The notes under the pieces: generated by a model
Databases searched by the model: none
What the model saw: the letters and a program-made list of their open reading frames with translations, nothing else
What the model was told of the DNA's origin: nothing
Program-made: the position numbers and the translations under genes
From: a virus
DNA length: 31,691 nt
Virus record (IMG/VR): IMGVR_UViG_3300044953_000401
Location: 1-31,691 of that record
Direction: 5' to 3' (one strand)
Shown: positions 1-31,691 of the stretch, in pieces
Position numbering within the stretch: the stretch's first letter is position 1
Layout: the number at the start of each line of letters is the position of its first letter

Positions 1-2
1 AG

Positions 3-143
3 TTCACCCGGCACAACATCACGGCCGAGCTGCGGAAGAGAATCAAGCGGATGAAGCGCACGGGGCACACCTATGCGGAGATCGCCAAGTTCACCGGCCT
101 GACGCCCAACTGGGTCAGCCGCATCCTACTGGAGAAGGTATGA
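3..143 (+). CDS. C-terminal part of a helix-turn-helix protein (5' end outside window)
   Basis: The reading frame is open from base 3 to a TGA at 141-143, giving 46 residues of a protein whose start lies upstream of the window. The end reads as a helix-turn-helix: a basic helix (KRIKRMKRTG), then YAEIAKFTGLTPNWVSRIL, which has the spacing of a recognition helix of resolvase/Hin or Xre type. The stop overlaps the next start (ATGA at 140-143), so the two genes are probably translationally coupled. A DNA-binding regulator or replication accessory role is inferred from the motif and from its place just before a replication initiator. Too little is visible to name a family. Confidence 0.6.
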   Translation, partial: FTRHNITAELRKRIKRMKRTGHTYAEIAKFTGLTPNWVSRILLEKV

Positions 144-1099
144 CCCAGCAACGTCTCAGCGGCTCGGTCAACCTGGTGCGCGCCCTCGCAGGGCATGACC
201 TTTGGTTTGCCGAGAAGTTCTGCCGGCAGGCCGCGCTGGTGGATTTGCTGCTGCTCGCCAACACCGACGACGCCACCGCGCCGGCCCGGGCCGGAACCAA
301 GGTTGAGGTGCCCCGCGGCGGCGTCGCCTACTCCATCCAGCATCTGGCCCGCCGCTGGCAATGGTCCGATGTGAAGGTGACCGGCTACCTCCGCGAGCTG
401 CAACAGCAGGGCGTCGTCAAGGTCGATTCCACCAGCAACGGCACCGTCATCCGCTTCGTCAACTATGACACCTACAACCCCCGACAAAACAACCAACCCT
501 TAGCAACTGACTTGGCAGGTGGTTTGGCAGCTGGATTGGCAACTGACTTGGCCGGTGAACTGGCAACTGACTTGGCACAGAGTAGGAGTAGGAGTAATTC
601 CAAGGGAGTAGAGGGGGAGTTGGAGGAATCCCCCCTACCCCCCAAGGGGGGCCGGGGCAGCTTCGCCGAGGAACCTTCGTGGGGGGAATTTCTTGGCTAC
701 TGCGAGACCGTCGCGCAGGGGCCGATTCCCGAGGACTTCGCCCGAAGCCGTTTCAGCGACTACGAGAACCGGGCGATGGGCTGGCCGCGCAACTGGCGCC
801 GTGCGATCCTGGCCGACTGGCAAGATCCGCTGAAGCGCGGCGAATGGCAGGCCAAGACCGCCAAGTTCGCCCAGACCACCAGCGGCGCCCCTGCCCCCGC
901 CAAGACCGTGAGCGCGAGCGTTCACGTCATCAGCGAGGCGGCGGCGATCAAGAAGGGCCGCGCCGAGTGCGAAGACATGATGAAAGGTCTCGATGATGGG
1001 AGCTTGTCTGAGGATTTCCGGCGAAAAATGACCGCCGAAGTTGAAGCGCGACGGCGGGAGTTGGACCGGCGGGAGAAAGCGCTGGAGGCGGCGAAATGA
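140..1099 (+). CDS. Phage replisome organizer / replication initiator-like protein
   Basis: This 319-residue protein has an N-terminal winged-helix region (about residues 20-110) laid out like phage replisome organizers. It has a phrase like FAEKFCRQAALVDLLLLAN, a GGVAYSIQHLA helix, a WSDVKVTGYLRELQQQG recognition helix, and a strand ending FVNYDTYN. A low-complexity linker of LA-containing tetrapeptides (about residues 121-146) follows, then a second domain and a basic coiled C-terminus. In this family the N-terminal domain binds the origin and the C-terminal part recruits the helicase. The dnaB-type helicase lies a few hundred bases downstream, which fits. The start at 140 has a good upstream GGAGAAGG and overlaps the preceding stop. 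The linker is encoded by 12-bp direct repeats that may be an internal origin. Function is inferred from fold and neighbours. Confidence 0.7.
   Translation: MTQQRLSGSVNLVRALAGHDLWFAEKFCRQAALVDLLLLANTDDATAPARAGTKVEVPRGGVAYSIQHLARRWQWSDVKVTGYLRELQQQGVVKVDSTSNGTVIRFVNYDTYNPRQNNQPLATDLAGGLAAGLATDLAGELATDLAQSRSRSNSKGVEGELEESPLPPKGGRGSFAEEPSWGEFLGYCETVAQGPIPEDFARSRFSDYENRAMGWPRNWRRAILADWQDPLKRGEWQAKTAKFAQTTSGAPAPAKTVSASVHVISEAAAIKKGRAECEDMMKGLDDGSLSEDFRRKMTAEVEARRRELDRREKALEAAK
502..573 (+). repeat. Six 12-bp direct repeats inside the replication initiator gene
   Basis: Six consecutive 12-base units lie here in perfect phase. Units 1, 4 and 6 share AGCAACTGACTT or GGCAACTGACTT; units 2, 3 and 5 are diverged. 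The 15-mer GGCAACTGACTTGGC is exact at 538-552 and 562-576 and has one mismatch at 502-516. They encode the LATD/LAGG/LAAG linker. In lambda-type phages the origin iterons lie within the initiator gene O, so these could be initiator-binding iterons. No AT-rich stretch follows, which weakens that idea; a purine-rich stretch runs from about 578 to 630 instead. Confidence 0.6.
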
Positions 1100-1315
1100 A
1101 TGAACCCGGAACCGACATGGCACCGCGTGAATCTGGCCACCGTGACGCGCCGCACCGATGCGGAACAGCCGCCCGCCCGCCGCTGGGTGTGGCGCAATGT
1201 GCAGGGGCAACTCCGGCTCCGCTCGCCCCGCGGGCGCGAAGCGGTGTTCCAGCTTGGAAAAAAACGTCGCGGCGCGTGGGTGCGGCGATTGAACGGAAAG
1301 GAGTGTGGTGAATGA
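1100..1315 (+). CDS. Small basic protein of unknown function
   Basis: This 71-residue basic protein is rich in Arg and Trp (for example RRWVWRNVQGQLRLRSPRGR). A second open frame starting at 1096 covers the same bases. I prefer this one because its mix of hydrophobic and charged residues looks like a protein, whereas the 1096 frame gives an Ala/Pro/Arg-rich sequence typical of an out-of-frame shadow. GGAGG at 1084-1088 could serve either start. The gene sits directly behind the initiator stop (TGA 1097-1099) and its end overlaps the start of the methyltransferase remnant. Strong positive charge suggests nucleic-acid binding, but I recognise no family. Confidence 0.5.
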   Translation: MNPEPTWHRVNLATVTRRTDAEQPPARRWVWRNVQGQLRLRSPRGREAVFQLGKKRRGAWVRRLNGKECGE

Positions 1316-1520
1316 GCTGGCATTATTCGCAGGCGCTGGTGGCGGCATACTCGGCGGCAAACTGCTCGGCTGGCGAACCGTTTGCGCCGTCGAGTGGCTA
1401 ATGGGGTGGCCGCTCGGGTGGACCGACTGCGCTGCCTCGGCAACGGACAGGTTCCGGCAGTGGTGCGTCTCGCATGGCATCTCTTGGGAACGAAAGGAAA
1501 CCAATGACCAAGCCCTTTGA
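1308..1520 (+). pseudogene. Internally deleted phage C5 cytosine methyltransferase remnant
   Basis: The first 30 residues (ELALFAGAGGGILGGKLLGW, then RTVCAVEW) match the N-terminal SAM-binding motif I of phage Dcm-like C5 methyltransferases. The next residues (EWLMGWPLGWTDC, then TDRFRQW) match the extreme C-terminus of the same family. Everything between is missing, including the catalytic Pro-Cys motif and the Glu-Asn-Val motif. The join falls at Val-Glu-Trp (bases 1389-1397), a triplet expected at both ends of the deleted segment, so the deletion is in frame and may have used short homology. GTG at 1308 fits the family N-terminus and follows AAAGGAG at 1297-1303; GTG at 1305 is an alternative. 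The frame is intact for 70 codons, but the product cannot be a working methyltransferase. It overlaps the helicase start by 17 bases. Confidence 0.7.
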
Positions 1521-3021
1521 CACCACCAAGCTCGACCGCCTGCCGCCCCATTCGCTGGAGGCGGAGCAGGGCGTGCTGGGCTGCTGCCTGGGCGCACCGC
1601 TGGATTCGCTGCCGCTGGTCATCGAGCGGCTGGGCTTGGGTGGGCTGGCCTTCTACGACCTGCGGCACCGCGGTATCTGGCTGGCCATCGAGGCGCTGAA
1701 TGGCGAGTCCAAACCCGTGGACCTGGTGACCGTGCAGCAGCGCCTGCGCGATTCCGGCGAACTGGAGCACGTGGGCGGGCTGGCCTTCCTGTCGCAGCTC
1801 ATGGACGCCGTGCCCAGCGCGGCCAACCTGCCGAGCTATCTGGAGCTGGTCGCCGAGAAACATCTGCTGCGGCGGATGCTGCAAATCTGTGCGCGCGTCG
1901 CCGCCGAGGCGCACGAGTGCGTGGCGCCGATGGAGCTGGCCAACCGCTTCAGCGCCGAGGTGAGCGACCTGCTGGCGGGCCATTCCCGCGTGGAAGCGCG
2001 GCCGGTTTACGAGGCGTTCCCGGGCGTCATCGACGAGCTGCAATCGTTCCGGCAGGGCAGGAAGCAGATGAAGGGGTTCAGCACCGGCATGAACTACCTG
2101 GACAACATGCTGTGCGGGCTCAAGCCGGCGGAATACATCATCATCGCGGGCCGTCCGGGCGGCGGCAAGACGGCCGTGGCGCTCCAGATCGCGGCGCACG
2201 TCGCGTCGGCCCACGAGACGCCGGTGGGTGTCTTCTCGCTGGAAATGAACCTCGCGGCGCTGGCCTCGCGCATCGTGTTCCAGCAGGCGCAGGTGAACTA
2301 CCAGGCGTATCGCAACGGCTTCCTGAACGATCTCGACGCGGCGCGGCTGACCCGGGCCATGCAGGACTTCAAGCGCCTGCCCTTGCTGGTGGACGAATCG
2401 CCCGGCCTGAGCATCGAGGAGCTGGCCATCCGCGCCCGGCGCATGGTGCGGCAGCACGGGGTGAAGCTGATCGTGATCGACTACCTGCAACTGCTCAACG
2501 GCCACGGCGGCACGCGCTACTACGACATGAACCAGCGCATCTCCGACGTGAGCGACGGGCTCATGGCGCTGAAGAAGGAGCTGAACATCCCCTTCATCGT
2601 GCTGGCGCAGGAGAACGCGAACCGCGAGCGGAGCGAACGCGAGCGCACGCCGATGCTGAGCGACCTGAAGGATTCTCAGAAGCCGGCGCAGGACGCCGAC
2701 ATCGTGATGTTCCTGACGGACGTGGACCTGAGCCGCGCCCGGCGCGACCTGAACAGCGAGGACGAAGTGAAGCGCGCCCTGGCCGAGAAGCGGCTGGCGT
2801 GGATGCAGAGCGCCGCGGTGGCGGCCTTGCCGGGCGACATCCGTGACGACCTGGAAGGCCGGGTGAAGCGGCAGGATCTGTTCATCTGCAAACAGCGCAA
2901 CGGCCCGACCGGTCCGGCGGCGCTGGTCTATGTGAAGCCGTGGATGAGGTTCATCGACGCGCATGTGGAGGACAAGGACGTGGCCGCGGCCCAGCAGGGC
3001 GTGATGGAAACGCCGGAGTGA
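1504..3021 (+). CDS. dnaB: Replicative DNA helicase, DnaB family
   Basis: This 505-residue hexameric 5'-3' helicase would unwind the phage fork. The N-terminal domain opens with the typical LPPHSLEAEQGVLGCCL. The RecA-like domain has Walker A GRPGGGKT at residues 216-223, the glutamate motif FSLEM, Walker B LIVIDYLQLL (Asp about 326), the sensor motif FIVLAQ, and a late motif SDLKDSQKPAQDADIVMFL where many relatives have an E-S-G stretch. Length is normal for a phage DnaB, with an extra charged insert near residues 405-450. An upstream ATG at 1474 would add ten residues, but 1504 is preceded by AAGGAAA and starts where relatives start. No loader (DnaC type) is seen, so loading probably relies on the upstream initiator. 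Confidence 0.93.
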   Translation: MTKPFDTTKLDRLPPHSLEAEQGVLGCCLGAPLDSLPLVIERLGLGGLAFYDLRHRGIWLAIEALNGESKPVDLVTVQQRLRDSGELEHVGGLAFLSQLMDAVPSAANLPSYLELVAEKHLLRRMLQICARVAAEAHECVAPMELANRFSAEVSDLLAGHSRVEARPVYEAFPGVIDELQSFRQGRKQMKGFSTGMNYLDNMLCGLKPAEYIIIAGRPGGGKTAVALQIAAHVASAHETPVGVFSLEMNLAALASRIVFQQAQVNYQAYRNGFLNDLDAARLTRAMQDFKRLPLLVDESPGLSIEELAIRARRMVRQHGVKLIVIDYLQLLNGHGGTRYYDMNQRISDVSDGLMALKKELNIPFIVLAQENANRERSERERTPMLSDLKDSQKPAQDADIVMFLTDVDLSRARRDLNSEDEVKRALAEKRLAWMQSAAVAALPGDIRDDLEGRVKRQDLFICKQRNGPTGPAALVYVKPWMRFIDAHVEDKDVAAAQQGVMETPE

Positions 3022-3028
3022 AGGCGGG

Positions 3029-3060
3029 TGAATTTGGAAGGCAGGAAAACAGGAAGGGAA
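3029..3060 (+). repeat. Repeat arm 1 (plus orientation), left of the methyltransferase gene
   Basis: This is one of five copies of an arm with the core TTGAATTTGGAARGCAGGAA followed by another RRCAGGAA unit. It ends in GGAAGGGAA directly before the ATG at 3063, so it supplies the ribosome binding site of the methyltransferase gene. Its inverted partner lies at 3639-3670; they agree over about 28 bases with two or three mismatches. Confidence 0.8.
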
Positions 3061-3062
3061 AC

Positions 3063-3668
3063 ATGAACAGGGGCGACATTCTCAAACGGCGTCCGGGTCG
3101 CGTTCTCGTGGCGTGCGAATACAGCGGCAGAGTTCGGGACGCATTTGCCCGTCGTGGTTGGGATGCGTGGTCATGTGACCTGCTGCCGAGCGAGATGCCT
3201 GGCAACCACCACCAAGGCGACGTGCGGGAAATCCTGGGCGAAGGCTGGGACATCATGGTGGCGCACCCGCCCTGCACTCATCTGGCGGTGAGCGGTGCGC
3301 GCTGGTTCGCGGCAAAGCAGCGTGAGCAGGCTGAGGCTCTGGACTTCGTGCGGCTGCTTCTGGCCGCGCCGATCCAGCACATCGCGCTGGAAAATCCGGT
3401 GAGCATCATCAGCTCGAAAATCCGAAAGCCTGACCAGGTGATTCAGCCTTGGCAGCACGGCCACGGCGAGACCAAGGCGACTTGCCTGTGGCTCAAGAAT
3501 CTCCCGCTTCTCGCGCCGTCGCAGATCGTGGAAGGCCGCGAGCAACGAATCTGGAAACTGCCGCCGAGTGCGGACCGGTGGAAGGAACGAAGCCGGACGT
3601 TCTCCGGCATAGCCGAGGCGATGGCGAAGCAGTGGACTGCCTTCCTGCCTTCCTGCCTTCCAAATTGA
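3063..3668 (+). CDS. DNA C5-cytosine methyltransferase-like protein
   Basis: This 201-residue protein probably methylates cytosine in DNA using SAM. A Rossmann-like first strand reads RVLVACEYSGRVRDAFARRG, a variant motif I. The stretch DIMVAHPPCTHLAVSG holds HPPCT (residues 68-72), with Cys71 as the candidate catalytic cysteine, and ALENPVS holds Glu110-Asn111-Pro112, like the ENV motif. It is shorter than classical enzymes and lacks an obvious target-recognition domain, as is common in this compact phage family. ATG 3063 is chosen because GGAAGGG lies just upstream and family similarity begins there. The last residues (FLPSCLPN) are encoded by repeat arm 2, so the original stop was probably replaced when the arm arrived. 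The gene sits exactly between inverted arms, suggesting it moved as a cassette. Its target sequence is unknown. Confidence 0.75.
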   Translation: MNRGDILKRRPGRVLVACEYSGRVRDAFARRGWDAWSCDLLPSEMPGNHHQGDVREILGEGWDIMVAHPPCTHLAVSGARWFAAKQREQAEALDFVRLLLAAPIQHIALENPVSIISSKIRKPDQVIQPWQHGHGETKATCLWLKNLPLLAPSQIVEGREQRIWKLPPSADRWKERSRTFSGIAEAMAKQWTAFLPSCLPN

Positions 3669-3670
3669 AT
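3639..3670 (-). repeat. Repeat arm 2 (minus orientation), right of the methyltransferase gene
   Basis: Read on the minus strand this is AATTTGGAAGGCAGGAA followed by further GGCAGGAA units, the inverted partner of arm 1. It contains the last codons and stop (3666-3668) of the methyltransferase gene and ends eight bases before the ATG of the next gene. Arm 4 stands in the same position before its own downstream gene. Confidence 0.8.
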
Positions 3671-3677
3671 CCCAGCC

Positions 3678-3998
3678 ATGAGTGACATTCCGAAACAGCG
3701 GTGGGGCGAGGTGCCCGGTGAGGCTTCGACGGCGAAGTGGCCGGTGCGCGGTGAACTCATCTTCTGGCGCAAGGGCGATGCGGAGCGCGTGGCGGAGTGG
3801 TTGGCGCGGCAGGGATTCAATTCGGAGATCAAGGCGTGGGTGGAGGCGCGGCTGGAGGCCTACGCGGCGCGTTACCCGGAGGAGAAGGAGTGGCGCCTGC
3901 GCGACGAGGCGCGGCTGGACCTGCTCTGCTGGCAACGCCAGTTCAAGGCCGCCCGGCCCGCGCTGGACTGGCTCAGGGAATGGGAGGAGGCGGTGTGA
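3678..3998 (+). CDS. Small acidic-basic helical protein of unknown function
   Basis: This 106-residue protein starts at ATG 3678 just after repeat arm 2. It has a short basic N-terminus (MSDIPKQRWGEVPGE), then long charged helices rich in Ala, Glu, Arg and Trp (AERVAEWLARQGF, WVEARLEAYAARYPEEKEWR). No transmembrane segment or catalytic motif is visible. It precedes the pentamer-repeat tract and belongs to the early/replication block by position. I do not recognise a family. The helical, charged character suits a small DNA-transaction or accessory protein, but that is only a guess. Confidence 0.6.
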   Translation: MSDIPKQRWGEVPGEASTAKWPVRGELIFWRKGDAERVAEWLARQGFNSEIKAWVEARLEAYAARYPEEKEWRLRDEARLDLLCWQRQFKAARPALDWLREWEEAV

Positions 3999-4044
3999 GC
4001 GCGGTCACCCACCCGAAGCAAACCTGAATTTCCCACCGCCTAAA

Positions 4045-4169
4045 AACACAACACGCCACTGCACTTCACGCCACGTCACCTCACAACACTTCACAGCACG
4101 GCATCCAACAGCACCGCACCACACTACACACCACTCCACCTCACGACATAGCACGACACACCACAACAC
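4045..4169 (+). repeat. Tract of 25 phased NNCAC pentamers (leader of the next gene)
   Basis: Twenty-five five-base units run without a phase break; 22 end in CAC and the other three differ from NNCAC by one base (GGCAT, CCAAC, GACAT). The first two bases of each unit vary freely, so this is a degenerate period-5 array, not a simple microsatellite. It ends six bases before the ATG at 4176 and leaves no room for a Shine-Dalgarno sequence. Guanine is scarce, so RNA from it should be unstructured. Bases 3999-4044 before it show no other feature. Confidence 0.9.
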
Positions 4170-4175
4170 ATCGCC

Positions 4176-4745
4176 ATGAAAACTGCAATCATCGCACTGT
4201 CCTCCTGTTCCGCCATGACCCAAAGCCGCAAGCACGACACGCCCAAGACTAGCGACCGCGAGGGGGCCGCGGACTACGAGGCGCGCACCTGGATCAACAA
4301 GGCGCACTTCACCGCTGACGACCGCGTGTTCATCCCCGCCTTCGCCCTCAAGTGTTCGACGGTCGCCGCGGCCCGCTACACCGGCGACACCATCCCCGGC
4401 AAAGGCAAATCCACATGGACCAAGAAACTCCAGTCCGGCCTGCTGATTCCCGACGACGCCGTGACCAACCGCAAGCGGGCCGACATCGTTGCCGTCACCA
4501 TCAACGCCAATGCCGACGGCGTGCGCGGCTCCGGCAAGCGGGTCAGCCGCACCTTCCCCACGCTGACTCAGTGGGAGGCAAAGGTGACCGTCTATGTGCT
4601 CGATGACATCATCACCAAGGACGTGTTGCAGAAGTATTTCACCTACGCCGGCCAGTTCATCGGCGTGGGCCAATACCGCCCCGAGAACGGCGGCACCAAC
4701 GGCCGCTTCAAGGCCACCGTCGAATCGTTCGCAGAAATGTCCTGA
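4176..4745 (+). CDS. Conserved phage protein with C-terminal GVGxxRPENGG motif
   Basis: This is 189 residues from ATG 4176, or 176 from ATG 4215. The body (HFTADDRVFIPAFALKCSTV; then IPGKGKSTWTKK) and the ending (FIGVGQYRPENGGTNGRFKA) match a recurrent phage family of unknown function. That ending, in which a Gly-rich turn leads into a final strand, is its best hallmark. From 4215 the protein begins MTQSRKHDTPK, which looks like family N-termini. From 4176 it gains 13 mostly hydrophobic residues, but that ATG stands directly after the pentamer tract, as in the next gene. Neither start has a Shine-Dalgarno sequence. Position among replication genes suggests a role in DNA metabolism; this is inference. 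Confidence 0.65.
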   Translation: MKTAIIALSSCSAMTQSRKHDTPKTSDREGAADYEARTWINKAHFTADDRVFIPAFALKCSTVAAARYTGDTIPGKGKSTWTKKLQSGLLIPDDAVTNRKRADIVAVTINANADGVRGSGKRVSRTFPTLTQWEAKVTVYVLDDIITKDVLQKYFTYAGQFIGVGQYRPENGGTNGRFKATVESFAEMS

Positions 4746-4750
4746 GTTTC

Positions 4751-4835
4751 ACCACGGCGCATCACCGCATTCCACTGCACACCACGTCACCTCACTGCAC
4801 GCCACAACACATCGCCCCACAACACGACACTTCAT
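4751..4835 (+). repeat. Second NNCAC pentamer tract (17 units)
   Basis: Seventeen phased pentamers lie here, 13 of them NNCAC; the exceptions are GGCGC, CGCAT, ATCGC and TTCAT. The tract stops one base before the ATG at 4837. It shares CACGTCACCTCAC and CACAACACATCGCC with the first tract, so the two are related copies. No Shine-Dalgarno sequence is present. The whole gap between genes (4746-4836) is filled by this array. Confidence 0.85.
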
Positions 4836-4836
4836 C

Positions 4837-5358
4837 ATGGATTCCACCGAGATCAATCCCGCGCCACGCATCGGGCAGGCCAGCGTCGAGGCGCAGTTGC
4901 TGGCCAAGCGCCTGTCCGCGGTGGCGATGGGTGAAACCGTCACCTACGGGGAATTGTCGGACATCATCAAGCGCGACGTGCTGGAGTGCCGCCACATCCT
5001 GGGCACGGCCCGCCGGATTGCCCAGCGCGAGCACGGGGCCATCTTTGATTGCCGCTCCGATCACGCCGGCATCGTGCGCCTGAGCGACGCCGAGATGGCT
5101 GAAATCCCGTCCGCGAAGATCGCCAAGATCAACCGCATCGCCAGCCGGTCGGCGAAGGTGGCCACGCTGGTGGACTGGTCGAAGCTGGAGCCCGCGCAGC
5201 AGGCCAGCCTGTCCGCCACCATGAGCCTGTGCCTGTTCTTGCAGCAGGGAAGTTCCGTGAAATCCGTCGCCGCCATCCAGGCTTCGGCCACCCCGTCGGC
5301 CATCCCGGCCAAGGTGGACATGAAGGGGCTGCTCTCGCTGTTCAGCAAAACACCATGA
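4837..5358 (+). CDS. Phage winged-helix-like protein of unknown function
   Basis: This 173-residue protein starts at the ATG directly after the second pentamer tract. Residues 20-75 (AKRLSAVAMGETVTYGELSD through HILGTARRIAQREHGAIFDC) resemble a winged-helix fold: a helix, a short YGELS helix, a recognition helix, then a wing strand. This arrangement recurs in phage early proteins of unknown role. The C-terminal half has a basic helix (SAKIAKINRIASRSAKVATL) and Ala/Ser-rich helices. Its stop overlaps the next ATG (5355-5358), so the following gene is probably coupled. DNA binding is inferred from the fold; no partner or target can be seen. Confidence 0.65.
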   Translation: MDSTEINPAPRIGQASVEAQLLAKRLSAVAMGETVTYGELSDIIKRDVLECRHILGTARRIAQREHGAIFDCRSDHAGIVRLSDAEMAEIPSAKIAKINRIASRSAKVATLVDWSKLEPAQQASLSATMSLCLFLQQGSSVKSVAAIQASATPSAIPAKVDMKGLLSLFSKTP

Positions 5359-5642
5359 AACCCACGCCCGCCTTCACTATTGACGGCGAACCGGCCAGCG
5401 CGACGCGCATGGCCCCGCGCCACCTCAAGATTCTGGACCTGCTGGGCAAGCTGCCCGATGGCGAACTGCTTACAGGCCGGTCGCTGGCCCAACGCGCCGC
5501 CGTAAAATCGAGCGTCATTCAGGACCTGAGCCACAAATGCCCCGAATCCGCGAAATATCGCGTCCTGGACGGATCAAGGAATCTCTATGGCAACCCCAAA
5601 ACAGTCCAAGAGTTCGCCCGCTGGAAAAGCCTTCCGCATTGA
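5355..5642 (+). CDS. Small winged-helix-like protein
   Basis: This 95-residue protein starts at ATG 5355, overlapping the previous stop by four bases. Residues 20-65 (MAPRHLKILDLLGKLPDGEL, then LTGRSLAQRAAVKSSVIQDL) look like a winged helix with a first helix, a turn and a recognition helix. The end YRVLDGSRNLYGNPKTV reads like the wing and a last strand. It probably works with the preceding winged-helix protein, to which it is coupled. It overlaps the start of the metallophosphoesterase gene by 56 bases in another frame. Function unknown; a small DNA-binding accessory is the likeliest reading. Confidence 0.6.
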   Translation: MKPTPAFTIDGEPASATRMAPRHLKILDLLGKLPDGELLTGRSLAQRAAVKSSVIQDLSHKCPESAKYRVLDGSRNLYGNPKTVQEFARWKSLPH

Positions 5643-6702
5643 CGGCCGCGAGCAGCTTTCCGCTGCCGAGGAGCACCGCCTGCGCGGCGAACTGCGCGCC
5701 GCCCGGCGTGCCCTCGACGAGGCTCTGAGCGCACGGGTGCGCGACGACGTGTTCGACTCTTTTGTGCGCAAATGCCTGCTGAACAAGACGCCCCCGCCGG
5801 CTTGGACCCTCGCCCCCAAACAGCGCAAGCGGCATGAAGTCATCCCCGTCGTCAACGTCAGCGACTGGCACTTCGACGAGAAGGTCTCGCTCGATCAGGT
5901 CCAGGGCCGCAACTGCTACGACCGCGCGACCGCCCTCGCCCGCTGGAAACTCTTCGTTGAGCGCACGATCAAAGTGGCCCGCGGTTACAATACCCAGTTC
6001 AGCTATCCCGGCATCGTCACCAATTGGCTCGGCGACATGTTCAGCGGTTTCATCCACGAGGAACTCGAACAGACCAACGAAGACACCCTCGTCGGCTCGC
6101 TCCTCTATTGGCTCAAGCCCTGCGCCTGGGCCGTGAAGACCCTGGCGGACGAGTTCGGGCAAGTCTGGTTCACCGGCGTCGTCGGTAATCACCCGCGCAT
6201 GTCGCGCAAGCCGCGGGCTAAGTTCCGGGCGCGGGATAACTTTGACTATCTCTTGTATCACCTCATCCGCCACACGCAGGCGGACGACCAGCGGATTCAC
6301 TGGCTGATTTCGGAATCCCAGAAACTTCAGTTCTCCATCTACGACCACCGCTTCATCGCCAGCCACGGCGACGAATGCCGCGGTGGCTCCGGCATCGCCG
6401 GCATGTTGTCGCCCCAGCTCATCGCCATGGCCCGCATGAAGAAGATGTTCGAGTTCGATACGTGGCTGCTCGGCCACTGGCATTACCGCGCCGATTACCG
6501 CGGCATTCGCGTCAACGGCAGCGGCAAGGGCTTTGACGAGTATGCCGCCATCGGGAACTTCGATTTCCAGAAGCCGGTGCAGGACTTCTTCCTGGTGGCC
6601 CCGCAGCACGGGATCATCTCTTCATGGCCGGTCTTCTGTTGGGGCGATGACGAGCCGTGGGTGCAGGAGCGGCAGGTGAATGGACAATTCAACGCACGAT
6701 GA
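5587..6702 (+). CDS. Calcineurin-like metallophosphoesterase (phage nuclease type)
   Basis: This 371-residue protein carries the full metal-binding set of the calcineurin-like superfamily: Asp93-Trp-His95 (VSDWHFDE), Gly149-Asp150 (WLGDMF), Gly200-Asn201-His202 (VVGNHPR), His260-Gly-Asp262 (ASHGDE) and Gly296-His-Trp-His299 (GHWHYRA). These ligands hold two metal ions that cleave phosphodiester bonds. Phage relatives are usually taken to be SbcD/Mre11-like nucleases or phosphatases; no SbcC-like ATPase partner is seen here. The first 60 residues form a charged helix. ATG 5587 is chosen because AAGGAA lies five bases upstream, even though it overlaps the previous gene. The stop overlaps the next ATG (6699-6702). 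A role in recombination or end processing is inferred. Confidence 0.8.
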   Translation: MATPKQSKSSPAGKAFRIDGREQLSAAEEHRLRGELRAARRALDEALSARVRDDVFDSFVRKCLLNKTPPPAWTLAPKQRKRHEVIPVVNVSDWHFDEKVSLDQVQGRNCYDRATALARWKLFVERTIKVARGYNTQFSYPGIVTNWLGDMFSGFIHEELEQTNEDTLVGSLLYWLKPCAWAVKTLADEFGQVWFTGVVGNHPRMSRKPRAKFRARDNFDYLLYHLIRHTQADDQRIHWLISESQKLQFSIYDHRFIASHGDECRGGSGIAGMLSPQLIAMARMKKMFEFDTWLLGHWHYRADYRGIRVNGSGKGFDEYAAIGNFDFQKPVQDFFLVAPQHGIISSWPVFCWGDDEPWVQERQVNGQFNAR

Positions 6703-7400
6703 ACGAGCGCATAGACACCGCTGGAGCTGCGGAGGCTGGTCGCGGGTTGGCGCAGCGTTTTGTTGGGCGTCATTCGTGGGCGCTCCTCATAAATGCGGAC
6801 TGTCTCGACGTGCTCCCGGAATTGCGCGCGGCTGATGCAATCGTCAGCGACCCGCCCTACGGAATCGGCTACTGCAAGGGTAGCGGAGGAAAAGGCAAAC
6901 ACAGTCGCCGGAACATTGAGCCAATCATGGGCGATGACCGCCCGTTCGACCCGGCACCTTGGCTGGACTTCGGCAATGTAGTGCTGTGGGGAGCTGAACA
7001 CTACGCGGCACGGCTGCCGGAAGGGCGATGGCTCGCGTGGGACAAGCTCAACGGCCTCGAATCGTTCGACAGCTTTTCGGATGTTGAGTTCGCGTGGCAC
7101 AACCGAAAGGGCGCGGCACGAATCTACCGCTTCATGTGGAAAGGTATCTGCCAGCAAGGAGACAAGGCCGGTGGTCGCGTGCATCCGACGCAAAAGCCAG
7201 TGCCGCTGATGGCGTGGTGCATGAACGAGGCGGGCGTGCCGACTGGTGCGACGGTCTGCGACCCATACATGGGCAGCGGGACGACCGGCGTCGCGTGCGT
7301 GCGGACTGGCCGCAATTTCATCGGCGTCGAACTGGATGCTGCGCACTACAAGAACGCCTGCGACCGTATCGCGCGCGAACTGGATGGTGCGCTGCTGTGA
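6699..7400 (+). CDS. N4-cytosine/N6-adenine DNA methyltransferase
   Basis: This 233-residue SAM-dependent enzyme methylates an exocyclic amino group in DNA. The catalytic motif IV DPPYG is at residues 51-55 and the SAM motif I region DPYMGSGTTG at 188-197, so motif IV comes before motif I as in beta-class enzymes. A pre-motif LLINADCLDVLPEL and the HPTQKP stretch are also typical. The target base cannot be told from sequence: DPPY favours adenine but is not decisive. The start at 6699 overlaps the previous stop (ATGA); an upstream GTG at 6657 would only add residues encoded inside the phosphoesterase gene. No cognate restriction enzyme is seen, so this is most likely a solitary protective methylase. 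A run of eleven C follows the stop. Confidence 0.85.
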   Translation: MNERIDTAGAAEAGRGLAQRFVGRHSWALLINADCLDVLPELRAADAIVSDPPYGIGYCKGSGGKGKHSRRNIEPIMGDDRPFDPAPWLDFGNVVLWGAEHYAARLPEGRWLAWDKLNGLESFDSFSDVEFAWHNRKGAARIYRFMWKGICQQGDKAGGRVHPTQKPVPLMAWCMNEAGVPTGATVCDPYMGSGTTGVACVRTGRNFIGVELDAAHYKNACDRIARELDGALL

Positions 7401-7424
7401 CGCCCCCCCCCCCGCTGAATCCAG

Positions 7425-7453
7425 GTGACAGCCGGCGGCGGGCCGGTTAGGTT
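7425..7453 (+). promoter_or_regulatory. Candidate promoter A upstream of the portal gene
   Basis: GTGACA (7425-7430), 17 bases, then TAGGTT (7448-7453), followed by CCCGCC. The same layout recurs at 20648-20675: GACA, CCGGCG in the spacer, and TAGGTTC before CGC. It sits in the longest gap of this part and would drive the structural operon. It is a sigma70-like guess; no start site is known. A short GCGC-CTTT-GCGC hairpin (7487-7498) lies between it and the portal ATG. Confidence 0.5.
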
Positions 7454-7509
7454 CCCGCCACGAATGGGAGTTCGTCCGGGCGGCCTGCGCCTTTGCGCGC
7501 CGGTCACCG

Positions 7510-9714
7510 ATGCAGTCCGATGTCATGGCCCATGACGGGCCGAAGCCCGACGTGGGCCAGCTCATCACGGAGTTCCAGAAGTGCGCGCCGCTCAACGGCA
7601 CGTCCCTGCTCCGCACCGACCAGATCCGCTTCTGCCGCTGGGCCAACCAGTCCACCGACGGCCGCAAGCGCGGCACGGATGACAGCCCGGCCTTCCCCTT
7701 CGAGGGCGCCAGCGACACGCGGCCGATGCTGGCCGACCGCATCATCAACGAGCGCGTGGCCATCCTCACCACGTCGTTCTGGCGCGCCATGTTCCGGCCG
7801 AAGGCGGCGGATGACGAGGCGGGCCAATACGCCGTGGCGCTGGCGGATCATTTCGTCAACTCCGTGCTCACCGCGGAGCTGGTGCGCGAGGTGGAGCTGG
7901 CGGCGCAATACCGCGAGCACTACGGCTGGTTTGTGCTGCATCCGACCTGGGAACAGAAGGTGCGGCTCAAGTTGCAGGCGGTGACGCTGGCGGACCTCGC
8001 CGTGATCGGCCAGCAACTGGCGCCGGCCTTCCCCGACAATCCGCTGCTGCCACAACTGGCGCCGGCCGTGGCCAGCCTGGGCGTGGATGACGACCTCGAC
8101 CAGCTCATGGTGGCCACGGTGCAGCTCATCTACCGCGAGTTCGCCCGGGGCCAACTGGGCGGCGCGGACATGGACGCGGAAATCCCGCCGCTGCGCCCCG
8201 CGACGGTGAAGCGGGCGTTGCGCGCACTGCGCGACACGGGCAAGGCGGAGGTGCCGGTGCCGTATCTGGCCGCGAACCGGCCGATGATCCGGGCGCTGCG
8301 GCCGTGGGACGAGGTGTTCGTGCCGGGCGACACCACGAGCCTCCAGGAGGCGCGCGTGATCTACCAGCGCGAGTGGGTGACCGAGGCGGAACTGCGCGCC
8401 CGCGTGAACGACCGCGACTATGACAAGGCGTGGGTGGAGGCGGCGGTGAAGCAGCGCGGGAAATCCGTGACGGCGTTCTGGAGCCTGCCCGAGGGCGTGG
8501 GCGGTTCCTCGCTGACGGGCGTGACGGCGGTGAACCAGACCGTCACGCAGGGGCTGCCCATCGAGCACAACTACATCGAGCTGCTCCACTGCGTGCGGCG
8601 GACGGTGAACGAGGACGGCGTGCCCGGCGTGTGGCTGACGACGGTGCATCCGGCGCTGCGCGATTCGTGTGCGCGCAACGAACTGCTGGAGTATCCGCAT
8701 GGCGAGTATCCCTACGTGGAGGGCGCCCGCGAGTTCTGGTGCCGGTGCTTCACGAGCAGCCGCGGCGTGCCCGAGGTGGTGCATACCTGGCAGAACGAAC
8801 TGAAGGGCCTGCGCGACGCGATGATCGACCGCACCAGCATGACCGTGATGCCGCCGATCAACGAGTATCACACACCGCTGGGGACCAAATACCGGTTCGG
8901 TCCGGGCGTGCGGAACACCGTGGTGCAAGGCAAGGAACCGGCCTTCATGCAGATGCCCAGCGGTCAGGGCATGGTGGAATGCCTGGAAGCGATGGACCGG
9001 CTCGACGCCGCGGTGGACAATTATTTCGGGCTGCTTTCGGAGAAGGTGCCCGGGGCGCGCACGCAGGCATTGCAGGCCATGATGGTGCAAGGGTGGATGC
9101 TGAGCTGGTCGGCCGCGTTGCAGCAGATGGTGGGGCTGGCGCAAGCCTACATGCCGGACGCCGAGTTCGCCCGCGTGACGGGCGCGCCCGCGGGCTGGCT
9201 GGACAGTCACCGCGACCGACTGGGCGTGCTGGCCGTGGATCTGCACTTCGACGTGCGCGAACTCGATGCCGAACTCGTGGCCGCCAAGATGGAACTCATC
9301 GGCACCAAGGTGCTGCCGGGCGACGCCGCGGGGATCATCAGCCGCGCCAAGCTGACGGAAATGCAGATGCGGGCGATTGATCCGCGCTGGGCCAAGGAGC
9401 TGATCGTGAGCACGGGCGAGGCGAGCCAGAAGCTTTACAATGACGTGAAGAACGAGCTGGCGCAGATGTTCCTGGGCAACGAACCCCAATACGTCGAGAA
9501 CGACCCCACGGCGCCGGCCAAGCTGCAATACGCGCAGGGCATCGTGGCGGCGAACCCGAACTACCAGCAGGCGCTGGCACAGGGCGGACGCTTCGCGGAG
9601 CTCATGGGGAACCACGTGAAGAACCTCACCTTCAGCGTCACGCAACAGCAGAACCAGCAGATCGGACGCATCGGCGTGGCGCCCACCACGAAGCCGGGAG
9701 GCGTGCCGCAGTGA
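7510..9714 (+). CDS. Portal protein
   Basis: This 734-residue protein would form the ring at the unique head vertex through which DNA enters and leaves, and on which the terminase docks. The N-terminal stretch PAFPFEGASDTRPMLADRII followed by NERVAILTTSFWRA is characteristic of podovirus-type portals. Later parts (KGLRDAMIDRTSMTVMPPIN; GTKYRFGPG) fit the stem/wing region, and the end is Gln-rich (VTQQQNQQIGRIG). Its length is in the range of T7/P22-like portals. It is the first gene behind promoter A and is followed by a small protein, scaffold and capsid genes in the usual order. ATG 7510 is used; 7525 is a possible alternative. The assignment rests on motif, length and synteny. Confidence 0.75.
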   Translation: MQSDVMAHDGPKPDVGQLITEFQKCAPLNGTSLLRTDQIRFCRWANQSTDGRKRGTDDSPAFPFEGASDTRPMLADRIINERVAILTTSFWRAMFRPKAADDEAGQYAVALADHFVNSVLTAELVREVELAAQYREHYGWFVLHPTWEQKVRLKLQAVTLADLAVIGQQLAPAFPDNPLLPQLAPAVASLGVDDDLDQLMVATVQLIYREFARGQLGGADMDAEIPPLRPATVKRALRALRDTGKAEVPVPYLAANRPMIRALRPWDEVFVPGDTTSLQEARVIYQREWVTEAELRARVNDRDYDKAWVEAAVKQRGKSVTAFWSLPEGVGGSSLTGVTAVNQTVTQGLPIEHNYIELLHCVRRTVNEDGVPGVWLTTVHPALRDSCARNELLEYPHGEYPYVEGAREFWCRCFTSSRGVPEVVHTWQNELKGLRDAMIDRTSMTVMPPINEYHTPLGTKYRFGPGVRNTVVQGKEPAFMQMPSGQGMVECLEAMDRLDAAVDNYFGLLSEKVPGARTQALQAMMVQGWMLSWSAALQQMVGLAQAYMPDAEFARVTGAPAGWLDSHRDRLGVLAVDLHFDVRELDAELVAAKMELIGTKVLPGDAAGIISRAKLTEMQMRAIDPRWAKELIVSTGEASQKLYNDVKNELAQMFLGNEPQYVENDPTAPAKLQYAQGIVAANPNYQQALAQGGRFAELMGNHVKNLTFSVTQQQNQQIGRIGVAPTTKPGGVPQ

Positions 9715-9720
9715 AGAAGC

Positions 9721-9797
9721 TGAATCTGGAAAGCAGGAAAGCAGGAACAAAAGAACAGGTTCCCTCCGATTCCTGCCTTCCTGCCTTCCAAATTGAA
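9721..9797 (+). repeat. Complete hairpin element (repeat arms 3 and 4)
   Basis: Arm 3 (9721-9746, plus) and arm 4 (9770-9797, minus) are inverted copies of the sequence that flanks the methyltransferase at 3063. Here they are separated by only about 23 bases, so the RNA or single strand can fold into a stem of roughly 26 pairs with few mismatches. It fills the gap between portal stop and the next ATG. It could also act as a terminator or RNA-stability hairpin, though there is no U-tract. Confidence 0.8.
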
Positions 9798-9805
9798 CTG
9801 ACCCC

Positions 9806-10042
9806 ATGACTGCCGAATTCAAACGCCGCTTGGCGCTGCTCGACCCGCAGGACGCGCTCTGGAACGGCGTGAATCAGCTCCTGACTGACAACGTGGCCAT
9901 TGAAACCGAGGCGCTGTGCCGTGCCGGCATCGGCGACGAGGAAGCGCACCGGCTGCGCGGGCGGCTCTCCATGCTGCTGGACCTGCAAGGGCAGCTCGAT
10001 GACGCCGTGAAACTGGCGCGCCAGGAGGCCGCGAGTCCGTAA
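9806..10042 (+). CDS. Small helical protein between portal and scaffold genes
   Basis: This 78-residue protein starts at ATG 9806 eight bases after repeat arm 4, with no clear Shine-Dalgarno sequence. It is predicted all-helical from sequence: MTAEFKRRLALLDPQDALWN, then a middle helix (VAIETEALCRAGIGDEEAHR) and a final LQGQLDDAVKLARQEAA helix. A small gene is common between portal and scaffold genes of such phages. A virion assembly role is inferred from position only; I recognise no family. Confidence 0.6.
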   Translation: MTAEFKRRLALLDPQDALWNGVNQLLTDNVAIETEALCRAGIGDEEAHRLRGRLSMLLDLQGQLDDAVKLARQEAASP

Positions 10043-10254
10043 GAAACAGCGGAAAGAGTGGGAAACACTATGGTTCTGTTGAGCAGCCCGTGGCCAACCC
10101 GCGGGCGCTCTGCTTTGAGGGGGGTGCGCCGCGCGAGGTTGTCAGTTCGCACGGGCGAATTCCCACGGCGCCCGGCCGGGTGGCCGGGTGCCAGGGGAGT
10201 TCGGTGGCCGCAGGGCTGCCCTTCTGACTTCCGCCCCCATCGGGGCTAAATCCG
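10043..10254 (+). promoter_or_regulatory. Hairpin-rich leader upstream of the scaffold gene (candidate structured RNA)
   Basis: This 212-base gap contains no convincing gene but at least five hairpins. AACAG/CTGTT (10045-10049 with 10076-10080) encloses AGTG/CACT with a GGAAA loop. AGCAGCCCG pairs with CGGG and CTGCT (10082-10114). TTCGC/GCGAA has an ACGG tetraloop (10146-10159). An 11-pair GC stem with loop GGGT spans 10167-10192. GCCCC/GGGGC (10233-10246) stops eight bases before the scaffold ATG. Stacked helices and lack of a coding frame suggest a cis-acting RNA controlling scaffold/capsid expression. No known RNA family is recognised. Confidence 0.5.
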
Positions 10255-11451
10255 ATGACGATGCAGAACACCGGCGAGACGCCGGCCGCGGGTAACGGCA
10301 CACCAGCGGCAACACCCCAAACCGCAGCCCCGGCCACTGAGCCGAGCAAGGAACCGAGTCAGGCCGCCCGAGTGGCCGCCATCAGGGATTTCCTGAGAGC
10401 GCCCGCCCCCGCCGCCCAACCCACGGAACCAAACACACCGGAAACCGCCGAGGCCGATCAAGGATCACCCGCGGCCGAAGTGGAAACCGGGGTGCCCGAC
10501 GAAACCGATCTTTCCCAGCCGGATTCCGCCACGGCGGAACCGAACGCGGACAAGGACACAGCGGAAACGGACGGTCCTGAACCGACGGAAGGCGGCGCCC
10601 GCAAGGAGCTGCCCAAGTGGGTCAAGGACCGCATCGCCAAGACCAAGGGCCAGCGCGACGCGGCGCGGCAGGAGGCGGAGACGTTGAGGGCGCGGGTCGC
10701 GGAACTGGAGGCGAAAGCCAGCCAGCCCGAGACCCAGCCGCAGACGCCCCCACCACCGCCCCCCGCCGAGGCCGGCCCGCTCGCCGGCATCACGGACCCG
10801 AAAGCCCTGGAGCAGAAACGCACCGAGGCCAAGGGCACGTTGCAGGTGGTCGAAGACCTGTTGGACCAGCTCATGGATGAACCCGATGCCGTCGAGGCGC
10901 AGTTGCGGGAAGCGGGCGTGAAGCTCGCCCCCGGTGACGGCGCGTGGACGGGCAAACAGATGCGCGAGTATCTGCGGGGGGTTCAGCGGCAGGCCGGTCA
11001 GGTGCTGGAGGCGGTGCCCAAGCGGCAGCAGTTCCTGAAGGACGAAGGCGCGGCGCTCGACGCGGTGCTCAAGGCCAGCCCGGAACTCAGCAAAAGCGAC
11101 AGTCCGTTTCGCCAGACGTGGATGAAGGTGGCCAACGACCCGGGATTCCGGGCGCTGCGCGCCACCGATGCCAACTGGCCCATCCATGCCCGGCGCTACG
11201 CGCTGGGAGTGCTGGCCGAACAACAGCAGGGCGGCAACGCCCCAACGGCCACGCCCGCCAAGTCCGCGCCGGTTTCACCGAAGGTGCCCAAGCCCATCGC
11301 GGCGATGCCGCGGGCGCAGGTGAGCACGACGGAACCCGGCGACGCGCAGGAAGCGCACATTCGGGCGCGTGCGGCCAGACCGGACGCGAGCGAGGCAGAT
11401 CGTCGGGCATTGATCAGGCTGGACCTTCGCAAGTCGAGGCCCGGCCAGTGA
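10255..11451 (+). CDS. Scaffold-like protein
   Basis: This 398-residue protein has an N-terminal third rich in Pro, Ala, Thr and Glu without predicted fold, then a coiled-coil (RDAARQEAETLRARVAELEA), a Pro run, a helical middle, and a basic C-terminus (ARPDASEADRRALIRLDLRK). Low-complexity acidic N-terminus, central coiled coil and basic tail are the usual features of scaffolding proteins, which shape the procapsid and leave before DNA packaging. The position immediately before the major capsid gene supports this. No Shine-Dalgarno sequence is visible; a hairpin (10233-10246) stands just before ATG 10255. A second in-frame ATG is at 10261. No protease motif is seen, so a protease-scaffold fusion is unlikely. 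Confidence 0.65.
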   Translation: MTMQNTGETPAAGNGTPAATPQTAAPATEPSKEPSQAARVAAIRDFLRAPAPAAQPTEPNTPETAEADQGSPAAEVETGVPDETDLSQPDSATAEPNADKDTAETDGPEPTEGGARKELPKWVKDRIAKTKGQRDAARQEAETLRARVAELEAKASQPETQPQTPPPPPPAEAGPLAGITDPKALEQKRTEAKGTLQVVEDLLDQLMDEPDAVEAQLREAGVKLAPGDGAWTGKQMREYLRGVQRQAGQVLEAVPKRQQFLKDEGAALDAVLKASPELSKSDSPFRQTWMKVANDPGFRALRATDANWPIHARRYALGVLAEQQQGGNAPTATPAKSAPVSPKVPKPIAAMPRAQVSTTEPGDAQEAHIRARAARPDASEADRRALIRLDLRKSRPGQ

Positions 11452-11479
11452 GAGGGGTGATCCGCAACCACGGATCAAA

Positions 11480-12478
11480 ATGATCGAATACGCAAACATC
11501 ATCGGAAACCAGGAGACTTGGGAGAACTTCATCACCAATGTCCAAATGCAGGATGTGCCGTTCCTCGACTGGCTGCCCACGGGCGGCAAGCTGGTGAACG
11601 CCATCCACAACTACCAGACGGAGAAATACCGCGACCCGGCCCTGAACGTTCACAAGAACGGCGTGCCGGTGACCGGATTCCAGGCGGCCGGCGACAGCCG
11701 GGCCGAGCTGGTCGCCCGCGCTCACTACTCCACCAAGGCCGCCAGCGTCACCACGCTCCACCAGGACGTGTCCGACAACGAGGCCGTAGAGGACGAGCTG
11801 GCGCACGAACTCGACAAGCAAAACTACGAGCTGAAGACGGACATCGAAGGCTACCTGCTGGACGATTCCGAAGCCGTGGCCGGCGTGGACGGCGTGACCG
11901 GCACGCAGACCCGCTCGGTCGGCTCCTGGCTCAGCACGTCCGCGCACAGCGTGGACGACTTCAACAGCAACTTCCGCCCGGCCAGCGCGAGCGTGAGCAC
12001 CACCGCCACCGGGTCCATCACGGAGGATTCCATCCTGGACGTGCTGGCGAGCATCCGGTCGGTGACGCGCAGCCGCGAGCCGATCACAGCGTTCATGGGT
12101 CCGAGCCTGAAACGCTGGCTGAACAACCGCGTGTTCTTCCTGCCCTCCAGCGCGAGCACGCAGGCGAGCGGCGTGAACTACACCAAGCCGCTGGGCGACC
12201 GCTCCATCGGCCGGGTGATGCAGCGTTACGAGCACGACGGCGGCCCGGTGGACTTCGTGATCGCGGACTTCATGCACGCGATTGACGGCAGCGCCATCCA
12301 GAAGAACTGGAGCGCCTACTTCCTGCACCAGTCCAAGTGGGAGCTGCGCTGGAACAAGAAGCCCACCTGGATGCGCAAGGCGTATCAGGGCGGCAGCTAC
12401 GAGGCGTTCTGCGAGGCCATCTGGATGCTGCTCTGCAAGTCGCCGCGCGGCGAGGGCGCCTACCTGCCGGCGTCGTGA
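11480..12478 (+). CDS. Major capsid protein, SU10-like (DUF5309 type)
   Basis: This 332-residue protein would form the icosahedral shell. Segments typical of the SU10-type capsid family are visible. The N-terminus has VQMQDVPFLDWLPTGGKLVN, a stretch where relatives read TPFL-x-GK. ASVTTLHQDVSDNEAVEDEL precedes the long spine helix HELDKQNYELKTDIEGYLL. The region SREPITAFMGPSLKRWLNN and a C-terminal strand area follow. Relatives have about 300-340 residues, so this looks full length. It follows the scaffold gene by 28 bases and is followed by a probable capsid-associated gene and a strong hairpin. The HK97-like fold is inferred from the family, not shown. Confidence 0.75.
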   Translation: MIEYANIIGNQETWENFITNVQMQDVPFLDWLPTGGKLVNAIHNYQTEKYRDPALNVHKNGVPVTGFQAAGDSRAELVARAHYSTKAASVTTLHQDVSDNEAVEDELAHELDKQNYELKTDIEGYLLDDSEAVAGVDGVTGTQTRSVGSWLSTSAHSVDDFNSNFRPASASVSTTATGSITEDSILDVLASIRSVTRSREPITAFMGPSLKRWLNNRVFFLPSSASTQASGVNYTKPLGDRSIGRVMQRYEHDGGPVDFVIADFMHAIDGSAIQKNWSAYFLHQSKWELRWNKKPTWMRKAYQGGSYEAFCEAIWMLLCKSPRGEGAYLPAS

Positions 12479-12518
12479 ACTGACCTCGAACCGAAACTTC
12501 TAACCAAGGAAACAGATC

Positions 12519-13007
12519 ATGAAAGTTCACACGCTCTCCCCCACCGATGCCGCCCGGCACTGCGCCACCCACCGCGTCACGCTCGACTACAACGACGTGC
12601 TCGCGCTGGGCGCCAGCGCCACCGGCACGGTGGCCATCATCCCCAGCAGCGGCACGTTTGCCATCGGCACGCGCGCCCGCTTCGCGGGCATGAGCCTCCC
12701 CACCGCGTTCGATTTCTCGGACTCGGCGATCAACAGCCTGCTGGTCGAGATCGGCGACGGCGGCGACACCGACCGCCTGCTCACGCAGACGGAAATCGCG
12801 GCCGACGGCTCCTACGTCACCGACAAGCTGATGGGTGCGGTCACCGCGCCCTACGCCTACGTGGCGGCGGACACCATCGACGCGAAGTTCACCGCGGCCG
12901 GGGGCGCCTCGCCCACGCTGGCGGAATGCACCAGCGGCGAGGTGGAGATCTACCTGTTCGTCGAGGACGGCCGCAAGCTGCGCCGCCCGTCCGGTTCCAT
13001 CCTGTAA
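12519..13007 (+). CDS. Probable capsid-associated (decoration-type) protein
   Basis: This 162-residue protein is rich in Ala, Thr, Gly and Asp and looks beta-rich: VTLDYNDVLALGASATGTVA, then IIPSSGTFAIGTRARFAGM and INSLLVEIGDGGDTDRLLTQ. Segments such as DGSYVTDKLMGAV and GEVEIYLFVEDGRKLR recur in small virion proteins encoded just after the capsid gene in this type of phage. AAGGAAA upstream of ATG 12519 is one of the clearer ribosome binding sites in the window, suggesting high expression. The hairpin at 13035-13063 follows. A head decoration or stabilising role is inferred from position and composition. Confidence 0.6.
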   Translation: MKVHTLSPTDAARHCATHRVTLDYNDVLALGASATGTVAIIPSSGTFAIGTRARFAGMSLPTAFDFSDSAINSLLVEIGDGGDTDRLLTQTEIAADGSYVTDKLMGAVTAPYAYVAADTIDAKFTAAGGASPTLAECTSGEVEIYLFVEDGRKLRRPSGSIL

Positions 13008-13034
13008 GACTGTCCGCTCCAGCCACACACACCG

Positions 13035-13063
13035 GGGCCGCTCCGCTGCGAGCGGGGCGGCCC
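13035..13063 (+). terminator. Strong hairpin after the capsid genes (terminator-like)
   Basis: GGGCCGCTCCGCT pairs with AGCGGGGCGGCCC: 13 pairs with one G-U and a GCG loop. It lies 27 bases after the stop of the capsid-associated gene. The following bases (TTCCCAAG) are a poor U-tract, so it may be an attenuator or 3'-end stabiliser giving high capsid mRNA relative to downstream genes. Confidence 0.65.
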
Positions 13064-13073
13064 TTCCCAAGAC

Positions 13074-13460
13074 ATGGCCGCCTTCCACGTTGACCTGAGC
13101 CAACTGCCCGCCGCCGACCGCGAACGCCTGAAGAAACTCTGGGCCGAGCGGGAGCAGGGTCAGCACCAGGCCGCCATCGAGCGCCAGCGCGTCGCCAAGG
13201 AGTTCTACGACGAGCACAACGTGCCGGGCAGCACGAACGACAAATGGGGACCGCTCACGATGGTGGTGGACCCGTTCTTCCAAAGCCTGTGGCGCCGGCA
13301 GCACGGCGAGCAGATTGATCAGGACCTGGACTTTCCCAAGTGGCTGGCCAAGCGCGAGCAGGAAGGCGCGGCCTTCTGCCTGAAACCGCAGACCAGCCGC
13401 ATCCAGGTGGGCTGGACCCCGCCGGCCGAATCCAAACGCTTTCAAAAGACCTACGCATGA
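13074..13460 (+). CDS. Hypothetical virion-region protein
   Basis: This 128-residue protein starts at ATG 13074, ten bases after the terminator-like hairpin. It opens with a charged helical part (SQLPAADRERLKKLWAEREQ, continuing GQHQAAIERQRVAKEFYDEH). A Trp/Phe-containing segment (WGPLTMVVDPFFQSLWRRQ) and a short strand-like end follow. No known motif is recognised. It lies between capsid and connector genes and its stop overlaps the next start (13457-13460), so it belongs to the structural operon. A virion or assembly role is inferred from position. Confidence 0.55.
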   Translation: MAAFHVDLSQLPAADRERLKKLWAEREQGQHQAAIERQRVAKEFYDEHNVPGSTNDKWGPLTMVVDPFFQSLWRRQHGEQIDQDLDFPKWLAKREQEGAAFCLKPQTSRIQVGWTPPAESKRFQKTYA

Positions 13461-13768
13461 GACCGAACGTTTCCGACCTTTCCACCCTGTGCGCCTACGC
13501 GGGCGGCACCGACGAGCTGCTGGCCGTGAGTTCCTCGGCGGTGGCGCTGGCCACCACGTTCGCCGGGGAGGCGACTGCGGTCTATGTGACCGTGGGGGCG
13601 AATCCGATCCGGGTGACCTTTGACGGCAGCACGCCCACGGCGTCCGACGGCCACTACTGGCCGGCGGGCAAGGAGGCGGTGCTGAACCTGTCGCTGGCCA
13701 AGGCCGCCAAGTTCATCCGCGTGAGCAGCGATTCCGACGTGAAGGCCACACCGATGGGCCGCGGCTGA
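13457..13768 (+). CDS. Small beta-rich structural protein
   Basis: This 103-residue protein starts at ATG 13457, overlapping the previous stop by four bases. It appears beta-rich: AVALATTFAGEATAVYVTVG, then IRVTFDGSTPTASDGHYWPA and a final AAKFIRVSSDSDVKATPMG. The pattern, with a G-x-P turn and an ending IRV-SDSD-V, is frequent in small phage virion proteins that line or decorate head or tail surfaces. No catalytic residues are visible. The operon context supports a structural role; a precise assignment is not possible from sequence alone. Confidence 0.55.
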   Translation: MRPNVSDLSTLCAYAGGTDELLAVSSSAVALATTFAGEATAVYVTVGANPIRVTFDGSTPTASDGHYWPAGKEAVLNLSLAKAAKFIRVSSDSDVKATPMGRG

Positions 13769-13787
13769 GTTCAACCCTGAACGACGC

Positions 13788-14081
13788 ATGGCCTCCCAGG
13801 CATACTTCCAGGGCGACTGGTGGCAGGCCACCGCCACGACCAGCGCCGGGGAATCGCCGGCCACCACGCCCAGCAAATGGGTGCGGCTGGCGATCCCGGC
13901 CGAGTTCGAGCGTTACCTGACCCAGGCTGCCTACGCCCGCCTGCTGCCCGGCGAAGGGCTGAACGACAAGCGCCGGCAGGAACAGGCATTGGCCGACGTG
14001 CTCCTCGCGGAACTGCGGCAGCGTTACAGCAACCAGTCCGGCACCGGCACCGACCACCGGCCCAACGTGCTCACCCGCTGA
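13788..14081 (+). CDS. Small connector-region protein with an N-terminal surface module
   Basis: This 97-residue protein has residues 5-36 (AYFQGDWWQATATTSAGES, then PATTPSKWVRLAIP) that resemble half of the carbohydrate-binding-like modules of phage tail and chitin-binding proteins, with a Trp/Tyr pair and a closing P-x-x-W. The rest is helical (EFERYLTQAAYARLLPGEG, LADVLLAELRQRYSNQ), which would suit a head-tail connector or completion protein. It stands directly before the tail adaptor gene, which carries two similar modules. The ATG at 13788 lies 20 bases after the previous stop with no clear Shine-Dalgarno sequence. Confidence 0.55.
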   Translation: MASQAYFQGDWWQATATTSAGESPATTPSKWVRLAIPAEFERYLTQAAYARLLPGEGLNDKRRQEQALADVLLAELRQRYSNQSGTGTDHRPNVLTR

Positions 14082-14083
14082 CC

Positions 14084-15001
14084 ATGCGCGCCACCACTTA
14101 CCAAACCGTTGAGCAGGGTGTCTGTGATTTGATCGGATGGGACTCGGACAACCTGAGCAGCGGCGAGTTTCACCAGCTCAAGCGCGCCGTCTCGCAGGCG
14201 CTGGAACAGGTGTGGCGGGACTTCGCGTGGCCCGGCCTGTGCGTCATCGAGCGCCGGCAGTATGCGGCCACCTACGCCAGCGGCAATTACACCGCGGGCG
14301 ACCAGGTGTATTTCCCGGCCACCGATGCCTACTACGAGGCCACCCAGAACAGCAGCGGCGAAGACCCGGAAATCCTGAGCGGCGACACCTATTCGCTGAA
14401 CCTGGAATACTGGTCGGAACTGGCCCGCAGCTATTCCGCAGACGATTGGGACGACGGCACCGCCTACGACGCGGGCGACACCGTGGCCTACGGCCCCACC
14501 GGACTGGTCTATGTGGCGATTGCGCCCGTCTCCGCCGGCACGGTGCCGACGAACACCAGCTACTGGTATCCGCTGACGGAGTTTGTGCCGCACGTGGACC
14601 TGGTGGAATCCGGTTACACGTCCATCGGCGACGTGCTGGGCGCCTACGCGACCGACCCGCGGAAGTTCCCCGGGGCGGCGCCCGTCTCATTCCGGCTGGT
14701 GCCGGAGGGCGTTGGCTTCCTCGATGGCGCCACGCCTCGCCCGTGGCTGCATTACCTCAAGCGCCCGCACCGGTTCACCGGCGACGACTGGGACGCCGCG
14801 GTGTCCTACACCGCAGCCGAAGAGGACGAGATCACGGGCAGCACAGTGGCCACCGGGCCGCAGATTTACACCGGCACGGGCTCGCCCGAAGGCGTGGTCA
14901 CGGCCAACCCGGGCAGCATCTACATCCAGCAGGTGTCCAGCACGGTGACGCAGACCTGGGTGAAGGCGACTGGAACTGGAAACACAGGATGGATCGGATG
15001 A
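14084..15001 (+). CDS. Probable tail adaptor protein carrying two tandem surface modules
   Basis: This 305-residue protein has a helical N-terminus (residues 1-60, SSGEFHQLKRAVSQALEQVW) that fits an adaptor or tail-tubular-A-like protein. Residues 64-112 and 121-164 are two related modules: each has an AGD-x-V turn, a Tyr/Val strand, a Pro-containing loop and a closing Y-W (NLEYWSEL; SYWYPLTEF), like CBM5/12-type sugar-binding repeats. The end (residues 267-304) is the recurrent virion segment PEGVVTANPGSIYIQQ with a final GTGNTGW. It probably links the neck to the spike encoded next, whose ATG overlaps this stop. The adaptor call is inference; modules and C-terminal motif are read directly. 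Confidence 0.6.
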   Translation: MRATTYQTVEQGVCDLIGWDSDNLSSGEFHQLKRAVSQALEQVWRDFAWPGLCVIERRQYAATYASGNYTAGDQVYFPATDAYYEATQNSSGEDPEILSGDTYSLNLEYWSELARSYSADDWDDGTAYDAGDTVAYGPTGLVYVAIAPVSAGTVPTNTSYWYPLTEFVPHVDLVESGYTSIGDVLGAYATDPRKFPGAAPVSFRLVPEGVGFLDGATPRPWLHYLKRPHRFTGDDWDAAVSYTAAEEDEITGSTVATGPQIYTGTGSPEGVVTANPGSIYIQQVSSTVTQTWVKATGTGNTGWIG

Positions 15002-17283
15002 AGAACATTTGCGCGCTTTGCCTTCTGCTGTTGACGCTTGGGCTGGGTTTCACCGCCCAGGCGCAGCAGCGGTTCAACAACCTCACGATTCTGACGAACC
15101 TCGACGTGCGCGGGTCGGCGTATCTAAACGCACCCGTGCTGACCAACGGGGTGTTGAAGAGCACGCTCACCTACGACCTGAGCGACGAGGCGCTTTTGTC
15201 TGGCAACAACGATTACAGCGTCGCGCTCGACGTTGGTCTTACATCCACAACCGCCAAGGCTCGTTTGAGATCGGTCAGCAATCTCGCCGCCCTCATATCG
15301 GCCGACCCGCTCACCTCTGACCTATTCAGCTATGTGAAAGTCCTCGGCTATACCACGGCCGGCGATGGTGGCGGTGGGGATTTCCGGCGCGTGTTGGCAT
15401 CAAGCGGAACGACGAATCGCGGGACGTTCTTTAAGTCCACATCCAACGCAACCTATGCGTGGGAGCGGGCGAACGTGTTCACGGTCAGCCCTAAGATGTT
15501 CGGCGCGAAGGGTGACTTTGTGGCCACGGCGACGCCGACGGGCACTGATGATACTGTGGCCATTCAGGCAATGGTGGACTATTCCACGACCACGGGCATT
15601 CCCATCACAGGCACGCCGGGCAATTACCAGATCACCAGCACAATCACCGTCGCCGACGGGCACGGGTCCAGAATGGACTGGGGCGGGGCGAGTCTGGACG
15701 AGGCGGCAACGTATTTCGTGAACGCGACGAACACGCCGTTCCTGACGCTGCTTGACCCGTCACGGTTCGAGATCGCCAACGTCGCCGTTTATTTCAAGCC
15801 GTCGAACGGTTGGGGATTGTCAGACGCTAATTCGCAACCGCAGCAGAACACCAACGCCTACACATTCCGCGTCATCGGCTGGGGAACCTTCCTGAACATC
15901 CACGACGTGTCCTCCTTCTACGGCAGCGGCCTGATCCAGAACTACTACGACACCAACCTTGTCGCCTCGCGGACCGAGGCGCGGATGTTCAACAACAACA
16001 TCGAGACGGTGACTTGCCGTTACGGCAAGATCGCCCTCGACCTCTACGCCGGCAGCGGCTCGACGTGGAACAACCTTTATCTGAACGCCAGCAGCGGCGG
16101 CACTACAAACCAGACCGCCACATCCGCCATTGTGGTGCGGAGCGCGTTAAACAACGAGCTGTTCCATCGCATCAACATTGAATGGAGCGGGTTTACGGGT
16201 GAAATGATGGCGTTGACGAATGCGGAGGTCACGTTTGATAGCCTCCACGTCGAGGGCGTGAACTTCCCCTATCAGGCATCGGCAGACCGCTGGGCCATCA
16301 CCCTGTCCAGCGGTTCACTGATACTGAACATGCCCCGCATCCAGGACCTGCGTTCCGACTGGGGCAGCATCACCAAGTTTGGGCTGTTCAACATCACCGG
16401 CTCGCCAGTTACCACTTTGCAGATTAACGGTGGCATCCTAGAACGGTGGAATGAGAATGCCGCGTTGGATACCTACGCATTCGTCCGCTACATCGACTAC
16501 GGCGGAGGCGCGTCCTACGTGCAGGTCAATAATCTCAATGAGCGCGACATCGGCTGGGCGTCATTCTCGCCATCATGGTATGGCTTCGACGAGCGTCCGT
16601 TGCTGGAAGCGAAACGCACAGAAATCCGCAGCGGTTTCACCCACGGCCTGAGTCCGTGGAGCATCTACTACAATCTTGCTCCGACTGCGGCCAGCTACAT
16701 CACGTCCACGACCAACGCTTCAGGTATCATTCGACTTCAAACCGGCACGAATGAGTACAACGCCACCCTGATGCAGGTGCCTTATGCTGGCACGTTCGCC
16801 GGTCGCGGCGTGTTGAGGATGAAGGCGCGGTTCCGGTTGTCAGCCCTGCCAGCAGGCTCAACTGACGCACACCGGTTCCGTATCGGGTTCTTTGCTGACG
16901 CCAGCAGCGCGCCACAAAACAACCCAACCGAGTCCATCGCTCTGGAGCAGAACTATGTGGACTATGTCGACAATGCCCTGCGTTTGGTGTGCCGTTCCGG
17001 TGGTTTTACAACGTCGTCTGTGCTGGTGTCGTCGGGCTCCATCGCCGCGAACACGTGGTATGATTGCGAAATCATCGTGAACAACGACCGGTCGCAAGTG
17101 AGAGCTTTTCTCAACCCGCGCACGTCTGGCAATTCCGCCAACGCCACATCGAACATCCCGGCGAACACAACCGAGCTTCGACCGCAGGTTCAGCTTGTCA
17201 AACGCGGAAGCGCGCCGGCCACCAATGTGTCTGTGGATATTGATTACGTTGACGTCGTGAATGCCCCTAACGGAGTTTATTGA
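14998..17283 (+). CDS. Tail spike with pectate-lyase-like beta-helix and N-terminal signal peptide
   Basis: This 761-residue protein would bind or degrade host surface polysaccharide. After an N-terminal stem, residues near 115-130 read VLGYTTAGDGGGGDFRRV, a hallmark linker of tailspikes. SPKMFGAKGD followed by TGTDDTVAIQAMVDY is the start of a pectate-lyase-type parallel beta-helix. A long Asn/Thr/Ser-rich helix domain and a C-terminal lectin-like part (about residues 540-755) follow. Unusually, the protein begins with a complete Sec signal peptide: MKN, a Leu-rich core, and cleavage expected after AQA at residue 22. ATG 14998 overlaps the adaptor stop; the only in-frame alternative nearby is ATG 14989. 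Catalytic residues cannot be placed with confidence. Confidence 0.75.
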   Translation: MKNICALCLLLLTLGLGFTAQAQQRFNNLTILTNLDVRGSAYLNAPVLTNGVLKSTLTYDLSDEALLSGNNDYSVALDVGLTSTTAKARLRSVSNLAALISADPLTSDLFSYVKVLGYTTAGDGGGGDFRRVLASSGTTNRGTFFKSTSNATYAWERANVFTVSPKMFGAKGDFVATATPTGTDDTVAIQAMVDYSTTTGIPITGTPGNYQITSTITVADGHGSRMDWGGASLDEAATYFVNATNTPFLTLLDPSRFEIANVAVYFKPSNGWGLSDANSQPQQNTNAYTFRVIGWGTFLNIHDVSSFYGSGLIQNYYDTNLVASRTEARMFNNNIETVTCRYGKIALDLYAGSGSTWNNLYLNASSGGTTNQTATSAIVVRSALNNELFHRINIEWSGFTGEMMALTNAEVTFDSLHVEGVNFPYQASADRWAITLSSGSLILNMPRIQDLRSDWGSITKFGLFNITGSPVTTLQINGGILERWNENAALDTYAFVRYIDYGGGASYVQVNNLNERDIGWASFSPSWYGFDERPLLEAKRTEIRSGFTHGLSPWSIYYNLAPTAASYITSTTNASGIIRLQTGTNEYNATLMQVPYAGTFAGRGVLRMKARFRLSALPAGSTDAHRFRIGFFADASSAPQNNPTESIALEQNYVDYVDNALRLVCRSGGFTTSSVLVSSGSIAANTWYDCEIIVNNDRSQVRAFLNPRTSGNSANATSNIPANTTELRPQVQLVKRGSAPATNVSVDIDYVDVVNAPNGVY

Positions 17284-17284
17284 T

Positions 17285-17788
17285 ATGAAATACGAATTCC
17301 TACTTACATGCCTTCTCGGCGCTTTTGCTCTACGCGCCCAAACGATCGACGCGGTAAAGGTCACCACGACGACCATCGAGCTTGGCCACGCGAGTGATAC
17401 GACGCTGGGCCGCTCCAGCGCGGGCGTGGTTTCGCTCGAAAGCGTCCCGGTGCTGGATGCCACCACGGGCACGCTGACCTACTCCAGCACGACGGTAAAC
17501 ATCACCGCGGGCAAAGGCGTTTCGCAGAGGGACGTGCTGACCTGCACCAACAACTTCTCGCTCACCTTCAGCAGCCTCGCCGCCAAGGATGCCGGCTATG
17601 TCACGATCTGGCCTGCCGCGACAAACTGCACGATCACGCTGCCGAGCTACGGATTCAGCCCGACCGGCTCGACGTTGACCATCAACGGTGGCACCGGAAA
17701 CACGAACTACACCGTGTTGACGTGGTTCAACACCGTCGTCGGCGGCACCAACCGCGTCTCCGTCAACGCCGCGAACTACTACCGATGA
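17285..17788 (+). CDS. Secreted-type tail-associated protein
   Basis: This 167-residue protein starts at ATG 17285, one base after the spike stop. It begins with a signal peptide (MKYEFLLTCLLGAFALRAQ; likely cleaved after Ala18). The segment DTTLGRSSAGVVSLESVPVL, a phrase common in phage tail fibres, follows, then a beta-rich Thr/Asn/Ser domain (NNFSLTFSSLAAKDAGYVTI; LTINGGTGNTNYTVLTWFN). It is likely an accessory of the spike or a short fibre. As with the spike, an export signal on a virion-type protein is unusual. Its stop overlaps the next small reading frame (ATGA at 17785-17788). Confidence 0.65.
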   Translation: MKYEFLLTCLLGAFALRAQTIDAVKVTTTTIELGHASDTTLGRSSAGVVSLESVPVLDATTGTLTYSSTTVNITAGKGVSQRDVLTCTNNFSLTFSSLAAKDAGYVTIWPAATNCTITLPSYGFSPTGSTLTINGGTGNTNYTVLTWFNTVVGGTNRVSVNAANYYR

Positions 17789-17892
17789 AGACGGTCCTTG
17801 CCCTTTTTCTCTGCTCCGCCGACCCGGCCGTCCCGTTCCGCCTGCTCGAAACCAACGGGCTGGCCCTCCTAGCCACCTTCGACGCCCCATGA
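17785..17892 (+). CDS. Very short coupled reading frame (35 residues)
   Basis: This short frame starts at ATG 17785 overlapping the previous stop and ends at TGA 17890-17892 overlapping the next ATG (17889). It therefore links its neighbours exactly in a chain of ATGA junctions, which argues it is translated. The product starts MKTVLALFLCSADPAV, again signal-like, and ends LLATFDAP. It could be a tiny membrane or secreted peptide near the holin, or merely a coupling frame. No family is recognised. Confidence 0.5.
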   Translation: MKTVLALFLCSADPAVPFRLLETNGLALLATFDAP

Positions 17893-18113
17893 ATGACGCC
17901 CCCATGGAAACCACCACGCTGCAACACTTCAAACATCTCGCGCTTTCGGCCGTGATCGGCGGCGGCGGCCTCGGCGTGCTCTCCGTCGGCGCCCTCAACG
18001 AGTGGGTCAAACTCCTCGTCGGACTGCTGACCGCCGCCGTGCTCGCCGTGCGACTGGTGTTCATGCTGACGAAACGCGACCGCAAAACCAAAGACAAGGA
18101 TCAAGAACCATGA
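17889..18113 (+). CDS. Holin-like two-transmembrane protein
   Basis: This 74-residue protein has two hydrophobic segments, about residues 17-35 (LALSAVIGGGGLGVLSVGAL) and 40-60 (VKLLVGLLTAAVLAVRLVFM). The second is followed by a strongly charged tail (KRDRKTKDKDQEP). Small size, two membrane spans and a charged C-terminus are features of class II holins, which open the inner membrane for lysis. The location in a cluster with a lipoprotein-like gene supports a lysis module, though no endolysin is recognised in the window. Both ends overlap neighbouring genes by four bases. Confidence 0.6.
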   Translation: MNDAPMETTTLQHFKHLALSAVIGGGGLGVLSVGALNEWVKLLVGLLTAAVLAVRLVFMLTKRDRKTKDKDQEP

Positions 18114-18307
18114 ACGACCTCGCCAACGAACTGTTGCCCTTCGTCCCGGAACGCTACCGGGCCAAAGTCATGCTCGCCCTGATGCTCTCGCCCTACGTCA
18201 CGCGGGCGTATCATTCCCTCCGCAATGGCGGCGGGCTCCGCGGCGTGGCCCGCGCCATCTGGTTCGGGACCAACGTGCCGAAAGAACTCAACATTACGAA
18301 ACCATGA
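18110..18307 (+). CDS. Small conserved phage protein of the lysis region
   Basis: This 65-residue protein starts at ATG 18110, overlapping the holin-like stop. It contains FVPERYRAKVMLALMLSPYV, then TRAYHSLRNGGGLRGVARAIWFGTN in two pieces, a pattern I associate with small proteins found beside holin genes in related phages. The first part is moderately hydrophobic and the second is Gly-rich and basic (RGVARAIWFGTN). It may be membrane-associated. Function unknown. Its stop overlaps the lipoprotein-like start (18304-18307). Confidence 0.55.
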   Translation: MNDLANELLPFVPERYRAKVMLALMLSPYVTRAYHSLRNGGGLRGVARAIWFGTNVPKELNITKP

Positions 18308-18714
18308 ACACCCGCCGACAACTCACCATCGAGGACTGGCTCGGGCCACTCCTGCTCGCCCTCCTTATCTCGTTTCTCGGCTGCCTGGCCTCCGGCTGCG
18401 TTTCCGCCAAGGCCAACTCCCAGAAGACCCTCGCCGGAATCCAATACGCCAAGGACGCCGCCATGAAGACCTGGGGTGCCTACGTCGCGCGCGAACAGCG
18501 CCGCGCCGATGCCCTGCCCGAAGGCGACCGCCAGCAGGCCCACGCGCAACTGCTTCAGCGCCGCCGCGCCGTGGACGATGCGCTCACGAAATTCTCCGCC
18601 GCCTGGCAAGCCGCCTTCACCGCGGCACAATACGACACCGCGCAGCCGCCGACCGCGCAGTCCGTCGCCCTGCTCGCCGATCTCCAAACCGCCATCAAAG
18701 CCTTCGCCCCATGA
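18304..18714 (+). CDS. Lipoprotein-like, spanin-type candidate
   Basis: This 136-residue protein has an N-terminal hydrophobic segment (LGPLLLALLISFLGCLASGC) ending in a lipobox-like LASGC with Cys32, so it may be lipidated and anchored in the outer membrane. The rest is a long charged helix with likely coiled-coil character (AYVAREQRRADALPEGDRQQ; LLQRRRAVDDALTKFSAAWQ). In phages a lipoprotein or membrane-anchored coiled coil beside a holin is often a spanin that disrupts the outer membrane. The -3 position is Ala, a weaker lipobox, and no paired inner-membrane spanin is clear, so the role is tentative. Coupled at both ends by ATGA overlaps. Confidence 0.5.
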   Translation: MNTRRQLTIEDWLGPLLLALLISFLGCLASGCVSAKANSQKTLAGIQYAKDAAMKTWGAYVAREQRRADALPEGDRQQAHAQLLQRRRAVDDALTKFSAAWQAAFTAAQYDTAQPPTAQSVALLADLQTAIKAFAP

Positions 18715-18896
18715 GTGTCGCCGTCGCCATCCCCATTGCCATCGAGGCCGCCAAGGCTCTCGCCCCGTTCGCGCTCGACGTGCTCCGCCTGCTCAAGCAA
18801 CGCGGCGAACTCACGCCCGAGCAGATCGCCGAGCTGGAGGCGCTGAATCGCAAGACCGAAGCCGACTACGTGAAGGCCGCCGGCGGACGCGAGTAA
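18711..18896 (+). CDS. Small helical protein
   Basis: This 61-residue protein starts at ATG 18711, overlapping the previous stop. A weakly hydrophobic N-terminal helix (VAVAIPIAIEAAKALAPFAL) leads into an amphipathic helix (LTPEQIAELEALNRKTEADY). Similar short proteins with a TPEQI-x-ELEAL element are common near holins and tail genes and may be membrane-peripheral. No function can be assigned. It is the last of a chain of five overlapping small frames. Confidence 0.5.
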   Translation: MSVAVAIPIAIEAAKALAPFALDVLRLLKQRGELTPEQIAELEALNRKTEADYVKAAGGRE

Positions 18897-18899
18897 GCC

Positions 18900-20645
18900 A
18901 TGAACCAGCACCGCAGCTACGACCGCGGGGACGACCAGCCGGTGGCCGAAGGCGACGGCGCGTTCCTGGGCGTGGATCTGCGCCGCGACCCGGGCCAACT
19001 GGAGCCGGGCCTGCTCGCCGACGCCGTGAACCTGCGCTTCCGCGAGGGGCGCGCCGCGCCGCGCCGGGGCATCCGCCTGCTCGCGTGGGGCGCCCGGCAC
19101 GAGGCCGGCTACGGTCCGGGCGACGTGCTGCCCTACGGCAACGTGGCCGGCGCGGGCGTGTTCAACGATCCGCTGGGCTCCGGGCAATGGCTCATCATCG
19201 CCACCACGTCGGGCGTGTTCAAGGCGCGGCCGGGCACCACGGGTTCGGCCATGCCGTTGCCCTCCGGCTTCACCATTCCCGAGCGCGTGCAGATCATCCA
19301 GACCTTCTCCGGGCTGGTCATGCTGCGCGGCGCCGACCTGGACCCCATCTTCTGCAACGACCTCGACGTGGGCTGGCGGGCACTGCCCGTGGCCGACTCC
19401 GGCAAGGTGCCGCTGCCGCCCAGCAGCAACGGCGTTTATTTCCAGAACCGGCTCTTCGTGATCAACGAGGACGACGACCCGGACGTGAAGGACGGCGTGT
19501 TCGTGAGCGATTTCGGCACGGTGAACGACGCGCTGCAAGGCGACGCGCTCTACAACAATTTCAGGATCAACCAGGGCTCGCGGGATTCGCTGGTGGGCCT
19601 CTACCGCTTCAACGACACCACCCTGCTCTGCTTCAAGGAGGATTCGGTTTACGTCGTGGCCAACGTGTCGGGCGTGAACTCCGACATCAACACGAACGCC
19701 CAGCTCGACGCCGTGACGACGGAATACGGCCTGCGCGCGCCCAAGGCCGTGGTGCAGGTGGGCAACGACGTGTGGTTCCTCGCGCATCGCCGCGGCGTGT
19801 GCTCGATCCGGCAGACCGAGCAGAACAAACTCCAGGGCGTGGACGTGCCGGTGAGCCGCGACATCGACCCGCTCATCAAACGCATCAACTGGCAGCACGC
19901 GGGCAATGCCACGATGGCGTTCTGGGACAACAAGGTTTACGTGGCCGTGCCGCTCGACGACGCGGACTACAACAACACGGTGCTGGTGTTCGACACCGTG
20001 ACGCAACGCTGGGCCGGGCGCGACACGAGCGCCATGCTCCAGGTGTTTGACTGGCTGAAACTGTCCTACGCCGGGGAGACGCGGCTGATCTACGTGAGCG
20101 ACGACGGCTACATCTGCCTTTACGAGGACGGTTACCACGACCAGGTGCCGGCCGCGCTGGGCCAGTGGACGATGACGCCCATCGCCACGTCCCTGCTCAC
20201 CCGCGGTTACGGCGGGCAGGTGATCGGCCGCAAACGCTTCACCCAGGCCCGCGTGAGCCTGCGGACGTGGAACCCGGAATACACCGTGGGCTACCGCACC
20301 GACGGCGTGAACGAGGCGGAAACGCTGGTGGCCGACGTGACGGCCGACCGCACGGAATACCTGCGCCCGCATGACGCCGCCGCTTACGACCCGGAGAACC
20401 CCGACGACGATCACGCCACGCCCTACCGCGCGGACTACTCGGTGGACGTGGACGATGACGGCGTGAACTTCGGCACCGCCGGGCTGGACGTGGACCGGCA
20501 CCAGGAGACGGAGCGCGCCTGGCGGCTGCGTGTGCAGGGCCGCTACGTGCAGGTGGAGATGACCGGCACGCAGGGCCGCACCGAAGTGGCCGGCGTGGGG
20601 CTGGAGATCATCCGCGGCAGTCCGCGCTTCGGGCAGCAAGTTTGA
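18900..20645 (+). CDS. Large tail protein (tail tubular B / propeller-like)
   Basis: This 581-residue virion protein is probably part of the tail tube or hub. The N-terminus (GDGAFLGVDLRRDPGQLEPG, then LLADAVNLRFREGRAAPRRG) is the usual opening of phage proteins in which an extended arm precedes a beta-propeller-like body. Strands repeat through the middle, with many NRLFVIN- and DNKVYVAVPL-type segments that give the blade rhythm. The C-terminal 80 residues (WRLRVQGRYVQVEMTGTQGR) form a separate strand domain seen in several tail proteins. Length and position fit T7 gp12-like nozzle proteins, but the equivalence is inferred. It ends the operon that precedes promoter B. Confidence 0.6.
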   Translation: MNQHRSYDRGDDQPVAEGDGAFLGVDLRRDPGQLEPGLLADAVNLRFREGRAAPRRGIRLLAWGARHEAGYGPGDVLPYGNVAGAGVFNDPLGSGQWLIIATTSGVFKARPGTTGSAMPLPSGFTIPERVQIIQTFSGLVMLRGADLDPIFCNDLDVGWRALPVADSGKVPLPPSSNGVYFQNRLFVINEDDDPDVKDGVFVSDFGTVNDALQGDALYNNFRINQGSRDSLVGLYRFNDTTLLCFKEDSVYVVANVSGVNSDINTNAQLDAVTTEYGLRAPKAVVQVGNDVWFLAHRRGVCSIRQTEQNKLQGVDVPVSRDIDPLIKRINWQHAGNATMAFWDNKVYVAVPLDDADYNNTVLVFDTVTQRWAGRDTSAMLQVFDWLKLSYAGETRLIYVSDDGYICLYEDGYHDQVPAALGQWTMTPIATSLLTRGYGGQVIGRKRFTQARVSLRTWNPEYTVGYRTDGVNEAETLVADVTADRTEYLRPHDAAAYDPENPDDDHATPYRADYSVDVDDDGVNFGTAGLDVDRHQETERAWRLRVQGRYVQVEMTGTQGRTEVAGVGLEIIRGSPRFGQQV

Positions 20646-20647
20646 GC

Positions 20648-20675
20648 TGGACAATCCGGCGCGCCCTGCTAGGTT
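20648..20675 (+). promoter_or_regulatory. Candidate promoter B upstream of the glycosyltransferase operon
   Basis: TGGACA (20648-20653), 16 bases, then TAGGTT (20670-20675) followed by CGCGC. It matches promoter A in the -35-like GACA, the CCGGCG in the spacer and TAGGTTC at the -10 position. The 69-base gap it occupies is the only break between the tail and glycosylation genes. The start site is not known. Confidence 0.5.
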
Positions 20676-20689
20676 CGCGCTGTCCATTC

Positions 20690-20712
20690 CAGTGCCACGA
20701 AACATGGCGCTG
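20690..20712 (+). promoter_or_regulatory. Hairpin abutting a start codon
   Basis: CAGTGCCA pairs with TGGCGCTG (eight pairs, one G-U) around a 7-base loop, ending two bases before ATG 20715. No Shine-Dalgarno sequence is present. A stem placed here would limit ribosome access and could be regulatory; it resembles the position of the hairpin before the scaffold start. Confidence 0.45.
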
Positions 20713-20714
20713 AA

Positions 20715-21638
20715 ATGAATCTATTGACGCGGCTCTTCGGCCGCCAGACGGAGCGGACAATCCCCATCACACGGCCAACCGGGCTGCTTGATGACCCGGA
20801 CTTCTCCCGTAAGACCATCCAGCTCAAGGCCCAGTTGGAAGCTGCCCTGAAGGGCAAGGCCGCGGCGGAACGGCGGGCCGAGCAGCGCATCGTCCGCTTC
20901 ACCCCGGGCAAGGACTTCGTGTGCGTGCTGCCGTTCTGTGCGGCGGATGAACACCGGTTCCGCGATCTACTGAAGTGGATTGCCGAGCTGGGCCGGGTGA
21001 ACGCCACGGCGTTGGTGGTGGTGCCGCGGTCGCTGCCTTTTTTGACCGTGTATTCGGACTTGTTGTCGGATGCCTTTGAGCAGTTTAGGTGGCTTGTAAC
21101 CCCGTTCGACCTGCCCAAGGAAGGCTGGCCGACGGGCACCTGCTGGAGCTTCCTGGTCGCCGCGGAGTATTGCCGGCGGACCCGGCTGGATTTCTGGCTC
21201 AACGAGCCCGACTGCATCCCGCTCAAGTCGGGCTGGTTTGACGCCCTGCGCGACGAGTATCGCACCTGCGGGCTGCCCTACATGGGGTTCGTGGAGCCGG
21301 CCACGGCGGACTATCCCGAGCACCTGACCGGCAACGCGGCGTATCACCATTCCGTGTTCCATCACTTCCGCGCCGACAAGCTGGGCACGGCGTGGGACAT
21401 CGCAATGGCCGACGTGCTCACGCCGCAGGCGCATCGCACGCGGCTGTTTTATCAGGAGTTCGGTCCGCTCGACCGGCCGCCCACGTTCCACACCGTGGAC
21501 GATCTGCGCCGCATACCCAAGGACGCCGTGGTGTTCCACCGCAACAAGGACGGCAGCCTGATCCGCGTGCTGCGGGAACAGCGGGCGGCGGTTGAATTTG
21601 GAAAGCAGGAAAGCAGGAAGAAGGGGAAGGGGGCATGA
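20715..21638 (+). CDS. Glycosyltransferase-like protein (GT-A type)
   Basis: This 307-residue protein has, after a charged N-terminal helix, FVCVLPFCAADEHRFRDLLK, the opening strand and loop of a nucleotide-sugar transferase. LDFWLNEPDCIPLKSGWFD (Glu164-Pro-Asp166) stands where GT-A enzymes carry their metal-binding acidic motif. FHTVDDLRRIPKDAVVFHRN and KDGSLIRVLR close the domain. It probably transfers a sugar to virion protein, DNA or host envelope; the acceptor is unknown. It is the first gene behind promoter B. The last 15 residues (from VEFGKQESRKKGKGA) are encoded by repeat arm 5, so the natural end was probably altered. The stop overlaps the FkbM-type gene (21635-21638). Confidence 0.7.
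   Translation: MNLLTRLFGRQTERTIPITRPTGLLDDPDFSRKTIQLKAQLEAALKGKAAAERRAEQRIVRFTPGKDFVCVLPFCAADEHRFRDLLKWIAELGRVNATALVVVPRSLPFLTVYSDLLSDAFEQFRWLVTPFDLPKEGWPTGTCWSFLVAAEYCRRTRLDFWLNEPDCIPLKSGWFDALRDEYRTCGLPYMGFVEPATADYPEHLTGNAAYHHSVFHHFRADKLGTAWDIAMADVLTPQAHRTRLFYQEFGPLDRPPTFHTVDDLRRIPKDAVVFHRNKDGSLIRVLREQRAAVEFGKQESRKKGKGA
21592..21620 (+). repeat. Repeat arm 5 (plus orientation, solitary)
   Basis: TTGAATTTGGAAAGCAGGAA followed by AGCAGGAAG is nearly identical to arm 3. It encodes the C-terminus of the glycosyltransferase. The purine-rich bases just after it (GGGGAAGGGGG) supply the ribosome binding site of the FkbM-type gene at 21635. I see no inverted partner downstream of that gene. Confidence 0.75.
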
Positions 21639-22186
21639 ACTACTTCCTCGATGTGGGGGCGGGCTGCGGGGAGATCTTCACGCTGGATGCCGCGGTGCCG
21701 CCGGAGCGTCGCAAGGACACCGCGCTGGTGTGTTTCGAGCCGAGTCCGCGCAACTTCGTGCACCTGCTGGCACTGGCGGAGCAGCATGCCCGGGAATGGC
21801 ATTCGGTGCTGCTGTGGAATGCCGCGCTGGGAGCCGCCGCCGGCACCTGTTCCCCGCTTTACCTCAAGACCGATCCCAGCGGTGACTCGCTGCTGGCGCG
21901 CTGGGCAGTCAACGAGCCGCATCCGTTCATGGTCTGCGTGGAGGTGCTGGACGTGCGCACGGTGCTGGCCGGCGTGCTGATGCACCCGCGGAACCGCGTG
22001 ACGCTGAAGCTGGATTGCGAGGGGGCCGAGACGGGCATCCTGCGGGAACTGCTGGGGCTGGAGCCCTTCCTTCAGCGCGGGCCGGTGATCCTCGTGGAAT
22101 GGCACGATGCCGACCCGGAAGCCCGCGCCTTTCTGGAACAGGAATACCGCAATCGCGGCTTGGAACTTCAACCCTGGAACCATTGA
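21635..22186 (+). CDS. FkbM-type SAM-dependent methyltransferase
   Basis: This 183-residue protein has the SAM motif I FLDVGAGCGE at residues 4-13, an acidic strand-2 motif LVCFEPSPRNF, and VTLKLDCEGAETGILRELL, the conserved K-D-EG-E block of FkbM family methyltransferases. These usually O-methylate sugars or polyketides. Here, between two glycosyltransferases, methylation of a sugar is the natural inference. It is shorter than many FkbM proteins because motif I starts almost at the initiator Met, suggesting loss of an N-terminal extension. The start codon follows repeat arm 5 and overlaps the previous stop. A DNA substrate is unlikely for this family. Confidence 0.8.
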   Translation: MNYFLDVGAGCGEIFTLDAAVPPERRKDTALVCFEPSPRNFVHLLALAEQHAREWHSVLLWNAALGAAAGTCSPLYLKTDPSGDSLLARWAVNEPHPFMVCVEVLDVRTVLAGVLMHPRNRVTLKLDCEGAETGILRELLGLEPFLQRGPVILVEWHDADPEARAFLEQEYRNRGLELQPWNH

Positions 22187-22189
22187 CCT

Positions 22190-22843
22190 GTGATCATTCA
22201 CACCTATCACGAGCCGTTGCCCGGCGTGGACCGGGGCGAAATCCTAGAACTGTGGGCTGAGAGCTGGCGGCGGCACGGGTGGATTCCCGTGGTGCATTAC
22301 TCGGCGCAGGCGCTGGCGCATCCGCGGGCGCTGGTTTACGGGCAGATCGCCGCGGCGCTGCCGACCGTGAATGCGCCGGAATACGAGCTGGCCTGCTGGC
22401 GGCGGTGGCTGGTGGCGGCGCAGTGCGGCGGTTTCTGGTGCGACGATGATCTGGTGAACTGCGGCCTCAGACCGCGCCACGCGCTGGCGCAGAACTCGGG
22501 GGACAAGCCCTTCCTGGCCTTTCACGCCGGCGACATGCCCAACACGGGCCTGCTGTTCGGCGGGCGGGCTCTCTTCGAGGAATTCCTTGTGAACCGCGTG
22601 TGCGCCGGGCTGGTGCCCGTGGGCCTGCACGAGGGGCGCCCGCACACCAGCGACATGTTCCTGTGGCAGCAACTGCACCGCGACGGGCTGTTCGAGGACG
22701 TGCGCGACGTGGCCGACGACTACGGCAAGCCGGGCGACCTGAAGCTGGTGCATTGCAGCCACGGGAGCACCGCCGCCGCCGGCACCACGCGGGTGGAAGC
22801 CATGCGGAAGCTGGTCCGTGAGAAATCTGAGGCGCGAGGTTAA
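22190..22843 (+). CDS. Glycosyltransferase-like protein (GT32-like)
   Basis: This 217-residue protein starts at GTG 22190, three bases after the previous stop. ILELWAESWRRHGWIPVVHY, then YELACWRRWLVAAQCGGFWC followed by Asp85-Asp86-Asp87, is the layout of GT32/capsule-type sugar transferases. There a helix with a conserved Arg-Trp precedes the DxD metal motif. MPNTGLLFGG and a late HCSHGST motif fit the sugar-binding side. Together with the first glycosyltransferase and the FkbM-type enzyme it forms a three-gene sugar-modification set. The acceptor is unknown. The start codon is GTG and no strong Shine-Dalgarno sequence is visible. Confidence 0.65.
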   Translation: MIIHTYHEPLPGVDRGEILELWAESWRRHGWIPVVHYSAQALAHPRALVYGQIAAALPTVNAPEYELACWRRWLVAAQCGGFWCDDDLVNCGLRPRHALAQNSGDKPFLAFHAGDMPNTGLLFGGRALFEEFLVNRVCAGLVPVGLHEGRPHTSDMFLWQQLHRDGLFEDVRDVADDYGKPGDLKLVHCSHGSTAAAGTTRVEAMRKLVREKSEARG

Positions 22844-22851
22844 ATTTCACC

Positions 22852-24882
22852 TTGACCCCTTCCGCCCCCATCCTTGACCGGCTGCTGGCCGGGGCGCCTC
22901 CGCGGCATCCGCTGCTGGAGCTGCCGGAGCGCCCGCACGTCGCCGCCATGCTGGTCGCGCGGGGCGAGGAGGCCACGCGCCAGTGGCTGGCCGAGGTGTG
23001 GGCTGCCCACGATGCCGAGGTGCATCGCCGCGACAAGGTGGACAATCCCAAGTGGGACGGCCTGAGCGATGGCTGGGTGCTGCCGCCCTGGTGGGACAGC
23101 GTGCGCGAGCTGGACCATTGCCGCCTGCTCTACTTCGGCGGCGGCCGGCGCGCCAGCAAGTCCACCTGCTGCGCGTGGCTCTGTCTCAACTCGTGGCTCG
23201 CCTATCCGGGCGGCCTGCGCTGGTGCATCTCCGACTCAGAGAAGACGAGCCAGCAGACGCAGCAGCTTCAAATCTGGGATTACCTGCCCCGCGTGTGGCG
23301 CGAACAGCTCAACACCCGGGAGTCGCCCAACTTCAAGCTCAAGTTCCAGGCGGGCCGCGGCTTCACCGACAACCTGCTGGTGCTGCCCACCGCTCCGCCC
23401 ACCACCATCTACTTCCTGACGATCAACCAGAAGGTGAAGGATTATCAGGGCATGAGCCTCGGTGTGCTGCCGCGCAAGTGGCGGCACTTCGCCGACGCCA
23501 AGGGCAAGCCCATCGTGGACAAGGCGGGCAAGCCCTACCTGATTCCCAACATCGGCGGCTGGATCGACGAGGATGTGACGCTGGACTGGCTGAACACCAC
23601 GATGGACCGCGCCTCGAACAATGAGGCGAAGGTGCTGTGGAGTTTCACGCCGCTGAAGGGTGTGACCCAGAGTGTGCGCGAGACGATTGGCGGCGCGCCC
23701 AAGCTGCTGGAATCGCGCCGGGCCGAACTGCTCCCGCAGTCGCGCCGGCAGGTGCGCGAGATCCCCGACCTGCCGCCGGGCCACATGCCCTACCGGCTGG
23801 AGTGCGAGCGGCCGAATGCGCGGGCCATCTTCTTCTTCAAGGGGTTCAATCCCTTCAGCGGTTATGCTCTGTTCCGGGACACGGAAAGCAAGCGCATGGA
23901 CGAAAGCACGCTCCAGCGCGAGGGCTACGGCTGGAGCCGGGACATCCGCGGGCGCCAGTTCCCGAAGTTCGGGCCGGTGCATCTGCTGCCCACGGACCGC
24001 CTGCCGCTGGTGGGGACCAACTACCGGTTTGTGGACCCGCATCCGGGCCGCATGTGGGCGATCTGCTGGGTGCGCGTGTGGCAGACGGCGGGCGGCCGGA
24101 CCAAGCGGGTGATCTACCGCGATTGGCCCGACGTGCCGCACTTCGGCGAATGGGCGGTGCCCACGGCGCGGGCCGAGGGCGGCGAGGTGAAGAAGGGCGC
24201 CGATGGCGATCCGGGGCCGGCGCAGGACGGGCGCGGCTACGGCATCGCCGATTACAAGCGGGCCATGCTGGCGGCCGAGACGATTCCGCTCGATCTCGAT
24301 GGCGGCGACCTGGCCGAGCGCGATCCGCATCGGCGGGCGCGCCTGCTCCGCGTGATGGCTGACCACGGCCTGCCGGCCGAGCCGGGCAAACTCACGCAGG
24401 CGCTCATGGAGGATTTCCGGGCGCGGCATCCCGAGCCCGTGCGCGAGGTGATCTTCCAGAGTTACTTCGACCCGCGGGCGATGGCGAACCCGCAGAGCGC
24501 CGAGAAGGGCGGCACCACGCTGGCCGACCTGATGCTGGCCGAACAGCGGCAGGAAGGCACCAACCGCGTGACGGGGCCGAGCCTGTTGTTTGAAGCGGCC
24601 TTCAGCGGCAAGGGCATTGATGCCGGCGTGGATCACGTCAACGACCTGTTGAGCTGGGACGAGTCTCACCCGGACGGTTTCGTGACGGATTACAACGACC
24701 CGCGGCTCTACGTGGACCCGCGCTGCGAGCAGGTGCGCTGGATGTTCGAGCACTACACTGGTCTGGGAGGCAGCGACGGCGCGTGCAAGGAGTGGGCCGA
24801 CCTCGTCCGCTACGCCAGCCAGACCGATCTGGCGCATGTGGACGAGCGGGCGCTGCGCTCGCGGGGTGGAGGAGGATACTGA
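22852..24882 (+). CDS. terL: Terminase large subunit
   Basis: This 676-residue packaging motor cuts concatemers and pumps DNA into the head through the portal. The ATPase part shows a Walker-A-like FGGGRRASKST (residues 95-105), Walker B GWIDEDV (Asp239, catalytic Glu240), and a coupling motif LWSFTPLKG. The RNase H-like nuclease part offers Asp395 (RFVDPHPG), Asp540 (SYFDPRAM) and Asp590/Asp594 (KGIDAGVDHVND) as metal ligands. Length is in the usual range or slightly long. The start is TTG 22852, seven bases after the previous stop; no ATG is available before residue 30, and the first in-frame Met is inside the conserved N-terminal helix. The position after the tail genes is as in T7-like phages. 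Confidence 0.85.
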   Translation: MTPSAPILDRLLAGAPPRHPLLELPERPHVAAMLVARGEEATRQWLAEVWAAHDAEVHRRDKVDNPKWDGLSDGWVLPPWWDSVRELDHCRLLYFGGGRRASKSTCCAWLCLNSWLAYPGGLRWCISDSEKTSQQTQQLQIWDYLPRVWREQLNTRESPNFKLKFQAGRGFTDNLLVLPTAPPTTIYFLTINQKVKDYQGMSLGVLPRKWRHFADAKGKPIVDKAGKPYLIPNIGGWIDEDVTLDWLNTTMDRASNNEAKVLWSFTPLKGVTQSVRETIGGAPKLLESRRAELLPQSRRQVREIPDLPPGHMPYRLECERPNARAIFFFKGFNPFSGYALFRDTESKRMDESTLQREGYGWSRDIRGRQFPKFGPVHLLPTDRLPLVGTNYRFVDPHPGRMWAICWVRVWQTAGGRTKRVIYRDWPDVPHFGEWAVPTARAEGGEVKKGADGDPGPAQDGRGYGIADYKRAMLAAETIPLDLDGGDLAERDPHRRARLLRVMADHGLPAEPGKLTQALMEDFRARHPEPVREVIFQSYFDPRAMANPQSAEKGGTTLADLMLAEQRQEGTNRVTGPSLLFEAAFSGKGIDAGVDHVNDLLSWDESHPDGFVTDYNDPRLYVDPRCEQVRWMFEHYTGLGGSDGACKEWADLVRYASQTDLAHVDERALRSRGGGGY

Positions 24883-25076
24883 TGACCCGGAAGGCGTTCA
24901 TGGAATTGCCGGGCGTGCTGGTGACGGCGCGCGAGGTGCGGGCGGTGCTGGGCATCCGCGACGCGCGGACGTGGGCCAAGGTGGTCGAAAGCAATCCGCA
25001 GATTGCCCACACCGTGCCCGGCATGAAGCAGCCCCGCTACGTGAAGGAGCGCGTGCTGGAACTGATCCCGGAATGA
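24882..25076 (+). CDS. Small helix-turn-helix (excisionase/MerR-like) protein
   Basis: This 64-residue protein starts at ATG 24882, overlapping the terminase stop (TGATG) and preceded by GGAGGAGG, a strong ribosome binding site. VLVTAREVRAVLGIRDARTW reads as the helix-turn-helix of MerR/excisionase-type winged helices, and PRYVKERVLELIPE as the following wing and helix. A small DNA-binding partner next to terL could be the small terminase subunit, but it is shorter than usual and may instead be a regulator. Its stop lies inside the first direct repeat of the modification cassette. Confidence 0.6.
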   Translation: MTRKAFMELPGVLVTAREVRAVLGIRDARTWAKVVESNPQIAHTVPGMKQPRYVKERVLELIPE

Positions 25077-25086
25077 TGATGAACGA
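25067..25086 (+). repeat. Direct repeat 1 of the modification cassettes
   Basis: CCCGGAATGATGATGAACGA, an exact 20-base match to 25574-25593. It carries the stop of the preceding small gene and lies four bases before the GTG start of the XF1762-like gene. Confidence 0.8.
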
Positions 25087-25089
25087 TTT

Positions 25090-25677
25090 GTGCTGCGCAT
25101 CTCTCCAATCTCTCTCGAAGAAGCCAATGCCTACGTGGCCCAACATCACAGGCATCACAATCCCGTGACGGGTCACAAGTTTAGCATCGCACTGGCGGAT
25201 GAATCCTGGAGGGTGCGTGGTGTTGCTATCGTTGGCAGGCCGGTAAGCCGGATGGCGGACAATGGGTGGACGCTCGAAGTGAGCCGCTGCTGCACGGACG
25301 GCGTAGCCAACGGCTGTTCGATGCTCTACCGCGCCGCATGGCGAGCTGCGAAGGCGCTGGGCTACGCGCGGTTAATAACCTACACGCTGCCTGAAGAGGG
25401 CGGTGGAAGCCTGAAAGGTGCGGGGTTCCGGCTGGTGGGCGAACGTGGTGGCGGGCCGTGGAGTCGCCAAGGGCGTCCGCGAGTGGACGATCACCCAACC
25501 CAAACCAAATGGCTGTGGGAGTTGGATTGTAACGAGCGGTCAACACCGAACCCAACAGGCCCCTTCGCCGTTCCCCGGAATGATGATGAACGAATGTTCG
25601 AAGCGTCGCATGGTCAAGCCACATCAGAGCCAACTCCAGCCATCTGCAAACAAGTTTCACGTCGGCAATGGCGATGA
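25090..25677 (+). CDS. XF1762 family protein (GNAT-like, possible Mom-type DNA modification)
   Basis: This is 195 residues from GTG 25090. Residues 4-25 (ISPISLEEANAYVAQHHRHH) and the later blocks GVAIVGRPVSRMADNGWTLE, CSMLYRAAWRAAKALGYARL and HPTQTKWLWEL match the XF1762 family of phage proteins. The fold looks like GNAT acetyltransferases, the same superfamily proposed for Mom of phage Mu, which modifies adenine to resist restriction. That function is inference here. Homology ends at about residue 148; the remaining residues read through direct repeat 2 into the start of the next gene, so the original stop appears lost. It overlaps the Dam-like gene by nearly 100 bases for that reason. Confidence 0.7.
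   Translation: MLRISPISLEEANAYVAQHHRHHNPVTGHKFSIALADESWRVRGVAIVGRPVSRMADNGWTLEVSRCCTDGVANGCSMLYRAAWRAAKALGYARLITYTLPEEGGGSLKGAGFRLVGERGGGPWSRQGRPRVDDHPTQTKWLWELDCNERSTPNPTGPFAVPRNDDERMFEASHGQATSEPTPAICKQVSRRQWR
25574..25593 (+). repeat. Direct repeat 2 of the modification cassettes
   Basis: This copy is identical over 20 bases to 25067-25086. Its left part, CGCCGTTCCCCGGAATGA (25566-25583), is also identical over 18 bases to 26091-26108. It provides the triple-ATG start of the Dam-like gene. Confidence 0.8.
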
Positions 25678-26155
25678 CGGCAAGCACTACTGGCTGACGC
25701 CGCCAGAACTCTATGCGCAACTTAATGCCGAGTTCGGGCCGTTCGACTTCGATCCGTGCCCATTCCCGAAGCCGGAGGGGTTCGACGGGCTGACGTGCGA
25801 TTGGGGTCAGCGCAACTACGTCAACCCACCGTTCGGATCCATTATGCACAACGGGCGAAAGAAGGGTCCGACTGCATGGATGCGGAAGGCCATCGAGGAA
25901 CAGCGCAAGGGCAAGCTGTCGGTGGTGGTGTATCCTGTGGACAAGTGGGTGCTGATGATGCTCAGGGCTTCTGGCTCAGTGAACGTCCGAAATCTCGGGG
26001 ACGTTCGCTGGCACGCAATCGAGGATGGGTCGCAAGGCAAGGGAACTGGCCGCCACATCGCCGCGTTTGTCTTGTGGCCTGACGCCGCGCCGCCGTTCCC
26101 CGGAATGACACTTGACGCCGGCCCAGCGCCGGAGAACTGTTCGCGCGGGAATTGA
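25580..26155 (+). CDS. Phage N6-adenine DNA methyltransferase (Dam-like)
   Basis: This is 191 residues from the first ATG of an ATGATGATG run. The core begins HYWLTPPELYAQLNAEFGPF, then DFDPCPFP, and NYVNPPFG with Asn82-Pro-Pro-Phe85, the DPPY-type catalytic motif in the NPPF form used by the phage Dam family. WMRKAIEEQRKG and a final HIAAFVLWP strand complete the domain. It would methylate adenine in a short site and may protect the genome. ATGs at 25583, 25586 and 25610 are alternative starts; homology begins about 30 residues in, so the exact start is uncertain. The C-terminal extension PFPGMTLDAGPAPENCSRGN is encoded by direct repeat 3 and beyond. Confidence 0.8.
   Translation: MMMNECSKRRMVKPHQSQLQPSANKFHVGNGDDGKHYWLTPPELYAQLNAEFGPFDFDPCPFPKPEGFDGLTCDWGQRNYVNPPFGSIMHNGRKKGPTAWMRKAIEEQRKGKLSVVVYPVDKWVLMMLRASGSVNVRNLGDVRWHAIEDGSQGKGTGRHIAAFVLWPDAAPPFPGMTLDAGPAPENCSRGN
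26091..26108 (+). repeat. Direct repeat 3 of the modification cassettes
   Basis: CGCCGTTCCCCGGAATGA, an exact 18-base match to 25566-25583; it lacks the ATGATGAACGA right part. In this frame it encodes PPFPGM, the same peptide found just before the Dam-like start, and it marks the end of conserved Dam sequence. Confidence 0.75.
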
Positions 26156-26178
26156 CAACCTCGCGCATGGCGTAGTCA
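26152..26178 (+). promoter_or_regulatory. Candidate promoter C upstream of the tail fibre gene
   Basis: A perfect TTGACA (26152-26157) overlaps the previous stop. TAGTCA (26173-26178) lies 15 bases on, only three bases before ATG 26182. The spacer is short and the -10 differs from TAGGTT, so it is the weakest of the three promoter candidates. Transcription from it would give an almost leaderless mRNA. Confidence 0.3.
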
Positions 26179-26181
26179 GCC

Positions 26182-27357
26182 ATGCCGCTTAACGCTACCG
26201 TTCAACGCGGTTTCACCGCCACCGCCGGGATTCCCGTCACCACCGACGACCTCAACGCCGGCTTCCTGCCGACCGTGGACATCGAGGGCTCCGTGGGCTC
26301 TTCCGATCTCGGCGCCGGCAGCACGAACAGCACGCACATCGTGCCCGGGCCGATTGCCTACGTGGCGACCACGGGTTCGGCCAATGCCTACGTGGCGGCG
26401 CCCAGTCCGGCCCTCACCGCCCTGACCACGGGGAGCTGGCTTGCCCTGAAGGCCAACCACACCAACACCGGCGCAGCCACGCTGAACGTGAACAGCCTGG
26501 GCGCCGTGGCCATCCGCAAGCAGACCGACACCGCGCTGGAGGCCGGCGACATCCGCAGCGGCCAAGTGTTCTGGGTCACCTACGACGGCACCTACTGGCA
26601 ACTGACTTCGCCCGAGGGCCTGGCGCGCAAGACCTACGGCGAAGCCGCCGGCACCACCAACGCCTACACGCTCACTCTAACGGACATCGTGACCACGCTG
26701 GCCGCGCTGACCGGGCGCGTGCTGCTCTTCAAGGCCAATGCCGCCAACACGGGCGCCTGCACGCTGAACGTCAATTCGCTGGGCGCGACCTCGATCAAGA
26801 AACTCGACGGCACCGACCCGAGCGGCGGCGACCTTCCCAACGCCAAGCTGATCGCCGTGGCCTACGACGGCACCAACTTCCAACTGCTCGGCGGCACCAG
26901 CAGCGCCTCGCTGCCGGATGTGGTGACGGCCGGCACCTACGCCACGCCCAGCAGCGTGACGGTGGATGCCAAGGGCCGCATCACGTCCATCACGGCGGGC
27001 ACCGCGCTGACCGCCTTCTCCGGCAGCGCGGTGAGCGTTCCCGCCGCCGGGGCGGCCGTGACGCCGCAGGCGCACTCCCTGGGCTCGGTGCCGCGCAATG
27101 CGCACTGGGTGCTGGTCAACGTCACCGGCGACGCCGGTTACACGACGGGCCAGGAGATTCCCCTGCATGACGTGGGCAGTCCGGTGTCGGGCACCGACGA
27201 CCAGGTGCCCTGCTTTGCGGCCGTGCGCGACGGCACCAACCTGGGACTGGTCCGCAGTTCCGCCGCCACCACGCTGTCGGTGGCCCATGCTTCCACCGGT
27301 GTGTTCACCACGATCACCGAAGTCAACTGGCAGGTGAAACCCTACGCCATCAAGTGA
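26182..27357 (+). CDS. Tail fibre protein with two internal repeats
   Basis: This 391-residue adhesin-type protein has two copies of a module, at about residues 60-142 and 152-236. Each contains a strand like LALKANHTNTGAATLNVNSL, an IRK or IKK turn, a G-DI or G-DL segment and YDGTYWQL or YDGTNFQL. These modules recur in phage tail fibres, where they build a beta-rich trimeric shaft. The next part (VVTAGTYATPSSVTVDAKGR) is the usual link to the C-terminal receptor-binding region, which here is a compact strand domain (residues 270-391). It starts at ATG 26182 with no Shine-Dalgarno sequence. It is one of two surface-binding proteins in the window, besides the spike. Confidence 0.75.
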   Translation: MPLNATVQRGFTATAGIPVTTDDLNAGFLPTVDIEGSVGSSDLGAGSTNSTHIVPGPIAYVATTGSANAYVAAPSPALTALTTGSWLALKANHTNTGAATLNVNSLGAVAIRKQTDTALEAGDIRSGQVFWVTYDGTYWQLTSPEGLARKTYGEAAGTTNAYTLTLTDIVTTLAALTGRVLLFKANAANTGACTLNVNSLGATSIKKLDGTDPSGGDLPNAKLIAVAYDGTNFQLLGGTSSASLPDVVTAGTYATPSSVTVDAKGRITSITAGTALTAFSGSAVSVPAAGAAVTPQAHSLGSVPRNAHWVLVNVTGDAGYTTGQEIPLHDVGSPVSGTDDQVPCFAAVRDGTNLGLVRSSAATTLSVAHASTGVFTTITEVNWQVKPYAIK

Positions 27358-27950
27358 ACCCCATCGCCGCCCAGATCCAGTTCATCCGCGCGCGCGGCAC
27401 GCCCAAGCTGAAGGCGTGCGACGACGCCACGCTGGCCCGTTATCTCGGCCGGGCCGATCTCGTGCGCGTGTGGGTGCCGGGCGCGGCACTGGGGCTGGGC
27501 TGGTTCACCACCGCCGGCGCGCTTTACGTCGCCAACCTCATGGCGGCCACGCCCGCGGGGCTGCTCGCGCTGCTCGATGAATTTCGCGACCGCTTCCCGT
27601 GGGTGACCCGGTTCGAGGGCCACCGGGTTCCGGCCCTGCTCCGCCGTCAACGTCCCGATCTCACCGGCCTCCTCAGACATTATGCGCGTGAACATCTCTT
27701 CTCCCGTTTCCACCGGTTCGCCGCCCACCGCGCCCGCCGGGCCGAAGACGCCACCCGCCTACGTCAGGCCGACTTACCCGAAGCCGGGAACGTGTCCGCT
27801 CTGCCAACGCCACTTCGCCGCGTCGGGCCAGCTCGCGTGGAGCCATCGGCTGGCGGGATGGGTGTGCTGGAGCTGCTTTCACCGCTGACCGCAAGAACGA
27901 GAAACCCACCCATCTTTACCGCGACCGCGAGGGCAATCTGCATCCGGTGA
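27354..27950 (+). CDS. Hypothetical protein, C-terminal part doubtful
   Basis: This frame is open for 198 residues from GTG 27354, which overlaps the fibre stop. The first 110 residues (ARGTPKLKACDDATLARYLG; VRVWVPGAALGLGWFTTAGA; LYVANLMAATPAGLLALLDE) look like a real mixed alpha/beta protein, with a FEGHRVPALL segment near the end. From about 27682 on, another frame encodes a zinc-ribbon-like protein and this frame becomes Arg/Ala/Thr-rich, like a shadow. The true end is therefore unclear: the C-terminus may be non-functional, or a frameshift may lie near 27650-27690. No family recognised; the location suggests a virion-related or accessory role. Confidence 0.5.
   Translation: MNPIAAQIQFIRARGTPKLKACDDATLARYLGRADLVRVWVPGAALGLGWFTTAGALYVANLMAATPAGLLALLDEFRDRFPWVTRFEGHRVPALLRRQRPDLTGLLRHYAREHLFSRFHRFAAHRARRAEDATRLRQADLPEAGNVSALPTPLRRVGPARVEPSAGGMGVLELLSPLTARTRNPPIFTATARAICIR
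27682..27888 (+). CDS. Small zinc-ribbon-like protein
   Basis: This 68-residue protein has a Pro/Thr-rich N-terminus (SPPTAPAGPKTPPAYVRP), followed by CPLCQRHF and GWVCWSCF. The Cys pairs (38/41 and 62/65) are spaced as in a zinc ribbon. The segment AASGQLAWSHRLAGW between them is well-formed. It overlaps the preceding frame by more than 200 bases, but here this frame is the more protein-like. Stop TGA 27886-27888 is in context CGC-TGA-C, and coding-like sequence continues at once in another frame. A small nucleic-acid or protein-binding role is possible. Confidence 0.55.
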   Translation: MRVNISSPVSTGSPPTAPAGPKTPPAYVRPTYPKPGTCPLCQRHFAASGQLAWSHRLAGWVCWSCFHR

Positions 27951-28054
27951 TCCCGGTGCAGTCCCTGCCCGCCCGGCTGGTGATCTGCCGCCGCACCACC
28001 GACGACAAGATCCTTTACCTGCACGAAAGCCTGCTGCGCCCGATTGAACCATGA
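27887..28054 (+). CDS. Coding-like stretch in shifted frame (fragment or frameshifted continuation)
   Basis: Directly after the zinc-ribbon stop, the +1 frame reads KNEKPTHLYRDREGNLHPVI, then PVQSLPARLVICRRTTDDKI and LYLHESLLRPIEP. That is clearly protein-like, ending at TGA 28052-28054 which overlaps the next ATG exactly as other junctions here. There is no ATG, GTG or TTG at its beginning; the first start is GTG 27947, which would give only 35 residues. Either it is a separate short protein from 27947, or it is the C-terminal half of the zinc-ribbon protein joined by a frameshift (real or a sequencing error). Confidence 0.45.
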   Translation, partial: DRKNEKPTHLYRDREGNLHPVIPVQSLPARLVICRRTTDDKILYLHESLLRPIEP

Positions 28055-28914
28055 ACCTCACCGTTGAACATCTGGCCCGCGGCCTGGGCCGCCGGCCGCT
28101 CTTCGACTTCTCGCCCAACATCCAGGCGCGCGACGTGGGCGCGGAGACGGAGGCCAGCCTCGCCGCGACCGAGAAGTATTCGCCCAAGCTCGGCGCCATC
28201 AACCGGCGCGAGCTGGAGATGGCCCTGCTGGGCTCGCCCACCGACGGCACCCGCGGCCTGCTGGACATCTACTTCAAGGATGCCGCGCCCACCGCCGCCG
28301 CCGCCGACCGCGCCGCCTCGACCGCGCAGCGCGAGCAGGACATCGCCGACGTGACCCGGCTGGGGGCGGGCGCCGTGGACGCCTTCCGCAGCGCCAATCC
28401 GCAGCAGAAGGCGCTGATGGACGCCCTGAACGCCAGCGCGCTGGAAGGCTTAAGCGCCGGGCGCAACCTGCCGCCGGGCATCCGCCGAGTGGTGGAACAG
28501 AACGTCCGCAGCGCGCAGGCGGCCCGCGGGTTCGGGTTCGGCCTGAACGACGCCATGGCCGAGGCGCTGGGCACGACCGACGCCGCCGAGCGGTATTTCC
28601 AGAACAACCTCCAGCGGGCACTGGGTGTGGCCGGCATGAACCAGGCCACCACGGGCGATCCCTTCCAACTGGTGACCGGGCGCGCGTCCGGCGCCAACGC
28701 CGGCATGGGCCTGCTGGGCATGGGCAACCAGAACGCCCAGGGAACGACCGGCAACATCTACGGCGGCGCCTCGAACATCCTGGATTGGAACGCCAACAGC
28801 CAGCGCGACGCGGCGATTGCCAAGGCCAACAACTCCGCCGCGATGGTGGGCGCGGGCATCGGGGCGGCTGGCAGGCTCGGCGGCGCCGGCATGCTGGCCT
28901 CCGGCAGCATGTGA
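28051..28914 (+). CDS. Internal virion / DNA-ejection-like protein
   Basis: This 287-residue protein has a helical, Ala-rich body (NPQQKALMDALNASALEGLS; IRRVVEQNVRSAQAARGFGF; LNDAMAEALGTTDAAERYF). It ends in a Gly/Ala/Asn-rich tail with a potentially membrane-active stretch (AAMVGAGIGAAGRLGGAGML). Podoviruses encode such proteins late in the structural operon; they sit in the head and are ejected to form a channel for DNA. The ATG overlaps the previous stop (28051-28054). Assignment is by composition and place next to other probable ejection proteins; no catalytic motif is seen. Confidence 0.55.
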   Translation: MNLTVEHLARGLGRRPLFDFSPNIQARDVGAETEASLAATEKYSPKLGAINRRELEMALLGSPTDGTRGLLDIYFKDAAPTAAAADRAASTAQREQDIADVTRLGAGAVDAFRSANPQQKALMDALNASALEGLSAGRNLPPGIRRVVEQNVRSAQAARGFGFGLNDAMAEALGTTDAAERYFQNNLQRALGVAGMNQATTGDPFQLVTGRASGANAGMGLLGMGNQNAQGTTGNIYGGASNILDWNANSQRDAAIAKANNSAAMVGAGIGAAGRLGGAGMLASGSM

Positions 28915-28927
28915 ACGACCCGGAGCC

Positions 28928-29341
28928 ATGATCCCACCCCTGCTGGACCTTTACCGCCGCGCCGCGCTGAACCGCGACGATGCCTTCGCCTTCCTGCTCG
29001 CCTTCCACGCGCACGCCCACGCCGTGGACGATGACATCGACGAGCCCGGCCGGCACCGCGTGAACGAGGTGGACCGCTGCATGGAGGCGGTTGTGCTGGC
29101 CAACTGCGATTTCTGGCGTGCCCACCACGAGGCGCTGATCGTGGTCAACGCGCTGATCGCCAGCACCTACTCCACGAGCGTCACGACACCCGGCCCGCTC
29201 ACCGATGCGCTGCGCCTGTCCGGCAACCTCATGGTGCTCGCCGTCGCGTTCCTGTGCGGCGGCTGGGTCCACATGCAGGCCATCGCCGCGGAGCTGTGGC
29301 CCATCGTCAGCCAGGATCAACTGCCCACCCAACCCGCCTAA
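28928..29341 (+). CDS. Helical protein with an acidic, His-rich segment
   Basis: This 137-residue protein starts at ATG 28928. A first helix (LLDLYRRAALNRDDAFAFLL) is followed by FHAHAHAVDDDIDEPG, a His/Asp cluster that could bind metal. Further helices follow (CMEAVVLANCDFWRAHHEAL; LIVVNALIASTYSTS) and a late hydrophobic stretch (LRLSGNLMVLAVAFLCGGWV). The order of helices and the DDxxD-like acidic group are suggestive, but I do not recognise a family. The position between probable ejection proteins suggests a virion or assembly function, with possible membrane contact. Confidence 0.5.
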   Translation: MIPPLLDLYRRAALNRDDAFAFLLAFHAHAHAVDDDIDEPGRHRVNEVDRCMEAVVLANCDFWRAHHEALIVVNALIASTYSTSVTTPGPLTDALRLSGNLMVLAVAFLCGGWVHMQAIAAELWPIVSQDQLPTQPA

Positions 29342-29344
29342 GCC

Positions 29345-30259
29345 ATGCCCTACACCCCCACCGAACGAAACCGCGCCGGCGAGTTCCTCATGCAGGGCAT
29401 CACCGGCGCCAGCCAGGCGATTGCGCAGGGCGTCCAGCAATGGCGCAAGGACAAGGAGGAATCCGCCGGCTACGACACGCTGCTGGAAGTCGCCGCGGCC
29501 CGCGGCAAGTCCGACCCGAAGTTTCTGGAGCAGTTTGGCCCCCAACTTAGCAAGTCGGCGGGCAGCAGCCTGAGCCAGAAGCGCAACCTGGTCGGGGCCA
29601 TCACGCTCTACGAGCAGCGCCGGCAGCAGGACATGGAAAACGAATTCCGCGCAGCCCAGATCAAGAACTTCGAGGACGACAACGTCCGGGCCAATGCGTT
29701 TCTCACTTTGCAGAAGGAAGCCGCGGCCAGGCAGAAGGAGCAGGTCGATGCGCTCCGCCGTTTCGCCATCGACTTTGGGCAGCCCGTGATTCCCGGCGTG
29801 TCGTCGCCCGCCGTGCTCGATGCCGCCCAACTGCCCCCGGCCGAACGCCTGCGCCAAGCCCTCGGCCGCAATCCGGGTGCGATGAGTGAAGACATTCTCC
29901 AGACGCTGGTGCGCTACGGCGACGAGGCGGCCGGGAAGCCGGACAAGCGCCTGATCGAAACCACGATTGGCGGACACAAGTTTGCCCTGTCGCCGGACAC
30001 GGGCGCCTTCCAGGCGTTGCCCGCTGACGAAATGAGGCCGGGCGAGAAGCAGCGTTACCTTGCCGGGCTGAGAGCGCAGCGTGTGGATCTGATTTCCTCC
30101 AGAGCCAAAGCGTTGGACGACGACACGAAGGCGATGATCGACAACGAACTGCTGCGCCTCGACGACGAATTGCAGGCGATGGGGGCGCGCCCGGCCCCCA
30201 CCAAGGGCGGCACCCTCGACGATCTCTGGAACAAGTATCAGGCCACCCTGAAGCCATAA
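29345..30259 (+). CDS. Internal virion-like coiled-coil protein
   Basis: This 304-residue protein starts at ATG 29345, three bases after the previous stop. It is mostly helical and charged: GITGASQAIAQGVQQWRKDK near the start, then LVGAITLYEQRRQQDMENEF and QKEAAARQKEQVDALRRFAI. A Pro-rich hinge and a C-terminal helical part (LDDLWNKYQATLKP) follow. Long helices with Gln/Lys/Glu richness are typical of internal core or ejection proteins of podoviruses. The gene lies between two others of this class. Function by position; no domain name can be given. Confidence 0.5.
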   Translation: MPYTPTERNRAGEFLMQGITGASQAIAQGVQQWRKDKEESAGYDTLLEVAAARGKSDPKFLEQFGPQLSKSAGSSLSQKRNLVGAITLYEQRRQQDMENEFRAAQIKNFEDDNVRANAFLTLQKEAAARQKEQVDALRRFAIDFGQPVIPGVSSPAVLDAAQLPPAERLRQALGRNPGAMSEDILQTLVRYGDEAAGKPDKRLIETTIGGHKFALSPDTGAFQALPADEMRPGEKQRYLAGLRAQRVDLISSRAKALDDDTKAMIDNELLRLDDELQAMGARPAPTKGGTLDDLWNKYQATLKP

Positions 30260-30263
30260 CACC

Positions 30264-31691
30264 ATGTCGTCCCGCGTCCTTGAGTTCATCCGGCGTGAGG
30301 ATCCCCGTTTCCGGGACGTTCCCGATGCCGAACTGACCCGGTTCATCGGCACCGAGGCGCCGCAGTTCCTTCAGGACCGGGAGTTCGCCGCCAACTTCAA
30401 GGCGTATGGCCAGATGCAGGCCAACGACGCCGACACCGCCGCCGTCACCCGCCTGACCGGCCCGCGCGGTTTGGTGAAGGAAACCGTGGACGCCATGCAG
30501 GGCGCCTGGTCCGCCAGCGCGCCCGACGGGCAACCCGTGGCCGATCCGGCCGCCGAGGCGCAGTTGCGCGCCTTCGATGCCCAGTGGCAGATGGCCCGGG
30601 AGCTGGGCCGCGGCGACCTCGCCCGGCAGACGCGGCCCGACGAGCTGGGCATCGGGCAGGAAGTCCGCGGCGTGGGCCGGGCGGTGAAGCGTGGTGCGCT
30701 CCAGGGCTTGCAGGCGCTCGACACCATGCGGCTGGCCAATGTTGCCGCCCGTCCGCCGCAGTTCTCCGATGCCCGCCGCGCCTTCCTGGCCGGTCGCTTT
30801 GCCGAACAGGAGCAGGCGCTTTACGGCGGTCGCCCCGAGCGGTTGGCCGAGCTGGAGCGCGCCGCCGAGTCCACCCCGATGCAGATTGCCCGGAAGATTT
30901 CCGGGCGCCAGCAGCGCATCGACGCCCTGCCCCCATCGCCGGATCTGGAGAACCTGCACACGGATTTCTGGCGCACGCTGGGCAGCCATCCCGTGGAGAC
31001 CATCGCCACCGTCGTGGCCGAGTCCCTGCCCCAGGCTGCGCCCGGCATTCTCGGCGCCGCCGCCGGGGGTGGCCCGGTGCCCGTGGGGCTCAACAGCCTT
31101 GGCATCGAATACGCGCACAGCCTGCTGGAATCCGCCGGTCCCGACGTGGTGCGCGATCCCGCGGCGTTGGCGCGGTGGTTTGCCGTGCCGGAGAATCAAG
31201 CCGCCGCCAAGGCCAAGGCCGTGAAGCGTGGCCTGCCCGTGGCTGCCGCGGATGCCGCGACCGCGGGCCTGGCCGGGCGTTTCCTGAATCGAGTTATCGG
31301 GCAGGGCCGGCGCGCCGTGGGCGTCGCCACGGCCAAGGAACTGGGAATGCAGATGGGCGGCGGCATGGCGGGCGAGGCGGCCGGCCAGCTCACCAGCGAG
31401 GGGCGCATCACCAGTGTGCCGGACATCGTGCTCGAAGGCATTGCGGAACTGGGCACCGCGCCCGGCGAAGTCTTTGGCAACCTGCGCAACGAGGTGGGCA
31501 GCCGCGTGCGGCAGCAGATGGCGGGGCGGAGCGCGGAGCAGGGGGCGGGGAGCCGGAGGCTGGTGGCGGACGATGAAATCCCTGACTACCGGGATACCAG
31601 GCCGGCGGCTCCACCTGCCCCCCTTTCCGCCCCGGCGGACGAGTCTCCGACCGCGCCCGTGCGTAGCGCACCAGCCGAGCCTCCCGCCGGG
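30264..31691 (+). CDS. N-terminal part of a large polyvalent / ejection-type virion protein (runs off window)
   Basis: The frame is open for 476 codons from ATG 30264 to the end of the window. The first 45 residues (REDPRFRDVPDAELTRFIGT, then EAPQFLQDREF) form a short acidic helical module common at the start of such proteins. Near residues 240-285 a hydrophobic segment (PVETIATVVAESLPQAAPGI) followed by Gly-rich turns and LGIEYAHSLLESAGPDV resembles the membrane-active repeats of phage polyvalent proteins and T7 gp16-like ejection proteins. After about residue 420 a Pro/Ala linker begins, so enzymatic domains (peptidase, transglycosylase, methyltransferase) may lie beyond the window. Complete proteins of this kind often exceed 1000 residues. 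Confidence 0.6.
   Translation, partial: MSSRVLEFIRREDPRFRDVPDAELTRFIGTEAPQFLQDREFAANFKAYGQMQANDADTAAVTRLTGPRGLVKETVDAMQGAWSASAPDGQPVADPAAEAQLRAFDAQWQMARELGRGDLARQTRPDELGIGQEVRGVGRAVKRGALQGLQALDTMRLANVAARPPQFSDARRAFLAGRFAEQEQALYGGRPERLAELERAAESTPMQIARKISGRQQRIDALPPSPDLENLHTDFWRTLGSHPVETIATVVAESLPQAAPGILGAAAGGGPVPVGLNSLGIEYAHSLLESAGPDVVRDPAALARWFAVPENQAAAKAKAVKRGLPVAAADAATAGLAGRFLNRVIGQGRRAVGVATAKELGMQMGGGMAGEAAGQLTSEGRITSVPDIVLEGIAELGTAPGEVFGNLRNEVGSRVRQQMAGRSAEQGAGSRRLVADDEIPDYRDTRPAAPPAPLSAPADESPTAPVRSAPAEPPAG

Follow-up and report, generated by a model that had tools for sequence, protein, structure and literature searches.

Probable VIPR guide arrays built on CAC in an environmental phage, and a Vipr residue that varies with the triplet's middle base

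What are two strictly phased tracts of NNCAC pentamers doing in a phage genome, each placed immediately ahead of a gene? Both lie in a 31,691-base IMG/VR phage contig, which was analyzed over its whole length and is referred to here as the window. A first-pass annotation, made from the letters alone, had read the tracts as leaders of two consecutive genes, possibly loaded by ribosomal protein S1. We find it very probable that they are instead vrRNA (guide-RNA) arrays belonging to a phage VIPR system, with CAC in place of GGY as the constant triplet. VIPR (Viral Interference Programmable Repeat) is a CRISPR-like, RNA-guided phage system described in a 2026 preprint (PMC13142463) and studied in Escherichia phage SUSP1 and, as type II, in a Pseudomonas fulva prophage. 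Its guides, carried on a phage RAMP protein, consist of 9-16 pentamers in which a constant GGY, or 'a related consensus', alternates with hypervariable NN; the NN bases read DNA with one base skipped, and the system represses competing phages (PMC13142463). It has further been proposed that VIPR is related to the ancestor of the CRISPR RAMP proteins.

Two pentamer arrays and the genes beside them

Array 1, a candidate vrRNA array, occupies positions 4045-4169 on the plus strand and comprises 25 units, 22 of them exact NNCAC, with the NN series AA AA GC TG TT GC GT CT AA TT AG GG CC AG CG CA TA AC TC CT GA AG GA AC AA. Candidate array 2, at 4751-4835 on the same strand, holds 17 phased units (13 exact) with the series AC GG AT CG TC TG AC GT CT TG GC AA AT CC AA GA TT. 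Runs of ten consecutive phased CAC units are present in these tracts, compared to a maximum of 4 of 10 in the rest of the window on both strands and 3-4 of 10 in 20 Markov shuffles, so that our recount agrees with the strict five-base period originally annotated. The two tracts are indeed related, as had been proposed: they share a 15-base block, CCACAACACATCGCC, and an internal one, CCACGTCACCTCAC. The first copy of CCACAACACATCGCC (4161-4175, plus strand) is a candidate constant 3' end, or tail, of guide 1, judging from the constant array ends of relatives, and the second (4802-4816, plus strand) lies within array 2. Both arrays reach a start codon, but array 1 begins about 47 bases 3' of the end of the preceding gene, so the gap there is not wholly filled, contrary to the first description. 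An Rfam search of the window gave no match, and a scan for promoters and terminators predicted none.

The gene between the arrays (4176-4745, plus strand; 189 amino acids) matches nothing in Pfam or NCBIfam and belongs to a single PHROG of unknown function (phrog_4652). A profile built from 24 relatives, however, retrieved the PDB entry 36pp, 'SUSP1 Vipr protein', as the single relevant PDB match (E 1.5e-6), with the two sequences being distant from each other (31 bits). An AlphaFold model of the window protein (pLDDT 91.8) found its best PDB folds in type VII Cas7 and Csm3 (Foldseek E 1e-8, Z about 13), and its G-loop motif, GVGQYRPENGG, is conserved among relatives. By profile and model, the gene, hereafter vipr, encodes a RAMP/Cas7-fold protein with a G-loop, homologous to SUSP1 Vipr. 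The following gene (4837-5358, plus strand; 173 amino acids) is related to SUSP1 vap1: the profile of its family hits the gene that follows SUSP1 vipr (28.6 bits). A fold search with the vap (VIPR accessory) product returned weak winged-helix matches and nothing else, and the product looks winged-helix-like. Genes that could be named elsewhere in the contig encode a DnaD-like loader, a DnaB-like helicase, a DNA methyltransferase, an exonuclease-like protein, a major head protein and a tail protein, placing the system in a phage genome. It is the homology and predicted fold of Vipr, together with the SUSP1-like accessory gene, that point to a VIPR locus and to the arrays as its guide RNAs.

Judged by protein, locus and repeat anatomy, the window appears to hold a member of VIPR: a Vipr RAMP protein, a downstream accessory gene and, at the DNA level, tandem pentamers on the vipr strand in which a constant triplet alternates with hypervariable NN. 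It departs from the published systems in its triplet, which is CAC (CGC or GGC in relatives) rather than the strict GGY; in the length of array 1, whose 25 units exceed the published 9-16; and in the placement of the arrays, which extend as far as the start codons and show no separate structured tail ahead of vipr. CAC is new relative to the published GGY, unless the 'related consensus' of PMC13142463 covers it, in which case the locus is only a new member.

Another close comparison is with class 1 CRISPR systems, as Cas7/Csm3 proteins (type III-A Csm, type VII) share the RRM-like core and the G-loop, and Vipr, like them, is predicted to oligomerize along RNA. In contrast to these systems, the window has no CRISPR repeat/spacer array among its listed tandem repeats and no further cas genes nearby, the nameable neighbors being phage replication and structure genes. 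A class 1 Cas7 guide is contiguous with a six-base footprint, whereas in the window the period is five bases, three of them constant in each unit.

By analogy with the SUSP1 and P. fulva systems, we infer transcription of the arrays and their binding by Vipr, one small Cas7-like subunit being expected on every pentamer, with the constant triplet (CAC here) as its handle and the two variable bases displayed for pairing with DNA. The NN pairs would be read with one target base skipped between them, and the complex would repress transcription of a rival phage, satellite or prophage, with Vap as a DNA-binding accessory. The annotation's suggestion of a protein-binding ladder, each unit being one site, comes close to this arrangement, except that homology places the ladder on RNA.

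Variable positions in homologous loci and competing explanations

When IMG/VR was scanned for runs of six CAC units in phase, at least 119 stretches were retrieved. A vipr homolog is close to the array in 28 of them, where the array usually precedes both vipr and the next gene on the same strand; the others comprise repeats of low diversity, ends of contigs, and diverse arrays whose stored stretch contains no vipr. Starting instead from the protein alone, we obtained 287 Vipr relatives. When loci from the protein search were pooled with the 28 found through the CAC pattern, phased period-5 arrays stood beside vipr, on the vipr strand, in 105 of 110 loci, and the vap family was conserved in 86 of the 110. 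In SUSP1, our positive control, GGY/NN arrays were confined to the vipr strand.

Across these loci the NN positions are diverse and the triplet is kept. Among 63 pairs of loci whose vipr genes share at least 85% identity and whose arrays differ (a non-independent set in which the pairs listed carry CGC arrays), mean identity was 91% for vipr and 86% for the triplet, but 30%, near chance, for NN. In five loci with near-identical vipr and identical vap, the array series differ and end in the same constant 3' end. The initial arguments that slippage alone is insufficient and that the CAC positions are under selection both gain from these comparisons, and the NN bases appear, from sequence, to behave as guides.

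The best surviving alternative, though an improbable one, is an autoregulatory operator, in which Vipr or another oligomeric RNA- or single-stranded-DNA-binding protein coats its own mRNA leader and represses translation, leaving the NN bases uninformative. The model for such an arrangement is TRAP (trp RNA-binding attenuation protein), whose operator consists of (G/U)AG triplets at two to three base spacing with one subunit per repeat, and whose ring fold is unrelated to Cas7. The position of the arrays directly ahead of vipr and vap, the conserved triplet and the strict spacing would all suit an operator, as would the expected one Vipr subunit per repeat. However, window-type spacers are hypervariable over the whole series, the triplet is CAC and not (G/U)AG, and entire NN blocks are exchanged between phages with identical genes. 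Some relatives moreover carry arrays after vap (L024, L103), SUSP1 has its arrays downstream of both genes, and SUSP1 guides act in trans on programmed targets (PMC13142463).

The same arrangement bears on the leader role first assigned to the tracts, that is, a guanine-poor, unstructured segment that loads ribosomes via protein S1 without a Shine-Dalgarno site; we regard it as very unlikely. The window itself is compatible with this role, as a Shine-Dalgarno site is absent before both vipr and vap and array 1 is unstructured as sense RNA. In many relatives, an AGGA-type site separates the array from the ATG, so the annotated lack of such a site holds for the window but not for them. CGC and GGC arrays of related loci are neither CA-rich nor G-poor, and a five-base period is unneeded for such a role, which also does not predict the exchange of whole NN series between near-identical phages. 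As to the check proposed along with the leader role, phased CAC runs usually do sit before start codons in the 28 vipr loci, but some arrays follow the second gene. Finally, a functionless, degenerate microsatellite generated by slippage and kept by recombination is hardly credible: low-diversity phased CAC repeats do exist in other viral contigs, but the arrays stand beside vipr, on its strand, in nearly all pooled loci and vary in NN while keeping the triplet.

Further array forms were observed as well. In five loci (L046, L052, L053, L101 and L102), blocks of about 9-13 CAC-phased units are separated by a constant spacer of 14-15 bases, for example GACAACAGTTTTCC or GACAACCGCTTTTCC, which reads as multi-guide arrays with a short constant tail. 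In seven others (L007, L016, L029, L066, L070, L094 and L109), the stored stretch has diverse CAC/NN arrays but no vipr was found in it; these are candidates for more distant Viprs or other systems.

Triplet types and the residue after the G-loop

Scoring of the 110 loci assigned CGC as the best triplet to 55, CAC to 43 and GGC to 12. The GGC members fall within the same Vipr clade as the CAC and CGC members; since GGC arrays are GGY arrays as published, CAC and CGC thus share one clade with them, and since GGC and CAC arrays both lie on the vipr strand, the strand of CAC is settled. Triplets cluster on the Vipr tree and have nevertheless changed repeatedly (17 changes versus 37.9 in shuffles). 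We rejected G+C content as the sole cause of CAC versus CGC: it correlates with CGC (rho 0.59) but is insufficient, because the window has 66% G+C and yet is mostly CAC.

Of all Vipr columns, the one directly after the G-loop (Gln166 in the window, codon at 4671-4673, plus strand) is the best at tracking the triplet's middle base (Fisher 1e-11, among 377 tests). Gln166-type loci carry CAC in 17 of 17 cases, whereas 49 of the 58 loci with Arg at this position have CGC or GGC; the other nine belong to about three lineages, in which Arg is found with CAC. A correlated-evolution (Pagel-type) test on a FastTree tree built without column 166 gave likelihood ratios of 37 for Gln and 42 for Arg, compared to 6-25 for seven other top columns. 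The association is partly shaped by sampling, because the CAC loci came mostly from the CAC pattern search; the protein-search set alone contains 2 Gln-A, 49 Arg-G and 1 Arg-A loci. A prediction set beforehand was that new Gln-type loci would carry CAC: only one new Gln locus was found (CAC, 8 of 8), and in the last scan all new Arg loci with clear arrays had a middle G. This out-of-sample test came out right but is small.

Gln-adenine and Arg-guanine are classical pairings, and we propose from the sequence comparison that the amino acid following the G-loop of Vipr contributes to selecting which base stands in the middle of the triplet (Gln-A, Arg-G). SUSP1 Vipr has Asp at the corresponding place. 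The joint evolution of position 166 and the middle base is new in that it is absent from the main text of PMC13142463. A broader reading, which we put forward tentatively and at somewhat less than even chances, is that VIPR uses several scaffold codes (CAC, CGC and GGC, apparently also GAC and CGA), that the G-loop-adjacent residue helps set the middle base, and that the lineages are orthogonal. If true, each lineage would accept its own scaffold alone, and competing phages would therefore be unable to load each other's guides. A large environmental Vipr clade in which the triplet switches between CAC, CGC and GGC, with one protein position in step, makes the scaffold-RNA choice of a Cas7-like protein testable by single-residue exchange and adds many candidates for minimal RNA-guided DNA binders. 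Array searches restricted to GGY miss most of this clade.

Further triplets were seen in three more loci. L393 and L411 have GAC/NN arrays up- and downstream of vipr and Phe after the Vipr G-loop, apparently a further scaffold code, and L403 has a CGA/NN array (middle G) upstream of vipr and Arg after the G-loop.

Target searches and further observations

Exact matches with a 1-nt skip were absent from IMG/VR for two of the window's three guide stretches. Comparing 343 guides with 4.0 Mb of VIPR-phage contigs and loci at skips of 0-2 gave counts close to those of shuffled guides, and two CGC guides had one exact 18-base match each, neither of which extends past the searched units, as expected by chance. 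A guide from a Methylococcaceae contig matched once in 311 genomes of its order, compared to 3 matches for the reversed control, and had no match in IMG/VR. The guides of relatives thus gave chance matches only in the collections searched; hosts and rivals of environmental phages are mostly unsequenced. In a likelihood model of codon phase and dinucleotides, a skip of 1 was the best model, but within-contig shuffles reached 44 of its 53 log units, so that composition explains most of this signal. As targets were not found, the 1-nt-skip reading is carried over from PMC13142463.

The Methylococcaceae contig (L202) belongs to a metagenome-assembled genome, and its CAC/NN arrays, at 690-860 and 1430-1540, flank vipr in a bacterial bin; a hairpin-like tail follows the first array. 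It was the only confirmed match with the Gln-type pattern in 84,980 genomes. The window itself contains other repeats, namely a tandem repeat of a 36-base unit within the DnaD-like loader gene (503-577) and perfect 8-base tandem repeats near gene ends, CTGCCTTC, GGAAAGCA and TTCCTGCC, at 3637-3661, 9728-9789 and 21600-21619.

Follow-up and report, generated by a model that had tools for sequence, protein, structure and literature searches.

Analysis of a 31,691-base virus record (IMGVR_UViG_3300044953_000401; the whole stretch is referred to below as the window) revealed a predicted H-type pseudoknot of 26 nt that includes the start codon of a scaffold-like gene. Gene order is shared by the related phages found, and immediately 5' of their scaffold ATG lies the same small design. 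Its position, its architecture and its compensatory changes show that the predicted pairing between the start codon and a nearby upstream loop has been maintained. The best explanation, to which we assign a probability of roughly 0.6, is that a cis-acting leader RNA gates scaffold translation by holding the start codon.

The gap before the scaffold-like gene

The features of the region are listed in Table 1. The 212-base gap to which the earlier note drew attention (10043-10254) is real and extends from the stop of the 78-aa ORF to the ATG at 10255; relatives carry an ORF of similar size at the same place. Most of the gap is covered by a 63-aa ORF (10058-10249, GTG start), which was rejected as a gene as it had no PHROGs or Pfam match. 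A search for tRNA or tmRNA in the gap found none, and blastn of the gap against a phage collection gave no match. The 398-aa scaffold-like protein of the window has no PHROGs match. Weak matches (E 1e-5 to 6e-3) to phrog_8865, 'head scaffolding protein', were obtained for the syntenic genes of L005, L104, L022 and L023, and none for those of L018 and L159.

Table 1. Genes and predicted RNA features around the scaffold start in the window
Feature	Position	Strand	Remarks
Portal-like gene	7510-9714		First of the run portal, 78-aa ORF, scaffold-like gene, capsid
78-aa ORF	9806-10042	+	Upstream of the leader; no PHROGs or Pfam family
5' hairpin of the gap	10043-10082	+	In the MFE structure; z -4.0; no counterpart found
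Branched GC-rich fold	10083-10219	+	z -5.8; neither blastn similarity to L159 nor any counterpart in relatives was found
Long hairpin	10156-10203	+	22-nt arms, 82% complementary; z -7.3 alone
Predicted H-type pseudoknot, conserved, including scaffold start codon	10232-10257	+	26 nt; gapless layout match to L159
Stem 2, 5' arm GCCC	10233-10236	+	Pairs with 10243-10246
Loop CCAUCG	10237-10242	+	10238-10242 (CAUCG) complementary to the AUG and its two preceding bases
Stem 2, 3' arm GGGC	10243-10246	+	Pairs with 10233-10236
A-rich linker UAAAUC	10247-10252	+	Same place and length as UCAAUC in L159
P2 3' strand, CG and AUG start codon	10253-10257	+	Pairs with the loop: C10238AUCG / CGAUG10257
Scaffold-like gene, 398 aa	10255-11451	+	Position between portal and capsid genes
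Major capsid protein	11480-12478	+	Pfam SU10_MCP, E 3e-24

A predicted pseudoknot containing the start codon

The 26-nt element runs through the scaffold ATG and lies partly outside the gap coordinates given in the earlier note. The window (CGCCCGCUUGUGGGCUCAAUCACAUG) and L159, its nearest complete relative (CGCCCCCAUCGGGGCUAAAUCCGAUG), align here without gaps: the stem is kept, and in P2 two adjacent pairs, -1 and -2, have each undergone a compensatory exchange. At the positions fixed by L159 the window has four of four stem 2 pairs and five of five P2 pairs, a combination found in 5 of 20000 shuffles. Of the 771 ATGs on both strands of the window, the scaffold start is the only one that has it. 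Searched freely, without the L159 prior, the window's knot gave p 0.08 against shuffles, which is not significant alone. In the window P2 could also form as a simple hairpin, with stem 2 absent (-8.8 kcal/mol, as against -7.0 for stem 2 alone).

A GCCCC-CAUC-GGGGC stem at 10233-10246, ending eight bases 5' of the ATG, is indeed present and had been proposed to mask a missing ribosome binding site. No Shine-Dalgarno-like sequence was found directly before the scaffold ATG of the window, so there is no such site for the stem to mask. The idea of masking holds in another form, in that the start codon itself pairs with the loop. All three AUG bases are paired in the window because its loop reads CAU; in relatives the loop reads CUU, so that the central base of the AUG faces a U-U mismatch.

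Conservation and covariation in related phages

Nothing useful came from close searches that used the scaffold protein, the capsid protein or the DNA of the gap. The relatives are portal matches from IMG/VR. The portal of phage C75C1 (tblastn E 7e-41) led through a two-sequence alignment to the best 80 of 509 matching relatives, and the leaders studied are therefore the best-scoring part of a larger set. A second portal alignment, of a nearer clade, gave 80 loci from 241 matched, some of them already known, and a third, with the 52%-identical L085, led to L159 with its complete leader. Several loci are two views of one contig (e.g. L005 and L086); L004, L160 and L161, whose portal match is partial, were left out. 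The motif (CUU upstream) guided the choice of start codons, and L059 was set by hand.

The element was found at the scaffold start in 137 of the 143 best-scoring portal-bearing loci with a resolvable start, and is missing in L003 (phage C75C1), L015, L016, L017, L021 and L029. An in-frame ATG lies further upstream in 29 of the 137 element-bearing loci and in none of the other 108. The shared layout consists of one arm of stem 2, a loop with CUUGC or similar, the other arm, a linker that is A-rich in most relatives, and GCAUG. For covariation analysis the six loci without the element were omitted together with 13 loci in which the contig ends too early, and the resulting set comprised 61 different sequences (60 relatives and the window).

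Positions +1, -1 and -2 are paired in all 61 sequences. The pair at +1 is invariably U-A, that at -1 is G-C in 58, A-U in two and C-G in one, and that at -2 is C-G in 58, G-C in two and U-A in one. Wherever a sequence departs from GCA, its loop carries the matching change (L023 and L078, A-U at -1; L083, G-C at -2; L159, U-A at -2; the window, C-G at -1 and G-C at -2). In a portal tree built by a quick method these variants fall on separate branches, the window and L159 being together. The sequences are related, so the pairing counts are not independent trials.

In a MAFFT alignment (A6) 99.4% of the cells of the core helix are paired, and changes on both sides are seen at two of the three pairs that form it. 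The covariation score of the five-pair structure was reached by none of 500 shuffles, and slid versions of it pair in 10-54% of cells compared with 83% for the structure itself; this alignment misplaces the loop of the window, whose row therefore counts partly against the structure. In a control, -1 and -2 were paired at 65 of 65 distinct scaffold starts but at 267 of 1910 (14%) other ATGs in these loci that lie at the same distance from a CUU. Across 1.33 Mb of loci the loose pattern CTTG...CATG was counted 136 times at scaffold starts; the 214 occurrences elsewhere are about chance level by our own estimate.

Stem 2 has at least three pairs in 53 of the 61 sequences and at least two in all (two only in eight); its forms include GCCC/GGGC, AAGG/CCUU, ACCC/GGGU, AGAU/AUCU and GGCC/GGCC. 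In many relatives P2 amounts to three pairs only, and single-sequence knot scoring left 10 of 66 sequences without a parse under a three-pair rule. Two stems, with the loop of the first pairing outside it, place the predicted element in the H-type pseudoknot class, and the compensatory changes support both stems. The earlier note had proposed a cis-acting RNA in the gap and expected homologous gaps to lack compensatory changes or the stems if this were wrong. At the scaffold start the proposal survived, because both a conserved position and compensatory changes were found across relatives.

Twelve more distant portal relatives lie on genome contigs (Verrucomicrobia, Opitutae, Kiritimatiellae, Lentisphaerae and one delta proteobacterium); the layout is mostly missing from them, and no convincing knot was seen among the starts inspected. 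No second copy of the knot was seen by eye at the capsid start in the 81 distinct capsid leaders listed. The scaffold-capsid junction of relatives (e.g. L020, L038, L044, L009) has a hairpin around the scaffold stop codon, before the capsid start, with stems that vary and are apparently compensated (GGGG/CCCC, GGAC/GTCC, GAAC/GTTC).

Clade-specific leaders and translation initiation

In the short-leader clade (16 sequences aligned) a larger RNA is supported, with 10 of 21 pairs changing on both sides, which none of 500 shuffles reached. It has three parts: one hairpin, UGGC/GCCA, surrounds the small gene's stop codon; another, CCAG/CUGG, has a loop (CGUUA) that pairs with an upstream UAACG and so forms a second pseudoknot; the third part is P2. 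Leaders of the L104 clade (8 sequences) have a GGGUUU/AAACCC stem 5' of the knot, and one sequence swaps a pair. Neither this stem nor the larger RNA was found in the window.

The structure might instead aid initiation by shortening the path from a distant Shine-Dalgarno sequence to the AUG. PMC3014915 describes such a shortening by a stem for T4 genes 38 and 25, in which an RNA stem is likewise placed directly before the AUG. Bridging of this kind would fit the short-leader clade, where an AAGGA-like sequence lies directly 5' of CUU-stem-AUG, although the AAGG there is itself an arm of stem 2. It would not fit the window: no AAGGA-like sequence precedes the loop in the window, L159 or long-leader relatives, and the conserved pairing reaches the A of the AUG, and in the window all of it. 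The T4 arrangement has a Shine-Dalgarno sequence 5' of the stem and a free AUG; the window has no Shine-Dalgarno sequence, and its AUG lies inside P2. We regard bridging as unlikely, even with a possible instance at the window's own capsid gene. At that start (11445-11482) GAGAGGGG is followed by a hairpin, GATCCG-CAACCA-CGGATC, and then AAAATG (AAAAUG in the RNA), an arrangement resembling a Shine-Dalgarno-AUG bridge with a z of only -0.8.

The upstream part of the gap

The gap as a whole folds at -122.6 kcal/mol, compared with -97.2 +/- 4.8 kcal/mol for 200 dinucleotide shuffles, none of which equalled it (z -5.3). Among 210 same-length segments of the record (40 shuffles each) the lowest z was -4.2; this grid does not hold the gap in exact register, and the segment overlapping it scored -3.4. 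The stems described in the earlier note were recovered. The MFE structure contains the nested hairpin at the 5' end, the long branched stem and the GC stem of 11 pairs (10167-10177/10182-10192), and the TTCGC-ACGG-GCGAA hairpin at 10146-10159 can be read directly in the sequence.

As one element, the 212-base structure did not hold up, since its nested, branched, TTCGC and GC stems are without a sequence counterpart in L159 (best blastn E 1.1). Leader folds of 12 relatives gave z of -0.07 to -1.23 in ten cases, with -2.96 for L159 and -2.45 for L018. Most of the strong predicted fold is peculiar to this phage, its upstream GC-rich structure being lineage-specific, and relatives share the last 26 nt only.

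For a 49-nt stretch at 10131-10179 (+) there is a 73-77% partner on the opposite strand (26118-26166, -), which lies just ahead of the gene at 26182; at one end the two share 14 identical bases. As a widespread repeat this partner was rejected: an exact scan found its 18-mer twice in the window and in no viral contigs.

The strong fold could be a mere transcription terminator or inserted repeat with no role at the scaffold start. Intrinsic terminators (GC stem and T run) do precede the element in L159 and L011, and the partner at 26118-26166 is what a dispersed repeat might have. In the window, however, no intrinsic terminator was found in the gap: the big hairpin lacks a good T run, and one weak terminator-like match (10086-10106) is no more than shuffles give (0.8). 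The conserved 26 nt would also be left unexplained. This reading is improbable for the scaffold start, and may hold for the upstream part alongside masking by the last 26 nt. The upstream GC-rich structure may insulate the scaffold-capsid message from the portal message, which in L159 and L011 an intrinsic terminator appears to do.

Scaffold and capsid may have a transcript of their own, since promoter-like hexamers occur in some relatives; L088 has 10/12 matches, but shuffling the stretch gives 1.2 hits on average, and by the search rule used there were none in L106, L159 or the window. Leaders of L009, L095, L102, L126, L128 and L142 have inserts of several hundred bases between terminator and knot, and the knot is intact. 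Three tandem GGTACGTTTC units lie directly 3' of the small gene at L159:6446-6480.

Other features of the window

A second non-coding gap, between the portal gene and the 78-aa ORF (9715-9805), holds a long purine/pyrimidine hairpin, GGAAAGCAGGAAAGCAGGAA ... TTCCTGCCTTCCTGCCTTCC (z -3.95), with related copies at 3029-3058, 3640-3684 and 21593-21622. Arrays of spaced CAC units with a five-base rhythm are present at 4014-4179 and 4750-4850, in and upstream of short ORFs, and recall by analogy arrays bound by multimeric RNA- or DNA-binding proteins. A host search with the GGAAAGCAGG repeat matched 3 of 240 genomes of one phylum, and there was one match in the backwards control.

Comparison with known RNA elements

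Rfam 15 scans at gathering scores gave no matches in the whole window or in L005, L006, L009, L013, L014, L018 and L080. Rfam E-value scans of four short stretches (the leaders of the window, L113, L018 and L044) stayed at chance level, with none near a gathering score. No known ribozyme or riboswitch was thus identified by Rfam. GP20-b RNA (RF03003) is a curated cis-regulatory RNA whose name suggests a phage gene; its score of 12.6 bits (E 4.2; gathering score 36.2) is at chance level.

The preQ1-I and SAM-II riboswitches are compact H-type knots with an A-rich linker that hide the initiation region, as the scaffold knot would. A metabolite-binding riboswitch of that kind controlling the scaffold gene is nevertheless very improbable: two short stems, the A-rich linker, the sequestered start and near-invariant loop bases resemble one, but there is no Rfam match (the preQ1-I and SAM-II models included, in the window and the relatives scanned), the CUU is accounted for by pairing with the AUG, and a structural gene is an odd target.

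Translation-controlling pseudoknots are already known, and in the open-licence literature no description was found of such a leader at scaffold genes, which has no match in Rfam either. The autogenous operator of T4/RB69 gene 32 is similar in that a pseudoknot in a phage mRNA leader is believed to govern translation of the next gene; PMC3014915 places that knot about 67 nt upstream of the AUG, bound by gp32. The scaffold knot, lying directly before the scaffold start as a structure in the leader, resembles this type of operator, with the scaffold gene as the putative regulated gene. Unlike the gene 32 knot it contains the AUG. The translational operator of rpsO (S15) also contains a pseudoknot, according to the same paper, but belongs to a cellular ribosomal protein gene; here the comparison was made through Rfam only.

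Proposed mechanism

Under the preferred reading, gating of scaffold translation by the leader RNA, the loop of a compact H-type pseudoknot would carry an anti-start sequence, CAU in the window and CUU in relatives, with two to four further complementary bases, and would pair with the scaffold AUG and the bases just before it. With the knot closed the start codon would be unavailable and scaffold translation low. The window has no Shine-Dalgarno sequence, so access to the AUG would be the main control point. A ribosome or a regulator would open the knot by shifting the balance; both this and the regulation of the scaffold gene are inferences. The favoured candidate regulator is the scaffold protein itself, a guess based on P22, in which feedback on scaffold synthesis has been known for decades. 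The knot would in this way set how much scaffold is made, or when, relative to capsid protein. A packaging or RNA-processing role, also suggested in the earlier note, gained no support.

A bolder form of this proposal, which we consider possible but doubtful, is a switch common to the phage family, in which a loop resembling the initiator anticodon (CAU, or the weakened CUU) would hold the start and either the scaffold protein or the small upstream protein would close or open it, so that feedback on the scaffold-to-capsid ratio would act at the start codon itself.

For phages, both the ratio of scaffold to capsid protein and the timing of their synthesis have to be right. A covarying knot on the scaffold start codon in a large group of uncultured phages, of a family absent from Rfam 15, would offer a concrete and testable RNA mechanism for this.

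Follow-up and report, generated by a model that had tools for sequence, protein, structure and literature searches.

A probable gene-gain and gene-loss slot with duplicated junctions, holding two DNA-modification genes in a tailed phage

Described systems and the layout of the locus

The gain of single genes at gene borders in phages has mostly been inferred from junctions without homology. A case with a repeat at the border has been described in mycobacteriophage Island3, where gene 68 is an extra gene absent in Brujita and its 3' end duplicates about 50 bp of the end of the upstream gene. Recombination at the repeat, resulting in either insertion or deletion, was proposed by the authors (Pope et al., 2011, PMC3029335), and gene insertion at boundary repeats is already described in mycobacteriophages. 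In lambdoid phages, short conserved boundary sequences occur at modular junctions, as cited in PMC3029335 and PMC6466182, while T4-type phages carry mobile regulatory cassettes, the PeSLs, as outlined in PMC4503421 (Arbiol 2010; Comeau 2014). Phages with integron gene cassettes (CALINs), including DNA methyltransferases, are also known (PMC9892861).

The locus described here belongs to a stretch of 31,691 nucleotides from an IMG/VR virus record (IMGVR_UViG_3300044953_000401), which was analysed whole and is referred to as the window. As with Island3 gene 68, accessory genes are flanked by direct repeats of a gene end or junction. Island3 has one insert and two copies, whereas the window has two inserts, three copies, a composite joint and DNA-modification cargo; this double case is new, with the composite joint of two inserts as its distinctive trait. 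The short shared junction resembles the lambdoid boundary sequences, as these are cited, in offering a homologous recombination site between modules, but the window repeats belong to a single genome, and such repeats vary in sequence between loci; exact scans for the repeat halves gave no related context, and sharing of the junction between phages was not found. PeSLs, as outlined in PMC4503421, likewise place repeated elements around accessory ORFs, with a proposed role in shuffling, but consist of a promoter and a stem-loop, and a search of the window repeats for a promoter, terminator or stable stem found none. The features of the locus are as follows.

22852..24882, + strand: large terminase-like gene, backbone left of the slot (TTG start as listed)
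24882..25076, + strand: small HTH-like gene, 64 aa, ending ..ELIPE*, with its stop codon inside copy 1
25067..25086, + strand: junction repeat copy 1, backbone left flank, core CCCGGAATGA and insert start TGATGAACGA
25090..25677, + strand: XF1762/Mom-like DNA-modification gene (NF045478, phrog_1384)
25566..25593, + strand: junction repeat copy 2, composite of insert end CGCCGTTC, core and insert start TGATGAACGA
25580..26155, + strand: Dam-like N6-adenine methyltransferase gene (PF05869, phrog_111), its open frame passing copy 3
26091..26108, + strand: junction repeat copy 3, insert end CGCCGTTC and core CCCGGAATGA, followed by backbone CACTTGACG
26182..27357, + strand: tail-protein-like gene, backbone right of the slot (phrog_4900, E=1e-19)

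Repeats, reading frames and cargo

Copies 1 and 2 are identical over 20 of 20 nt (25067-25086 and 25574-25593; CCCGGAATGATGATGAACGA) and copies 2 and 3 over 18 of 18 nt (25566-25583 and 26091-26108; CGCCGTTCCCCGGAATGA), the latter match continuing leftwards as 22 of 25 nt. Exact repeats at spacings of 200-1600 nt reached at most 17 nt when the window was simulated 120 times with a Markov model. The observed repeats exceed chance, and the three copies of the original prediction are real. Their description as one repeat of 18-20 bp holds for the pairwise identities only: the sole part common to all three copies is the 10-nt core (11 nt in copies 2 and 3), so that this is not one motif of 18-20 nt occurring three times. 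Copy 2 is instead a 28-nt composite, with its left half as in copy 3 and its right half as in copy 1. The spacings, predicted at about 510 and 525 bases, measure 507 and 525 nt, each a multiple of 3. An Rfam search of 24700-26400 returned no match. The three-copy arrangement could in principle be a mis-assembly at short repeats.

The TGA of copy 1 serves as the stop of the small HTH-like gene, and the Dam-like gene has the ATGs of copy 2 (ATGATGATG) in its frame. For the XF1762-like frame, copy 1 supplies no ATG; this frame first offers a start at GTG 25090 and stays open across copy 2 as far as 25677. In copy 3 the TGA falls in neither cargo frame, and the Dam frame continues to 26155. The earlier statements that copy 1 ends the small gene, that copy 2 starts the Dam-like gene and that the XF1762-like gene reads through copy 2 are borne out by these frames, but the broader view of a repeat carrying stop and start signals applies to the small gene and Dam and not to every copy.

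Each interval holds one modification gene, as had been proposed. The XF1762-like product scores 204 bits against NF045478, above the family cut-off of 50, and matches the Mom-like phrog_1384 (E=7e-35); in named genomes the family was found at 29 loci, with at most 67% identity. The Dam-like product passes the gathering score of PF05869 (30.6 bits, cut-off 28.1), matches phrog_111 (E=4e-18), falls below the TIGR01712 cut-off, and shares up to 85% identity with IMG/VR relatives. Judging by their families, the products would modify the phage DNA, most likely against host restriction. The GC content of the inserts is 0.62 and 0.59, against 0.67-0.69 in the flanking genes. Elsewhere in the window, at 6657-7400, lies a second adenine-methyltransferase-like gene (CcrM models at E 1e-15, below the cut-off), which brings the DNA-modification genes of the phage to at least three.

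Filled and empty junctions in related phages

The window terminase used alone as a query recovered no relative, and an alignment of three terminase sequences recovered 80. Identity between the window terminase and those of related phages is 36-40%, and its C-terminus, ..GGGGY*, is like theirs. The homologous loci of these relatives were compared for indels, which were dereplicated by eye; a linked tblastx of the window against the loci was too noisy for use. About 21 distinct indels were seen in the phage family, eight of them with a clean junction duplication of 10-63 nt, present in two copies in the filled allele and in one copy in the empty allele, and all located at gene starts or ends. 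They include duplications at the terminase end (L266 against L265, 22 nt exact; L249 against L254), at the DnaB end (L247 against L233, 35 nt) and at start signals (L240 against L242; L265 against L264), and a further clean duplication in L283 against L284. The family thus offers several filled and empty pairs with doubled and single junctions, in which insertion and deletion are indistinguishable from the comparison alone. These pairs bear out the part of the original prediction that concerns gene gain and loss by short-repeat recombination. The repeated sequence is not the same one across these phages; it is that of the local junction and varies from locus to locus.

Other modification genes show the same kind of boundary. 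One Dam-like gene (L248) has its last codons in common with the terminase, through 19 nt of the terminase end, and another dam (L080) has a 16 nt junction repeat. A survey of dereplicated loci totalling 1.36 Mb gave 9 repeat pairs of at least 16 nt with both copies at gene boundaries, where 1.05 were expected; the count includes the integron arrays L105, L115 and probably L015. The terminases of L265 and L258 end in CYT*, the tail of the right-hand copy, where most of the group has ..YV*, and these endings suggest repeat-mediated gene loss in the two phages. In a further locus (L270, 948-2441), the start and end of a methyltransferase gene copy about 60 nt of its downstream and upstream neighbours.

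In the relatives closest by portal (52-54% identity), the order is terminase, small gene and portal, with the small-gene orthologue directly after the terminase by tblastn; no gene lies between these three, and no such repeats were found there. The next gene in these nearest relatives is the portal and not a tail gene, so the flanking order differs. The small HTH-like gene itself matched L329 (6201-6350, 44%) and L330 (3351-3512, 34.5%) in tblastn, in both cases between terminase and portal. The terminase and small-gene block of the window (22852-25076) follows the tail region, and lies directly before the portal in the nearest relatives; its position appears to be a module move. No relative was found that aligns with the window phage at the DNA level, and the phage's own empty site is therefore unseen: single-copy empty sites of the Island3 kind occur in the family, and the predicted empty junction of the window gave 0 matches.

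The reading preferred here, with a probability of about 0.62, is that the locus is a tailed-phage slot for gene gain and loss, placed at a stop/start junction and filled by short-homology and out-of-register recombination. The unoccupied junction was probably ..CTGAT-CCCGGAATGA-CACTTGACG.., following the small HTH-like gene. Inserts with matching ends, starting (A)TGATGAACGA and ending CGCCGTTC, would have entered by short-homology recombination, and the XF1762/Mom-like and Dam-like genes would then have been brought side by side by an out-of-register crossover, in which two occupied slots recombined at the 10-nt core, one by its right end and the other by its left. Such a crossover would leave backbone and start at copy 1, end and start at copy 2, and end and backbone at copy 3, as is seen, and copy 2 is the composite expected where two inserts are joined head to tail. 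The two-gene joint constrains both the order and the type of recombination. An incoming gene would gain a ready translation start within the operon of terminase and small gene. The crossover calls for two occupied alleles with equal ends, which were not observed. Simple target duplication, in either order, does not account for both shared halves of copy 2.

Alternative origins and a cargo pool shared with integrons

One alternative that would account for both ends being shared is a tandem duplication, in which one gene was copied together with its ends and the interior of one copy was then replaced by a different modification gene. It is unlikely, since XF1762 and Dam are unrelated families and such a replacement would itself call for recombination at the ends, and no intermediate was seen.

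Somewhat less probable again is a dedicated portable cassette, in which the repeat would be a recombination site travelling with its cargo and served by its own recombinase. The two inserts do have both their start and their end in common, and a full joint is formed by the middle copy, as in a cassette array. Among other copies of the Dam and XF1762 genes, however, flanking repeats of at least 14 nt occur in only 4 of 133, each with a different sequence; two of these are integron attC arrays (L105 and L115) and the others are L080 and L062, while L082 has a 20-nt repeat pair farther out from the gene. Exact scans of 2.9 million viral contigs for the two repeat halves met only unrelated contexts, the junctions in related phages are locus-specific, and no recombinase lies within the inserts. 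The two genes co-occur in 2 of 160 loci (L045 and L082). The original prediction of a modular slot with a portable junction is thus retained for the gain and loss of accessory genes by short-repeat recombination, but its portability is not supported: homologues of the two genes nearly always come without such flanking repeats, which is the first outcome that the original prediction had itself listed as refuting it, and the repeat does not appear to be tied to the cargo genes or to travel with them.

The two copies in filled and one in empty sites of related phages would also fit a target-site duplication left by a staggered-cut insertion, whether by a transposase, a homing endonuclease or otherwise. 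The length of the duplication is nevertheless not fixed, ranging from 10 to 63 nt among the sites of a single phage family. The inserts hold only the two modification ORFs and encode neither a transposase nor an endonuclease, and their ends show no matching terminal inverted repeats, which leaves little room for this explanation and gives the inserts none of the marks of a transposon. More improbable still is a reading of the repeats as translation or coding elements that selection has conserved, and not as traces of recombination. Their location at stops and starts, and ATGATGATGA, which could act in termination-reinitiation, would agree with this, but the sequence is absent from homologues and has no Shine-Dalgarno-like core, copy 3 starts no gene and has its stop outside the Dam frame, and 18-20 identical nt over mixed frames exceed the need of a start signal. 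The faintest prospect is insertion by an integron integrase with the repeats as attC or attI-type sites, for although many close homologues of both genes lie directly behind attC sites and the related phage G007 retains an attC half before dam, a covariance model of 22 sites finds no attC in the window and the repeats have neither R''/R' boxes nor a stable hairpin.

The imperfect hairpins upstream of many cargo-gene homologues are attC sites. The model was built on 22 sites with a structure set by hand, which has 87% paired cells. Its covariation score is 0.45, whereas shuffles gave 0.15 and sliding gave 0.05-0.11. Sites were found directly before XF1762 homologues in L083, L084, L086 and L088 (83-86% identity) and before Dam homologues in L006-L013, L015 and L016; the sites ended no more than about 13 nt away from the homologous coding region, and 65 of 66 hits were in gene orientation. 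In the window, the best score in the region was 6.6 bits (E about 0.5). The repeats were also considered as attC remnants, which was ruled out by a hand-written attC scorer and then by the covariance model, and a likeness of AACGATTTGT-GCTGC (25082-25096) to the L'-R' end of attC was too short to claim. Since homologues of both genes are flanked by attC, the two are part of a gene pool that integrons also draw on; the window has no attC, however, and the boundaries here, in contrast to integron cassettes, are junction repeats. The window in this way links phage DNA-modification genes to that pool.

In phage G007, where a terminase fragment, the capsid and the portal are those of the family of the window phage, the attC half GGCTCCACTGCCTTGTTAGGC is retained before dam (compare L022). 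Its dam frame runs through this half (L213, 1443-1530), so that the site encodes the N-terminus of the protein (..IGSTALLG..). Building on the slot proposed above, it is conceivable, albeit doubtful, that phages domesticate integron cassettes by a general route. The genes would depart from integrons and shed attC, and recombination would slot them serially at duplicated stop/start junctions behind backbone genes. Under such domestication, these junctions would hand each newcomer a ready start and, with two genes stackable by an out-of-register crossover, the slot would work as a cassette array free of integrase.

Two minor observations may be added. Tandem attC sites occur on the IMG/VR 'viral' contigs L086, L088, L081, L115, L016, L024 and L026; these contigs resemble integron arrays and may have been mis-binned as virus. 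The window also contains long arrays of NNCAC with a 5-nt period (TTCAC GCCAC GTCAC CTCAC AACAC ...) at 4045-4175 and about 4745-4835. None were seen in the other loci compared, and in the window each extends as far as the ATG of a gene, at 4176 and at about 4838 respectively, where the arrays could be unstructured leaders or binding iterons.
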